Shown here: positions 1-49,589 of the stretch, one piece after another
Layout of the letters: each line of letters begins with the position of its first letter
Position numbering within the stretch: the first letter of the stretch is position 1
DNA from: Georgenia thermotolerans
GTDB taxonomy: Bacteria; Actinomycetota; Actinomycetes; Actinomycetales; Actinomycetaceae
Assembly: GCF_009193185.1 (NCBI RefSeq)
Contig: NZ_VUKF01000036.1
Coordinates: forward strand, 1 to 49,589
Direction: 5' to 3'
DNA: 49,589 nucleotides
The notes under the pieces: model-generated
The model's input: the letters and a program-made list of their open reading frames with translations, nothing else
Databases searched by the model: none
What the model was told of the DNA's origin: nothing
Translations under genes and position numbers: made by a program

Positions 1-1171
1 AGCCCGCCGTGCGGGCGAGCCGGGCGAGGCGCTCGGCCCGGTCCCCGTCGTCGGCGCCGGCCGGCGCGGCCAGCGCCCCGCGCGCGAAGGTCTCGGCGCG
101 CACCAGGAGCAGCACCCCGGCCGCGCCGTACGGGCGGGCCGGGACCAGGCGCCGCAGCGCCGGCTCGTCGTGGTCGGTGGCGACGGCGACCACCGCGCCG
201 GCGGGCAGCTCCCGGGCGGCGTGCAGCACCGGGTCCAGGTCGCCCCAGTCCACCTGGGCGCGGGCCAGCTCGCGCAGCACGGCCTCGGCGCCGAGCACCC
301 GCGCCGCGGTGCCCTCGCGGACGGTCTCTGAGGTCACCAGGGACAGCGACCAGCCCTGCCGGCCGAGGTGGACCGCGGCGGAGGCAAGGGCGCTGACCGC
401 CCACTCGAACGAGCCGTCCTCGTCGGTGCCCCAGTGGGCCCGGGCGCGCGAGTCCAGCACCAGGGTCGCCCGGCGGCGCGCCGGGCGCTCCTCCTGGCGC
501 ACCATGAGCTGGCCGCGGTGGGCGGTGGCCGGCCAGTGCACGCGCCGCAGGTCGTCGCCGTAGCGATAGTGCCGGGTGCTCACGTCGTCCTCGCCCTGGG
601 GGGCGACGCTGTGCGGGACGTGCCAGTCGCCCGCGTCGCCCTCGCGGGGCAGGCGCGCGCCGCCGAGCTCGTGCACGCGCGGCAGCACCACGAGCTCGGC
701 CTGCTCACCGGGCTCGAGCCCGGACCGGGTCAGGCCGAAGGGGTCACGCAGCTCCAGGGCGAGCGGCCCGAGGGCGTACACGCCGCGCCGAGCCGGATGG
801 AGCCGGTAGGTCACGGCGTGCCGCTCGCCGACCCGCAGGCGCGGGAGCACCAGGCGCGGCGTCTCCCCCAGCACGAGGTCGAGCCGCTCGGCGGCGAGGA
901 ACGGCAGGGTCGGGCGCCGGCCCTCGTTGCGCACCTCGAGGGTCACGGTGGCCTCGCCGTCGGGCCAGAGCAGGTCCGGGGCGACGCCGCGGCGCACGCC
1001 CAGCCGCGGGGTGCGGCGCCACCCGGTCAGCACCGCGAGCACCGGCAGGGCCGCGAGGAGCACCCCGATCCGGGTGATGTCGGGGTAGCCGAGGACGACG
1101 GCGGCGACCGCGGCCGCCAGCCCGGCGGCGAGGAAGGCCAGGCCGCGGGTGGTCAGCCGCGGCGGCCTCAT
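1..1171 (-). CDS. DUF58 domain protein, 3' end outside window
   Basis: Partial gene: the start (ATG at 1171) is present and about 390 codons run open to the left edge. The N-terminus has two hydrophobic segments (about residues 8-35 and 38-52) behind a basic MRPPRLTTRG start, then a soluble part. Near residues 195-220 there is the DUF58 signature, read as RYGDDLRRVHW followed by ATAHRG and LMVRQEE. DUF58 proteins are encoded beside MoxR ATPases and are thought to be MoxR partners in envelope-associated assembly; their biochemistry is poorly known. The ATG overlaps the MoxR stop by four bases (ATGA), so the pair is probably translationally coupled. Family assignment is firm, function is not. 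Confidence 0.9.
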   Translation of the reverse strand, partial: MRPPRLTTRGLAFLAAGLAAAVAAVVLGYPDITRIGVLLAALPVLAVLTGWRRTPRLGVRRGVAPDLLWPDGEATVTLEVRNEGRRPTLPFLAAERLDLVLGETPRLVLPRLRVGERHAVTYRLHPARRGVYALGPLALELRDPFGLTRSGLEPGEQAELVVLPRVHELGGARLPREGDAGDWHVPHSVAPQGEDDVSTRHYRYGDDLRRVHWPATAHRGQLMVRQEERPARRRATLVLDSRARAHWGTDEDGSFEWAVSALASAAVHLGRQGWSLSLVTSETVREGTAARVLGAEAVLRELARAQVDWGDLDPVLHAARELPAGAVVAVATDHDEPALRRLVPARPYGAAGVLLLVRAETFARGALAAPAGADDGDRAERLARLARTAG

Positions 1172-2166
1172 CGCGGGCGGCTGGGGACGGGGACGTCGGC
1201 CAGGACGGCGCCGAGCACGTCCTGGGCGCCCATGCCGCTCAGCTCGGCCTCGCTGGCGAGCAGCACCCGGTGGGCGAGGACGGGGACGAGGAGCTCCTGG
1301 ACGTCGTCGGGCAGGACATGGTCGCGGCCCTGGAGGGCGGCGCGGGCACGGGCGGCGCGCAGCAGCTGCAAACCGGCACGGGGGCTGGCGCCCAGGCGCA
1401 GGTACCGGCTGGCGCGGGTGGCGCTGACCAGGTCGACGACGTACTGGCGCACCGCCGGGCTGGCGTGGAGCCGCTCGACCACGCGGACGAGGCCGGCGAC
1501 GGTGGCGGCGTCGGTGACCGGCGCCAGCCCCTCCAGCGGGGACCCGGCCCCGTGGGTGTCGAGCATGGCGAGCTCGGCCGCCGGGGAGGGGTAGCCCATG
1601 GAGATGCGCGCCATGAAGCGGTCGCGCTGCGCCTCGGGCAGGGGGTAGGTGCCCTCCATCTCCAGGGGGTTCTGGGTGGCCATGACGATGAACGGGGCGG
1701 GCAGGGGGTAGGTGCGCCCGTCGACGGTGACCTGGTGCTCCTCCATCGACTCCAGCAGCGCCGACTGGGTCTTCGGGGAGGCGCGGTTGATCTCGTCGCC
1801 GACGACCACATTGGCGAAGATCGCCCCGGGGCGGAACTCGAACGCGTGGGTGTCCTGGTTGAACACGCTCACGCCGGTGATGTCGGAGGGCAGCAGGTCC
1901 GGGGTGAACTGGATGCGCCGCACGGTGGAGTCGATGGTGTGCGCGAGCGTCTTCGCCAGCAGGGTCTTGCCCACGCCGGGCACGTCCTCGATGAGCAGGT
2001 GCCCGCCGGCCAGGAGCACGGTCAGGGCGGTGCGGACCGCCTCGTCCTTGCCCTGGACCACGGTGGTCATCGCGCGGTGGACATCGCCGACGACGGCGTG
2101 CAGGTGGTCGAGGTCGGTGTCGACGTCCCCGATGACGGCCGGTTCCATGGGCTGATGGTCCCGCAT
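1168..2166 (-). CDS. MoxR family AAA+ ATPase
   Basis: A 332-residue AAA+ ATPase of the MoxR type, a chaperone-like ATPase acting in the cytosol on partner proteins. Walker A is DVPGVGKT at residues 61-68 and Walker B is VVVGDE ending at 125; the stretch SPKTQSALLESMEE and the ATQNPLEMEGTYPLPEAQ region are typical of MoxR. The ATG at 2166 has a GGAGGGG Shine-Dalgarno about five bases upstream, which supports this start over the internal Met7. It overlaps the DUF58 gene by four bases. It lies 79 bp downstream of proA on the same strand and has its own promoter-like sequence (-10-like TACGGT at 2183-2188). Confidence 0.93.
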   Translation of the reverse strand: MRDHQPMEPAVIGDVDTDLDHLHAVVGDVHRAMTTVVQGKDEAVRTALTVLLAGGHLLIEDVPGVGKTLLAKTLAHTIDSTVRRIQFTPDLLPSDITGVSVFNQDTHAFEFRPGAIFANVVVGDEINRASPKTQSALLESMEEHQVTVDGRTYPLPAPFIVMATQNPLEMEGTYPLPEAQRDRFMARISMGYPSPAAELAMLDTHGAGSPLEGLAPVTDAATVAGLVRVVERLHASPAVRQYVVDLVSATRASRYLRLGASPRAGLQLLRAARARAALQGRDHVLPDDVQELLVPVLAHRVLLASEAELSGMGAQDVLGAVLADVPVPSRPR

Positions 2167-2205
2167 GGGACCCCTCCACGAAACCGTAATCGCCGTCCGA
2201 TTTCA

Positions 2206-2220
2206 GCGAGGCGTCAACTT
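2206..2220 (-). repeat. Solitary copy of the AAGTTGACGCCTCGC repeat
   Basis: Read on the minus strand this is AAGTTGACGCCTCGC, identical over 15 bases to the core of the 19-bp array at 7092-7199. It sits 26 bp after the proA stop and 40 bp before the moxR start. The contained TTGACG resembles a -35 element, so it may also act in moxR transcription, but the spacing to the best -10-like hexamer (TACGGT) is too long for a standard promoter. Confidence 0.7.
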
Positions 2221-2245
2221 TCCTTGCCGAGGCGCCCCGATCCGG

Positions 2246-3559
2246 CTACTCCCGGATCTGCCCGTCGCCCTCGACGATCCAGGTGGTCGTCGTCAGCTCG
2301 CCCAGCCCCATCGGGCCCCGGGCGTGCAGCTTCTGGGTGGAGATGCCGATCTCCGCCCCGAGCCCGAACTGGCCGCCGTCGGTGAAGCGGGAGGAGGCGT
2401 TGACGATGAGCGCGGCGGCGTCCAGCTCGGTGGTGAACCGGCGGGCCGCGGCGAGGTCGCGGGTGCAGATGACCTCGGTGTGCCCGGAGGAGTAGCGCCG
2501 GATGTGCGCGAGCGCCTCGTCGAGGGAGTCCACGACCTTGACGGCCAGGTCGAGCGAGAGGTACTCGGTCTCCCAGTCCGCCTCGGTGGCCGGCTCGAAG
2601 CGCACGCCCGCGGGGGCCGCGGCGGCGGTGGCGTCGTCGCCGTGGATCGTCACGTCCTTCGCGCGCAGCGCCTCGAGGACGGCGGGGAGGAACTCCCCGG
2701 CGACGTCCCGGTGGACCAGGAGCGTCTCGGCGGCGTTGCACACGCCGGTGCGCTGGGTCTTGGAGTTGAGCACGATCGGCAGCGCCTGGGCGACGTCGGC
2801 GCCGGCGTCGACGTAGACGTGGCAGTTGCCCACGCCGGTCTCGATGACCGGCACCAGCGACTCGCGCACGACCGTCTGGATGAGGTCGGCGCCCCCGCGC
2901 GGGACGAGCACGTCCACCAGCCCGCGGGCGCGCATGAGCTCGACGGCGCCGGCCCGCCCGTGGGCGTCGATGGACTGCACCAGCTCGCGGGGCAGGCCCT
3001 GGGCGGCGAGCGCGTCGCCGAGGATCTCCACGATGAGCGCGTTCGAGCTCGCCGCGGCCGAGCCGCCGCGGAGGATGACGGCGTTGCCGGACTTCAGCGC
3101 CAGGCCGGCGGCGTCGACGGTGACGTTGGGCCGCGCCTCGTAGATCATCCCGACGACGCCCATGGGCACCCGTACCTGGCGCAGGCGCAGGCCGTTGGGC
3201 AGCGTCGAGCCGCGCACGACCTCCCCCACCGGGTCCGGCAGGGCGGCCAGCTCGCGCAGCGCGTCGGCGATGGCGCCGATGCGGGCCGCGTCCAGCGCCA
3301 GCCGGTCGAGCAAAGAGGTCTTCATGCCCGCGGCGCGGCCGCGCTCGAGGTCGTCGGCGTTGGCCTCGACGATGCGGGCCGCGCCGGCGACGAGGGCGTC
3401 GGCCATGGCGTGCAGCGCGGCGTCCTTCTGGGCGCGGGTGGCGGTCGCCAGGGCCCGGGAGGCCTCCTTGGCGGCGCGGGCGACGTCGAGGACGGCCGTG
3501 CGCACGTCAACGGCGGACGCGCCCGGCTCCTGGGCGGGCGAGACGAGGGTGTCGCTCAT
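2246..3559 (-). CDS. proA: Glutamate-5-semialdehyde dehydrogenase
   Basis: Second enzyme of proline synthesis: reduces gamma-glutamyl phosphate to glutamate-5-semialdehyde with NADPH in the cytosol. The 437-residue product has the usual length for ProA. Visible hallmarks are [17 protein letters not shown] (about 131-147), the [14 protein letters not shown] segment with catalytic Cys274, and the C-terminal [21 protein letters not shown] region. The frame is open further upstream to 3685, but homology begins at the ATG at 3559 (MSDTLVSP), so that start is chosen. Its partner proB is in this window but 43 kb away, although on the same strand and in the order proB then proA. Confidence 0.97.
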
Positions 3560-3752
3560 GGCCTCAGGGTACGGGGACCGCCCGACAAGCGGTATGACGC
3601 TGCTCACGTGCTGGGAACGGGCGGGTCGGCCCGGGCGGGAACGGCGCCCACGGCGCCCCGCGCGCGACGGGGTCCGCTCCCCCACCCGCGGTCCGGTTCC
3701 CGCCCCCGCCTCATCTGGCCGGTTGCCGTCCGTAGCGCGGGCTGGGCGAGGC

Positions 3753-3776
3753 CGAACGCCGGAAGTTCGTTAGATT
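3753..3776 (+). promoter_or_regulatory. Candidate leaderless promoter with CGAAC-N7-GTTCG dyad
   Basis: An inverted repeat CGAAC (3753-3757) and GTTCG (3765-3769) is followed directly by a -10-like TAGATT (3771-3776). The hydrolase ATG at 3783 is only six bases after the -10, which fits a leaderless transcript. The half sites resemble actinobacterial LexA half sites, but the spacing is seven bases instead of four, so another repressor is more likely. Confidence 0.45.
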
Positions 3777-3782
3777 TCGGCT

Positions 3783-4604
3783 ATGGCATCCCTGTCCGAC
3801 CTCGGCGAGACCCTCCAGGTGAACGGCTGCGGCCTGCGGTACTGGAACCACGGCGAGGGCGGGCCCGTGGTGCTCACCCACGGCGCCGGCACCGACCACA
3901 CCGTCTTCGACCCCCAGGTCCGCTTCCTCGTCGAGGCCGGCCACCGGGTCATCACCTGGGATCGTCGTGGCACCGGCCAGTCCGTGCCCTGGGACGGCGG
4001 CGCCGGCGTCGACCGGTCCACCGAGGACCTCGCCCGGCTCCTCGAGACGCTCAGCGTGGTCCGGCCCGTCCTGATCGGGCAGGGCCTGGGCGGCACCATC
4101 GTGCAGGAGTACGCCCGGCGCTACCCCAACCACGTGCGTGCGCTCGTCGTCATCGGCGCGGGGTCCAACGCCGGGCGGGTGACGCTGACCGAGCGGCTCA
4201 CCGGCGCCGTCAAGGGCCAGCTGCTGCGCCGGATGCCGCCGCGCCGCCTGCGCCGCGTGCTCGCCCAGCGCTCGGCCACCACGCGCGCCGGGCGCACCTA
4301 CGCGGCCCAGGCCTACGCCCGCATGCAGCCCGAGCGGCTGCTGGAGGAGTGGACCGCCGCCTGGCGCTTCCGCACGCGCAAGCGCTTCTACCGCACCCCG
4401 GTGCCGCTGCGCCTGGTCCGCGGCGAGGCGGACCACACCGGCACCGTCGTCAGCTCGATGCGCCGCTGGGCCCCGCGCGAGCTCACCCGCCAGGTCGTCA
4501 TCCCCGACGCCGGCCACCTCGCCACGCTCGACGCGCCCGAGGCCGTCAACGCCGTGCTGGCCGACTTCCTCGAGGACATCCGCCCGGCCGAGCGGGTGTG
4601 GTGA
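3783..4604 (+). CDS. Alpha/beta-hydrolase fold protein lacking the Ser nucleophile
   Basis: A 273-residue alpha/beta-hydrolase fold protein. It shows the oxyanion-hole region THGAGTDH (32-39), the WDRRGTGQS strand-loop (59-67), an acidic residue in GEADH (Asp217) and the late His in PDAGHLA (His245). The nucleophile elbow, however, reads IGQGLGG (98-104): the Ser of the usual G-x-S-x-G is Gly101, so a normal Ser-His-Asp esterase mechanism is not possible. It could be a non-hydrolytic fold member, such as a binding or regulatory protein, or an inactivated enzyme. The ATG is six bases downstream of a -10-like TAGATT. It is divergent from proA. No specific substrate can be inferred. Confidence 0.9.
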   Translation: MASLSDLGETLQVNGCGLRYWNHGEGGPVVLTHGAGTDHTVFDPQVRFLVEAGHRVITWDRRGTGQSVPWDGGAGVDRSTEDLARLLETLSVVRPVLIGQGLGGTIVQEYARRYPNHVRALVVIGAGSNAGRVTLTERLTGAVKGQLLRRMPPRRLRRVLAQRSATTRAGRTYAAQAYARMQPERLLEEWTAAWRFRTRKRFYRTPVPLRLVRGEADHTGTVVSSMRRWAPRELTRQVVIPDAGHLATLDAPEAVNAVLADFLEDIRPAERVW

Positions 4605-4709
4605 CGCCGCCCGCCCCCTGACCCGGCACGCCCGGGCGGGCGCGCCCCGCACCGCCTCGAGAACCCCACCGGGTTGCGGCCGGTCCACGGCCGTCCGAGG
4701 CTCGGGAGC

Positions 4710-5633
4710 ATGAAGGCAGCAGCGATCCGGTCCTTCGAGGGCCCCGACGCCGTCGAGATCACCGAGCTCGACACCCCACCCCTCGGCCCCGACACGCTCC
4801 TCGTGGAGATGGCGGCGGCCAGCATCAACCCCGTCGACTGGCAGATCCTCCACGGCAACCTGCGCGGCGCCTTCTACCACCACCTGCCCGTGGTCCCGGG
4901 CTGGGACGTCGCCGGCACGGTGGTGGCCGCCGGACCGGCCGTGCGCGGCGTCGTCCCCGGGAACCGGGTGGCCGCCTACGCCCGCAAGGACCACATCCAG
5001 GACGGCACCTTCGCCGAGATCGTGTCGGTGCCCGAGCGGTCCTGGGCGCACATCCCCGACGAGGTGCCCTTCGACGTCGCCGCCTGCGTGCCGCTGGCCG
5101 GGATGACGGCGGACATGACGCTCGACGCCGCGCAGGTCCGGGCCGGCGACACCGTGCTCGTCCACGCCGCGGCCGGCGGCGTGGGCTCCTTCGCCGTCCA
5201 GCTGGCCCGGCTGCGCGGCGCCACCGTCCTCGGCACCGCCAGCCCGCACAACCACGACTACCTCGCCGGCCTGGGCGCGACCCCGGTGGCGTACGGCGAG
5301 GGCCTCGTCGAGAACGTCCGGGCCGTCGCACCCGACGGCGTCGACGCCATCGTCGACCTCGTCGGCGGCGAGGCGCTGGACGCCACCGACCATCTGCTGC
5401 GCGAGGGCGGCCGGGTCGCCTCGGTGATCGACCCGACCGTGCGGGAACGCTTCGGCGGCGTGTACGTCTTCGTCCACGCCGACCGCGAGCGCCTGGCGCG
5501 CCTGCTCCGCCTGGTGGCCGACGGCAGCGTGCGGGTGGAGATCGCCGAGCGCTTCCCGCTGGACGAGGCGCGCCGCGCGCTGCAGCTCAGCGAGGGCCGG
5601 CACGTGCGGGGCAAGCTGGTCCTCCTGCGCTGA
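4710..5633 (+). CDS. Zinc-less medium-chain reductase, quinone oxidoreductase-like
   Basis: A 307-residue NADP-dependent medium-chain dehydrogenase/reductase of the quinone oxidoreductase type. The N-terminal catalytic GroES-like domain carries SINPVDWQILHG (38-49) and the GWDVAGTV segment (64-71); the Rossmann domain starts with VHAAAGGVGSFAVQLAR (151-167). The structural-zinc cysteines of zinc alcohol dehydrogenases are absent. The last strand RGKLVLL is typical of this subgroup. The frame is open to a TTG at 4674, but homology begins at MKAAAIRSFEGP, so the ATG at 4710 is used. It is likely a soluble enzyme reducing quinones or enones; the substrate is unknown. Confidence 0.9.
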   Translation: MKAAAIRSFEGPDAVEITELDTPPLGPDTLLVEMAAASINPVDWQILHGNLRGAFYHHLPVVPGWDVAGTVVAAGPAVRGVVPGNRVAAYARKDHIQDGTFAEIVSVPERSWAHIPDEVPFDVAACVPLAGMTADMTLDAAQVRAGDTVLVHAAAGGVGSFAVQLARLRGATVLGTASPHNHDYLAGLGATPVAYGEGLVENVRAVAPDGVDAIVDLVGGEALDATDHLLREGGRVASVIDPTVRERFGGVYVFVHADRERLARLLRLVADGSVRVEIAERFPLDEARRALQLSEGRHVRGKLVLLR

Positions 5634-5739
5634 CCGCGGTTCCCCGGGTCGTCGCGGCCCACCGGCCCGCCCCCGCGCCCGGGAATGTTGGCGCAGGCGG
5701 GTTGTTGTAGCCCCTAAGCAACCGTGAAGGAGACACAGC

Positions 5740-6114
5740 ATGGCGACCAAGAACCTCACCACCCAGGAGTTCGAGAGCGCGGTCAGCGGGGAGGGCATCA
5801 CCCTCGTCGACTTCTGGGCCGACTGGTGCGGCCCGTGCAAGATGTTCGCGCCGATCTACGAGCAGGCCTCCGAGGCGCACCCCGACATCACCTTCGCCAA
5901 GGTGGACACCGAGGCCGAGCAGGCCCTCGCCGCCGGTCTCGAGATCACCGCGATCCCGACCCTCATGGCGTTCCGCGACGGCATCCTCGTCTTCTCCCAG
6001 GCCGGGGCGCTGCCGGCGAAGAGCCTCGAGCAGCTCATCGACGGCGTCAAGGGCCTGGACATGGACGACGTGCGCAAGCAGATCGCCGAGCACGAGACCT
6101 CGCACCAGCACTGA
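5740..6114 (+). CDS. trxA: Thioredoxin
   Basis: A 124-residue thioredoxin, a small cytosolic dithiol-disulfide oxidoreductase. The redox motif FWADWCGPCKMFAP has the active Cys pair at 30 and 33, and the cis-proline is in ITAIPTLM (Pro73). It has no signal peptide and is slightly longer than E. coli TrxA because of a C-terminal tail rich in His, Glu and Asp ending in HQH. The ATG is preceded by AAGGAGA at good distance. A GGTTG...CAACC dyad lies just upstream (about 5700-5722). It converges with the LLM oxidoreductase gene, with 37 bp between the stops. Confidence 0.96.
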   Translation: MATKNLTTQEFESAVSGEGITLVDFWADWCGPCKMFAPIYEQASEAHPDITFAKVDTEAEQALAAGLEITAIPTLMAFRDGILVFSQAGALPAKSLEQLIDGVKGLDMDDVRKQIAEHETSHQH

Positions 6115-6151
6115 GCGCCTCGCACAGCCGGTGGCGGGTGGGCGGGCGCCG

Positions 6152-6991
6152 TCAGGCCCGCGGCGGGCCCCGGCGGGCCCGCTCGAGCAGGCGCTCGGGC
6201 GTGGCTGCCTCCCCCTCCCACCGCGACTCGATCCACCACGTGACCCCCGCCGCGGCGAGCTCCTCCACGCGCTCCGCCGCGGCGGAGGGGTCGTCGGGCA
6301 GCACCCCCTCGACGACGACGTCGAAGGAGCCGGTCCGTCCGGCCGCGGCGCGCTGCTCGGTCGTCCAGGCCACGACCTCGCGCAGCTCCGCAGCCGAGAA
6401 CGGTTCGAACGGGTCGCCGTGGCGGGAGGGCAGGACGCCGTCCCAGCGGACGGCCCGCTGCATCGACCGCGGCACCGGCCAGGAGGCGACCACCCACACC
6501 GGGATGCGCGGCCGCTGGACCGGCCGGGGCCGGAAGACGAGATCGCGCACCTGGTACTGGGCGCCGGTGTAGCTGAACGGCTCGCCCGTCCACGCGCGCT
6601 CGAGAATGGCGAGGGTGTCGTCGAGGCGCTCGGCGCGGGTGCGGCGGTCGACGTCGTCGCCGCTGACCCGGCTGTACCCGCCGTCGTCCGTGGCGCCGAG
6701 GCCGACGGGGATGACGAGCCGGCCCCCGCTGAGGTGGTCCACCGTGAGGGCCTCGCGCGCGACCTTCCAGGGCCGGCGCCGCGGGAGGGAGAAGACCATC
6801 GCGCCGAGGCGGATGGTGGAGGTGCGGACGGCGATCGCGCCGAGCAGCGTCCAGGGGTCGAAGGTGTCGACCTCCCCGACGCTGATGCCGTCCCAGGTGA
6901 AGAAGCCGTCCCAGCCGGCGCGCTCGGCCTCCACCGCGAGGTCGACCATCTGCCGGGCGGAGCCGAAGGTGCCCACGAGCCCGAACTTCAT
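6152..6991 (-). CDS. LLM class flavin-dependent oxidoreductase
   Basis: A 279-residue member of the luciferase-like (TIM-barrel) flavin/F420 enzymes. The start MKFGLVGTFGSARQMVDLAVEAE, the DPWTLLGAIAVRTSTIRLG segment (about 47-65) and DHLSGGRLVIPVGLG (about 86-100) are typical. The frame is open upstream to 7165 through a repeat array, but homology begins at the ATG at 6991. A TACGGT hexamer ends seven bases before the ATG, which fits a leaderless promoter. The substrate and the choice between FMN and F420 cannot be decided from sequence alone. Confidence 0.9.
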   Translation of the reverse strand: MKFGLVGTFGSARQMVDLAVEAERAGWDGFFTWDGISVGEVDTFDPWTLLGAIAVRTSTIRLGAMVFSLPRRRPWKVAREALTVDHLSGGRLVIPVGLGATDDGGYSRVSGDDVDRRTRAERLDDTLAILERAWTGEPFSYTGAQYQVRDLVFRPRPVQRPRIPVWVVASWPVPRSMQRAVRWDGVLPSRHGDPFEPFSAAELREVVAWTTEQRAAAGRTGSFDVVVEGVLPDDPSAAAERVEELAAAGVTWWIESRWEGEAATPERLLERARRGPPRA

Positions 6992-7091
6992 GTCGCGCAC
7001 CGTAGCGCCCGCCACCGACAACGGGGTGCGTCTCGTCCCCGGTCTACGGCCGGGGCGCCGATCGAGCCTGGCCGGATGCGCCACGCGACCG

Positions 7092-7199
7092 TGACGCCTC
7101 GCGACCAAGTTGACGCCTCGCGACCGAGTTGACGCCTCGCGACCAAGTTGACGCCTCACGACCAAGTTGACGCCTCACGACGAAGTTGACGCCTCGCGG
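7092..7199 (+). repeat. Tandem array of a 19-bp repeat, 5.7 copies
   Basis: Five units of 19 bp (starting 7092, 7111, 7130, 7149, 7168) plus a partial sixth. The consensus is TGACGCCTCGCGACCAAGT, with single-base variants (G at the A of CCAAG, A in TCACG, G in CGAAG). The array ends three bases before the stop codon of the PBP gene and starts 101 bp upstream of the LLM gene. Related copies occur at 2206-2220 and inside ligD (16636-16670). No spacer sequences exist, so it is not a CRISPR. Confidence 0.92.
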
Positions 7200-7202
7200 G
7201 GG

Positions 7203-9173
7203 TCAGGCGGCGCGGCGGAGGAACTCCTCGAGCAAAGGGCCCGCGGTCTGGGCGCCGGCGATGCCGTCCTCGACGAACGTGGCGACGGCGAGGTCGCCCT
7301 GGAAGGCGATCATCCACGCGTGGGCGCGCGGGGGCTCGGAGGTGCCGTACTCGGCGGTCCCGCTCTTGGCGTGCACCGGCTCGCCGGGCACGTCGGCGAG
7401 GAAGCTGCCCGTGCCGTCCTCGACGACGGCGCGCATGAGCGAGCGCAGCGCCTCGGCCTCCGCCGCGGTCAGCGGGGCGGCGTCCGGCCCGCCGGCGTCG
7501 GCCGCGTCGGGCTCGCTCGGCGGCTCGCCGCCCGCGTCGCGCACGAGCACCGGGGCCACCCGCTCGCCCCGGGCGACCGACGCCGCCACGGTGGCCATGG
7601 CCAGCGGGGAGGCCTGGATGCGGCCCTGGCCGATCATGGCGGCGGCGTGCTCGGTGCCGCTGGCGTCCGCGGGCACCTCGCCGGCGAGGTAGGGCACCCC
7701 GAGCGCGGCGGGCACGCCGAGGCCGAGGGCCGCCGCGGCGTCGGTGAGGTCCTGGGCGTCGACGCGGTCGCGCTCGGCGATGAGGGCGGCGTTGCACGAG
7801 CTGGCGATGGCGCCGCGCAGCGTCGTCGGGCCGAGCTCGGCGGCGGGGAAGCCCGGGTAGTTGGAGAACTCCCGGCCGTCCGCCGTCGCCGTCGGCGTGC
7901 ACTCCACGGGGCTGTCCGGGGTCAGGCCCGCGCGCAGCAGCGCCAGCGCGGTGGCGACCTTGAACGTCGAGCCCGGCGCGTAGGCGCCCAGGGTGGCCGT
8001 GCTCAACCCCTGCCCGCCGGGACCGCTGGCGGCGGCGAGCACCTCGCCGGTCGAGGGGCGCAGCGCCACGATGGCGCTGGCCGGCTCGACGCCGGCGAGG
8101 ATCTCCTCGGCCGCGGTCTGCAGCCGGGCGTCGAGGGTGACGGTGACGTCCTTGCCCGATCGGGGCGCGGCGCTGAGGAGCTCGGCGGCGCTGCCGTCGC
8201 CGCGGCGGATGAGCATGGTGGTGCCGGGCCGGCCGCGCAGCACCTCGTCGTACTGGCGCTGCAGGCCGGACAGGCCGGCCTGGTCCCCGGGCCGGACGGC
8301 GCCGTCGGACTCCTCGACGATCTCCGCCGTCGCCGGGCCCACCGTGCCGAGGATGGGCCGGGCGAACTCGCGGGTGGGCGCCAGCGGCAGCTCCCCGGGC
8401 ACGAGGAGCACGCCGGGCAGCCGGCGCACCGCGTCGAGATCGACGTCGCCGGGGTCCTCCTGGCGCACGGTGATCGCCTCGACGAAGGCCTTCGGGCCCG
8501 CCGCCGCGGCCCGGTCGGCGAAGGCCTGCGGGTCGTCGAAGCCGAGCGTCTCGGCCAGGCCGGTCGCGACGTCCGCGACGGCCTCGGCCGCGACGTTGGC
8601 CTTGTCCACGCCGATGCGCAGCACCGGCCGGGGCGTCACGAGCGGGCTGCCGTCGCCGGCCAGGATCCGGCCGCGCTCGGCGGGGACGGTCTCGACCGCC
8701 AGGACCCCGTCGCCGATCGCGGCGTGGACGAGCTCGCGTGACCACGGCGCGGTCCACTCCTCGCCGTCGTGGGTGAGCGTGGTGGTGGTGCGGTAGGTGA
8801 GGTCCTCCTCCCCCAGCTCCCAGGTCCACTCGAGGGTGACCGGGGCGGTGAGGGTCTCGCCGTCCTCGCGCACCTCCCCCGCGGTGGCGGTCACGGCGCG
8901 GTCCACCTCGCCGGTGCCGGCGAGGGCCTCCGTCAGCTCCGCCTCGGCCCGCTCGCGGTCGCCGTCGGCGAGCGGGGCCTGGTCGAGGTTCCCCTCGGCG
9001 AGGGCGGCGGCGAGCGCCGCGGCCGCGTCGGTGGGGTCCGGCCGGTCCGGGGAGCAGGCGGTCAGGGTCAGGGCCAGGACGACGGCGAGACCGGCACCCG
9101 TGGCGCGCGCGAGCGGGCGCCGGGCACGCGTCCTCGCCGCGAGCGGCGTCCGTGCCGCGGCTGGGGGATGCAC
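7203..9173 (-). CDS. Penicillin-binding transpeptidase lipoprotein with MecA-N-like domain
   Basis: A 656-residue class B-type PBP that crosslinks peptidoglycan outside the membrane. It starts with a basic region and a hydrophobic stretch ending in the lipobox LTAC (Cys40), so it is probably a lipoprotein rather than having a plain membrane anchor. Residues about 45-155 resemble the NTF2-like MecA N-terminal domain, followed by a PBP dimerisation region. The transpeptidase domain has STFK (nucleophile Ser402), SCN (459-461) and KSGT (603-606). The frame is open far upstream, but the GTG at 9173 directly precedes the signal sequence and is preferred. It is divergent from the DUF2807 lipoprotein gene; the 237 bp between them show no clear promoter. 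Confidence 0.92.
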   Translation of the reverse strand: MHPPAAARTPLAARTRARRPLARATGAGLAVVLALTLTACSPDRPDPTDAAAALAAALAEGNLDQAPLADGDRERAEAELTEALAGTGEVDRAVTATAGEVREDGETLTAPVTLEWTWELGEEDLTYRTTTTLTHDGEEWTAPWSRELVHAAIGDGVLAVETVPAERGRILAGDGSPLVTPRPVLRIGVDKANVAAEAVADVATGLAETLGFDDPQAFADRAAAAGPKAFVEAITVRQEDPGDVDLDAVRRLPGVLLVPGELPLAPTREFARPILGTVGPATAEIVEESDGAVRPGDQAGLSGLQRQYDEVLRGRPGTTMLIRRGDGSAAELLSAAPRSGKDVTVTLDARLQTAAEEILAGVEPASAIVALRPSTGEVLAAASGPGGQGLSTATLGAYAPGSTFKVATALALLRAGLTPDSPVECTPTATADGREFSNYPGFPAAELGPTTLRGAIASSCNAALIAERDRVDAQDLTDAAAALGLGVPAALGVPYLAGEVPADASGTEHAAAMIGQGRIQASPLAMATVAASVARGERVAPVLVRDAGGEPPSEPDAADAGGPDAAPLTAAEAEALRSLMRAVVEDGTGSFLADVPGEPVHAKSGTAEYGTSEPPRAHAWMIAFQGDLAVATFVEDGIAGAQTAGPLLEEFLRRAA

Positions 9174-9410
9174 GGCACGTACGATCCCACAGTTGCCGCC
9201 GGGCGACGACCAAAATGACGGCCGGAGGCGGCGGCGCCCGGCGGACGGCGCCCGGGCGACCTCCCCCGGCGGCCCCCTGACGACCCGCACGCCGATCTCA
9301 GGGGCCGACCCGGGCGAACCCCCATATCCGGCGGACATCCCCCGCTGCCAGGCTGGACGCAGCCCGGCCGGAGAACGGCCGGATCCCCGGACCGAAGAAC
9401 TGGACCCGCC

Positions 9411-10127
9411 ATGACCCTGCCGAAGCTCGCCCTGCTCCTGCTCGCCGTCGCCCCGCCCTTCGCCCTGACCGGCTGCGCCACCGGACTGGACGTGGCGGCG
9501 GGCGAGCCCACCACCGAGCGGCGGGACATCCAGGAGGTCTCCGCCGTCACGCTCGCCTCGGTGGGCGACCTCCACATCAGCACCGGCGCCGAGCCCTCCC
9601 TCACCATCACCGCCGGCGACCGCGTCCTCGACCGCGTCACCAGCGAGGTCCGCGACGGCACGCTGGTGCTCGACCTCGAGGGACGCTTCCTGCGCAACCC
9701 CGGGCGCATCACCTACGACCTCGTCCTGCCGGAGGTGGACGAGATCCGCCTCGACGGCGCCGGCGCGGTCGACGCCGACCTCGCCGCCACGGACCGCCTG
9801 TACGTCGAGCTCGCCGGGGCCGGGGACATCACCGCCCACGGCGTCGACGTCGACGACCTCACCGTCCGCGTCGACGGGGCCGGCTCGGTGACCCTCGCCG
9901 GCAGGGCCGGGCGGCAGGACGTGGAGATCGACGGCGTCGGCGGGTACTCCGGCGAGGACCTCACCAGCGCCGCGGCGGACGTGACGATCGGCGGCGCCGG
10001 GGACGCGCGCGTGCACGTCACCGACACCCTCGCCGCCGCCGTCGACGGCGCCGGCGAGATCGTCCACACCGGCGGCGCCCGGGTCACCAGCAGCGTCAGC
10101 GGCCTCGGCGCCGTGCGCCAGGGGTAG
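9411..10127 (+). CDS. DUF2807 (GIN domain) lipoprotein
   Basis: A 238-residue exported lipoprotein. The signal sequence ends in LTGC (Cys22). The mature part is a repeating beta-strand structure with regularly spaced GAG or GVG turns (DGAGAVDADL, AGAGDITAHG, DGAGSVTLAG, GGAGDARVHV, DGAGEIVHTG), the pattern of the DUF2807 beta-solenoid family. The role of this family is unknown; it is usually anchored outside the cell membrane. The ATG at 9411 directly precedes the signal peptide. It may be functionally tied to the envelope, as is the divergent PBP gene, but that is inference from position only. Confidence 0.88.
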   Translation: MTLPKLALLLLAVAPPFALTGCATGLDVAAGEPTTERRDIQEVSAVTLASVGDLHISTGAEPSLTITAGDRVLDRVTSEVRDGTLVLDLEGRFLRNPGRITYDLVLPEVDEIRLDGAGAVDADLAATDRLYVELAGAGDITAHGVDVDDLTVRVDGAGSVTLAGRAGRQDVEIDGVGGYSGEDLTSAAADVTIGGAGDARVHVTDTLAAAVDGAGEIVHTGGARVTSSVSGLGAVRQG

Positions 10128-10198
10128 CACCCCGGGGACGGCGCCGGCCGCGCCCGGCCCGTCCCGGAAAACCTGTGGCCCCGGCGGCGCGCCCGCCC

Positions 10199-10223
10199 TA
10201 GCCTGGGCGCCATGCGACATTGA
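10199..10223 (+). other. Leaderless-type start of the MFS gene followed by a stop after three codons
   Basis: A -10-like TAGCCT (10199-10204) stands seven bases before an ATG (10212), the layout of a leaderless promoter. The ATG is in frame with the MFS gene, but the reading goes ATG CGA CAT TGA and stops at 10221-10223. From 10224 the same frame continues open with transmembrane helix 1-like sequence and no ATG, GTG or TTG before the GTG at 10383. This is either a nonsense mutation at codon 4, a sequencing error, or a minimal start-stop upstream ORF. Confidence 0.6.
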
Positions 10224-10382
10224 TCCTCGACGCCCCCGCCGGCCCGACGGCTCGCCCGGCTCACCACCGGCTGGGCCCTCCTCGCCGAGACGGTCCCGCT
10301 GTACCCGCTCTACGCGCTGCTCTTCGCCGACACGGGCCTGAGCGACGCGCAGATCTCCGCGCTCTTCGCCCTCTGGTCCGCG

Positions 10383-11540
10383 GTGGGCCTCCTCGCCGAG
10401 GTCCCTACCGGGATGCTCGCCGACCGTGTCCCGCGCCGGGCGGCGCTCGCCGCCGCCGGCGTGGTGCAGGCGGCCGGGTTCGCGCTCTGGCTCCTCGCCC
10501 CCGGCTTCCCCGGCTTCGCCACGGGCTTCGCGCTGTGGGCGATCGGGGGCGCGCTGACCTCCGGCGCCCTGGAGGCCCTGCTCTTCGACGCCCTCACCGC
10601 CGTCGGGGCCGCGGAGCACTTCCCGCGCCTGCTCGGCCGCGTCACCTCCGCCGGGCTGCTCGCCCAGCTCCCCGCCGCCGCGCTGGCCACCGTGCTGTTC
10701 GCGCGGGGCGGGTACGCCCTGGCGGGGTGGGCGAGCGTCGGCGTCTGCCTGGCCGCCGCCGCCCTCGCGGCCGCCCTCCCCGAGCGACGCCCCGGTCCAC
10801 CGCTCCTCGACGACGCGCCCACCGTCGCCGCCGGCGCTTCCGAAGACGCCGCGGAGCCCGGCGCCCCCGCGGCCGTCGCCGGCGGTCTGCTCGCCGACCT
10901 GCGCGCGACGGCGGCGCTGCCCGGCGCCGCCGGGTGCGCCCTCGCCGTCGCCCTGATGACCTCCCTCGACGCCGTGGAGGAGTACGCCGGCCTGCTGGCC
11001 CAAGACTGGGGCGTGCCCACGACCGCCGTGCCCCTCGCGCTGGTCGCGGTGCCCCTCGCCGGCGCCGCCGGGGCGGGCCTGGCCGGGGCGGCCGCCCGGC
11101 TGCGCGCGGGGTCTCTCGCCCTCCTGGTCGCCGCCGCCGCGGCCCTGCTGGCCGCGGCGGCGCTGCTCGCCCGGCCCGCGGGCGTGCTCGCAGTCGCCGC
11201 GTTCTACGGGCTCTGTCAGCTCGCCCAGGTGGTCCTCGCCGCCCGGCTGCAGCAGCGGATCCCGGCCGCGCGCCGCGCGACGGTCACCTCGGTGGCGGGC
11301 CTAGCCGCAGAGGTGACCTCGCTGTTCGTCTTCGCCGCCTGGGCGCTCGGCGGCGCGCTCGCCGTCGCCGTCCTCGTCGCCGTCGTGGCCGCCGCCGTGC
11401 CGCGGCTGCTGCGGCCCGGCCGCGAGCATCGGCCCGGCCACCCGCGCCGGCTCGGCCGCGGCGTCAGCCGGCGACGCCGGTGGTCCCGAAGAGCAGGCCC
11501 ACGAAGAACGTCGCGGCCAGCGCGAGGGCCCCGCCGATGA
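10383..11540 (+). CDS. MFS transporter, 5' end disrupted
   Basis: A major-facilitator transporter of the inner membrane. The coordinates give the longest ORF with a usable start (GTG), 385 residues, but that start lies inside helix 2. In-frame MFS sequence continues upstream from 10224 (for example LYPLYALLFADTGLS, the usual first helix). The conserved loop 2-3 motif is seen as EVPTGMLADRVPRR at the start of the called ORF. About ten further hydrophobic segments follow. The upstream ATG at 10212 is cut off by TGA at codon 4. The last 40 or so residues are Arg-rich low-complexity sequence read antisense to the VIT gene, overlapping it by 77 bp. Substrate unknown; it may be a pseudogene. Confidence 0.75.
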   Translation: MGLLAEVPTGMLADRVPRRAALAAAGVVQAAGFALWLLAPGFPGFATGFALWAIGGALTSGALEALLFDALTAVGAAEHFPRLLGRVTSAGLLAQLPAAALATVLFARGGYALAGWASVGVCLAAAALAAALPERRPGPPLLDDAPTVAAGASEDAAEPGAPAAVAGGLLADLRATAALPGAAGCALAVALMTSLDAVEEYAGLLAQDWGVPTTAVPLALVAVPLAGAAGAGLAGAAARLRAGSLALLVAAAAALLAAAALLARPAGVLAVAAFYGLCQLAQVVLAARLQQRIPAARRATVTSVAGLAAEVTSLFVFAAWALGGALAVAVLVAVVAAAVPRLLRPGREHRPGHPRRLGRGVSRRRRWSRRAGPRRTSRPARGPRR

Positions 11541-12213
11541 CCACCCGCAGCGAGGCGCGGCCGCGCGCGGCGCCGCCGATCCACGCCGCGATGTAGCCGG
11601 TCAGTGCGAGCGCCACGAGCGTGACGACGAAGGTGATGAGCACCCGCACGCTCGGCCCGGGCAGCAAGATCGCGAGCAGCGGCAGCACCGCGCCGATGCT
11701 GAAGGAGATGAACGAGGCGCCCGCGGCGTGCCAGGGGCTGACGACGTCCTCCCGGTCGATGCCGAGCTCGGCGCGCAGGTGGGCCGCCAGGGCGTCGCGC
11801 TCGGTCAGCTCGACGGCGGCCTGCCGGGCGGTGGCCGGCGAGATGCCCTGGGCGGTGTACAGCCTCGTGAGCTCGTCCAGCTCGCCCTCGGGGTCCTCGG
11901 CGAGCTCGCGCCGCTCCTTCTCGATGAGGGCGTGCTCGGTGTCGCGCTGGCTGCTCACCGAGACGTACTCGCCCAGCGCCATGGAGACGGCGCCGCCGAC
12001 GGCGGCCGCGGCGCCGGCCGTGGCGATGGCGCCGGTGCTCGAGGCCGACGCCCCGGCCACGCCCACCACCACCGCGGCGGTCGAGACGATGCCGTCGTTG
12101 GCGCCGAGCACCCCCGCGCGCAGCCAGTTCAGCCGCTGGGCGAGGTTGGTGCGGTGCGGCTCGGGTCGGCCCTCGTCGTGCGTGGTGGCCTGGCCCTCCT
12201 CCGGTGCGCTCAT
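11464..12213 (-). CDS. VIT1/CCC1 family transporter
   Basis: A 249-residue membrane protein of the vacuolar iron transporter family, which exports Fe2+ or Mn2+ from the cytosol. Typical sequence includes LRAGVLGANDGIVSTAAVVVGVAGA in the first helix region (about 31-55), SMALGEYVSVSSQRDTE (77-93) and a charged cytosolic metal-binding section (about 94-150) with many Glu. Three more hydrophobic helices follow to the C-terminus. The start ATG at 12213 is unambiguous by homology. It converges with the MFS gene and overlaps its 3' end by 77 bp. Bacterial members are often linked to iron or manganese tolerance; the metal is not determined here. Confidence 0.92.
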   Translation of the reverse strand: MSAPEEGQATTHDEGRPEPHRTNLAQRLNWLRAGVLGANDGIVSTAAVVVGVAGASASSTGAIATAGAAAAVGGAVSMALGEYVSVSSQRDTEHALIEKERRELAEDPEGELDELTRLYTAQGISPATARQAAVELTERDALAAHLRAELGIDREDVVSPWHAAGASFISFSIGAVLPLLAILLPGPSVRVLITFVVTLVALALTGYIAAWIGGAARGRASLRVVIGGALALAATFFVGLLFGTTGVAG

Positions 12214-12324
12214 ACAGGCAGCGAAGCACCGTGACCGGGCCCCGGCAACGGCAGGCGGTCCCGCCGTCCGGGGCCGGAGCTGCCCGGCGGAAAGTCCCGG
12301 GCCGGCGGCCCGTCCCCCGGGCCG

Positions 12325-12789
12325 TCAGGGCTGGGCGGCGGGCCCGTCCGGCGCGACGAGCAGCACGTCGCACGGCGCGTGGTCGACGACGAAGCGGGTG
12401 GGCGGCTCGAGGCTGCGCGGGCCCAGCCGGGCGCCGTCGTCGCGGGCGAGCACGAGGAGGTCGGCGCCGGCGACGGCGTCCACCACGACGCGCTCGACGC
12501 GACCGCGGCGCAGGTCACGGCGCGCCTCCCGCCCCAGCAGCGCGGCCGCCTCGGCGAGGAGCTGGTCCCCGGAGCGGCGCGCGAGGTCGTCCAGCGCCCC
12601 GGGCACCCCGCGGCCCGGCGGTCGGCGTCCCCGGCCCAGCAGCCCGGCGGCGGCGCCGCCGGCCACGCCGAGCAGGTCCTCGCTCTCGACGTACAGCAGG
12701 GTCAGCCGCGCGTCGTCCGGGACGAGCCGGCGCACGCCCGCGACGCATCCCGGCCAGGTCGCCTCCGTCAGCCAGACCACGACGTCCAC
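12325..12789 (-). CDS. Small UspA-like protein
   Basis: A 154-residue single-domain protein resembling universal stress proteins. The start VDVVVWLTEATW and LTLLYV match the first strands of UspA, and the end ADLLVLARDDG followed by PTRFVVDHAPCDVLLVAP matches the last strands. The classical G-x2-G-x9-G-S/T nucleotide loop is only partly kept, so ATP binding is uncertain. The GTG at 12789 follows the stop of the ArsB-like gene by four bases, so the two are one transcription unit and this start is preferred; the frame is open further upstream but overlaps the permease. Its role may be to modulate the permease, as inferred from position. Confidence 0.75.
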   Translation of the reverse strand: MDVVVWLTEATWPGCVAGVRRLVPDDARLTLLYVESEDLLGVAGGAAAGLLGRGRRPPGRGVPGALDDLARRSGDQLLAEAAALLGREARRDLRRGRVERVVVDAVAGADLLVLARDDGARLGPRSLEPPTRFVVDHAPCDVLLVAPDGPAAQP

Positions 12790-12793
12790 GGGC

Positions 12794-14041
12794 TCATCCT
12801 CCCGCGAGCGCCAGGGCGAGCGACAGCGCGGCGACGCCCGCCACCAGCCCGGCCGGCACGCTGACCAGGCCGAGCCGGCTGAACTCCCACAGGCCGGGCT
12901 CGACGTCATGGGCGCGGAGCACGCGGCGCCACAGCAGCGTCGCGAGCGAGCCGACGTAGGTGAGGTTCGGCCCCACGTTGACCCCCACGAGGACCGCGAG
13001 CACCGCCGCCGCCCCGCCGACGGGTGCCACCAGCGGCAGTAGCAGGAGCACCGCGGGAAGGTTGTTGAGGAGGTTGGCCAGCACGGCCGCGAGCGCCGCG
13101 GTGCCCAGCAGCGGCAGGAACGCCGTGCCGTGGGGCAGCGCGGCAGCAACGACGTCGCCCAGGCCGCCGCGGACCACGGCGCTGACGACGACCCCGAGGG
13201 CCAGGACGAAGACGGCGAAGGGCAGGTTGGCGGCCCCGAGCAGTGCCGCGGGGCCCGTGCGACGGCGGGCCAGCGCGCGCACCGCGAGCACGGCGGCGCC
13301 GCCGGCGGCCGCCCACGCCGGCTCGACGCCCAGCACCGCGGCGAGGACGAAGGCGGCGAGGGTGACCAGCACGAGCGCGACCGTGCCGCGGGAGACCGGC
13401 GCCGCCCGCGGGGCCTCGCGCGGCGCCCGCAGCGCCAGGTCCACGGCGAAGAAGCGGCGCAGCACCACGTACTCGACGGCGATCACGGCGAGCCAGGGCA
13501 GCGCCATCACCGCGGCGAAGCGCGCGAAGGTCAGCCCGCTGGCGCGCAGCGCCAGGAGGTTGGTGAGGTTGGAGACCGGCAACCACAGCGACGCCGAGTT
13601 GGCCAGGTGGGTGCACGCGTAGACGAACGGCTTGGGCCGCACCCCGGCGCCGGCCGCGGTGGCGAAGACGACCGGGGTGAGCAGCACGACGGTCGCGTCG
13701 AGGCTGAGTACCGCGGTCACGAGCGAGGCGGTGACGAACACCGCCACGAGGAGGCGCTGCGGGCGCCCGCCCGCCACGCGGGCCATCGCCGCGCCGGCCG
13801 CGTCGAACAGGCCCTCGGCGTCGCACAGGTGCGCGAGGACGAGGACGGCGACGAGGAAGGCCACCACCGGCAGCAGCGCCCGGACCTCCGCCCACGCCCC
13901 GGCCGGGGTGACGGCGCCGAGGGCCACGACGGCGACGGCGGCCGGGACGGCGGCGACCGCCTCGGGCAGCCCGCGCGGGCGGGCCACCGCGAAGCCCAGC
14001 ACCGCCACCAGCAGCGCGACGACCACGACGGTCTGCAGCAC
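12794..14041 (-). CDS. ArsB/SLC13-type ion permease
   Basis: A 415-residue polytopic membrane protein of the ion transporter superfamily (ArsB, NhaD, SLC13). About ten to twelve hydrophobic helices are visible. Two internal repeats show the family signatures: SLDATVVLLTPVVFA (about 113-127) with the NSASLWLPVSNLTNLLAL segment (about 148-165), and NNLPAVLLLLPLV with GVNVGPNLTYVGSLATLLW near the end. These repeats place it close to ArsB-type arsenite or unspecified anion transporters, but no ars genes are near, so the substrate is open. The start is GTG at 14041. It is followed after four bases by the UspA-like gene. Confidence 0.85.
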   Translation of the reverse strand: MLQTVVVVALLVAVLGFAVARPRGLPEAVAAVPAAVAVVALGAVTPAGAWAEVRALLPVVAFLVAVLVLAHLCDAEGLFDAAGAAMARVAGGRPQRLLVAVFVTASLVTAVLSLDATVVLLTPVVFATAAGAGVRPKPFVYACTHLANSASLWLPVSNLTNLLALRASGLTFARFAAVMALPWLAVIAVEYVVLRRFFAVDLALRAPREAPRAAPVSRGTVALVLVTLAAFVLAAVLGVEPAWAAAGGAAVLAVRALARRRTGPAALLGAANLPFAVFVLALGVVVSAVVRGGLGDVVAAALPHGTAFLPLLGTAALAAVLANLLNNLPAVLLLLPLVAPVGGAAAVLAVLVGVNVGPNLTYVGSLATLLWRRVLRAHDVEPGLWEFSRLGLVSVPAGLVAGVAALSLALALAGG

Positions 14042-14435
14042 CGGCTCATGATCCGGCGGGAGGCCGCGGGCCGCACCGCGTGGGCGTCGGGCGGCCGGGA
14101 CCGCGCGGCGGCGCCGTGGGTGACCGGGGCCGGGACGAGCAAGGCGCGGGCCGTCCAGCGGACGGCCCGCGCCTGTTCACACTCGCGCTGAGGCGGTGGC
14201 CTCCCGCGGCTGCAGGCCGCGGCGCGCTTCCGTTGCGCGAGCTGCACACCCTCCCCCGGTTGGCGCGCGCCCCACGGCACCACGCTCGCGCGGGCACCGC
14301 TCCGTGACCGGCTCGAGACCGGCCGCGACCAGCGTACCGGTCCCGACGGGGTGCCCAACACCCCGAGGTCCCGAATTTCGGAGCGTGCCCCCGAATCTCG
14401 GGGCAGCCCGTCCTCGATGCTGCGCTGGCCTGCGG
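14042..14435. other. Intergenic region without a recognisable gene
   Basis: This 394-bp stretch lies between the CBM48 gene and the ArsB-like gene, both on the minus strand. It holds a strong hairpin (14143-14173, listed separately) and a second dyad, CCCCGAG (14361-14367) with CTCGGGG (14397-14403), enclosing two similar CCGAATYTCGG segments. No tRNA cloverleaf and no convincing coding sequence were found. Confidence 0.6.
14143..14173 (-). terminator. Perfect 14-bp hairpin, probable terminator
   Basis: GGCGCGGGCCGTCC (14143-14156) pairs perfectly with 14160-14173 around a three-base loop. There is no U-tract, as is common in high-GC actinobacteria. It lies downstream of the CBM48 gene on the minus strand and upstream of the ArsB-like gene, so it probably isolates the two. 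Confidence 0.65.
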
Positions 14436-14717
14436 CTACGCGTGGACCAGGCCGCCCTCGTGGGTGAGCGCGTCGGCGTCGGGGTCGTCGAACCACTGCC
14501 CGTTCTCACCGAGGTAGCGGAAGACCACCGGCGTCCCCTCCGGGACCGTCACGGTCACGCTCTTCGTGCCGTTGCTGCGCCGGCGGAGGACGTGCACCCC
14601 CGGGGTCCAGTCGTTGAAGCTGCCGACCACGGAGACCGTCCCGGCCGGGTGATCGGCGGGCAGCGCGAACGTCAGCTTCCGGCCGGCGCCCCTGGGCGCG
14701 CGAGACTGCTTGATCAC
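14436..14717 (-). CDS. CBM48/isoamylase early-set domain mini-protein
   Basis: A 93-residue protein consisting almost only of a carbohydrate-binding module family 48 (isoamylase N-terminal, early set) domain. The signature GSFNDWTPGVHVLRRR (32-47) and the VVFRYLGENGQWFDDPDAD strand region (about 64-82) are typical. CBM48 domains bind glycogen-like glucans; stand-alone forms are common in actinobacteria and their role is not established. The start is a GTG at 14717, with a GGGGGAGG Shine-Dalgarno just upstream; a much longer reading frame in the same phase is an artefact of high GC. It is followed by hairpins. Confidence 0.85.
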   Translation of the reverse strand: MIKQSRAPRGAGRKLTFALPADHPAGTVSVVGSFNDWTPGVHVLRRRSNGTKSVTVTVPEGTPVVFRYLGENGQWFDDPDADALTHEGGLVHA

Positions 14718-14842
14718 GGTCCTCCCCCTTGTCTCATGACCTGTGACAGCAGCCTGACAGGCGCGCGGCGGCCCGTCCCCGGATCGGGGCACCATCTCAG
14801 GTGACGACCACCACACGTGGCCGCCGCGGCCGCCGTCCGGCC

Positions 14843-14921
14843 ACGGGGCGCGAGGCCCCGTCCGGCCACTGGCCGGGAGGCTCCGCCCGGCCCGGGGCGC
14901 GAGGCACCGTCCGGCCCCGGG
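14843..14921 (-). terminator. Three consecutive hairpins after ligD
   Basis: Reading downstream from the ligD stop at 14930 there are three stems: CCCGGGGC/GCCCCGGG (14891-14898 with 14914-14921), CCGGCC/GGCCGG (14862-14867 with 14871-14876) and ACGGGGC/GCCCCGT (14843-14849 with 14855-14861). No U-tract follows. A direct repeat of the CGGGGCGCGAGGC type links two of them. Confidence 0.6.
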
Positions 14922-14929
14922 CACAAGGC

Positions 14930-17626
14930 TCAGTCGGGGACCTCGCGCACGACGCCCCCCGGCGCCTTGTCCGGCCGCCACCCGCGCCAGCGGGGGTGCC
15001 GCAGCCGCCCGTCCCCCGTCCACTCCGACAGCTCCACCTCCGCCACGCGCGAGGGCGTGACCCAGCGGGCGTCGCGGGCGTCGGCGCGCGGGACGTCGGG
15101 CGCGGGCGGGTCGGGCCGCTCGTCGCCGGCGAGCTCGCGCTGCCACTGCTGGGCCTCCTTGAGGGTGAAGCCGGTGCCCACGCGCCCGACGTAGCGCAGC
15201 GGCCCGCCCGGCCCGTCGGGCACGGCCAGCAGGAGCGAGCCGACGGCGCCGCCGCGCGAGCCCTGCCCGGGGCGCCAGCCGATCACCACGACCTCCTGGG
15301 CGAGCGTGTGCTTGATCTTCACCCACGCCCGCGAGCGCCGGCCCGGGGTGTAGCGCGAGTCGCGCCGCTTGGCCATGACGCCCTCCAGGCCCCAGGCGCG
15401 GCTGGCCGCCATCGCGGCGTCGACGTCGCCGTCGAAGACGTCGGGGATCTCCACGAGCCGGTGCCGTTCGGGTTCGACCACCTCGTGGAGCAGCGCGCGG
15501 CGCTCGTCGTAGGGCAGCCGCACGACCGACGCGCGGTCGACCTCGAGGACGTCGAAGAGCATGAGCCGCACGGGAGCGGCCGCGGCCAGCCGGGCGACCT
15601 GCCGGTCGTCGCCCAGCCCGAACCGCTTCTGCAGGACACCGAAGCTGGGGCGGCCGCGCGCGTCGAGCGCGACGATCTCGCCGTCCAGGACGGCGCTGTG
15701 CGCGCCGAGGGTGGCGGCGACGTCGCCGAGCTCGGGGTACTGGCGGGTGACGTCGTTGCCGTTGCGGCTGAACAGGCGCACGGTGCCGGCGTCGACCTCG
15801 ACGACGGCGCGCACGCCGTCCCACTTCATCTCCAGCGCCCACTCCTGCTCGTCCGAGAGGTCGTCGACGGTGCCCAGGGTGGCCAGCATGGGCGACGGCG
15901 GCGGGTCGCCGGGCCGGCGCGCGGGCGTGGCGGTCGCCGTCGTCACGGCGTCGCCGCGCGCCCCGGCGGTCGCCGTCGACTCGTCATCGCCCCGCGACCG
16001 GCGCGGGCTCGGTGCACGCGCCGGTGCCGGCTCGGCGGAGGTGCCGGCCGCGACGGCGGGCCGGGACGAGCCCTTGCGGCGCGTCCGGCGCTCGCCGGCC
16101 CGTGCGGGGTCCATGAGATGGATGAGCCACTGGTTCGGCTCCACGCCGCCGCGCCCGCCGGTGTGGATGAGCGCCACCTGGCAGGTGCGCCCGGGCCCCT
16201 GGGTCTCCAGGCCGCCGCCCTCCTGGCCGTGCAGGACGACGATGACCTCCCGGCCCTCGTGCCACTTGCGCAGCTCGAAGGTGCCCGAGTCCCAGATGGT
16301 CACCTCCCCGCCGCCGTACTCCCCCTTCGGGATGGTCCCGGCGAACGTGCCGTACTCCATCGGGTGGTCCTCGGTCTGCACGGCGAGGTTGTTCCGGCCC
16401 GCGTCCGTCGGCACGCCCTTGGGCAGGGCCCAGCTCACGAGCACGCCGCGGTGGGACAGGCGGAAGTCCCAGTGCAGGCGGCTGGCGTGGTGCTCCTGGA
16501 TGACGAAGGTCTGGGCGGCTTCGGAGTAGTCGTCGAGGACCTCCTCGGGCACCGGCTCGGGGGTCTTCGCGGGGTCGCGCATGGCGCGGTAGGTGGCCAG
16601 CCGGTCGAGCCGGCGCCGGGCGGCGACGGCGTTCGTGACGTCTCGCGCACTACTTGACGTCTCGCGGGGCGAGGGGGCGAGGGGCGGCGCGTCAGGGGCG
16701 CGCCGGCCGGGGTCGGCGTAGGGCTCCTCGTAGGCGCCCAGCAGCGCCGCCAGGGGGTCCCCGCGCCGGCGCACCAGCTCGAGGACCTCGGGGTACTCCA
16801 GGTGGCGCAGGTCCGGGTCCTCCAGCTCCTCCCAGGTCCGGGGCGTCGCGACGGTCGGGTGCGGGCGCCCGCGCAGGGAGTACGGCGCGATCGTGGTCTT
16901 GTTGCCGTTGTTCTGCGACCAGTCGACGAGCACCTTGCCCCGGCGCAGCTCCTTCTTCATGTCCGAGACCACGAGGTCCTTGTGGTCGGCCTCGATGGCC
17001 TTGGCCAGCTCGTGGGCGAAGGCGTTGACCTGGTCGGAGGTGTTCGACCCGTCCAGCGCCGCGTACAGGTGGATGCCCTTCGACCCCGAGGTCACCGGCA
17101 TCGGGTCCAGGCCCATGCCGCGGAGCAGCTCGCGGGCGATGCGGGCGACCTCGGCGCACTCGGCCAGCCCCGTGCCGGGGCCGGGGTCGAGGTCGAGGAC
17201 CAGCCGGTCGGGGTTGCGCGCCTCGCCGTCGCTGCGGAAGGTCCACTGCGGCACGTGCACCTCGAGGGCCGCCACCTGGCCGAGCCAGACCAGCGTGGCG
17301 ACGTCGTCGACCAGCGGGTAGCTCTTGGCGCCGGAAGAGTGCCCGACGTCGGCGCGCACCACCCACTCCGGCGCGCTCGGCTCGAGGTTCTTGATGAAGA
17401 AGACCTCCCCGGGCTGCCCGGCGGTGCCCACGCCGTTGGGCCAGCGCTTGCGGGTGGCCGGGCGACCGGCGCAGTGGGGCAGCATGACGGGGGCGATCTC
17501 GGTGAGGTAGGCGAGCACCTCGGCCTTGGTCGTGCCGGTCTCGGGGTAGAGCACCTTGCCCAGGTTCGTCAGCCGCAGGCGGCGGCCCTGGATCAGGACG
17601 GTCTCCGGCTTCTCGCTGGCGGGCAT
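14930..17626 (-). CDS. ligD: Non-homologous end-joining ATP-dependent DNA ligase LigD
   Basis: An 898-residue three-domain LigD that processes and seals double-strand breaks with Ku. The order is polymerase/primase (about 1-300, metal-binding DLD at 145-147), 3'-phosphoesterase (about 370-505, with QEHHASRLHWDFRL at 377-390), and ATP-dependent ligase (about 575-898). The adenylated lysine is K601 in EMKWDGVRA. This is the order found in Mycobacterium LigD. A low-complexity linker joins polymerase and phosphoesterase domains and contains two copies of a 19-bp DNA repeat (residues about 319-332). The ATG at 17626 begins MPASEKPETVLIQGRRL. The partner gene ku lies 21 kb away on the opposite strand. 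It is divergent from the peptide ABC operon. Confidence 0.97.
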   Translation of the reverse strand: MPASEKPETVLIQGRRLRLTNLGKVLYPETGTTKAEVLAYLTEIAPVMLPHCAGRPATRKRWPNGVGTAGQPGEVFFIKNLEPSAPEWVVRADVGHSSGAKSYPLVDDVATLVWLGQVAALEVHVPQWTFRSDGEARNPDRLVLDLDPGPGTGLAECAEVARIARELLRGMGLDPMPVTSGSKGIHLYAALDGSNTSDQVNAFAHELAKAIEADHKDLVVSDMKKELRRGKVLVDWSQNNGNKTTIAPYSLRGRPHPTVATPRTWEELEDPDLRHLEYPEVLELVRRRGDPLAALLGAYEEPYADPGRRAPDAPPLAPSPRETSSSARDVTNAVAARRRLDRLATYRAMRDPAKTPEPVPEEVLDDYSEAAQTFVIQEHHASRLHWDFRLSHRGVLVSWALPKGVPTDAGRNNLAVQTEDHPMEYGTFAGTIPKGEYGGGEVTIWDSGTFELRKWHEGREVIVVLHGQEGGGLETQGPGRTCQVALIHTGGRGGVEPNQWLIHLMDPARAGERRTRRKGSSRPAVAAGTSAEPAPARAPSPRRSRGDDESTATAGARGDAVTTATATPARRPGDPPPSPMLATLGTVDDLSDEQEWALEMKWDGVRAVVEVDAGTVRLFSRNGNDVTRQYPELGDVAATLGAHSAVLDGEIVALDARGRPSFGVLQKRFGLGDDRQVARLAAAAPVRLMLFDVLEVDRASVVRLPYDERRALLHEVVEPERHRLVEIPDVFDGDVDAAMAASRAWGLEGVMAKRRDSRYTPGRRSRAWVKIKHTLAQEVVVIGWRPGQGSRGGAVGSLLLAVPDGPGGPLRYVGRVGTGFTLKEAQQWQRELAGDERPDPPAPDVPRADARDARWVTPSRVAEVELSEWTGDGRLRHPRWRGWRPDKAPGGVVREVPD
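16636..16670 (+). repeat. Two 19-bp-family repeat units inside the ligD linker
   Basis: TGACGTCTCGCGCACTACT (16636-16654) is followed by a second unit beginning TGACGTCTCGCGGGG (16655 on). They have the same 19-bp period, and the last unit ends in the same CTCGCGGGG as the intergenic array at 7187-7199. They are translated in the antisense direction as part of the linker PRETSSSARDVTN of LigD. Confidence 0.75.
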
Positions 17627-17679
17627 GCCTCATCGTGGCGCGGGCGCGGGGCCGGCGCACCCGCGTCGGGCGGGTGCTC

Positions 17680-17812
17680 GCCCGTCACGCGGGGGCCCTC
17701 GCGCCCGCCACGCGGGGCCCTCGCGCCCGCCACGCGGGGCCGTCCGCGCCCGCCACGCGGGGCCGCCCGCGCCCGCCACGCGGGGCCGCCCGCGCCCGTC
17801 ACGCGGGGCCGC
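17680..17812 (+). repeat. Tandem array, 22-23 bp period, six copies
   Basis: Six copies of CGCCCGYCACGCGGGG start at 17680, 17702, 17724, 17747, 17770 and 17793, so the period is 22, 22, 23, 23 and 23 bp. The array fills much of the 366-bp divergent region between ligD and the peptide-binding protein gene. There are no unique spacers, so it is not a CRISPR. No gene was found in this region. Confidence 0.9.
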
Positions 17813-17855
17813 TCACCCTCCCGCCGCCGCTCGGTCACAACACGGTTGCAGATCA

Positions 17856-17908
17856 GACACCGGGATGCCGGGTGTCATTTCGTGAAACACCGGCGTGGTA
17901 GGAAGTAT
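17856..17908 (+). promoter_or_regulatory. Dyads and weak promoter before the peptide ABC operon
   Basis: A dyad GACACC (17856-17861) with GGTGTC (17871-17876) is followed by TTTCGTGAAA (17878-17887) and an AAGTAT -10-like hexamer (17903-17908). An ATG at 17915, in frame with the binding-protein gene, would be a leaderless start. This is one of the lowest-GC patches in the region, which supports a control role, but no known operator is matched. Confidence 0.35.
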
Positions 17909-17992
17909 CCCCACATGAGAGGCACGCCACGGTGGCGCGCCCCTGGCCCCCGCGTCGCCGACCGTGGCGCGGGCCTGACGAAGGAACTTCAC

Positions 17993-19633
17993 ATGGCACT
18001 TGCTGGACACCGGCGCCGTGCCCTGGGCGTGGTCGGCATCTCCGCCGCCCTCGCCCTGGTGCTCGCCTCCTGCGCCGAGACCGACGACACCACCGGCGGT
18101 GACGGCACCGGCGGCGGCTCCGGCGGCATCAAGGTCGGCACCACGGACGTCATCACCTCCCTCGACCCGGCCGGTTCGTACGACAACGGCTCCTTCGCCG
18201 TGCAGAACCAGGTCTACCCGTTCCTCCTCAACTCCCCCTACGGCAGCCCCGACGTCGAGCCCGACATCGCCGAGAGCGCCGAGTTCACCTCGCCCACCGA
18301 GTACACCGTCAAGCTCAAGGACGGGCTGAAGTGGGCCAACGGCAACGACCTGACGGCCTCGGACGTGAAGTTCAGCTTCGACCGTCAGCTCGCCATCGCC
18401 GACCCCAACGGCCCCTCCTCGCTGCTGTACAACCTCGACAGCACCGAGACGACGGACGACCTCACCGTCGTCTTCCACCTCAAGAGCGAGAACGACCAGA
18501 TCTTCCCGCAGATCCTCTCCTCGCCGGTGGGCCCGATCGTGGACGAGGAGACCTTCTCCGCCACCGAGCTGACGCCGTCGGCGGACATCGTCAAGGCCAA
18601 GGCGTTCGCCGGCCCGTACACGATCACCGACTACACCGAGAACGAGCTCATCCAGTACGCCGCCTACGACGGCTACCAGGGCCTGCTCGGCGCGCCCAAG
18701 ACGGCCTCGGTCACCGCCCAGTACTTCACCGACGAGACCTCCCTCAAGCTCGCGGTCCAGCAGGGCGACGTCGACGTCGCCACCCGCAGCCTGAGCCCGA
18801 CGGACCTGGCCGACCTGCGCAAGGACGAGAAGGTCAAGGTCTACGACGGCCCCGGCGGCGAGATCCGCTACATCGTCTTCAACTTCAACACCCAGCCCTT
18901 CGGCGCCACCACGCCGGAGGCCGACCCTGCCAAGGCGCTGGCCGTGCGCCAGGCCGTCGCGCACCTGCTCGACCGCGAGGCGCTGTCGAACGAGATCTAC
19001 AACGGCGCCTACACCCCGCTGTACTCCTACGTGCCCGAGGGGCTGACCGGCGCCGTCGAGCCGCTCAAGGAGCTCTACGGCGACGGCAACGGCGGCCCGG
19101 ACGCCGCCAAGGCCAAGGCGGCCCTGGAGGGTGCCGGCGTGGCCACGCCGGTCAAGCTGAGCCTGCAGTACAGCCCCGACCACTACGGCAACTCCTCGGA
19201 CGAGGAGTACGCCATGGTCGAGAAGCAGCTGGAGGCCGACGGCCTGTTCGACGTCACCCTGCAGTCGACGCTGTGGGACGTCTACAGCGCCGAGCGCACC
19301 GACGACCTGTACCCGGCCTACCAGCTCGGCTGGTTCCCGGACTACTCCGACGCCGACAACTACCTCTCGCCGTTCTTCCTCAAGGAGAACTTCCTGGCGA
19401 ACCACTACGACAACGCCGAGGTCAACGACCTGATCCTGCAGCAGGCCACCACCCCGGACGCCGACCAGCGCACCGAGCTGATCGGGCAGATCCAGGAGAA
19501 GGTCGCCCAGGACCTGTCCACGCTGCCCTTCCTCCAGGGCGCCCAGGTGGCCGTGGCCGCCCCGGACATCACCGGCGTCCAGGACACCCTCGACGCCTCG
19601 TTCAAGTTCCGCTACGCGGCCCTGGGCCGCTGA
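17993..19633 (+). CDS. Peptide ABC transporter substrate-binding lipoprotein (family 5)
   Basis: A 546-residue extracellular solute-binding protein of the DppA/OppA family, held on the outer face of the membrane and delivering peptides or similar solutes to the permeases encoded next. The signal sequence ends in LASC (Cys27), followed by a Gly/Thr-rich linker (about 31-45). ITSLDPAGSYDNGSFAVQNQ (about 53-72), EYTVKLKDGLKWANG and the C-terminal QEKVAQDLSTLPFLQG match the family. The ATG at 17993 has AAGGA upstream; an in-frame ATG at 17915 would add 26 residues without improving the signal peptide. Strong hairpins separate it from the permease genes. Confidence 0.93.
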   Translation: MALAGHRRRALGVVGISAALALVLASCAETDDTTGGDGTGGGSGGIKVGTTDVITSLDPAGSYDNGSFAVQNQVYPFLLNSPYGSPDVEPDIAESAEFTSPTEYTVKLKDGLKWANGNDLTASDVKFSFDRQLAIADPNGPSSLLYNLDSTETTDDLTVVFHLKSENDQIFPQILSSPVGPIVDEETFSATELTPSADIVKAKAFAGPYTITDYTENELIQYAAYDGYQGLLGAPKTASVTAQYFTDETSLKLAVQQGDVDVATRSLSPTDLADLRKDEKVKVYDGPGGEIRYIVFNFNTQPFGATTPEADPAKALAVRQAVAHLLDREALSNEIYNGAYTPLYSYVPEGLTGAVEPLKELYGDGNGGPDAAKAKAALEGAGVATPVKLSLQYSPDHYGNSSDEEYAMVEKQLEADGLFDVTLQSTLWDVYSAERTDDLYPAYQLGWFPDYSDADNYLSPFFLKENFLANHYDNAEVNDLILQQATTPDADQRTELIGQIQEKVAQDLSTLPFLQGAQVAVAAPDITGVQDTLDASFKFRYAALGR

Positions 19634-19638
19634 CCGAC

Positions 19639-19730
19639 GGCGCGGCGCCCGCGGGCGCCGCGCCGGGCCGGCCCTCGCGGCCGGCCTGCACAGACCGTGG
19701 GTGGTCACGGCCCCGGCCGTGACCACCCAC
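19639..19730 (+). terminator. Hairpin cluster between binding-protein and permease genes
   Basis: A 12-bp perfect stem (19639-19650 with 19653-19664) is followed by a GGCCGGC/GCCGGCC stem and then a 16-bp perfect stem, GTGGGTGGTCACGGCC (19697-19712) with 19715-19730, a 34-nt palindrome with a two-base loop. They probably stop RNA decay or part of transcription, giving more binding protein than permease; no U-tract is present. Confidence 0.7.
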
Positions 19731-19806
19731 CGGCGCGCGGGGGCGGTGCCGGGAACGGCACGGCACCGCCCCGCCGCCTCCGACCTATCGAGAGGACACC
19801 CACGCG

Positions 19807-20886
19807 GTGACGATCGTCGACGAGCGGACCGTGGGCACCACGGCGACCGCCAAGACCGGAGGGGGCTCGGGGCTGGGCCGGTACATCCTGGTCCGCTTCC
19901 TGCTCATCATCCCCACGGTGCTCATCCTGGTGACCCTGGTCTTCTTCCTCATGCGCGTGGTCGGGGACCCGATCACCGCCTCCGTGGGCGGGCGCCTGAC
20001 CCAGGAGCAGCTCGCCGAGCGGCTGCACGCGGCCGGGTACGACCGGCCGATCCTCGTGCAGTACCTCGAGTACCTCGGCCAGGTGTTCACCGGCGACTTC
20101 GGCCGCACCATCACCGACAACCGGGCCATCGGGGAGATCCTCGTCACCTACGGCACCGCGACCCTGGAGCTGGTCCTGTACTCGCTGGTGGTCGCCCTCG
20201 TGGTCGGCATCCCGTTCGGCATGCTCGCCGCGTACCTGCGCGACCGCTTCCCCGACGCCTTCCTGCGCGTCTTCGCGATCCTGTGCTACGCCACGCCGGT
20301 CTTCTTCGCCGGGCTGATCCTCAAGCTCGTCTTCTCCGTGTGGCTGGGCTGGTTCCCCCTGGGCGGGCGGGCCAGCACCGACGTCCAGCTCATCCTCGGG
20401 CGCATCTCCGGCTCGACCGGCATCAACACCATCGACGCCCTGCGCACCGGCCGGTGGGACCTCATCAGCGACGTCCTGGCGCACGCGGTGCTGCCCGCGG
20501 TGGCGCTCGGCCTGCTCACGGCCGGGGTGTTCCTGCGCCTGGTGCGCACCAACGTCATCGGCACCCTCGGCATGGACTACGTCGACGCCGCCCGCTCACG
20601 GGGCGTGCGCGAGACCCGCCTGGTGCGCCGGCACGCCTACAAGCCGGCGCTCATCCCGATCATCACCGTCATGGGCATGCAGATCGCGCTCATGATGGGC
20701 GGGGCGATCCTGACCGAGACCACGTTCGAGTGGCGCGGGCTCGGCTTCCAGCTCGCCCAGTACCTCGGCGCCCGGGACTACGTCGCGGTCCAGGGCATCG
20801 TCGCCCTCATCGCCGTGATCGTCGCCGTCACCAACTTCATCGTGGACGTCATCGCCGCGCTGATCGACCCGAGGGTGAGGTACTGA
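19807..20886 (+). CDS. Peptide ABC transporter permease, DppB type
   Basis: A 359-residue inner-membrane permease. Helix 1 is near residues 24-47 (YILVRFLLIIPTVLILVTLV), then the typical periplasmic domain with LHAAGYDRPILVQYLEYLGQVFTGDFG (about 74-100), then five further helices. The coupling-loop signature is MDYVDAARSRGVRETRLVRRHAYKPAL (about 257-283), which docks onto the ATPase. The start is GTG at 19807 with GAGAGGA upstream. Its stop overlaps the next permease start by one base (TGATG). A Thr/Gly-rich N-terminal tail of about 20 residues precedes helix 1. Confidence 0.94.
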   Translation: MTIVDERTVGTTATAKTGGGSGLGRYILVRFLLIIPTVLILVTLVFFLMRVVGDPITASVGGRLTQEQLAERLHAAGYDRPILVQYLEYLGQVFTGDFGRTITDNRAIGEILVTYGTATLELVLYSLVVALVVGIPFGMLAAYLRDRFPDAFLRVFAILCYATPVFFAGLILKLVFSVWLGWFPLGGRASTDVQLILGRISGSTGINTIDALRTGRWDLISDVLAHAVLPAVALGLLTAGVFLRLVRTNVIGTLGMDYVDAARSRGVRETRLVRRHAYKPALIPIITVMGMQIALMMGGAILTETTFEWRGLGFQLAQYLGARDYVAVQGIVALIAVIVAVTNFIVDVIAALIDPRVRY

Positions 20887-22025
20887 TGAGCCAGCTCCGC
20901 TCCGAGGCCGCCGAGCGGCCCGCGGTCGACCACCCGGCCGCCGCCGACGTCGTCCTGCCCGGCGCCTCCGGCGAGGCCCGCTGGAAGAAGCTGCCGGTGA
21001 TCTGGCACCTGCGCCGCAGCGTCGGCCTGCAGCGCGGCATGCTCGTCGCCGGGCTGGTGCTGTGCGTCGGGTTCGTCCTGCTCGCCGTGCTCGCCCCGCT
21101 CGTCACCCCGTACTCCTACAACCAGCTCAGCGGCCCGGACGGGAACTTCGCCCGTCAGGCCGCGCCGTCGGGCGAGCACGTCTGGGGCACCACCGTCGGC
21201 GGCTACGACGTCTTCTCCCGGGTGGTGTGGGGCTCGCAGACGGCGCTGCTGACCGTGGTCCTCGCCGTCGCCGCCTCGATCTTCCTCGGCGTGGCGCTGG
21301 GCCTGCTCTCCGGCTACCTCGGCGGCTGGGTGGACCGGGTCCTGGTCACCGTCGCCGACGCGATCTACGCCATGCCCTCCCTGCTGCTGGCGATCGTCAT
21401 CTCGATCATCATCAGCGGCGGGCAGTCCGGCTTCCTCAGCGGCATCACGGCCGCGGCGCTGTCGATCACCGTGGTGTTCGTGCCGCAGTACTTCCGGGTG
21501 GTGCGCGCCGAGACCGTCCGCCTCAAGGCCGAGCCGTTCGTGGAGTCCGCCCGGGTCATCGGCACCTCGACCCCGCGCATCCTCGGCCGTCACGTGCTGC
21601 GCAACGCCACCCGGTCCCTGCCGCTCATCGTCACGCTCAACGCCTCCGAGGCGATCCTCACCCTGGCGGGCCTGGGCTTCCTCGGCTTCGGCATCAACCC
21701 GACGGCGGCGGCCGAGTGGGGCTACGACCTCAACCGCGCGCTGGCCGACGTCGCCAGCGGCATCTGGTGGACGGGCATCTTCCCCGGCGCCGCCATCGTG
21801 CTCCTCGTCCTCGGGGTGACGCTGGTGGGCGAGAGCCTCAACGACCTGTCCGACCCGCGCCTGCGGATCCGCCGGCGCGCCCCGCGCCGTGTCGCCGGCG
21901 CCCCGGCGCCCACGCCGGCCTCGCCGGACACCGCCGCGGACGCCGTCCCCGCCTCGCCCGCCGCAGCACCCACCGCGAACCCGGGCGGCACCGCCCCCAC
22001 CGCGCAGAACGGAGACCAGGCGTGA
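20886..22025 (+). CDS. Peptide ABC transporter permease, DppC type
   Basis: A 379-residue second permease of the peptide importer. The DppC-type N-terminal domain (about residues 40-110) has GTTVGGYDVFSRVVWGSQTALL, and the coupling loop is AEPFVESARVIGTSTPRILGRHVL (about 217-240). The C-terminal 50 residues after the last helix are a Pro/Ala/Thr-rich low-complexity tail. The ATG at 20886 overlaps the previous stop, and the end overlaps the ATPase start by four bases (GTGA), so all three genes are translationally coupled. Confidence 0.94.
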   Translation: MSQLRSEAAERPAVDHPAAADVVLPGASGEARWKKLPVIWHLRRSVGLQRGMLVAGLVLCVGFVLLAVLAPLVTPYSYNQLSGPDGNFARQAAPSGEHVWGTTVGGYDVFSRVVWGSQTALLTVVLAVAASIFLGVALGLLSGYLGGWVDRVLVTVADAIYAMPSLLLAIVISIIISGGQSGFLSGITAAALSITVVFVPQYFRVVRAETVRLKAEPFVESARVIGTSTPRILGRHVLRNATRSLPLIVTLNASEAILTLAGLGFLGFGINPTAAAEWGYDLNRALADVASGIWWTGIFPGAAIVLLVLGVTLVGESLNDLSDPRLRIRRRAPRRVAGAPAPTPASPDTAADAVPASPAAAPTANPGGTAPTAQNGDQA

Positions 22026-23722
22026 GCGCCGTCGTCGACATCACCAACCTCGAGGTCACCTTCGCCACCGACGCCGCCCCGGTGCCCGCCGTGCGCGGGG
22101 TGTCGCTGAGCGTCGAGCCGGGCGAGGTGCTGGCCATCGTCGGGGAGTCCGGCTCGGGCAAGACGGTGACCGCCAAGACCATCCTCAAGCTGCTGCCGGA
22201 CAGCGCGACCGTCTCCGGCGCCGTCGTGCTCGCCGGGCAGGACGTCGTCAGCCTCACCGGCGACGCGCTGCGCGGCGTGCGCGGCCGCGACGTGGCGATG
22301 GTGTTCCAGGAACCGTCGACGGCGCTCAACCCCGTCTTCACGGTGGGTTGGCAGATCGCCGAGGGGCTGCGGGCGCACGGGGAGTTCTCCAGGAAGGAGG
22401 CCCGCGCCAAGGCGATCGAGATCCTCGGCAAGGTCGGCATCCCCGACCCCGAGCGCCGCGTGGACCACTACCCCCACCAGTTCTCCGGCGGGCAGAAGCA
22501 GCGCCTGGTCATCGCCATGGCGCTCGTGCTGGGGCCGAAGGTCATCGTCGCCGACGAGCCCACCACCGCCCTCGACGTCACGGTCCAGGCCGAGATCCTC
22601 GACCTGCTGCGCCGGGTGCGCACCGAGTTCGGCACCGCCATCGTGCTCATCACCCACAACATGGGCGTCGTGGCCGACCTCGCCGACCGCGTGGCGGTGA
22701 TGTACCAGGGCGAGCTGGTCGAGGTCGCCGGCGTGCGCGAGCTGTTCGCCGCCCCGCGCCACGAGTACACCCGCAGCCTGCTCGCGGCCGTCCCCCGGCT
22801 CGGTGCGGGTGACGACACCGGCGCCCGCGACCGGACGGACGCTCCGGCCGCCGCGCCGCGGCACCGTCAGGACGACGGCGCCGCGGCGGGGAGCGCCGGA
22901 CCGGTCGTCGAGGCGCGCGACCTCGAGATCGTCTACCCCGGCCGCCTCGGGCAGAGCGGCTTCCGGGCCGTGGACCGGGTGAGCCTGACGATCGCGCCGG
23001 GCGAGGTGCTCGGCCTGGTCGGCGAGTCCGGCTCCGGCAAGACCACGATCGGGCGGGCCATCGCCGGGCTCACCCGGGCCACCGGCGGGTCGCTGCGGGT
23101 GCTCGACCACGAGATGGTCGGCTTCCGCGAGCGCCGGTTCCGGCCGCTGCGCGCGCGCATCGGCTTCGTCTTCCAGGACCCGGCCACGAGCTTCAACCCG
23201 CTGCTCACGCTCGAGGAGGCGATCGCCGAGCCGCTGGTCGTGCACGGCCGGGCCCGCGACGTCGCCGCCGCCCGGCCGCGGGTGCGCGAGCTGCTCGACG
23301 CGGTGCACCTGCCGGTCGCCTACGCCGGGCGCTACCCGCACGAGCTCTCCGGCGGGCAGCGCCAGCGCGCCAGCCTGGCGCGGGCGCTCGCCCTCGACCC
23401 CGAGCTGCTCATCGCCGACGAGCCCACCTCCGCCCTCGACGTCTCCGTCCAGGCCCGGGTGCTCGAGGTCTTCACCGAGCTCCAGGAGCGGCTGGGCTTC
23501 GCCACGCTGTTCATCAGCCACGACCTCGCCGTCGTTGGCATGCTCGCGGACCGGATCGCCGTGCTGTACCGGGGGAAGCTGGTCGAGGAGGGCACGGGCA
23601 CGCAGGTGCTCGGCGCCCCGCAGCACCCCTACACCCAACGGCTTCTGGCGTCGGTGCCGGTGCCCGACCCGGTCGAGCAGGAGCGGCGCCGCGAGGCGCT
23701 GGCGGCGCTGGGCGAGCGGTAA
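22022..23722 (+). CDS. Fused double ATPase of the peptide ABC transporter (DppD-DppF)
   Basis: A 566-residue protein with two complete ABC nucleotide-binding domains in one chain, replacing the separate DppD and DppF. Domain 1 has Walker A GESGSGKT (41-48) and signature FSGGQKQR (154-161); domain 2 has Walker A GESGSGKT (334-341) and signature LSGGQRQR (442-449). Each has a Walker B ADEPT. A linker rich in Ala, Asp and Arg (about 262-293) joins them. The start is GTG at 22022 inside the GTGA overlap. After the stop an imperfect copy of the last 11 codons follows (23725-23760). Fused forms are common in actinobacteria. Confidence 0.95.
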   Translation: MSAVVDITNLEVTFATDAAPVPAVRGVSLSVEPGEVLAIVGESGSGKTVTAKTILKLLPDSATVSGAVVLAGQDVVSLTGDALRGVRGRDVAMVFQEPSTALNPVFTVGWQIAEGLRAHGEFSRKEARAKAIEILGKVGIPDPERRVDHYPHQFSGGQKQRLVIAMALVLGPKVIVADEPTTALDVTVQAEILDLLRRVRTEFGTAIVLITHNMGVVADLADRVAVMYQGELVEVAGVRELFAAPRHEYTRSLLAAVPRLGAGDDTGARDRTDAPAAAPRHRQDDGAAAGSAGPVVEARDLEIVYPGRLGQSGFRAVDRVSLTIAPGEVLGLVGESGSGKTTIGRAIAGLTRATGGSLRVLDHEMVGFRERRFRPLRARIGFVFQDPATSFNPLLTLEEAIAEPLVVHGRARDVAAARPRVRELLDAVHLPVAYAGRYPHELSGGQRQRASLARALALDPELLIADEPTSALDVSVQARVLEVFTELQERLGFATLFISHDLAVVGMLADRIAVLYRGKLVEEGTGTQVLGAPQHPYTQRLLASVPVPDPVEQERRREALAALGER

Positions 23723-23724
23723 CC

Positions 23725-23760
23725 GACGAGGCGCGGGAGGCGCTCGGTGAGCGGTGACCC
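23725..23760 (+). repeat. Imperfect duplicate of the ATPase gene's 3' end
   Basis: The last 30 or so bases of the ATPase gene with its stop (23691-23724) are repeated right after it with three bases missing. In a shifted frame the copy reads DEAREALGER and stop, against REALAALGER and stop in the gene. It looks like a local tandem duplication that has no function of its own. Confidence 0.6.
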
Positions 23761-23840
23761 GCGCCGCCCGCCACCTGCCCGACGCCGCCTCGGTCGTCAA
23801 CTCGCGACGGGGCGGAGCGTGCGGGGGCTACCGTCCCGTC

Positions 23841-24452
23841 ATGGACGCCGCTCCCCCGCCGTGGGAACCGCCGCTCGCCGGCACCGAGGTCGAGCACCTG
23901 CTCGGCGCCCTGGACCGGCTGCGCATGACGTTCCGGTGGAAGGCGGACGGCCTCGACGCGGCCGGGCTCCAGGCTCGCGTCGGGGCGTCCGCGCTCACCC
24001 TCGGCGGCCTGCTCAAGCACCTCGCGGTCGTGGAGGACAACCTCTTCACCGCCAAGCTGCGCGGGGAGCGCCTGGGCGAGCCGTGGGCGACGCTCTGGGA
24101 CGGCGACGACGACTGGCCGTTCACCTCCGCCGCCGACGACCCGCCCGAGCGGCTCTACGCCTTCTGGGACGAGGCGGTCGACCGGTCGCACGACCGCCTC
24201 GCCGCGGCCCTGGCCGAGGGCGGGCCGGACCAGCTCGTGCACGTGGCCGACGGCGCCGGCCACCACGCCAGCCTGCGCCGGCTCCTGTGCGACCTCCTCG
24301 AGGAGTACGGACGGCACACCGGGCACGCCGACCTCATCCGCGAGGCCGTCGACGGCCGCGTCGGGGAGGACCCGCCGGAGGAGTGGCGGCCCGTGAGCGG
24401 GCCGGCGGCGGACGCGCCGTGGCCCCCACGGCGCACCGTCACGCGTCGGTGA
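23841..24452 (+). CDS. DinB/DUF664 family protein
   Basis: A 203-residue protein of the DinB four-helix-bundle superfamily. Seen are LTLGGLLKHLAVVEDNLF (about 53-70), with a His at the usual first metal position, and LLCDLLEEYGRHTGHADLIREAVDG (about 150-174), with a His pair at the third. Actinobacterial relatives include mycothiol-dependent enzymes, so a thiol-transfer role is possible but not shown. The frame is open to 23754, but homology begins at the ATG at 23841; a -10-like TACCGT ends six bases before it, fitting a leaderless mRNA. Its end overlaps the convergent DUF6510 gene by 14 bp. Confidence 0.85.
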   Translation: MDAAPPPWEPPLAGTEVEHLLGALDRLRMTFRWKADGLDAAGLQARVGASALTLGGLLKHLAVVEDNLFTAKLRGERLGEPWATLWDGDDDWPFTSAADDPPERLYAFWDEAVDRSHDRLAAALAEGGPDQLVHVADGAGHHASLRRLLCDLLEEYGRHTGHADLIREAVDGRVGEDPPEEWRPVSGPAADAPWPPRRTVTRR

Positions 24453-24720
24453 GGTCGACGGTGATCAGCCGCGCCCCGGTGAGGTCGAGGCGCAGCCGCC
24501 CGTCGGCGGAGCCGAAGCGCAGCACCACGCCGCTGCAGCTCGGGCAGCGCACCACCAGCGCCGGGGCGTCGGCGTAGAGCAGGTGCGCGGCCAGCGGCGC
24601 CGCCGAGCCGCACCCGGCGCAGGTGGCCACGGCCGCGGCCAGGTCCACCGTGAACAGCTCGGCCAGCGGGCCGGCCGCCGCGTTGCCGTCGAGGCGGCGC
24701 TCCTGGGGGTCCTCGTCCAT
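24439..24720 (-). CDS. DUF6510 zinc-ribbon-like protein
   Basis: A 93-residue small protein. It starts LDGNAAAGPLAELF after nine residues, then has two CxxC pairs, CAGC (about 34-37) and CPSC (about 59-62), which form a likely zinc ribbon, with YADAPALVVRC between them, and a C-terminal beta region. This matches DUF6510 as I know it. Function unknown. It is the last gene of a three-gene cassette after a molybdopterin oxidoreductase and an FAD reductase; its ATG shares one base with the reductase stop (TGATG), so coupled expression is likely. A redox or cofactor-related helper role is inference from context. Confidence 0.85.
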   Translation of the reverse strand: MDEDPQERRLDGNAAAGPLAELFTVDLAAAVATCAGCGSAAPLAAHLLYADAPALVVRCPSCSGVVLRFGSADGRLRLDLTGARLITVDLTDA

Positions 24721-25463
24721 CACTGTCCTCCGGTCGCTCCGAACCGCTCGGTCCGCACCTGCGCGGGCTCGTGGCCCAGCGCGAGCAGCTCGCGGGCCAC
24801 CGCCTCGACGAACCCGGTCGGCCCGCACACCAGCACCCGGGGGCGGGCCGCCGCGGGCAGCGCGTGCGCGGCCAGCATCGCCCGGTCCACCCGGCCGGTG
24901 GGCCCGGCCCAGCCCGCCGGGGCGCCGCGGGTCAGGGTGAGGACCACCTGCGCGCCGGCGCCGGGCTCGGCCAGCTCCTCGCGGCCGATGACGTCCTCCA
25001 GCGTGCGGGCGGAGTAGAGCAGCCGGACCTCCCCGCCGGCGCCCCGCTGCCGGCGGGCGGCGAGCATGCTGAGGAAGGGCACGACACCCGAGCCGCCCGC
25101 GACGAGCTGGACGGCGGCGGCGTCGTCGGGCCAGACGAAGTACCCGCCGATCGGGCCGCGCAGCTCGACCAGGTCGCCGGGGACCAGGACGTCGGTGAGG
25201 TAGGGCGAGACCTCGCCGTCGTCGAGGCGCTCGACGACGAGCTCGACGTGCCCGGCCCGCGGGGCGGAGGCGATGGAGTAGCTGCGCTGGGCGGTGTAGC
25301 CGTCCTCCGCCGTCAGCCGCACGTCGAGGTGCTGGCCGGGCACGTGCCCGGGCCAGTCGGGCGGCGCGAGGCCGAGGCGCCAGGCCCGGGCGCTCTCGCG
25401 CCGGGTGCCGCTCACCTCGGCCCGCTGCCAGGTCAGTCGCCGGCGTACCGCTGCTCGCGCCAT
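24720..25463 (-). CDS. FAD/NAD-binding ferredoxin-reductase-like protein
   Basis: A 247-residue flavoprotein of the ferredoxin-NADP reductase superfamily. FAD binding is seen in RSYSIAS (60-66), the ribityl/phosphate region in GGSGVVPFLSM (123-133), and the nicotinamide end in VCGPTGFVEAV (212-222). It has no 2Fe-2S domain, so it is a reductase-only type. Translation probably starts at the ATG at 25463 (MARAAVRRRLTWQ), which overlaps the 3' end of the molybdopterin gene by 31 bp. It may pass electrons from NAD(P)H to the molybdenum protein encoded upstream, as inferred from the operon. Confidence 0.88.
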   Translation of the reverse strand: MARAAVRRRLTWQRAEVSGTRRESARAWRLGLAPPDWPGHVPGQHLDVRLTAEDGYTAQRSYSIASAPRAGHVELVVERLDDGEVSPYLTDVLVPGDLVELRGPIGGYFVWPDDAAAVQLVAGGSGVVPFLSMLAARRQRGAGGEVRLLYSARTLEDVIGREELAEPGAGAQVVLTLTRGAPAGWAGPTGRVDRAMLAAHALPAAARPRVLVCGPTGFVEAVARELLALGHEPAQVRTERFGATGGQ

Positions 25464-26038
25464 GGGTCCCCGCGGTTGTGGTAGCCGAACGTCTCCCAGA
25501 ACCCCGGCGCGTCGCGCAGGGTGAGGGTCAGCCCGCGCACCCACTTCGCCGACTTCCAGAAGTACAGGTGGGGCACGAGCAGCCGGGCCGGGCCGCCGTG
25601 CTGGGGGTCCAGGGGCGCGCCGTCGAAGGTGTCGACCACCCACGCCCGCCCGCCGCGCAGGTCCGCCAGCGGCAGGTTGGTGGTGTAGCCGCCGTCGCAG
25701 AAGGCGACGGCGAACTCGGCCGGGGTGTCGACGCCGTCGAGCAGGGTGTCCACCGACACGCCCTCCCAGCGGGTGTCGAGCTTCGACCAGCTCGTCACGC
25801 AGTGGATGTCGACGGTGGGGGCCGCGCGCGGGAGGTCGCGGAACTCCTCCCAGGTCCACCGGCGCAGGTGGTCCACCTCGCCGCGGAGCGTGAAGTCCCA
25901 CTCCTCCAGCGGGGTGTGGGGCGTCGGCCCGGCGGAGAGCACCGGGAAGCCCTCGCCGACGTCGTACTGCCCCGGCGGGAGGCGGCCGGGCGGGCCGGCG
26001 CGCCGGCGGCCGGTGAAGCCGCGCGAGACGAAGGACAT
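25433..26038 (-). CDS. Sulfite oxidase-like molybdopterin oxidoreductase
   Basis: A 201-residue protein with a single sulfite-oxidase/YedY-type molybdopterin domain. DIHCVTSWSKLDTRWEGV (77-94) contains the molybdenum-ligand Cys80, and DGGYTTNLPL and KSAKWVRGL are typical. No Tat signal or membrane segment is seen, so unlike MsrP/YedY it should be cytosolic. It is the first gene of a cassette with an FAD reductase and DUF6510, overlapping the reductase by 31 bp. Substrate unknown; sulfoxide or sulfite chemistry is plausible from the family only. Start ATG at 26038; the gene is nine bases from the end of the oxidoreductase gene transcribed before it. Confidence 0.9.
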   Translation of the reverse strand: MSFVSRGFTGRRRAGPPGRLPPGQYDVGEGFPVLSAGPTPHTPLEEWDFTLRGEVDHLRRWTWEEFRDLPRAAPTVDIHCVTSWSKLDTRWEGVSVDTLLDGVDTPAEFAVAFCDGGYTTNLPLADLRGGRAWVVDTFDGAPLDPQHGGPARLLVPHLYFWKSAKWVRGLTLTLRDAPGFWETFGYHNRGDPWREQRYAGD

Positions 26039-26047
26039 GGCCGCCCC

Positions 26048-26680
26048 CTACGACGTGCCGAGCACCTTGATGGCCGTGCTCCAGGTGTTGCCCAGCCCGG
26101 CCTGCATCGTCATCTGGAGGAAGCCGAGCGCCTCGAGCTCGTGGGCGCGGCGCAGCGGCCCGGCGTCGAGGGCCCGCAGCCCCGCCGACTCGACGAGGTC
26201 GGTCACGGCGGCCTTGGCGTCCTCGTCGTCGGCGGCGACGAAGACGTCGAGGAGGTGGCCGTCCACCTCCCCCGCCGTCAGCGGCCCGGCGAGGGTGGTG
26301 TTGAAGGCCTTGACCACCCGCGAGCCGGGCAGCTTCTTCTGGATCTCCTCGGCGGCCGAGGAGGTCGGCGGGGTGACGAGGCCGTCGAAGGTCTCGGTGT
26401 CGACCGGGTTGGTGATGTCGACGACGACCTTGTCCTCCAGCTCGGGCCCGTAGTCCTTGATCACGCTCATCACCGGTTGGTAGTACAGCGCGAGGACGAC
26501 GACGTCGCCGGTGAGCGTCTCGCCCAGCTGGGCCGCCGTGGCGTTGCCGCCGAGCTCCTGCGCGAGGGCCTCGGCGTGCCCGCGGTCGCGGTCGACGATC
26601 TGGATCTCGTGGTGGCCGGCCGCCGCCCTGGTGGCGATCGCCCGGCCCATGTTCCCCGTGCCGATGATGCTGATCTTCAT
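26048..26680 (-). CDS. F420:NADP oxidoreductase-like protein, copy 1
   Basis: A 210-residue Rossmann protein similar to NADPH-dependent F420 reductase. It begins MKISIIGTGNMGRAIATRA (nucleotide-binding GxGxxG), then VDRDRGHAEALAQELGG, ending the first half with VVVDITNPVD (about 86-95) and the second half with VVKAFNTTLAGPL. The homology begins at the ATG at 26680. If it is a true Fno it would exchange hydride between NADPH and F420, serving the F420-type LLM enzymes in this window; the F420 contacts cannot be verified here. It is a tandem paralogue of the gene at 26880-27638, roughly half identical, and just upstream of the molybdopterin cassette. Confidence 0.82.
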   Translation of the reverse strand: MKISIIGTGNMGRAIATRAAAGHHEIQIVDRDRGHAEALAQELGGNATAAQLGETLTGDVVVLALYYQPVMSVIKDYGPELEDKVVVDITNPVDTETFDGLVTPPTSSAAEEIQKKLPGSRVVKAFNTTLAGPLTAGEVDGHLLDVFVAADDEDAKAAVTDLVESAGLRALDAGPLRRAHELEALGFLQMTMQAGLGNTWSTAIKVLGTS

Positions 26681-26820
26681 CGCCGCCCCTCCTCCCGGCG
26701 CCGCCCCGTCGCGTCGCCTCGGGAGCCATGATGCGTCCGCGCGGGCGCTCCGGCATCCCCCGGAGGACGGCACCGGCCCGCGCCGCGCGATGGTGCGCGG
26801 CGCGGGCCGGTGGCGCCGCC

Positions 26821-26888
26821 GTCCGGAGGTGGCGTCAGGCTCCGTCCGGAAGTGGCGTCAGACGCGGCCGGAGGTGGCGTCAGGCGCC
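26821..26888 (-). repeat. Three copies of a 23-bp repeat ending in a stop codon
   Basis: Three units with period 23 start at 26821, 26844 and 26867; the shared core is CCGGARGTGGCGTCAG on the plus strand. The third unit contains the TGA stop of the oxidoreductase gene that ends at 26880, so the array directly follows that gene. The core read on the minus strand, TGACGCCAC, also appears in the hairpin at 38802-38846. Confidence 0.85.
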
Positions 26889-27638
26889 GATGATCTTGAC
26901 GGCGGTGCTCCAGGTGTTGCCGAGCTGGCCCTGGACGGCCATGTGCAGGAACCCGACGCCCTCGAGCTGGTGGGCGCGCTTGAGCGGGCCGGCGTCGATG
27001 GCGCGCATCCCGGCGGACTCCACCAGGGCGGCGACGGCGTCCTTGGCCTCGGCGTCGTCGGCGGCCAGGGCGACGTCGAGCTTCTCGCCGGCGACCTGAC
27101 CGGCGACGAGGGTGCCGGCGAAGACGATGTTGAAGCCCTTGACGACCTTGGAGGCCGGGATGGCCTTCTGGATCTCCTGGGCGGCCGAGGAGTCGTCCGG
27201 GGTGACGAGGCGGTCGAAGGTGGCGAAGTCGACGGGGTTGGAGATGTCGACGACGACCTTGCCGGCGAGGTCGTCGCGGCGCTCCCCGGCGACGGCGAGG
27301 TTCGCGTCGTAGGGCAGGGCGAGGACGACGATCTCGCCGGTGATCGGGGCGGTCTGGGCGCCGGAGGTGGCGCCACCGAGCTCGCCGGCGAGGGCGGCGG
27401 CCTTGGCCTCGTCGCGGGCGAGGACCTGGACGTCGTGCCCGGCGGCGAGGGCGCGGGTGGCGATGCCGCGGGCCATGTTGCCCGCGCCGATGATGGTGAT
27501 GGCGGTCATCTTGCTGCTCCTTGAGGTGCTGGACGACGGCGCCGGGGTCGGCGTCGGGGTGGTCTCCGAGGCCGGGGTGGCCTCGGGAGCGGGCGCCGCG
27601 GGGGTCTTCCCGCGGCGGAAGCGGTCGAACAGGCCCAT
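26880..27638 (-). CDS. F420:NADP oxidoreductase-like protein, copy 2, with N-terminal extension
   Basis: A 252-residue paralogue of the preceding protein. The Rossmann part (ITIIGAGNMARGIATRALAAG) starts at residue 43. Before it is MGLFDRFRRGK, an amphipathic basic segment, and a Pro/Thr/Ser-rich linker (12-42). The ATG at 27638 has AGGAGAG five bases upstream; a second in-frame ATG at 27509 has AAGGAG at good distance and would give a 209-residue protein without the extension, so two forms may be made. The promoter at 27743-27771 carries MarR-type operators, implying repression by the divergent MarR. Role as F420/NADP or other redox enzyme is inferred from family. Confidence 0.82.
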   Translation of the reverse strand: MGLFDRFRRGKTPAAPAPEATPASETTPTPTPAPSSSTSRSSKMTAITIIGAGNMARGIATRALAAGHDVQVLARDEAKAAALAGELGGATSGAQTAPITGEIVVLALPYDANLAVAGERRDDLAGKVVVDISNPVDFATFDRLVTPDDSSAAQEIQKAIPASKVVKGFNIVFAGTLVAGQVAGEKLDVALAADDAEAKDAVAALVESAGMRAIDAGPLKRAHQLEGVGFLHMAVQGQLGNTWSTAVKIIGA

Positions 27639-27725
27639 GGGTCTCTCCTGTCGGAAGGTGCGGATGGTGCAGCCGGCGCCGAGAAGCCCGGCGGCCGTAC
27701 GCGCCCGCCGGCCCTCACCGATTGC

Positions 27726-27771
27726 TTGAACCGACAACTAAGACGGTAGACCCATGAACTTGAAGCGTCAA
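27726..27771 (-). promoter_or_regulatory. Promoter of the minus-strand oxidoreductase with two MarR operators
   Basis: Read on the minus strand: -35 TTGACG (27771-27766), 17-base spacer, -10 TACCGT (27748-27743). Operator 2, TTGAAGCGTCAA (27760-27771), covers the -35. Operator 1, TTGAACCGACAA (27726-27737), lies at the expected transcription start. Both match the third site at 27922-27933. A bound repressor would block polymerase at two points. Confidence 0.75.
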
Positions 27772-27804
27772 CCACTTGCGCCGGCGCGCACCCTTCCGGC
27801 CCGC

Positions 27805-27896
27805 GAGGCCCGTCGGCGTCGGCTCGAGAGGCCCGTCGGCGCCGGCCCGCGAGGCTCGTCGGCGCCGGCCGACGAGGCCTGCCGGCACCCGTCGAC
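27805..27896 (+). repeat. 23-bp tandem repeat between divergent MarR-controlled promoters
   Basis: Four units start at 27805, 27828, 27851 and 27874 (exact 23-bp period) with GAGGCCCGTCGGCG as the common part. They separate operators 1 and 2 from operator 3. The 320-bp region 27639-27958 holds no convincing gene; a 64-codon frame at 27754-27948 is low-complexity. Confidence 0.8.
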
Positions 27897-27921
27897 TTGC
27901 GCCCGTCCACCACTCTTTTGT

Positions 27922-27951
27922 TTGAATCGTCAATTTTCCGGGCGGTAGACT
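27922..27951 (+). promoter_or_regulatory. Leaderless marR promoter with operator 3
   Basis: -35 TTGAAT (27922-27927) and -10 TAGACT (27946-27951) are 18 bases apart. The MarR ATG at 27959 is eight bases after the -10, so transcription probably starts at the ATG. Operator 3, TTGAATCGTCAA (27922-27933), with TTGA/TCAA dyad arms, covers the -35, giving likely autorepression. Confidence 0.75.
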
Positions 27952-27958
27952 GCCGGCC

Positions 27959-28480
27959 ATGGACGAGACGACCCAGTGGCTGACGGCGGAGCAGGAGTCT
28001 GCCTGGCGGTCGCTCATGGCGGCGATCCTGCTGCTCCCCGGCGCCCTGGACGCCCAGCTGCAGCGCGACGCCGAGCTCACGCACGCCGGGTACGCCGCGA
28101 TGTCCGCGCTCTCCGAGGCGCCCGGGCGGGCCATCCGGATGAGCGAGCTGGCGCACATGGCCAGCCTGAGCATGTCACGCCTGTCCCACCTCGTGGACCG
28201 CCTCGAGCAGCGCGGCTGGGTCAAGCGCGAGCCCGTCCCGGGCGACCGGCGCAGCACCATGGCGGTGCTCACCGACGAGGGCTGGCAGAAGGTGGTCGCC
28301 ACCGCGCCCGGGCACGTCGACCTCGTGCGCTCGCTCATCTTCGAGGACCTCTCCCCGGCCCAGACGCGCCAGCTCAAGGCGATCTTCGACAAGATCGTGC
28401 CGAAGCTGGACCCCGAGAACCGGCTGCGCTCCTGCGGAGCGGCCCGCGCGGGCAAGGAGGCCGCCCCGGCGACGGACTGA
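27959..28480 (+). CDS. MarR family transcriptional regulator
   Basis: A 173-residue winged-helix regulator. The recognition helix region is IRMSELAHMASLSMSRLSHLVDRLEQRGWVKRE (about 60-92), and the wing is VPGDRRSTMAVLTDEG (about 93-108), which is classical MarR. The C-terminal helices (about 125-150) would form the dimer interface. Proteins of this family are released from DNA by small ligands or oxidants. Three copies of TTGAANCGWCAA around its own and the divergent promoter are its probable operators. It likely controls itself and the F420:NADP oxidoreductase-like gene. A C-terminal Cys (SCGAARAG) is the only one seen; oxidant sensing is not indicated by family motifs. Confidence 0.93.
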   Translation: MDETTQWLTAEQESAWRSLMAAILLLPGALDAQLQRDAELTHAGYAAMSALSEAPGRAIRMSELAHMASLSMSRLSHLVDRLEQRGWVKREPVPGDRRSTMAVLTDEGWQKVVATAPGHVDLVRSLIFEDLSPAQTRQLKAIFDKIVPKLDPENRLRSCGAARAGKEAAPATD

Positions 28481-28640
28481 TTCCCGCCGGGAGATCGCGG
28501 CCCTCACGCCTCGTCAGCGGCTAGCGTGGTGATGCTGCCGGCCCTCACCGCCGAGTCGACGAGCCGGTCGCACGACGTCCCCGTCGTCCGAGCCAGGACG
28601 GCACCTCGCCACCCGCTGCCGAGCGAAACGGACCAGAGCC

Positions 28641-29468
28641 GTGGAACGTGTCACCGCCGACGACGGCACCCCGCTCGTCCTCGAACGCCATGGCGACCCG
28701 GTGCCCGGCCGGCCGCCGGTCGTTCTGCTCACCCCGGCCCTCGCCGACCGCACGGACCTCGTGGCCCTCGCCGAGGCGCTCGCGCCCAGCGGCCTGACCG
28801 TCGGCTACGACCGGCGCGGTCGCGGCGGCAGCGGGGACAACGCCGACGCCCTCGACGGCGCGGTGGCCCGCGAGCTGGCGGACCTGCGGGCGGTCATCGC
28901 GGCCGTCGGCGGCCCGGTGGTCCTGCTCGGGCACTCCTCGGGCGCCATCCTCGGGGCCGTGGCCGCCGCGGCCGGCCTGCCCGTGGCGGCCGTCGTGATG
29001 TTCGAGCCGCCGTTCCTCCCCCACCCCGGCGCCCGGGGGCTCCCTGCCGACCTGCCCCAGCGGCTGTGGGACCTCGCCACGGAGGGCCGCGGGGACGAGG
29101 CGGTCGCGCTGTTCCAGACCGGCGCCGTGGGGCTCCCCGCGGAGATGGTGGCGCAGTTCCGGCAGTCGCCGGGCTGGGGTCGCATGACGGCGATGGCCCG
29201 GTCGCTCGCCTACGACACGGCGGTGACGTCGGAGCACGAGGACCCGGCCGACCTCGCGGCCGGCCTGACGGTGCCCGTCCTCGTCCTCGCCGGGCGGGGC
29301 ACGTGGCCCGAGCTGGCCGAGTCGGCCCGGCGTGCCGCCGAGGCCCTCGGCGCCGAGCACCGCACGGTCGAGGGCGACCACCACGCGCTCGTCCCGGCGG
29401 CGGTGGCGCCGGTGGTGACCGACTTCGTCGACCGCATCGTCGCGGGACAGCTCCCCCAGCGCCCGTGA
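28641..29468 (+). CDS. Alpha/beta-hydrolase fold protein
   Basis: A 275-residue alpha/beta-hydrolase. The strand-loop YDRRGRGGSGDN (about 54-65) is typical, the nucleophile elbow is LLGHSSGA (about 93-100), and the late His is in EGDHHALVP. The acidic member of the triad is not clear; AGRGTWPEL may hold it. The start is GTG at 28641. No Shine-Dalgarno is obvious in the 160 bp upstream. Its stop overlaps the next hydrolase by four bases (GTGA), so the two are coupled. Substrate unknown; such pairs can act on esters, lactones or epoxides. Confidence 0.88.
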   Translation: MERVTADDGTPLVLERHGDPVPGRPPVVLLTPALADRTDLVALAEALAPSGLTVGYDRRGRGGSGDNADALDGAVARELADLRAVIAAVGGPVVLLGHSSGAILGAVAAAAGLPVAAVVMFEPPFLPHPGARGLPADLPQRLWDLATEGRGDEAVALFQTGAVGLPAEMVAQFRQSPGWGRMTAMARSLAYDTAVTSEHEDPADLAAGLTVPVLVLAGRGTWPELAESARRAAEALGAEHRTVEGDHHALVPAAVAPVVTDFVDRIVAGQLPQRP

Positions 29469-30256
29469 CCACCTACGCCATCGTCCACGGGGCCGGCGGC
29501 AGCGGCTGGGAGTGGCACCGGGTGGCCGCCGAGCTGCAGACCCGTGGGCACCACGTCATCGCGCCGGACCTGCCGTGCGAGGACGACGACGCCGGGCTCG
29601 CCGCCTACACGGACACCGTCGTGGACGCCGTGGAGGAAGCGGGGGTGGCGCGCGACCGGCTCGTGGTGGTCGGTCACTCGCTCGGCGGCTTCACCGCGCC
29701 CCTGGTCGCCGCCCGGCTGGGCGCCCAGCACCTCGTGCTGGCCGCCGCCATGGTGCCCCGGCCGGGTGAGACCGGGAGCGAGTGGTGGGAGGCCTCCGGG
29801 TACCAGGCGGCGACGCGGGCCGCGACGGCGGGCACGGCGGACGATGCCGGCGGGCCGGACGGCCCGCGGGCCACGGATGGCGAGCCCGGCACCTGCGCTG
29901 ACGATGTCGAACCCGAACCCGGCGCCCCGGCTGACGACGGCGAGCCTGAGCCCGACGCGTGGCTGATGGAGACCTTCTTCCACGACGTCGATCCGCAGCT
30001 GGCGGCCGAGGCCCTGCGCCGCACCCGGGACCAGACCATGGCCGTGATGTCCGACCCCTGGCCGCTGGCCGCCTGGCCCGACGTGGCGACGTCGTACGTG
30101 CTCTTCCGCGACGACCGGTTCTTCCCCGCCGCCTTCCTGCGGGCGATGGTTCGCGAGCGCCTCGGTCTCACGGCCGCCGAGGTGCCGGGTGGCCACTGCG
30201 CCTACCTGTCCCGCCCTGCGGAGCTGGCCGGCTGGCTCGCCGCCGCGCCCTCCTGA
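29465..30256 (+). CDS. Alpha/beta-hydrolase with acidic insert in the lid
   Basis: A 263-residue alpha/beta-hydrolase of the esterase/salicylate-binding-protein-like group. The start TTYAIVHGAGGSGWEWHRVA shows the oxyanion loop, the nucleophile elbow is VVGHSLGGFTAP (about 73-84), the acid is in LFRDDRFFP, and the base in PGGHCAYLSRP. In the lid, about residues 120-160, there is an insert of Asp, Glu, Gly and Pro with repeated DGEP and EPEP/EPDA motifs, which relatives usually lack. It starts at GTG 29465 within a GTGA overlap and is the last gene of its unit, 212 bp before the sulfur ABC operon. Substrate unknown. Confidence 0.88.
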   Translation: MTTYAIVHGAGGSGWEWHRVAAELQTRGHHVIAPDLPCEDDDAGLAAYTDTVVDAVEEAGVARDRLVVVGHSLGGFTAPLVAARLGAQHLVLAAAMVPRPGETGSEWWEASGYQAATRAATAGTADDAGGPDGPRATDGEPGTCADDVEPEPGAPADDGEPEPDAWLMETFFHDVDPQLAAEALRRTRDQTMAVMSDPWPLAAWPDVATSYVLFRDDRFFPAAFLRAMVRERLGLTAAEVPGGHCAYLSRPAELAGWLAAAPS

Positions 30257-30325
30257 CTCCCCGCCCGCCCCGCCGCCGGCGCACGACCGCACCCTCCGAC
30301 CGGCCCGCCGCTGTGCCCGCCGGCT

Positions 30326-30381
30326 GAGAATCGGGACGCCGCCGCACCCCCGCCGTGCCACATGGCGAGATTCTCCGTCCC
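30326..30381 (+). ncRNA. Candidate pseudoknotted leader RNA of the sulfur operon
   Basis: Four complementary blocks are arranged a-b-a'-b'. GAGAATC (30326-30332) pairs with GATTCTC (30369-30375), and GGGACG (30333-30338) pairs with CGTCCC (30376-30381), the topology of a pseudoknot. Inside the first helix CGCC/GGCG and GCAC/GTGC can form further stems. It lies 88 bases before the ABC ATPase start in the 212-bp gap. It does not match SAM-I, SAM-IV or TPP riboswitch cores that I know. Structure is seen as complementarity; function is inference. Confidence 0.5.
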
Positions 30382-30468
30382 GCGCGCGGCACCGCCCTGA
30401 CCGGCGACGACATGATCCCCACCGATGCACGTCGCGCCCGGCGCCGTGCCCGGCGTCCGGAGGTGACC

Positions 30469-31293
30469 ATGACCGCCAGCGTGCTCACGCCCCCCGCGGC
30501 CGAGGAGCGCACCTCCACGATGCGCGCCCTGGAGGTCCGGTTCGAGCGCACCGAGAAGACCTTCCGCAGCGGCGGCGTCGCCCGCACCGTGCTCACCGAC
30601 GTCTCCTTCGCCGTCGCCCCCGGCGAGGTCGTCGCCATCCTGGGCCCCAGCGGCTGCGGCAAGTCCACGCTGCTGCGCATCGCCGCGGGGCTGGAGACGG
30701 CGAGCGGCGGCGCCGTGAGCGTCGACGGCACGCCCGTGAACGGGATCGACGCCCGCTGCGCCGTCGCCTTCCAGGAGCCCCGGCTGCTGCCGTGGCGCAC
30801 CCTGCGCGACAACGTCGCCCTCGGCCTGCCCCGCGGCACCGGCCGGCGGGCCGGCGCCGCCGTCGTCGACCGCCTCCTCGAGCTCGTCGGCCTCGCCGGC
30901 CACGCCGGCCACCGGCCGCGGGAGGTCTCCGGCGGCATGGCGCAGCGCGCCTCGCTGGCCCGCGCCCTGGCCCGCACCCCCGGTGTCCTGCTCCTCGACG
31001 AGCCGTTCGGTGCCCTCGACGCCCTCACCCGCCTGAAGATGCAGGACCTGCTGCTCGACGTCCACGCCGCCGAGCCGACCACGGTCCTGCTCGTCACCCA
31101 CGACGTCGACGAGGCGCTCCAGCTCGCCGACGGCGTCCTCGTCCTCGGCCGGGACGACGCCGCGGGGCCGGCCGGCGTCCGCTCCGTGGTCACCGTCCCC
31201 GGCGCCCGGCCGCGCGACCGGTCCTCGGCGGCACTCGCCGCGCTGCGCGGCGACCTTCTCGCCGCCCTCGGCGTCGAGCGCGCCCACCACTGA
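30469..31293 (+). CDS. Sulfonate/nitrate-type ABC transporter ATPase
   Basis: A 274-residue ABC ATPase of the SsuB/TauB group. Walker A is GPSGCGKS (59-66), the Q-loop is in FQEPRLLPWRT (101-111), which is typical of taurine/sulfonate importers, the signature is VSGGMAQR (153-160), and Walker B is LLLDEPFGALD. The frame is open to 30355, but the ATG at 30469 has GGAGGTG just upstream and begins the homologous part after a 20-residue tail. It is the first gene of the seven-gene sulfur operon. It energises uptake of an organosulfur compound through the permease at 32414. Confidence 0.93.
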   Translation: MTASVLTPPAAEERTSTMRALEVRFERTEKTFRSGGVARTVLTDVSFAVAPGEVVAILGPSGCGKSTLLRIAAGLETASGGAVSVDGTPVNGIDARCAVAFQEPRLLPWRTLRDNVALGLPRGTGRRAGAAVVDRLLELVGLAGHAGHRPREVSGGMAQRASLARALARTPGVLLLDEPFGALDALTRLKMQDLLLDVHAAEPTTVLLVTHDVDEALQLADGVLVLGRDDAAGPAGVRSVVTVPGARPRDRSSAALAALRGDLLAALGVERAHH

Positions 31294-31313
31294 CCCACCA
31301 CCACTGATCCGCC

Positions 31314-31362
31314 GACGGCGCCGCACCGGCGCCGTCGACCGCCGCGCGGTGCCACCGCGCGG
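31314..31362 (+). terminator. Two hairpins between ATPase and binding-protein genes
   Basis: GACGGCGCCG (31314-31323) pairs perfectly with 31327-31336 over a three-base loop, then CCGCGCGGT (31342-31350) with 31354-31362, also a three-base loop. They probably stabilise or adjust the transcript so that the binding protein is made in a different amount from the ATPase, as in the peptide operon. Confidence 0.6.
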
Positions 31363-31388
31363 CCCTCTCCCACCAGAAAGGTCCACCC

Positions 31389-32417
31389 GTGTCCCGCACC
31401 CGCACCGTGTCCGCCGTCGCCGCCCTCGCCGCCGCCGGCGCCATGATGGCGGGCTGCTCCGCCGGGGAGGACGCCAAGGCATCCGGGACCACGACCAAGG
31501 CCCAGACCCTCGAGATCGACTACGCCACCTACAACCCGCTGTCGCTGGTCATCAAGGACAAGGGCTGGCTGGAGCAGGCCCTCGGCGAGGACGTCAAGGT
31601 CACCTGGGTCTTCTCGGCCGGGTCGAACAAGGCCAACGAGTCCCTGCGCGCCGGCGCTGTCGACGTCGGCTCCACCGCCGGCTCCGCGGCGCTGCTCGCC
31701 CGGTCCAACGGCAGCCCCATCCAGGTCATCGACCTGTACTCCCAGCCGGAGTGGTCCGCGCTGGTCACCCGGCCGGACTCCGGCGTCGCCAGCGTCGCCG
31801 ACCTCGCCGGCAGGTCGGTCGCGGCCACCAAGGGCACCGACCCCTACTTCGTGCTCCTCCAGGCCCTCGACGAGGCCGGCGTCGCCCCGGGCGACGTCAC
31901 CGTCCAGAACCTCCAGCACGCCGACGGCCGCCGCGCCCTGGACAACGGCGACGTCGACGCCTGGGCCGGCCTCGACCCGATCATGGCCGACGCCGAGCGC
32001 GGCGGGGACGTGCTGTTCTACCGCAACATCGACTTCAACACCTACGGCTTCCTCAACGCCACCGAGGACTTCCTGACGAACCAGCCCGAGGTGGCCCAGA
32101 CCGTCGTCGACGTCTACGAGCACGCCCGCCAGTGGGCGCTGGAGCACCCGGAGGAGACGGCGCAGATCCTCGCCACCGAGGCCGACATCGACCCCGAGGT
32201 CGCCACGGCCGTGCTCGAGCGCACCCACCTCGACATCGACAACGTCCCGGGCCAGAAGCAGCTGGACGTCCTGCGCGGCATCGGCCCGTTCTTCGTCGCC
32301 AACGGCGACGTGGCGAACCAGCAGCAGGTCGACGACGCCCTCGAGACGATCGTCCACCCCGACCTGGCCGAGCAGGCCGACCCGGCCCGCGTCGCGGGCG
32401 CGCTGGAGGAGCAGTGA
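31389..32417 (+). CDS. Aliphatic sulfonate-type ABC substrate-binding lipoprotein
   Basis: A 342-residue SsuA/TauA-like binding protein. The signal sequence ends in MAGC (Cys23). The family pattern is seen in IDYATYNPLSLVIKDKGWLEQALG (about 43-66), FSAGSNKANESLRAGAVDVGSTAGSAALLAR (about 76-106) and the second-lobe stretch ATEADIDPEVATAVLERT. It should bind a sulfonate, sulfone or similar sulfur compound outside the cell. The start is GTG at 31389 with AGAAAGG upstream. The stop overlaps the permease start by four bases. Confidence 0.92.
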   Translation: MSRTRTVSAVAALAAAGAMMAGCSAGEDAKASGTTTKAQTLEIDYATYNPLSLVIKDKGWLEQALGEDVKVTWVFSAGSNKANESLRAGAVDVGSTAGSAALLARSNGSPIQVIDLYSQPEWSALVTRPDSGVASVADLAGRSVAATKGTDPYFVLLQALDEAGVAPGDVTVQNLQHADGRRALDNGDVDAWAGLDPIMADAERGGDVLFYRNIDFNTYGFLNATEDFLTNQPEVAQTVVDVYEHARQWALEHPEETAQILATEADIDPEVATAVLERTHLDIDNVPGQKQLDVLRGIGPFFVANGDVANQQQVDDALETIVHPDLAEQADPARVAGALEEQ

Positions 32418-33349
32418 GCGGGGCGGGGCGCGAGACGGTCGTCGCCGGCACCGGGATCGGGACCTTCGCCACCGGCGCCTCGGCGGTCGCCGGCCCGGGC
32501 ACCGGCCCGGGCACCGGCCCGGGCACCGGCCCGGGCACCGGCCCGGGCACCGGGGCCGAGCCCGGCTCCCCCGCCGCCCCGGACGCCGCGCGCCGTCCGG
32601 GCCGCGGCCTCGGCGCGCTGGCCGGGCTCGTCCTGCCCGCGGTGCTCGTCGCCGCCTGGCACGTGCTGTCCACCGCCGGGGTGTTCAGCGCGGTCGAGCT
32701 GCCCGCCCCGCTGCGGGTCCTCGAGGCCGGCGCGGACCTGCTCGCCCGCGGCGAGCTGTGGACCCACGTGCAGATCTCCACCCAGCGGGTGCTGCTCGGC
32801 TTCGCCGTCGGCGGCTCCCTCGGCCTGGCCCTCGGGGCCCTGCTGGGCCTGTCCCGCCGGGCCGAGGTGCTCCTCGGCCCGACCGTCGGCGCCTTCCGTG
32901 CCGTGCCGTCGCTGGCGTGGGTGCCGCTGCTGCTCATCTGGGTCGGCATCGGCGAGGACTCCAAGGTCACCCTCGTGGCCATCGGCGCCTTCTTCCCGGT
33001 GTTCACCACCGTCTCCGGGGCCCTGCGCCACGTCGACCGCCACCTCGTCGAGGCCGGCCGCGCCTTCGGCCTGCGCGGGCTGTCCCTGCTCACCACGGTG
33101 CAGCTGCCCGCCGTCCTGCCCGCGATCATCTCGGGCCTGCGCCTGGCCCTGGCCCAGGGCTGGCTCTTCCTCGTGGCCGCCGAGCTCATCGCCGCGTCGA
33201 TGGGCCTGGGCTTCCTCCTCACCGACTCCCAGAACAACGGCCGCACCGACCGCCTGCTCCTCGCGATCGTGCTGCTGGCCGTGCTCGGCAAGCTCTCCGA
33301 CGCCGTCCTCGGCGTCTTCGAGCGCTGGGCGATCACGAAGTGGGCCTGA
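32414..33349 (+). CDS. Sulfonate-type ABC transporter permease
   Basis: A 311-residue permease of the SsuC/TauC type with about six helices from residue 68 on. The coupling loop is VEAGRAFGLRGLSLLTTVQLPAVLPAI (about 213-239). The cytosolic N-terminal tail is unusually long, with five exact GPGT repeats (27-46) encoded by a 12-bp tandem repeat. The GTG at 32414 lies in a GTGA overlap with the binding-protein gene; the gene ends two bases before the next ATG. Together with the two upstream genes it makes a full importer. Confidence 0.93.
   Translation: MSGAGRETVVAGTGIGTFATGASAVAGPGTGPGTGPGTGPGTGPGTGAEPGSPAAPDAARRPGRGLGALAGLVLPAVLVAAWHVLSTAGVFSAVELPAPLRVLEAGADLLARGELWTHVQISTQRVLLGFAVGGSLGLALGALLGLSRRAEVLLGPTVGAFRAVPSLAWVPLLLIWVGIGEDSKVTLVAIGAFFPVFTTVSGALRHVDRHLVEAGRAFGLRGLSLLTTVQLPAVLPAIISGLRLALAQGWLFLVAAELIAASMGLGFLLTDSQNNGRTDRLLLAIVLLAVLGKLSDAVLGVFERWAITKWA
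32492..32551 (+). repeat. 12-bp in-frame microsatellite in the permease gene
   Basis: Five perfect units of GGCCCGGGCACC (32492-32503 and so on, period 12) encode GPGT five times. Because 12 is a multiple of three, slippage would only lengthen or shorten the N-terminal tail without a frameshift. Confidence 0.92.
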
Positions 33350-33351
33350 CC

Positions 33352-35388
33352 ATGACCACCACCATCAGCGCACCCGCCCCGAACCCCGCCCTCGTCTCCG
33401 ACGAGGCCCGCATCGACTTCTGGGCCCGCCAGGCCGGCCGCCTGGACTGGGCCACCCCGTGGCACACCACCCACCGCTGGCAGCCGCCCGCCGCCGTCGG
33501 CACCGAGCCCGACGGCACCGTCCGCTGGAGCGTGCCGGAGATCGGCTGGTTCGAGGGCGGCACCCTCAACGTCGCCTACAACTGCGTCGACCGCCACGTC
33601 GAGGCCGGCCGCGGGGACCACATCGCCCTGTACGTCGAGGGCGAGCCGGGCGACCGGCGCACCTACACCTACGCCGAGCTCCAGCGGGAGGTCTCCCGCG
33701 CCGCCAACGCCCTGCTCAGCCTGGGCGTGGAGGCCGGCGACCGGGTGGTCCTCTACCTGCCGGTCATCCCCGAGACGGTGATCATCACCCTCGCCTGCGC
33801 CCGCATCGGCGCCGTGCACTCCCTCGTCTTCGGCGGCTTCTCCGCCGAGGCGCTGCGCTTCCGGGTCGAGGACACCGGCGCCAAGGTGCTCGTCACCACC
33901 GACGGGCAGTTCCGCCGCGGGGCCGCCGTGCCGGTCAAGGCCGCCGCCGACGAGGCGGTCTCCGGCGAGAACGCCATCGAGCACGTGCTGGTCGTGCGCC
34001 GCACCGGCGAGACCGACGTCCCGTGGACCCCCGGCCGGGACATCTGGTGGCACGACCTGCTCGCCGGCCAGAGCGACGTCCACGTCCCCCGGGCCTTCGA
34101 CGCCGAGACGCCGCTGTTCATCATCTACACCTCCGGCACCACCGGGCGGCCCAAGGGCCTGGTGCACACGATGGGCGGCTACCTGGTCCAGGCGGCCTAC
34201 ACCCACGCCCTGCTCTTCGACCTGCTGCCCGAGACGACCGGCGAGGACGGCGTGGCCCGCCCCGACGAGCTCGCCGCCGTCAACGACCCGGCCAAGGTCG
34301 AGAGCACCGTCCACTGGTGCACCGCCGACCTGGCCTGGGTCACCGCCCACACGTACGAGATCTACGGGCCGCTGGCCAACGGCGTCTCCGAGGTCATCTA
34401 CGAGGGCACGCCGACCACCCCGCACCCGGGCCGGCACTTCGAGATCATCGAGCGCTACGGGGTGACCACCTACTACACCGCCCCCACGCTGGTGCGCTCG
34501 CTCATGGCCGCCTTCCCCGACGGCGTCCCGGCCACCTACGACCTGTCCTCCGTCCGGCTCCTCGGGTCCGTCGGCGAGGCGATCAACCCCGAGGCGTGGC
34601 GGTGGCTGCGCGCCCAGGTCGGCCGCGGCACCGCCCCGGTGGTGGACACGTGGTGGCAGTCCGAGACGGGCGCGACGATCCTGTCGCCGCGCCCCGGCGA
34701 TGCCCAGTTCGACGACGGCGCCACCGCCAAGCCCGGCTGCGCCACCCGGCCGGTGCCCGGGGTCAGCGTGCGGGTGGTCGCCGAGGACGGCGCCGACCTC
34801 GCCCCCGGCGAGCACGGCCTCGCCGTCGTCGACAAGATCGGCCCGTCGATGGCCCGCACCGTGTGGGGCGACCCCCAGCGCTACCTCGACTCCTACTGGC
34901 GCGCCTTCGCCGAGCAGGGCTGGTTCCTCGCCGGCGACGGCGCGAAGGTCGACGCCGACGGCGACATCTGGATCCTTGGCCGGGTCGACGACGTCATCAA
35001 CGTCTCCGGCCACCGCCTGTCCACCATCGAGATCGAGTCTGCGCTCGTGGCCCACCCGTGGGTCGTCGAGGCGGGCGTGGCCCCGACGGCGGACGCGCGC
35101 ACCGGGCACGCCATCACCGCGTTCGTCGTCCTGCACGACGGCGTGCCCCTCGCCGACGTCACGCCCGTGCTGCGGGCCCACGTCAGCCACGAGATCGGCC
35201 CCATCGCCAAGCCCGCGCACGTCGCGGTCGTCCCGGACCTGCCCAAGACCCGCTCCGGGAAGATCATGCGGCGCCTCCTCACCCAGCTCTTCGAGGGCAC
35301 CGAGCTGGGCGACACCACCTCCCTGCAGAACGCGCCCGCCATCCCTGCCATCGCCGACGCGGTGGCCAGCTGGAAGGACAACTCATGA
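33352..35388 (+). CDS. Acetyl-CoA-synthetase-like acyl-CoA ligase
   Basis: A 678-residue AMP-forming ligase of the Acs/PrpE type. The phosphate loop is YTSGTTGRPKG (about 259-269), the acyl-pocket segment is VVDTWWQSETGA (W434, W435), the hinge region is GRVDDVINVSGHR, and the late catalytic lysine is K637 in KTRSGKIMRR. The tryptophan pair is that of acetate- or propionate-specific enzymes, so a small acid is expected as substrate. Length and motifs are complete. The ATG at 33352 is two bases after the permease stop, and the end overlaps sfnG by four bases. In this operon it may make acetyl-CoA for homoserine acetylation or activate a small sulfur-containing acid; both are inference. Confidence 0.92.
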   Translation: MTTTISAPAPNPALVSDEARIDFWARQAGRLDWATPWHTTHRWQPPAAVGTEPDGTVRWSVPEIGWFEGGTLNVAYNCVDRHVEAGRGDHIALYVEGEPGDRRTYTYAELQREVSRAANALLSLGVEAGDRVVLYLPVIPETVIITLACARIGAVHSLVFGGFSAEALRFRVEDTGAKVLVTTDGQFRRGAAVPVKAAADEAVSGENAIEHVLVVRRTGETDVPWTPGRDIWWHDLLAGQSDVHVPRAFDAETPLFIIYTSGTTGRPKGLVHTMGGYLVQAAYTHALLFDLLPETTGEDGVARPDELAAVNDPAKVESTVHWCTADLAWVTAHTYEIYGPLANGVSEVIYEGTPTTPHPGRHFEIIERYGVTTYYTAPTLVRSLMAAFPDGVPATYDLSSVRLLGSVGEAINPEAWRWLRAQVGRGTAPVVDTWWQSETGATILSPRPGDAQFDDGATAKPGCATRPVPGVSVRVVAEDGADLAPGEHGLAVVDKIGPSMARTVWGDPQRYLDSYWRAFAEQGWFLAGDGAKVDADGDIWILGRVDDVINVSGHRLSTIEIESALVAHPWVVEAGVAPTADARTGHAITAFVVLHDGVPLADVTPVLRAHVSHEIGPIAKPAHVAVVPDLPKTRSGKIMRRLLTQLFEGTELGDTTSLQNAPAIPAIADAVASWKDNS

Positions 35389-36644
35389 CCACCATCGACT
35401 ACGCGACCCCGCTGAAGTTCGCGTACTGGGTCCCCAACGTCTCGGGCGGCCTGGTCGTCTCCACCATCGAGCAGCGCACCAGCTGGGACTACGACTACAA
35501 CGCCACCCTCGCCCGCATCGCCGAGGACAGCGGCTTCGAGTACGCCCTGACCCAGACCCGCTACGCGGCCAGCTACGGCGCGGACAAGCAGCACGAGGCG
35601 ACGAGCTTCTCCCTGGCCCTGCTGCTGGCCACCCAGCGGCTGAAGGTCATCGCCGCCGTCCACCCCGGGATGTGGCACCCCGGGGTGCTGGCGAAGTTCA
35701 TCATCACCGCCGACCAGCTCTCCCACGGCCGCACCGCGGTGAACATCGTCTCCGGCTGGCTCAAGGACGAGTTCACGGGCTTCGGCCTGCCGTGGCTCGA
35801 GCACGACGAGCGGTACGTGCGCACCGAGGAGTTCATCCGGGTGCTGCGCGGGCTGTGGACCGAGCAGGGCTACTCCCAGTCCGGGAAGTACTACGACATC
35901 ACCGACTTCACGCTCAACCCGCCGCCGGTGGCCGTGCCGGGCCGACCCCACCCGGAGATCTTCTTCGGCGGCAACTCCACCGCCGCCCAGCGCGCCGCCG
36001 GCCGCACCGCCGACTGGTACTTCTCCAACGGCCGCGACCTCGAGGGGTTCAAGGAGAACATCGCCGGCGTCACCCGGGCGGCCGCCGAGGCCGGCCGCCA
36101 CCCGCGCTTCGGCCTCAACGGGTTCGTCATCGCCCGCGACAGCGAGCGCGAGGCCCGCGAGACCCTGCGCGAGATCGTCGCCAAGGCGCACCGGCCCGCC
36201 GTCGAGGGCTTCGCCTCGGCCGTCAAGGAGGCCGGGCAGGCCACCCAGGACGGCAAGGGCATGTGGGAGGACTCCACCTTCGAGGACCTCGTGCAGTACA
36301 ACGACGGCTTCCGCACCCAGCTCATCGGCACCCCCGAGCAGATCGCCGAGCGGATCGTCGCCTACAAGGCGATCGGGGTGAACCTCTTCCTCACCTGCTA
36401 CCTGCACTTCCAGGAGGAGATCGTCGCGTTCGGCCGCGACGTCCTGCCGATCGTCCGCGAGCTCGAGGCCGACCTGGCCCGCCAGCACGGCACCGAGCTC
36501 GACACCGACCTGCTGCCCGCCGTCGACCTCGACCGCGCCGCAGCGGCCGTGACCACCACCCCGGCGGGCACCGCGCCCGCAACCCCCGCGGGTGCCGCGC
36601 CCGCGACTCCCACCTCGATCCTGACGGAGGTCAGCGCCCGATGA
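35385..36644 (+). CDS. sfnG: Dimethylsulfone monooxygenase SfnG
   Basis: A 419-residue LLM flavin monooxygenase closely matching SfnG, which uses FMNH2 and O2 to split dimethylsulfone to methanesulfinate and formaldehyde. Recognisable are FAYWVPNVSGGLVVS (about 12-26), QRTSWDYDYN, GRTAVNIVSGWLKDEF (about 115-130), LEHDERYVRTEEFIR and DLVQYNDGFRTQLIGTPEQ. The first 365 residues are the usual protein; the last 40 or so are an Ala/Pro/Thr-rich extension. The start ATG at 35385 overlaps the ligase stop (ATGA), and the stop overlaps metY the same way. No flavin reductase gene is present in the operon, so FMNH2 must come from elsewhere. Confidence 0.94.
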   Translation: MTTIDYATPLKFAYWVPNVSGGLVVSTIEQRTSWDYDYNATLARIAEDSGFEYALTQTRYAASYGADKQHEATSFSLALLLATQRLKVIAAVHPGMWHPGVLAKFIITADQLSHGRTAVNIVSGWLKDEFTGFGLPWLEHDERYVRTEEFIRVLRGLWTEQGYSQSGKYYDITDFTLNPPPVAVPGRPHPEIFFGGNSTAAQRAAGRTADWYFSNGRDLEGFKENIAGVTRAAAEAGRHPRFGLNGFVIARDSEREARETLREIVAKAHRPAVEGFASAVKEAGQATQDGKGMWEDSTFEDLVQYNDGFRTQLIGTPEQIAERIVAYKAIGVNLFLTCYLHFQEEIVAFGRDVLPIVRELEADLARQHGTELDTDLLPAVDLDRAAAAVTTTPAGTAPATPAGAAPATPTSILTEVSAR

Positions 36645-38134
36645 GTGAGCGCCAGTTCGGGTTCCGCACCCGCGCCCTGCACGCCGGCGGCACGCCCGAC
36701 GCCGAGCACGGCGCGCGGGCGGTGCCCATCTACCAGTCGACGTCGTTCGTGTTCAACAACGCCGACGACGCCGCCAACCTCTTCGCGCTGCAGAAGTACG
36801 GCAACATCTACTCGCGCATCTCCAACCCCACCGTCGCCGCGCTCGAGGAGCGGGTGGCCTCGCTGGAGGGCGGCATCGGGGCGGTGGCGACGTCGTCGGG
36901 CATGGCCGCGGAGTTCATTACCTTCGCCGCGCTGGTCCAGGCCGGCGACCACATCGTCGCCTCCGCCCAGCTCTACGGCGGCACGGTCACCCAGCTCGAC
37001 GTGACGCTGCGCCGCTTCGGGGTGGAGACGACGTTCGTGCCCGGCACCGACCCGGCCGACTTCGCCGCCGCGCTGCGCCCGGAGACCAAGGCGATCTACA
37101 CCGAGATCGTGGCCAACCCGTCCGGGGAGGTCGCCGACCTGGAGGGGCTGGCCGCCGTCGCGCACGGCGCCGGCGTCCCGCTGGTCGTCGACGCCACGCT
37201 GTCCACGCCGTACCTCATCCGGCCGTTCGAGCACGGCGCGGACATCGTCATCCACTCGGCCACGAAGTTCCTCGGCGGGCACGGCACCACCCTGGGCGGC
37301 GTCGTCGTCGAGTCCGGCCGGTTCGACTGGGGCAACGGCAACTTCCCGACGATGACCGAGCCGGTCCCCTCCTACGGCAACATCTCCTGGTGGGGGAACT
37401 TCGGCGAGTACGGCTTCCTCACCAAGCTGCGCTCGGAGCAGCTGCGCGACATCGGGCCCTCGCTGTCCCCGCAGGCGGCGTTCCAGCTGCTGCAGGGCAT
37501 CGAGACCCTCCCCCAGCGCATGGACGCCCACCTGGCCAACGCGGCGCAGGTGGCGGCCTGGCTCGACGCCGACCCCCGGGTCGCCTACGTCAACTACGCC
37601 GGCCTGCCCTCGCACCCGCACCACGAGCGGGCGCGCAGGTACCTCCCGCTGGGCGTCGGATCCGTCTTCGCCTTCGGCGTGGCCGCGCCCGACGGGCAGG
37701 ACGCGCGGGCGGTGGGCGAGCGGTTCATCGAGTCGCTGCAGCTGGCCAGCCACCTGGCCAACGTCGGCGATGCCAAGACCCTCGTGCTGCACCCAGGCTC
37801 GACGACGCACCGGCAGCTGAGCACCGAGCAGCTCGACGCCGCGGGGGTGCGTGGGGACCTCATCCGGCTCTCCGTCGGCCTGGAGGACCTCGAGGACATC
37901 CTGTGGGACCTCGACCAGGCCCTGACCCGGGCCACCGGGCGCACCCGCGACGGCGCGCCGGCCGACGTCGTCGCCGAGTGGGACGCCGCGGGCGCCCCCG
38001 ACGCTCCCGGCGACGCCGGGATCCCGGCCGGCCCGGCCGCTGATGCCACCGTCCCGGCCGGCGCCTCCGTCCCGGCCGGCGTCGCATCCATCCAGGCGGG
38101 CGCCGCCTGCACCATCGAAGGAGCCCGCGCATGA
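36641..38134 (+). CDS. metY: O-acetylhomoserine/O-acetylserine sulfhydrylase MetY
   Basis: A 497-residue PLP enzyme of the Cys/Met metabolism family. It begins FGFRTRALHAGGTPDAEHGARAVPIYQSTSF, has SSGMAAEFIT, and binds PLP at Lys209 in HSATKFLGGHGTT. GNISWWGNFGEYGF is typical of MetY. It makes homocysteine from O-acetylhomoserine and sulfide and may also take methanethiol. The core ends near residue 440; about 50 residues of Ala/Pro/Gly/Val repeats follow (PAGxAxxAxVPAG). The ATG at 36641 and the stop both lie in ATGA overlaps. Position after sfnG suggests fixation of sulfur released from organosulfur compounds. Confidence 0.94.
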   Translation: MSERQFGFRTRALHAGGTPDAEHGARAVPIYQSTSFVFNNADDAANLFALQKYGNIYSRISNPTVAALEERVASLEGGIGAVATSSGMAAEFITFAALVQAGDHIVASAQLYGGTVTQLDVTLRRFGVETTFVPGTDPADFAAALRPETKAIYTEIVANPSGEVADLEGLAAVAHGAGVPLVVDATLSTPYLIRPFEHGADIVIHSATKFLGGHGTTLGGVVVESGRFDWGNGNFPTMTEPVPSYGNISWWGNFGEYGFLTKLRSEQLRDIGPSLSPQAAFQLLQGIETLPQRMDAHLANAAQVAAWLDADPRVAYVNYAGLPSHPHHERARRYLPLGVGSVFAFGVAAPDGQDARAVGERFIESLQLASHLANVGDAKTLVLHPGSTTHRQLSTEQLDAAGVRGDLIRLSVGLEDLEDILWDLDQALTRATGRTRDGAPADVVAEWDAAGAPDAPGDAGIPAGPAADATVPAGASVPAGVASIQAGAACTIEGARA

Positions 38135-38628
38135 CCGCCACCGCCGAGCGCACCTGGGTGGGGCCCTCCGCCCCCGAACGGCTCGCCATCCTGCGCCGCA
38201 CCCGCTCGATCGCCATCGTCGGGGCGTCGGACAAGCCCTCCCGCGCCTCGTACTTCGTGGCGACCTACCTGCTCTCCTCCACCCCGTACCGGGTGTACTT
38301 CGTCAACCCGGTGGCCAAGGAGATCCTGGGCCGGCCCGTCTACCCCTCGCTGGCGGACCTGCCCGAGGCGCCCGACCTCGTCGACGTCTTCCGCCGCCAC
38401 GACGACCTGCCGCAGGTGCTGGAGGAGACCGTCGCCGTCGGGGCCAAGACCCTGTGGCTGCAGCTGGGGTCCTGGCACGAGGATGTCGCCCGCGGCGCCG
38501 AGGCGGCGGGCCTGGAGGTGGTCATGGACCGCTGCGTGAAGATCGAGCACGCCCGCTTCCACGGTGGCCTGCACCTGGCGGGCTTCAACACCGGGGTGAT
38601 CTCCTCGCGGCGCCAGGTCCGCGCCTGA
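38131..38628 (+). CDS. CoA-binding domain protein (YccU-like)
   Basis: A 165-residue protein consisting of one CoA-binding Rossmann domain. SIAIVGASDKPSRASYFVATYLL (about 26-48) is the nucleotide loop, followed by YFVNPVAKEILGRPVYPSLADLPE (about 56-79), VDVFRRHDDLP and KTLWLQLGSWHEDVA. The late Cys in MDRCVKIEH (about 134) is a conserved feature of the family. The role is not known. It is the last gene of the operon and overlaps metY by four bases, a neighbourhood that suggests a job in sulfur transfer or acyl-thioester handling. A strong hairpin follows 170 bp later. Confidence 0.9.
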   Translation: MTATAERTWVGPSAPERLAILRRTRSIAIVGASDKPSRASYFVATYLLSSTPYRVYFVNPVAKEILGRPVYPSLADLPEAPDLVDVFRRHDDLPQVLEETVAVGAKTLWLQLGSWHEDVARGAEAAGLEVVMDRCVKIEHARFHGGLHLAGFNTGVISSRRQVRA

Positions 38629-38714
38629 CACCGCTGCGTTCTGCCCTGGCCGGCCCCGGCGCCCGTGCGGCGCCGGGGCCGGTCTGGCTGTGCCGGCCGG
38701 TGCCCGAGGCGCGC

Positions 38715-38762
38715 CGCTCACGACGCGCGCCGCTCACGACGCGCGCCACGCACGACGCGCGT
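38715..38762 (+). repeat. 16-bp tandem repeat, three copies
   Basis: Two identical units CGCTCACGACGCGCGC (38715-38730 and 38731-38746) and a third with three changes. They lie in the 444-bp region 38629-39072 between the sulfur operon and ku, which otherwise holds the hairpin at 38802-38846 and no recognisable gene. Confidence 0.8.
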
Positions 38763-38801
38763 TGCGGCCCCGCCGCGACGCTTCCGGCCTCGATCCTGCT
38801 T

Positions 38802-38846
38802 GTGGCGTCACTTCCGTCAGGCATAGCCGGACGAAAGTGACGCCAC
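38802..38846 (+). terminator. Long inverted repeat ending the sulfur operon
   Basis: GTGGCGTCACTT (38802-38813) pairs perfectly with AAGTGACGCCAC (38835-38846), and CGTC/GACG (38815-38818 with 38830-38833) extends the stem inward after one mismatch, leaving an 11-base loop. It contains the TGACGCCAC core of the repeats at 26821-26888. It can act in both directions. Confidence 0.65.
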
Positions 38847-39072
38847 TGTGCCGACCGCCGCCTGACGACGTCCCCGCGATGCCCCGGCGCCGAGCTGCCG
38901 CCGTCGGCCACGTGGCGTCCCCCCGCCCGGTCCACCGGGTCTCCACGAGGCCGGGACGCCAGCCGCACGCCCAAAACCGCGACCTTTCGCGCAAATCGTC
39001 CCGATTCCGGTGGCACCGCCGGGGCCCGCCGGGTTGACTGGGACGAGGTACCGGCGTCGAGAGGAGCGTACG

Positions 39073-40206
39073 ATGCGCGCGATCTGGAAGGGGTCGATCA
39101 GCTTCGGCCTGGTCAACGTGCCCATCAAGCTCTTCAGCGCCACGGAGAGCCACGACGTCGAGCTGCACCAGGTGCACAACGCCGACGGTGGCCGCATCCG
39201 CTACCAGCGCCGTTGCGAGGTGTGCGGCAAGGTCATCGACTACGGGGACATCGCCAAGGCCTTCGACGACGGCGACCGCACCGTGATCCTCACCGCGGAG
39301 GACTTCGACGCGCTGCCGGTGGAGAAGTCCCGCGAGATCAGCGTGCTGGAGTTCGTCCCCTCGGACCAGCTCGACCCGATCATGTTCCAGAAGCCGTACT
39401 ACCTGGCGCCGGACTCGAAGTCGACGAAGTCGTACGTGCTGCTGCGCCGCACCCTCGAGGAGACCGACCGCACGGCGATCGTGAACTTCACCCTGCGGGA
39501 GAAGACCCGCCTGGGAGCGCTGCGGGTGCGCGGGGACGTCCTCGTGCTGCAGTCGCTGCTGTGGGAGGACGAGGTCCGCCAGGCGGACTTCCCCGAGCTC
39601 GAGCAGAGCGTCAAGCTCAGCTCGAAGGAGATGGAGATGGCGGCCGCCCTGGTCTCCAGCTTCGAGTCCGACTTCAACCCCGACGAGTTCGAGGACGAGT
39701 ACCAGGTCGAGCTGCGCCAGCTCGTCCAGGCCAAGCTCGAGCAGGGCGAGGCGGTCGACACGGAGAAGACCTTCGGCGAGACCGGCGAGGAGGAGGGCGG
39801 CGAGGTGCTCGACCTCATGGAGGCCCTGCGCCGCTCCGTGGAGGCCTCGCGCAGCCGCAAGTCGGGAGGCCGGCGCACGGGCACCGACGACGAGGCCCCC
39901 GCAGAGGCGCCGGCGGACGAGGCCGACGAGGCTGACGAGGAGAAGCCCGCGCGCAAGAGCACCGGGACGAGGCGGCCCGCCCGGAAGAGCGCCGAGGAGA
40001 AGGCGACGGCGGCCGAGAAGGCCCCGGCGCGGAAGACCGCCGAGAAGACGTCGGCACGCCAGACCGCCGAGAAGGCACCCGCCCGGAAGGCGCCGACGCG
40101 GCGAAGCACCGCGACGCGGGCGAGCGGGGAGGGGGCGGAGGAGAAGCCCGCCGCGAAGAAGACGACGACCCGCACCAAGAAGGCGCCGGCCAAGAAGACC
40201 GCCTGA
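39073..40206 (+). CDS. ku: Non-homologous end-joining protein Ku
   Basis: A 377-residue bacterial Ku that binds broken DNA ends and recruits LigD. It begins MRAIWKGSISFGLVNVPIKLFSATE, with HQVHNADGGRIRYQRRCEVCGKVIDYGDIAK (about 36-66) containing the CxxC typical of bacterial Ku. The conserved core ends near residue 255. The remaining 120 residues are Lys/Ala/Thr-rich (ARKSTGTRRPARKSAEEKA, PAKKTA end), a DNA-binding tail as in some actinobacterial Ku proteins. The frame is open to 39010, but the ATG at 39073 has GAGGAG upstream. It is 21 kb from ligD and not in an operon with it. Confidence 0.97.
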   Translation: MRAIWKGSISFGLVNVPIKLFSATESHDVELHQVHNADGGRIRYQRRCEVCGKVIDYGDIAKAFDDGDRTVILTAEDFDALPVEKSREISVLEFVPSDQLDPIMFQKPYYLAPDSKSTKSYVLLRRTLEETDRTAIVNFTLREKTRLGALRVRGDVLVLQSLLWEDEVRQADFPELEQSVKLSSKEMEMAAALVSSFESDFNPDEFEDEYQVELRQLVQAKLEQGEAVDTEKTFGETGEEEGGEVLDLMEALRRSVEASRSRKSGGRRTGTDDEAPAEAPADEADEADEEKPARKSTGTRRPARKSAEEKATAAEKAPARKTAEKTSARQTAEKAPARKAPTRRSTATRASGEGAEEKPAAKKTTTRTKKAPAKKTA

Positions 40207-40234
40207 GCGGCAGCTGGCCGTTTGGAGGCGGCGT

Positions 40235-41230
40235 TCAGCCCTCGTCGGCCGGCGCGGCCGCCCGCAGCTTCTCGAGCAGCGGCCCGGCGGCCTCGTCGAG
40301 GAACGCCTGCTGGCCCTCGTCACCGATCTGGACCAGGGCGATGTCGGTGAACCCGGCCTCCCAGAACGCGGAGACCGCCTCCACCACCGCGTCCAGGTCG
40401 GGCCCGCACGGGATGGAGGCGGCCACGTCCTCCGGCCGGACGAACTGCGTAGCGTCCTTGAAGGACCGGGTGGTGGGCAGGTCCGCGTTGACGCCCCACC
40501 CGCCGCCGAACCACCGGAACGTCCGGTGCGCGCGCTCGACCGCGGCGTCGGCGTCGCGGTCCCAGCAGATGGGGATCTGGCCGAGCGCCCGGGACGCGGG
40601 GAGGTCGGCGTCGGCGCGCAGCTGACGCCACAGCTTCAGCGGCTCCGCCTTCGGCTCGGTGCTGATGAGGTGGTCGGCCATGTCGGAGAACCGGTGCACC
40701 GACTGCTCCCCGGACACGGCGACGCCGATCTCCACCGGGCTCTCGGGCAGGTCCCACAGCTGCGCCGAGTCCACCCGGAAGTGGTCGCCGTCAAAGGTGA
40801 GGTGGTCGCCGTCGAGCAGGTGGCGAATGATGACGAGCGCCTCCTCGAGCATGTCGTGGCGCTCCCCCACCGCCGGCCAGCGCTCGCCGACCACGTGCTC
40901 GTTGAGGTTCTCCCCCGCGCCCAGGCCGAGGACGAACCGCTCGTCGGAGAGCACCGCCAGGGTGGCCGCCTTCTGGGCGACGACGGCGGGGTGGTAGCGC
41001 ATGGTCGGGCACGTCACGTAGGTCATGAGCTCGACGCGCTCGGTGGCCTGCGCGACCGCCCCGAGCACCGTCCAGGCGTAGGGCGAGTGTCCCATCTCGT
41101 CGAGCCAGGGGAAGTAGTGGTCGGAGGAGACCTCGAAGTCGAAGCCGGCGCGCTCGGCGCCGACGGCGTAGCTGACGAGCTCCTTCGGCCCGCTCTGCTC
41201 GGTCATGAGCGTGTACCCGAATCGCACCAT
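40235..41230 (-). CDS. LLM class F420-dependent oxidoreductase
   Basis: A 331-residue enzyme of the F420-dependent glucose-6-phosphate dehydrogenase-like LLM group. Seen are FGYTLMTEQSGPKELVSYAVGAE (about 4-26), SDHYFPWLDEMGHSPYAW, MTYVTCPTMRYHPAVVAQKAATLAVLSDERFVLGLGAGENLNEHVVG in the middle and the GGWGVNADLP stretch later. These are standard for F420-type enzymes. The frame is open to 41266, but the ATG at 41230 has GGGAGG just upstream. It converges with ku, with 28 bp between the stops and no obvious hairpin. Substrate not known. Confidence 0.9.
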   Translation of the reverse strand: MVRFGYTLMTEQSGPKELVSYAVGAERAGFDFEVSSDHYFPWLDEMGHSPYAWTVLGAVAQATERVELMTYVTCPTMRYHPAVVAQKAATLAVLSDERFVLGLGAGENLNEHVVGERWPAVGERHDMLEEALVIIRHLLDGDHLTFDGDHFRVDSAQLWDLPESPVEIGVAVSGEQSVHRFSDMADHLISTEPKAEPLKLWRQLRADADLPASRALGQIPICWDRDADAAVERAHRTFRWFGGGWGVNADLPTTRSFKDATQFVRPEDVAASIPCGPDLDAVVEAVSAFWEAGFTDIALVQIGDEGQQAFLDEAAGPLLEKLRAAAPADEG

Positions 41231-41354
41231 GCCTCCCAGGCTGACACGGGCCTCGGGGAGCGGCACCCCGGGCCTCGCGACCCGCCCGCGCAGACGTGGC
41301 GCTCTCCCTTGTGCGCCCGCCGGTAGGGGTCCACCCCGGGCCCCGACGTCCGGG

Positions 41355-41418
41355 GGCGTCCCGGGCGGCGTCGTCCCGTTGGGCGTCGTCCGAGGCGGCG
41401 TCGTCCGGGGCCGGCGTC
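41355..41418 (+). repeat. Degenerate GGCGTC repeats upstream of the kinase gene
   Basis: GGCGTC, mostly followed by GTCC, recurs at 41355, 41367, 41382, 41397 and 41413, roughly every 15 bases. It lies in the 257-bp gap between two divergent genes, in which no clear promoter hexamers were found. Confidence 0.45.
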
Positions 41419-41487
41419 GCCCGGCGCCGGCGGCCCCGTCCCCGATTTCCGGACGACGGCGGGCGGGCTCGCTGCCACACTGCGACC

Positions 41488-43479
41488 ATGGGCTTCGTCC
41501 TCTGGATCCTCGCCGCGGTCAGCTACGTCGTCGGCGTCGTCGTGCTCGTCGCGATCGTGCGCCGCTTGCTCGGGGTGCGGGTGTCGTTCCTGCGTTCCGC
41601 GGTCGCGGCCGTCGTGGCGCTCCTTATCGCCAGGCCCCTGCTCGACTCCCTGGTCGACGAGCCGGTGGCCGCCAGCGACCCCTCCGGCGCCGCCACGACG
41701 GAGGTCCTGCTCTACCTCGCCCTGCTCACGGTGTTCGCGTTCGTCGTGGCCATGGTGCTGCTGGTGATCGCCGAGGTGCTGGTCCCGGACGGCTCGGTCC
41801 CCGGCCCGCTGGACCTGTGGCGCAGCTGGCGCGCCCGGCTCAGCCGCTCGGGGCGCTACGTCGAGATCCTGCAGATCGCCACCCGTCACGGCCTGGCACG
41901 GTTCCTGCGCGGGCGGCGCCACCTGGCGCTCGGCACGGGCGCCGAACGTCGGGAGCTGGCCCGGGCGCTGCGCCGGGCGCTGGAGGACGGCGGGGTCACC
42001 TTCGTCAAGCTCGGCCAGCAGCTCTCCACCCGCCACGACCTGCTGCCCGCCGAGTTCATCGCCGAGCTCGCGCAGCTGCAGGACGGCGCCGCCCCGATCC
42101 CGTGGGAGCAGGTCCGCGACCAGATCCGGCGCGAGACCGGGCGGGACCCGGAGGAGCTCTTCGCCGACGTCGACCCCACGCCCCTCGCCTCGGCCTCCAT
42201 CGCGCAGGTCCACGCCGCGCGGCTGCGCACCGGCGAGCGCGTCGTCGTCAAGGTGCAGCGGCCCGAGATCGCCCACGACGTCGACCGCGACCTCGACATC
42301 GTGTGCCGGCTGGCGGCCACGCTCGACGCCCGCACCGACTGGGGCCCGGCGCTCGGCGTGCGCGAGCTTGCCGCCGGCTTCGCGGCCGCCCTGCGCGAGG
42401 AGCTCGACTTCCGCATCGAACGGGACAACATGCTCGGCGTCGCCGCCGGGCTGGCCGACGGCAACGGCGGGCACATCCGCGTGCCCATCCCTGTCGCCCC
42501 GCTCAGCGGGAGCCAGGTGCTGGTCATGGAGCGGCTCGACGGCGTCCCCCTCGGCGCGGCTCAGCAGGTGCTCGCCCGGTTCGATGAGCAGGAGCGCCGG
42601 CGCATCGCCGACACCCTGCTCCAGACCGTCGTCGACCAGCTGCTGCAGACCGGGATCTTCCACGTCGATCTCCACCCGGGCAACGTCCTCGTCGGCGCGG
42701 ACGGCAGCCTGGGCATGCTCGACCTCGGCTCCGTGGGCCGGCTGGGCGCGAAGACCCGCCGGGCGATGGGCCAGTTCCTCGCCGCCATCGGCACCGGTGA
42801 CTCGATGGCGGCGACCGACGCGCTCCTCGAGCTCGTCGAGCGGCCCGAGGACGTGGACGAGCGCGGCCTCGAGCAGGCCCTGGGCGTGCTCATCCTCCGG
42901 TTCACGGCCGGCGGCGGCGTCGACGGCGCCGCCGCGTTCACCTCGCTGTTCGGCCTCATCAACGACTTCCGCCTGGGGGTGCCGCCCGAGGTCGCGGCCG
43001 TGTTCCGCGCCATGGCCACGCTCGAGGGCACGCTGCGCGCCATCGACCCCGGCTACGACCTGGTCACCGAAGCCAAGGCGATGGGCCGCAAGCGGATGAC
43101 GGCGATGCTCGGCCCGACCCAGCTCAAGGAGACGATGGAGCAGGAGCTCGGTGCGCTGCTGCCCATCCTCCGGCGCCTGCCGCACCGGGTGGACCGCATC
43201 GCCGACGCCGTCGAGCACGGGCGCCTGAGCGCCAACGTGCGCCTGTTCGCCGACGCCCGCGACCGGCGCATCGTCACCAACCTCGTCCATCGCACGCTCC
43301 TGACGGTGCTGGCCGCGACGGCGGGAATGATGTCCGTCGTCCTGTTCACCATCAAGGGCGGCCCGATGGTGACGGCGGACGCGAGCCTCTACACGGTGCT
43401 CGGCACCACCCTGTTCCTCGTGTCCGTGGTGCTCGTGCTGCGGGTCCTCATCATCGTGCTGCGCCGCGAGGAACCCTGA
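41488..43479 (+). CDS. Membrane ABC1/UbiB family kinase-like protein
   Basis: A 663-residue protein of the ABC1/UbiB atypical kinase family. Two hydrophobic helices open the protein (about 2-25 and 33-50), a third lies near 75-98, and two close it (about 612-632 and 638-656). The kinase region shows the KxGQ motif as TFVKLGQQLSTRHDLLP (about 170-186), the Ala/Ser-rich loop LASASIAQVHAA, the lysine in VVVKVQRPEI, and the catalytic GIFHVDLHPGNVLV. The DFG position reads DLGS. UbiB members support isoprenoid-quinone synthesis or lipid handling; actinobacterial members with extra helices are not well characterised. Homology begins at the ATG at 41488, although the frame is open to 41296. Confidence 0.9.
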   Translation: MGFVLWILAAVSYVVGVVVLVAIVRRLLGVRVSFLRSAVAAVVALLIARPLLDSLVDEPVAASDPSGAATTEVLLYLALLTVFAFVVAMVLLVIAEVLVPDGSVPGPLDLWRSWRARLSRSGRYVEILQIATRHGLARFLRGRRHLALGTGAERRELARALRRALEDGGVTFVKLGQQLSTRHDLLPAEFIAELAQLQDGAAPIPWEQVRDQIRRETGRDPEELFADVDPTPLASASIAQVHAARLRTGERVVVKVQRPEIAHDVDRDLDIVCRLAATLDARTDWGPALGVRELAAGFAAALREELDFRIERDNMLGVAAGLADGNGGHIRVPIPVAPLSGSQVLVMERLDGVPLGAAQQVLARFDEQERRRIADTLLQTVVDQLLQTGIFHVDLHPGNVLVGADGSLGMLDLGSVGRLGAKTRRAMGQFLAAIGTGDSMAATDALLELVERPEDVDERGLEQALGVLILRFTAGGGVDGAAAFTSLFGLINDFRLGVPPEVAAVFRAMATLEGTLRAIDPGYDLVTEAKAMGRKRMTAMLGPTQLKETMEQELGALLPILRRLPHRVDRIADAVEHGRLSANVRLFADARDRRIVTNLVHRTLLTVLAATAGMMSVVLFTIKGGPMVTADASLYTVLGTTLFLVSVVLVLRVLIIVLRREEP

Positions 43480-43550
43480 CCCCCGTTGTCCACACCTGTG
43501 GCCGACCTGCTGGCCGGCGTCACCGCCGCCCGATACGTTGGGGATCATCG

Positions 43551-43566
43551 TCGAACATAGTTTCGA
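43551..43566 (+). promoter_or_regulatory. LexA-type SOS box
   Basis: TCGAACATAGTTTCGA matches the actinobacterial LexA consensus TCGAAC-N4-GTTCGA at 11 of 12 fixed positions (T for G in the second half). It ends nine bases before the ATG of the DUF222-HNH gene, so bound LexA would cover its promoter or start. DNA-damage induction of the gene is expected. Confidence 0.8.
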
Positions 43567-43574
43567 GCACGTCG

Positions 43575-44966
43575 ATGGCGACGGGAGGTGTGGGCACCGT
43601 GTCGGGTCCTGCGTCCTCCCCCAGCGTGGCCGCAATGCTCGACGACGTCGGCACCCTCCTGGGCGACCTGCACGCCGTCGACCTCCAAGGCCTGCCGTCC
43701 CAGGCACTGCTCGATACCGTCGGTCGCATCGAGACGCTGCAGCGCCAGCTCGAGGGGCTGAACGCCAAGGCCCTCGCGGCGGCCGAGGCCGACGGGCTCT
43801 GGGCCACCACCGGCGCGCGATCGTTCGCCGCCTGGTACCGCAACGTCAGCGGCCGGCACACCAGCACCGCCCGGCGGCAGGTGCGCCAGGCCCGCGTGCT
43901 GCGCGATCGGCTCCCGGCCACGGCGAAGGCGCTGGCGGGCGGTGAGATCGGGCCGGACCACGTCGCCGCCCTGATCCGGCACACGACGAACAGCCCCCTC
44001 CGCCGGGACCAGCTCGGCGACGACGAGATGGGCGAGGAGTTCCTCGTGGCGCGCGCCAAGGAGCTCGACGCCGGGGACTTCACCCAGATCGTGAGGCACT
44101 GGGCGGTCAGGACCGATCCCGACGCCGCGGACCGGGCGTGGAAGGACGACGGCGACCGCGCCGAGCTCACCATCGCGGAGACCACCGGCGGCTACCACCT
44201 GGCGGGGTGGCTGTCGAAGATCGACGGGATGGCACTGGTGACGGCCCTCGACGCGCGCGTGGGCGTGCCGGCCGCGGACGATACCCGCACCGTCGCACAG
44301 CGCCGCGCCGGGGCCCTGGGCTCCCTCGTTCGCCTCGCCCTGGACGGCGGCACACTCAAGCCCGGGGCCCGGATCCGTCCGCACCTGGCGGTCCACGTGC
44401 CCATCGACACCCTGCTGCGCATGGTCGTCGCCTCGAGGCCCGCCGACTGCGACGAGGCGCCGAGCGACCCGGGGGCCCCCTTCGGCGGCGGCTCCTTGGA
44501 GACGCAGCCGCTCGACGTCATCCCCGCCGCGCTGGACCCCGAGGTTCTCGCCGGCGCCGAGCCGGCCACGCTCGAGGACGGCACGCCGATCCCGCACGCC
44601 GAGCTGGCCCGGCTGGCCTGCCAGAGCCAGCTCCACCGCGTGGTCTTCGGCCCCGACTCCGAGGTTCTCGACCTCGGGCGGGAGGAGCGGCTCTACACCG
44701 CCGCCCAGGCGCGGGCCATCATCGCCCGGGACCGGCGATGTCAGTACCCCGGCTGTGACGCCCCGCCGTACGAGGGCGAGATCCACCACAGCCTGTACTG
44801 GTACGCGCACGACGGGCCCACCGACGTCGGCAAGGGCGTGCTGCTCTGCTGGTACCACCACGACTACGTGCACCTGCACCGCATCGCGATCCACCGTTTC
44901 CTCGACCGCTGGCGCTTCGTGCGCACCGACGGCAGCGTCATCGGCGAGACCGGCGTCGCCGCCTGA
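43575..44966 (+). CDS. DUF222 (13E12 repeat)-HNH endonuclease
   Basis: A 463-residue protein of the multicopy actinobacterial DUF222/13E12 family. The N-terminal DUF222 region (about 40-330) includes ARSFAAWYRNVSGRHTSTARRQVRQAR and AELTIAETTGGYHLAGWLSKIDGM. The HNH nuclease is at the end: RRCQYPGCDAPPYEGEIHHSL (about 394-414) and LLCWYHHDYVHLH. Family members are linked to mobile 13E12-type repeats in mycobacteria, and several are LexA-controlled; here an SOS box sits nine bases before the start. The ATG at 43575 is chosen; a GTG at 43596 is possible. Its target is unknown. Confidence 0.93.
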   Translation: MATGGVGTVSGPASSPSVAAMLDDVGTLLGDLHAVDLQGLPSQALLDTVGRIETLQRQLEGLNAKALAAAEADGLWATTGARSFAAWYRNVSGRHTSTARRQVRQARVLRDRLPATAKALAGGEIGPDHVAALIRHTTNSPLRRDQLGDDEMGEEFLVARAKELDAGDFTQIVRHWAVRTDPDAADRAWKDDGDRAELTIAETTGGYHLAGWLSKIDGMALVTALDARVGVPAADDTRTVAQRRAGALGSLVRLALDGGTLKPGARIRPHLAVHVPIDTLLRMVVASRPADCDEAPSDPGAPFGGGSLETQPLDVIPAALDPEVLAGAEPATLEDGTPIPHAELARLACQSQLHRVVFGPDSEVLDLGREERLYTAAQARAIIARDRRCQYPGCDAPPYEGEIHHSLYWYAHDGPTDVGKGVLLCWYHHDYVHLHRIAIHRFLDRWRFVRTDGSVIGETGVAA

Positions 44967-45078
44967 GACACCCCCTCGTCACCGGGTTCCCGCCACGGGC
45001 TCGGGGCAACAGCGCCCGGCCAGGGCCGCGCGTCGGTCCCTCCCTGCCGAGGCCGTGCGTCCGGCCACGCCACGGGTC

Positions 45079-45118
45079 GCGCGTCCGTCTCCTCCCCTGC
45101 CGGAGGGGACGGACGCGC
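45079..45118. terminator. Bidirectional hairpin between convergent genes
   Basis: GCGCGTCCGT (45079-45088) pairs perfectly with ACGGACGCGC (45109-45118); inner C-rich and G-rich bases (CCCC/GGGG) can extend the stem. It lies between the convergent stops of the DUF222-HNH gene (44966) and the LLM gene (45133). Confidence 0.7.
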
Positions 45119-45132
45119 GCGTCGTGGTGTGC

Positions 45133-46215
45133 TCAGGCGACGGGCACGGCCGCGAGCTGGCCGCCCGGGCGCGCGCCGGTGGTCGTCCGCCGCCGAGCGG
45201 CGCCGACCCCGGCGCCCTGGCCATCAGCGGCCGGCCGCGCGGCGGGACGCTGCGCCGTCGGCGCGTTCGCCACGGTCTCCTCCGCGACGAGGCCGCGGGC
45301 GCGCAGCTCGGGCAGCACCCCGCGCAGCAGGCCCACGACGTCGGCGGGCAGCGACCCGGGCAGGACGACGAACCCGTCGGCCGCCCCGGCCTGCACCCAG
45401 GTCTGGATGAGGTCGGCGACGTCGCCCGGGGTGCCCACCGCGCTGAGCGCGTCCCGCCACGGCGCGTCCTCGCCGTCGATGTCGGCGACGAGCTCGGCCC
45501 GCGCCTCGGCGCTGGCGCGGTCGGCGGAGATCACCGCGTGCAGGTCGACGAGCACGCGCACGTTCTCGCGGCCCGCGGCCCGGGCGGCGGCGCGGACGGC
45601 GTAGCGCAGCTCGCGCGCCCACTCGAGGTCCTGCTCGCGGATGCGCACGACGTCGGCGAAGGACCCGGCGACCTCCACCTCGGACTCGGTGCTCACCGGC
45701 ACGCAGACGCGGGGGCGCGCGGCCTTCGGGGCGCCCGCCCGACGCGGGAGCGTGCCGGTCACACCCGAGAGGGTGCGCGCCAGCGCGTCGGTGTCGCCGT
45801 TGTGGTCGGAGACCTGCAGACCCGCCCAGGCCCCGCCGGTCGCGCTGATCTGCGCGAGCTCGCCGGCGACGAGGGACAGGTCGGCGCCGCGCACCGGGAC
45901 GCTGGGCACGAGGCCCGCGGCCGCGTGGGGGCTGATGCGGCGGGCGGCGACCACCGGGTCGAGCCAGGAGTCACGCCGCACGACGCGGTCGCTGCGCAGG
46001 CGGAACTGCTCGCCGAGGGAGACGAAGGAGACGCCGCCGCGGTGGGCGGAGCGCGTGTAGGAGGCCAGGCGGGCCAGGTCGGCCTTCTCGACGGGCAGGT
46101 CGGCGGAGAAGCCGTCGGTCGCGCCGCTCACGCCGAGACCGGTGAGGTCGAGGCCGATGGTGGCCGTGGCGGCAGACGGTCGGGCGTTGCGGGTAGGCAG
46201 CAGGGAGACAGACAT
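45133..46215 (-). CDS. LLM flavin monooxygenase under SAM-IV control
   Basis: A 360-residue luciferase-like flavin-dependent protein of the group that includes NtaA/SnaA/DszA-type monooxygenases. It is best matched in the second half: ADVVRIREQDLEWARELRYAVRAAARAAGRENVRVL and VGTPGDVADLIQTWVQAGAADGFVVLPGSLPADVV (about 290-325), the family's C-terminal cofactor region. Relatives are often 430-450 residues, so this one is short, and its N-terminal part is divergent. About 45 low-complexity residues end the protein. Homology is best from the ATG at 46215. It is the only gene behind the riboswitch and leader peptide described upstream, which suggests a role in gaining sulfur from organosulfur compounds when SAM is low. 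Substrate unknown. Confidence 0.85.
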   Translation of the reverse strand: MSVSLLPTRNARPSAATATIGLDLTGLGVSGATDGFSADLPVEKADLARLASYTRSAHRGGVSFVSLGEQFRLRSDRVVRRDSWLDPVVAARRISPHAAAGLVPSVPVRGADLSLVAGELAQISATGGAWAGLQVSDHNGDTDALARTLSGVTGTLPRRAGAPKAARPRVCVPVSTESEVEVAGSFADVVRIREQDLEWARELRYAVRAAARAAGRENVRVLVDLHAVISADRASAEARAELVADIDGEDAPWRDALSAVGTPGDVADLIQTWVQAGAADGFVVLPGSLPADVVGLLRGVLPELRARGLVAEETVANAPTAQRPAARPAADGQGAGVGAARRRTTTGARPGGQLAAVPVA

Positions 46216-46377
46216 GGGTGCACATCCAGAGGTGTCGTCGCGCGAGGCGCGGAAAGCAGGAAGGAGACCCGCCCGGCCGGTCCCAGGCCGCGGTGTGTCA
46301 CGCACCCGGCGAGGGGGCTCTGGGGCAGGGGTGATGCGTCGGCGCAACTCAGCGCCGGGGCATCGCGGGGAACGTCG

Positions 46378-46470
46378 TCAGGCGGACATTCGCGAACGAC
46401 AGCACATGGACATGCACATGGAGCGGCGAGGCGAGAGAGCGATCTGCCTGGGGCTCGGGTGCGTGTTCAT
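46378..46470 (-). CDS. Met/Cys-rich leader peptide (30 codons)
   Basis: A small ORF in the leader between the SAM-IV riboswitch and the LLM gene. It encodes 30 residues; residues 18-28 hold four Met and three Cys (SMCMSMCCRSRM). An AAGGA lies about 13 bases before the ATG at 46470; an internal ATG would give a 13-residue form. A GGCGC/GCGCC hairpin (46340-46357) follows about 20 bases after the stop. The layout resembles amino-acid-dependent attenuators, where stalling at scarce Cys or Met changes downstream folding or translation. Cys-rich leader peptides are described in mycobacteria; here the assignment is inference from codon content and position. Confidence 0.55.
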   Translation of the reverse strand: MNTHPSPRQIALSPRRSMCMSMCCRSRMSA

Positions 46471-46509
46471 CGTCGTTCTGGTTCCTTCGTGCTCATGCAC
46501 CTGGAGGTG

Positions 46510-46641
46510 CCGTGCGTTGCCCCACGCGGACCGTGGGGCCAGGTCATCACCCGGGGCACCCCCAGCACGTGGGGGGTTGCCGACCAGCAAGCCGGGGCTT
46601 AGCGCACGTGGTGCGCACTGGTGCTCTGAACCTCGTGATCG
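46510..46641 (-). promoter_or_regulatory. SAM-IV riboswitch
   Basis: Read on the minus strand, this leader has the conserved SAM-IV core: AAGCCCCGGCTTGCTGG, GGCAACC, GGGGGTGCCCCGGGTGATGACC, as I know them from actinobacterial SAM-IV RNAs. Stems fit: ATCAC/GTGAT closing helix, ACCAG/CTGGT, AAGCC/GGCTT, ACCCCC/GGGGGT, and CCCCACG/CGTGGGG after the closing helix. CGCAC near the 3' end can pair with GTGCG in the 5' part as the pseudoknot. An extra GCGCAC/GTGCGC hairpin is inserted in the second helix. SAM binding should lower expression of the LLM gene at 46215. Confidence 0.93.
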
Positions 46642-46671
46642 AACCTAGGCGAGGCGTAGTTCAGGTGTCAA
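46642..46671 (-). promoter_or_regulatory. Promoter of the SAM-IV-controlled gene
   Basis: On the minus strand: consensus -35 TTGACA (46671-46666), 18-base spacer, -10 TAGGTT (46647-46642). The predicted start near 46635 falls at the first helix of the riboswitch, which supports both calls. It lies in the 519-bp gap after the proB stop. Confidence 0.8.
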
Positions 46672-46734
46672 CAATCCGGACCGCGCGTCTCGCGAGGTGG
46701 TCGAACGCCTGGTCAGGGCCGGCGCCTGTCGCCG

Positions 46735-47883
46735 TCAGCGCCGCCGGCGCGGCCGCACCTGCGCCAGGTCGTCGCGGTGGACGACGGCGCGCGGGTGCTG
46801 GTCGAAGTCGTCGACGAACTGATGGCTGGACTTGCCCATGATGTGCGGGATCTCGGCGGCGCCGTAGGCGGTCAGCCCGCGCGCGACGACGCCGTCGGGG
46901 CCCACCAGCTCCACGACGTCGCCGGCCTCGAAGTCGCCGTCGACGCCGACGACGCCCGCGGCCAGCAGGGACCGCTTGCCGTCGGTCACGGCGCGCGCCG
47001 CGCCGGCGTCGAGGTGCAGCCGGCCGCGCACCTGCGCCGCGTGCGCCAGCCAGAGCCGGCGGGCGGACTTGCGGCGCCCGGTGGCCGCGAACCAGGTGCC
47101 CACCTCCTCCCCCGCGAGCGCGGGCGCGATGTTGGCGGCGGAGGTGAGCACCACCGGGATGCCCGCGCCGGTGGCGATGGAGGCGGCGTCGAGCTTGGTG
47201 ATCATGCCGCCGGTGCCGATGTCGCTGCCGCGCCCGGTCACCTCCACCCCGGCGAGGTCGGCGCCGGCGCGCACCTCCCGGATCAGGCGGGTGCCGGGCC
47301 GGGAGGGCGGCCCGTCGTAGAGGCCGTCGACGTCGGTGAGCAGCACGAGCGCGTCGGCGCGGACCAGGTGGGAGACGAGCGCGGCGAGCCGGTCGTTGTC
47401 GCCGAAGCGGATCTCGTCGGTGGCCACCGTGTCGTTCTCGTTGACGATCGGCACGACGCCGAGGGTGAGCAGCCGCTCGAGCGCCCGCTGGGCGTTGGCG
47501 TAGTTGGTGCGGCGGATGAGGTCCTCGGCGGTGAGCAGCACCTGCCCCACCCGGCGGCCGTGGTAGGCGAACGCCTCGGTGTAGCGCGCCACCAGCAGGC
47601 CCTGCCCGACGCTGGCGGTGGCCTGCGCCGTCGCCAGGTCCTTGGGCTTGCCCGGCAGACCGAGCGGCATGATGCCCGCCGCGATGGCCCCGGAGGAGAC
47701 GAGGACGACCTGCTGCCCGGCGGCGCGCCGGTCGGCCAGCACCTGCACGAGGTGGTGGACGGCGGACAGGTCCAGGCGCCCGTCCGGGGCCGTGAGCGAG
47801 GACGACCCCACCTTCACGACGATCCGCTCGGCGGTGGGCAGCTCGGTACGGCTGGTCAGCGGCAGGTTCACGGCCCTCATCAT
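46735..47883 (-). CDS. proB: Glutamate 5-kinase
   Basis: A 382-residue ProB, the first enzyme of proline synthesis, phosphorylating glutamate with ATP in the cytosol. The amino-acid-kinase domain (about 1-265) has RIVVKVGSSSLT, VVLVSSGAIAAGIMPLG, VNENDTVATDEIRFGDND, LLTDVDGLYD and GTGGMITKLDAASIA; the C-terminal PUA domain follows (about 280-370, with GRLHLDAGAARAV). Start candidates are the tandem ATGs at 47883 and 47880 and a GTG at 47871, which has the best-placed Shine-Dalgarno (GAGGG); the first ATG is given. It is proline-feedback controlled in other bacteria. proA is 43 kb away on the same strand. Confidence 0.96.
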   Translation of the reverse strand: MMRAVNLPLTSRTELPTAERIVVKVGSSSLTAPDGRLDLSAVHHLVQVLADRRAAGQQVVLVSSGAIAAGIMPLGLPGKPKDLATAQATASVGQGLLVARYTEAFAYHGRRVGQVLLTAEDLIRRTNYANAQRALERLLTLGVVPIVNENDTVATDEIRFGDNDRLAALVSHLVRADALVLLTDVDGLYDGPPSRPGTRLIREVRAGADLAGVEVTGRGSDIGTGGMITKLDAASIATGAGIPVVLTSAANIAPALAGEEVGTWFAATGRRKSARRLWLAHAAQVRGRLHLDAGAARAVTDGKRSLLAAGVVGVDGDFEAGDVVELVGPDGVVARGLTAYGAAEIPHIMGKSSHQFVDDFDQHPRAVVHRDDLAQVRPRRRR

Positions 47884-48093
47884 CCCGCACCCGCGGCGCG
47901 GTCCGCGCCGGGCGTCCACGGCGCGCGCCCGCTTCGCCGCGCAACACTTGTCCCCCTCCGGCCCCCGGGGAAGAATCGGCCCGACAGCAGCCAGGCGGTC
48001 GTCGCGCGGTAGCCGGCGAGGGAGACGGACCGATCGGTGGCCGCGACGCGGGGCCGACGGCACCCGCGGGCGGACCCAGGGGCGGTGGTCGCC

Positions 48094-49518
48094 GTGAGCA
48101 CGTCAGCATCCGGGCCGATGCTCGAGGCCCTGACCCGGCGCGTGGGCGGCGCGGTGTACCTGCCCGGCGACCCGGACTACGAGCAGGCCCGCCGGGTCTG
48201 GAACGGCATGGTCGACCGGCGCCCGGTCGCCGTGGTCCGCGCCGCCACCGCGGGCGACATCGGCGCCGTCGTCGAGTTCGCCAAGGAGGCCGGCCTGCCG
48301 CTGGCCGTGCGCGGCGGCGGGCACGGCGTCGCCGGCAACGGCACGGTCGACGACGGCATCGTCCTGGACCTGGGCAGCCTCAACTTCGTCAGCGTCGACC
48401 CCGCGTCCCGCACGGTCCACGCCGAGCCCGGCGCCACGATCGCCGACGTCGACGCCGCCACCTCCGTCCACGACCTCGCCGTGCCCCTCGGCGTGGTCTC
48501 GATGACCGGCGTCGCCGGGCTCACGCTCGGCGGCGGCATCGGCTGGCTGACCCGCGCCCACGGGCTGAGCATCGACAACCTCCTGGCCGCCGACGTCGTC
48601 ACGGCCGGCGGCGGGACGCTGCACGCCAGCGCCGAGGAGAACCCCGAGCTGTTCTGGGGCATCCGCGGCGGGGGCGGCAACTTCGGCGTCGTCTCCTCCT
48701 TCACGTTCCTGGCCCACCCGCTGCCGCACGAGCTCTTCGCCGGAAACCTCGTCTACGGCGAGGACCGCTGGCTCGACGCGCTGCTGGCCTGGGAGGAGTG
48801 GACCCGCGACCTGCCCGACCTCATGCAGTCCATCGTGACCTTCCTCGTGCCGCCGCCCGCCTGGGAGCTCGGCTCCGTCCCGCTGATGCTCGTCGGCTTC
48901 GCCTGGGCGGGCGCGGATCGCGCGGAGGGCGCCCGGGTGCTGGAACCGCTGCGCGCGGCGGTCACGCCGGACGCCGAGGTCGTCGAGCCGACGGCGTGGA
49001 CCGCCTGGCAGTCGGCCGCGGACGAGCTGTTCCCGCGCGGCTCGCGCGCCTACTGGAAGAACACCTCCTTCGACCGGATGGACGACGAGGTCGTGGAGAC
49101 CCTCGTCCTCCGGGCCGCCGAGCAGCGCTGGCGCGGCACCGCCTTCGACATCCACCACATGGGCGGTGCCTACGGCCGCGTGCCCGAGGACGCCACCGCC
49201 TTCCCCACCCGCCGCGCCCGGTTCTGGCTCAACGTCTACGGCTACTGGCAGGACGCCGCCGACGACGACGCCCGCGTGGCCTTCGTCCGGGGCCTGGCCG
49301 CAGACATGGAGCCGTTCGCGACCGGCGGGACCTACACGAACTTCCTGGGCGCCGAGGCCGCGGGGCCCCCGGGAGAGCACCGGGTGCAGGCGGTCGAGCG
49401 CCGCGCGCAGGCCGCGACGGTGTGGGGCCCGGACAAGCTCGAGCGCCTGACCGCGCTCAAGCGCCGGTACGACCCGGGCAACCTCTTTCACCTCAACCAC
49501 AACATCCCGCCGGCGTAG
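48094..49518 (+). CDS. FAD-linked oxidase, berberine-bridge-like
   Basis: A 474-residue FAD-binding oxidoreductase of the PCMH/BBE type. AVRGGGHGVAGNG (71-83) has the His that usually carries covalent FAD (His77). The second FAD-linking Cys, normally in a G-x-C motif before the LTLGGGIGWLTRAHGLSIDNLLAADVV stretch, is Val here (PLGVVSMTGVAG), so at most one covalent bond is expected. The BBE C-terminal domain ends KRRYDPGNLFHLNHNIPP. No signal peptide is seen. The GTG at 48094 is preferred; the frame is open to 48037. It is divergent from proB; no clear promoter was found in the 210 bp between. Substrate unknown, possibly a sugar or alcohol. Confidence 0.92.
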   Translation: MSTSASGPMLEALTRRVGGAVYLPGDPDYEQARRVWNGMVDRRPVAVVRAATAGDIGAVVEFAKEAGLPLAVRGGGHGVAGNGTVDDGIVLDLGSLNFVSVDPASRTVHAEPGATIADVDAATSVHDLAVPLGVVSMTGVAGLTLGGGIGWLTRAHGLSIDNLLAADVVTAGGGTLHASAEENPELFWGIRGGGGNFGVVSSFTFLAHPLPHELFAGNLVYGEDRWLDALLAWEEWTRDLPDLMQSIVTFLVPPPAWELGSVPLMLVGFAWAGADRAEGARVLEPLRAAVTPDAEVVEPTAWTAWQSAADELFPRGSRAYWKNTSFDRMDDEVVETLVLRAAEQRWRGTAFDIHHMGGAYGRVPEDATAFPTRRARFWLNVYGYWQDAADDDARVAFVRGLAADMEPFATGGTYTNFLGAEAAGPPGEHRVQAVERRAQAATVWGPDKLERLTALKRRYDPGNLFHLNHNIPPA

Positions 49519-49543
49519 GGGCGCGCCGGGCCGCGCGGCCGCC

Positions 49544-49589
49544 GGGCCTCGCGGGCGTCGGGCCGCGCGGGCGTCGGGCCGCGCGGGCG
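49544..49589 (+). repeat. 16-bp tandem repeat cut by the window end
   Basis: Units GGGCCTCGCGGGCGTC (49544-49559) and GGGCCGCGCGGGCGTC (49560-49575), and a third unit cut off at 49589. The array starts 25 bases after the stop of the FAD oxidase gene and continues beyond the window. Confidence 0.8.

Follow-up and report, generated by a model that had tools for sequence, protein, structure and literature searches.

Do a SAM-IV riboswitch and a Met/Cys-rich leader peptide, placed one behind the other before a single monooxygenase gene, act as two sensors in series? The question is raised by a locus in the window, that is, the whole 49,589-nucleotide stretch of Georgenia thermotolerans DNA that we analysed. 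On the minus strand, the order is SAM-IV aptamer, 30-codon ORF, RNA structure and a gene for a divergent luciferase-like monooxygenase (Table 1). The first-pass annotation had described a tandem of aptamer and leader ORF before one monooxygenase gene at 46215, and both the Rfam scan and our reading of the ORF confirmed this layout. Directly upstream of the leader lies proB (glutamate 5-kinase; 46735-48063, minus strand); by eye, a proB-like gene end also precedes the homologous monooxygenase gene at the distant locus L047.

Table 1. Features of the leader region and of the gene behind it, with positions in the window.
Feature	Position	Strand	Basis and details
Promoter	46642..46671	-	TTGACA 46671-46666, 18-nt spacer, TAGGTT 46647-46642
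SAM-IV aptamer	46507..46632	-	Rfam RF00634, 57.6 bits, E 1.2e-8
Candidate expression platform H1/H2	46489..46510	-	pairing inferred from sequence
Leader SD GAAGGA	46483..46488	-	read in sequence; 12 nt before ATG
Leader peptide ORF, 30 codons + stop	46378..46470	-	translation; homologous ORFs in relatives
Met/Cys codon run MCMSMCC	46399..46419	-	translation
Hairpin PA around leader stop codon, GAATGTC/GACGTTC	46370..46391	-	92.9% of cells paired; A-U to U-A in 3/8 rows
Hairpin PB, GATGC..GCATC with inner stem	46333..46364	-	covariation; model match 46366-46269
Hairpin PC, outer stem CTGCCC/GGGCGG, apical GGTG/CACC	46269..46328	-	covariation; heptaloop CGTGACA 46302-46296
Regulated gene, divergent LLM/NtaA-DmoA-like monooxygenase, 360 aa	45133..46215	-	ORF, profile matches

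The aptamer had been called complete, with an Rfam search proposed as the check. That search bears the claim out: the match, at 57.6 bits, exceeds the gathering score of 38 and spans the model from 1 to 116, with two pairs of the P5 hairpin marked as non-standard. The source genome holds a second SAM-IV copy, before another ORF. The promoter, described as near-consensus, stood up in one of its two parts. Its -35 element is a perfect TTGACA and is kept at 16 of 16 SAM-IV-bearing family loci with a Met/Cys leader (window included), and L034, where the leader has no SAM-IV match, reads TTGACG at this place. The -10 element TAGGTT did not bear out the description, agreeing with the consensus at three of six positions, and a promoter scan returned no sites at its threshold, the leader promoter included.

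For the gene we took 46215 as the start; the ORF listing begins at a TTG upstream of it. Its assignment as LLM holds as a distant relationship, given an NCBIfam match to TIGR03860 (E 4.6e-18) and profile matches to PDB chains of DmoA (dimethyl-sulfide monooxygenase), YtnJ, MoxC, DszA and others, mostly of about 53 residues. It does not hold as a family assignment, as the product has no Pfam match up to E 1 and its TIGR03860 score of 65.2 bits lies below the cut-off of 279.7, which does not place it among the NtaA/DmoA proteins. Because some kin of the gene product act on sulfur compounds and the leader is rich in Met and Cys, we infer a role in sulfur scavenging. An AlphaFold model of the product (mean pLDDT 39.9 from five sequences) was unusable.

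The leader ORF reads MNTHPSPRQIALSPRRSMCMSMCCRSRMSA, and a CGA-ATG codon pair stands near the end of the Georgenia leader. The motif AAGGA is found at all 17 family loci, a count to be read with the rule for picking the ORF, which itself required this motif. Searched against NCBIfam, including the leader models NF042934 and NF042936, the peptide of the window matched no family up to E 1, and it had no Pfam match. L191, another SAM-IV-linked leader, matches both of these NCBIfam models below their cut-offs. The locus has one expected mark of a ribosome-mediated amino-acid attenuator, a short ORF with an SD and clustered Met/Cys codons that are conserved between species.

We then asked how far the tandem extends. 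SAM-IV is present in nine of nine genomes of the window's genus (its own included), at 12 places. At nine of these, one in each genome, the same leader and gene come next, with leader ends that vary, as in SMCMSMCCRSRMSA, SMCMCMCRPGMSI and SMCMCMSCSRMSA. The remaining three of the 12 places lie before another ORF of 108-153 aa. In this second SAM-IV type (L001, at G000:C37:17342-17454, L006 and L008), that ORF starts with a C..PGPC.SYR.GH-like sequence. Named relatives of the monooxygenase gene are Georgenia at five of five loci. Homologs of the gene were found in 73 of 200 family genomes (E 1e-20) and in 37 of 198 genomes of the order sample (E 1e-15). Among the 57 homologous gene loci scanned with Rfam (the best-scoring homologs; L013-L017 repeat loci counted elsewhere), 38 carry SAM-IV and 19 do not.

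At these loci we picked the first ATG or GTG that is preceded by an SD in the 120 nt behind the aptamer, a rule blind to content, which takes an upstream in-frame GTG at L028-L031. An ORF of at most 60 codons was returned at all 38 SAM-IV-bearing loci. It had been raised at the outset that the Met/Cys codons might vary freely between relatives while the riboswitch is kept; instead, at least five internal Met+Cys codons were found in 33 of the 38 first ORFs (11 genera, four families), though the rest of the leader drifts, with five loci to the contrary: L037 (one codon), L038, L041 and L140 (three each) and L044 (four). L038, L041 and L044 share another conserved leader between SAM-IV and the same gene; it ends LRRM(R/F)MWHKSMA. 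Under the same rule, none of 112 other SAM-IV loci (6 without an ORF, 74 with a long or open one, 32 with a short one) reached five internal Met+Cys codons; the comparison is uneven, since just three of the 32 short control ORFs have at least 20 codons and most, with fewer than 10, cannot reach five. The control loci are mostly best-scoring SAM-IV matches, with two repeats dropped, and in both counts loci of one genus are not independent of each other, so that a Fisher value for this comparison is not to be taken as a probability. Genus and family counts follow sample labels rather than names; for example, the g9 locus L032, on the same contig as L017, is Georgenia sp. Leader ends from other families read TCMMCCCSMSA, TCCMCMCLCTMA, RMCRARMCCPSMCR and RMCMCMSTCADRCCQR. 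Because the same arrangement recurs in all nine genomes of the genus and the Met/Cys content reaches beyond it, the tandem is more than chance: judged by sequence comparison, this succession of two known kinds of sensor is real and conserved.

Which part of the leader is conserved was examined in 33 leaders, 32 with SAM-IV (L141 left out) plus L034, of which 17 come from the family and 16 from the order. Every one holds at least five Met+Cys codons, and their density rises by thirds of the leader from 0.00 to 0.30 and 0.42 in the family and from 0.01 to 0.22 and 0.47 in the order. Cys conservation was followed in pairwise comparisons with Cys on either side, counted when it stood on both. This was the case in 36 of 40 comparisons in g58 and in 97 of 156 in g1+g8, the codons differing in 14 cases in each of these two groups. 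In g9 (39 of 61), g48 (9 of 9) and g77/89 (8 of 12), no codons differed. Whole-leader dN/dS was 0.74, 0.94, 0.53, 0.56 and 1.63 in the same groups (g58, g1+g8, g9, g48 and g77/89, respectively). Leaders of different genera vary in length and in the spacing of their Cys residues, and the sequence of the N-terminal half drifts. From the Cys comparisons, the density by thirds and the dN/dS values, it seems that the Met/Cys-rich end is kept rather than the peptide itself, as would be expected of an attenuator leader.

Between leader and gene, RNAalifold on MAFFT alignments missed most helices because the loops were misaligned, so we drew the helices manually and counted them afterwards. For PB and PC, we used 12 of the 17 family loci (alignment A3; the near-duplicates L021, L027, L028, L030 and L031 were left out). 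In these rows, 93.6% of cells were paired compared with 26-49% when the helices were slid, and 9 of 21 pairs were changed on both sides. Of 500 shuffles, none equalled these rows on four of the five measures, and 27 did so on the remaining one, further pair types. By this covariation, PB and PC are real helices. PA was aligned in eight of the 17 rows (alignment A4, also without L023, L026, L033 and L034); its 92.9% of paired cells was equalled by 12 of 500 shuffles. Only one of its pairs was changed on both sides, which 413 of 500 shuffles reach, and its support thus comes mainly from pairing, not from covariation. L026 has, by eye, a different hairpin at the place of PA.

The interval between leader and gene has no Rfam match up to E 10 except for a spurious snoRNA at E 3.8. 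A model built from the structure, R1, matched in 17 of 200 family genomes, with one match per genome and always at the monooxygenase gene, in four of 36 family genera (nine matches in the window's genus, one in g8, six in g9 and one in g14); 12 of these 17 loci built the model, and it returned no place beyond the loci already known. In the order sample, R1 matched four of 297 under strict filters, all from the own family. The heptaloop [AC]GUGACA on a stem of at least four pairs occurs in 19 of 33 loci, against 0.01 expected from mononucleotide shuffles, and seven of these 19 are among the 16 loci outside the family. PB/PC would probably serve as the readout of a Met/Cys attenuator.

No intrinsic terminator with a U-tract, the mark of a classical transcription attenuator, was found at 45000-46800. 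Because such a terminator is absent, we propose that the output would be Rho-dependent termination or translational control. In folds with the ribosome masked, the unpaired fraction of the gene RBS in the window rose from 0.21 with the ribosome at the stop codon, a state in which PA is zero since the mask covers it, to 0.57 with the ribosome at the first Cys codon. The same masking gave a change from 0.41 to 0.56 at L023 and from 0.28 to 0.52 at L029, and shifts of at most 0.07 in either direction in the other nine of the 12 loci. Duplexes of leader and RBS at these 12 loci averaged -22.6 for cognate and -21.2 for permuted partners (sd 0.78), with 4% of permutations as low, and the cognate duplex was stronger than both non-cognate means in just 6 of 12. 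As modelled here, masked folds and duplexes give hints of translational control in the window. A leader-RBS pairing of about ten pairs, seen by eye in the window, was marginal against shuffled partners, the sequences being related, and was not built upon.

How could SAM reach the leader? Eighteen nucleotides separate the annotated end of the aptamer from the leader SD, and two mutually exclusive hairpins can be drawn there. H1 pairs GCACC (46510-46506) with GGTGC (46501-46497), and H2 pairs GTGC (46500-46497) with GCAC (46492-46489), abutting the leader SD. The H1 pattern is present in 13 of the 17 family loci and the H2 pattern in 15, with a loop of at least 3 nt in 11 of these and of only 2 nt in four (L028-L031). 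L025 and L027 are without H1 and H2, and GAGCACG itself adjoins the SD there. Judged from the sequence, the P3 loop CACGTGC could pair with the GCAC tail that is held in the 5' arm of H1. Because the leader SD lies directly behind the aptamer and these putative switchable hairpins, SAM binding would be expected to affect leader initiation.

Based on these features, which the comparison finds kept together (SAM-IV aptamer, Met/Cys leader ORF and PA/PB/PC), we consider it reasonably probable that the locus is a two-sensor leader in series, in which SAM-IV would control initiation at the leader and ribosome stalling at the Met/Cys codons would control the gene. In this working model, bound SAM would lock the aptamer 3' end through a pseudoknot of the P3 loop with the GCAC that otherwise forms H1; H2 would then form against the leader SD, and leader translation would stop. 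At low SAM, the leader would be translated and the ribosome would read the Met/Cys codons, reaching the stop codon inside PA when charged tRNA suffices and stalling upstream when it does not. The downstream structure would convert the ribosome's position into gene expression, probably by one of the two outputs proposed above. In trp-type leaders, absence of leader translation means off. By analogy, expression of the gene would require both low SAM and a shortage of Met/Cys-tRNA, as in an AND gate. The earlier proposal of two sensors in series, for SAM and then for charged Cys- or Met-tRNA, gains support from the comparison, with 33 of 38 leaders rich in Met/Cys.

Against the two-sensor reading stand the five of 38 loci without a Met/Cys-rich ORF, the 19 of 57 gene loci without SAM-IV and the looser Cys conservation outside g58 and g48. 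On the same side count the whole-leader dN/dS values, the small mask effect at nine of 12 loci, the marginal duplex signal, the missing terminator, the H1/H2 patterns lost at L025 and L027 or left with a 2-nt H2 loop at L028-L031, the weak covariation of PA and the lack of new places for R1. SAM-IV could instead be the sole sensor, with translation of the uORF keeping Rho off or feeding ribosomes to the gene and the Met/Cys codons being incidental. Such a relay would fit with riboswitch-controlled uORFs already in print (M. tuberculosis B12/ppe2 and Mbox/pe20, in the available text of PMC11260477 and PMC12810186), with the mini-ORFs poor in Met/Cys codons at other SAM-IV loci and with the five exceptional loci named above, which have SAM-IV yet fewer than five Met+Cys codons. 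However, a passive role does not explain why 33 of 38 leaders, from 11 genera, are rich in Met/Cys codons or why these cluster towards the C-terminus, and we regard the relay as unlikely. That the leader SD lies directly behind the aptamer and the switchable hairpins also speaks against SAM-IV acting alone beside an ordinary Cys/Met attenuator that is independent of it. L034 (genus g14) keeps the leader and PB/PC with no SAM-IV match, which means that the modules can separate, and L040 has a short ORF ending HCRMCR, likewise with no SAM-IV match; even with these two loci in its favour, we give independence of the two modules quite a small chance.

A third sensor might reside in PA/PB/PC itself, as an orphan aptamer or a protein site with the heptaloop at its core. 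We rate this as improbable: the conserved unpaired bases, the heptaloop and the lack of an Rfam match would suit it, but the structure could equally be the output of the attenuator, and R1 matched at this one gene only. Hardly any credence is due to the idea that the product of the ORF is a functional thiol peptide, for instance a metal-binding one, rather than a regulatory leader. Its C-x-C-like clusters would favour such a peptide; the drifting N-terminal half, the varying length and Cys spacing and the lack of a family match for the peptide of the window argue against it. Among these readings, we prefer the proposed serial (AND) logic. A fuller version of it, which we put forward tentatively and hold to be doubtful as a whole, would see a natural two-input AND gate in which the riboswitch licenses a tRNA-sensing leader and both SAM and charged Cys/Met-tRNA must be low for the gene to open, with a new structured RNA (PB/PC and its heptaloop) as readout and small Arg-Met or Met/Cys uORFs as a common SAM-IV output in actinobacteria.

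Other SAM-IV loci carry short ORFs of their own. Mini-ORFs at 34-67 nt from the SAM-IV end, ahead of genes named by eye as metY-like or cysteine-desulfurase-like, often hold CGA-ATG (Arg-Met), as in VSKRMR, VTCRMRR, VIERMCR and VNCRMCC. Such loci are L065, L067, L072, L076, L077, L080, L083, L084, L089, L102, L163, L172, L178, L185 and L200; at L178, no start codon was found in frame with CGA-ATG. The hexamer CGAATG occurs in 15 of 112 SAM-IV loci against 1.5 expected, a value computed with the aptamer end misplaced in four of the 112 (L066, L087, L093 and L116). At L069, L071, L078, L190 and L191, SAM-IV is followed by Cys-type leader ORFs (MRCCCQ, MRCCPLTRSH, RCCCR, RRHIDLxxxxSxxC), because of which the combination of SAM-IV and Cys leader may recur before other genes. 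An unusual expansion to 9-10 SAM-IV matches per genome was seen in genus g42 of family f7 (G280, G293 and G306).

If the two-sensor reading is true, one mRNA would integrate, in series, the end product of a pathway (SAM) and the charged Cys/Met-tRNA status of that same pathway, and a uORF would become a concrete target for the expression platform of some SAM-IV riboswitches in actinobacteria. The locus also adds a covarying RNA element without an Rfam match.

Each of the three elements (Cys leaders, SAM-IV, and uORFs under riboswitch control) has been described before. The annotation's remark that no such tandem was known agrees with the literature as far as the available portions of open-licence full texts (preprints not included) go, in which the combination of SAM-IV and a Met/Cys leader was not found; riboswitch-uORFs and a Met/Cys leader (PMC8079986) are nevertheless in print separately. 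Compared with a typical SAM-IV (RF00634), the complete aptamer above the gathering score is the same; the first ORF, long or open at 74 of the 112 other loci, is here a Met/Cys leader and not a metabolic gene. In the text at hand of Seliverstov 2005 (PMC1262725), Cys leader peptides without terminators are described in mycobacteria and relatives, and PMC13236596, in its accessible part, cites Cys attenuation in M. smegmatis (Canestrari 2020, as cited there). As far as described in these texts, such leaders share with ours a short ORF whose Cys codons lie close to its stop, a position before a sulfur gene and the lack of a detected intrinsic terminator; in the window, by contrast, Met alternates with Cys, a riboswitch precedes, an SD is present and the NCBIfam leader models give no match. 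A Cys uORF motif before cysS appears in the available passages of PMC8632094.

The Streptomyces lividans metNIQ leader metL, as given in part of PMC8079986, has 29 codons, ends RCMCRRMCAF and is missing a typical terminator. It resembles our leader in its Met/Cys-containing end, its similar length and the missing terminator; it differs in its gene and in that the accessible text names no riboswitch with it, SAM-IV and the metNIQ leader being at separate loci. In M. tuberculosis B12/ppe2 and Mbox/pe20, a riboswitch controls a uORF before the downstream gene, and for ppe2 translation of the uORF is essential for expression (accessible text of PMC11260477 and PMC12810186); those passages do not present the uORFs as sensing amino acids, and the ligands differ from SAM. 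Excerpts of PMC9373788 deal with a SAM-II riboswitch acting at a distance, and those of PMC9481103, on tandem riboswitches, do not contain the term "leader peptide". In Xanthomonas, a SAM-I riboswitch also senses uncharged initiator tRNA, according to the available text of PMC7270179, in which the terms "leader peptide" and "uORF" are absent. There, the riboswitch itself responds to the tRNA, in contrast to the separate leader ORF proposed here; what the two systems would have in common is that SAM and Met-tRNA status are combined before one operon.
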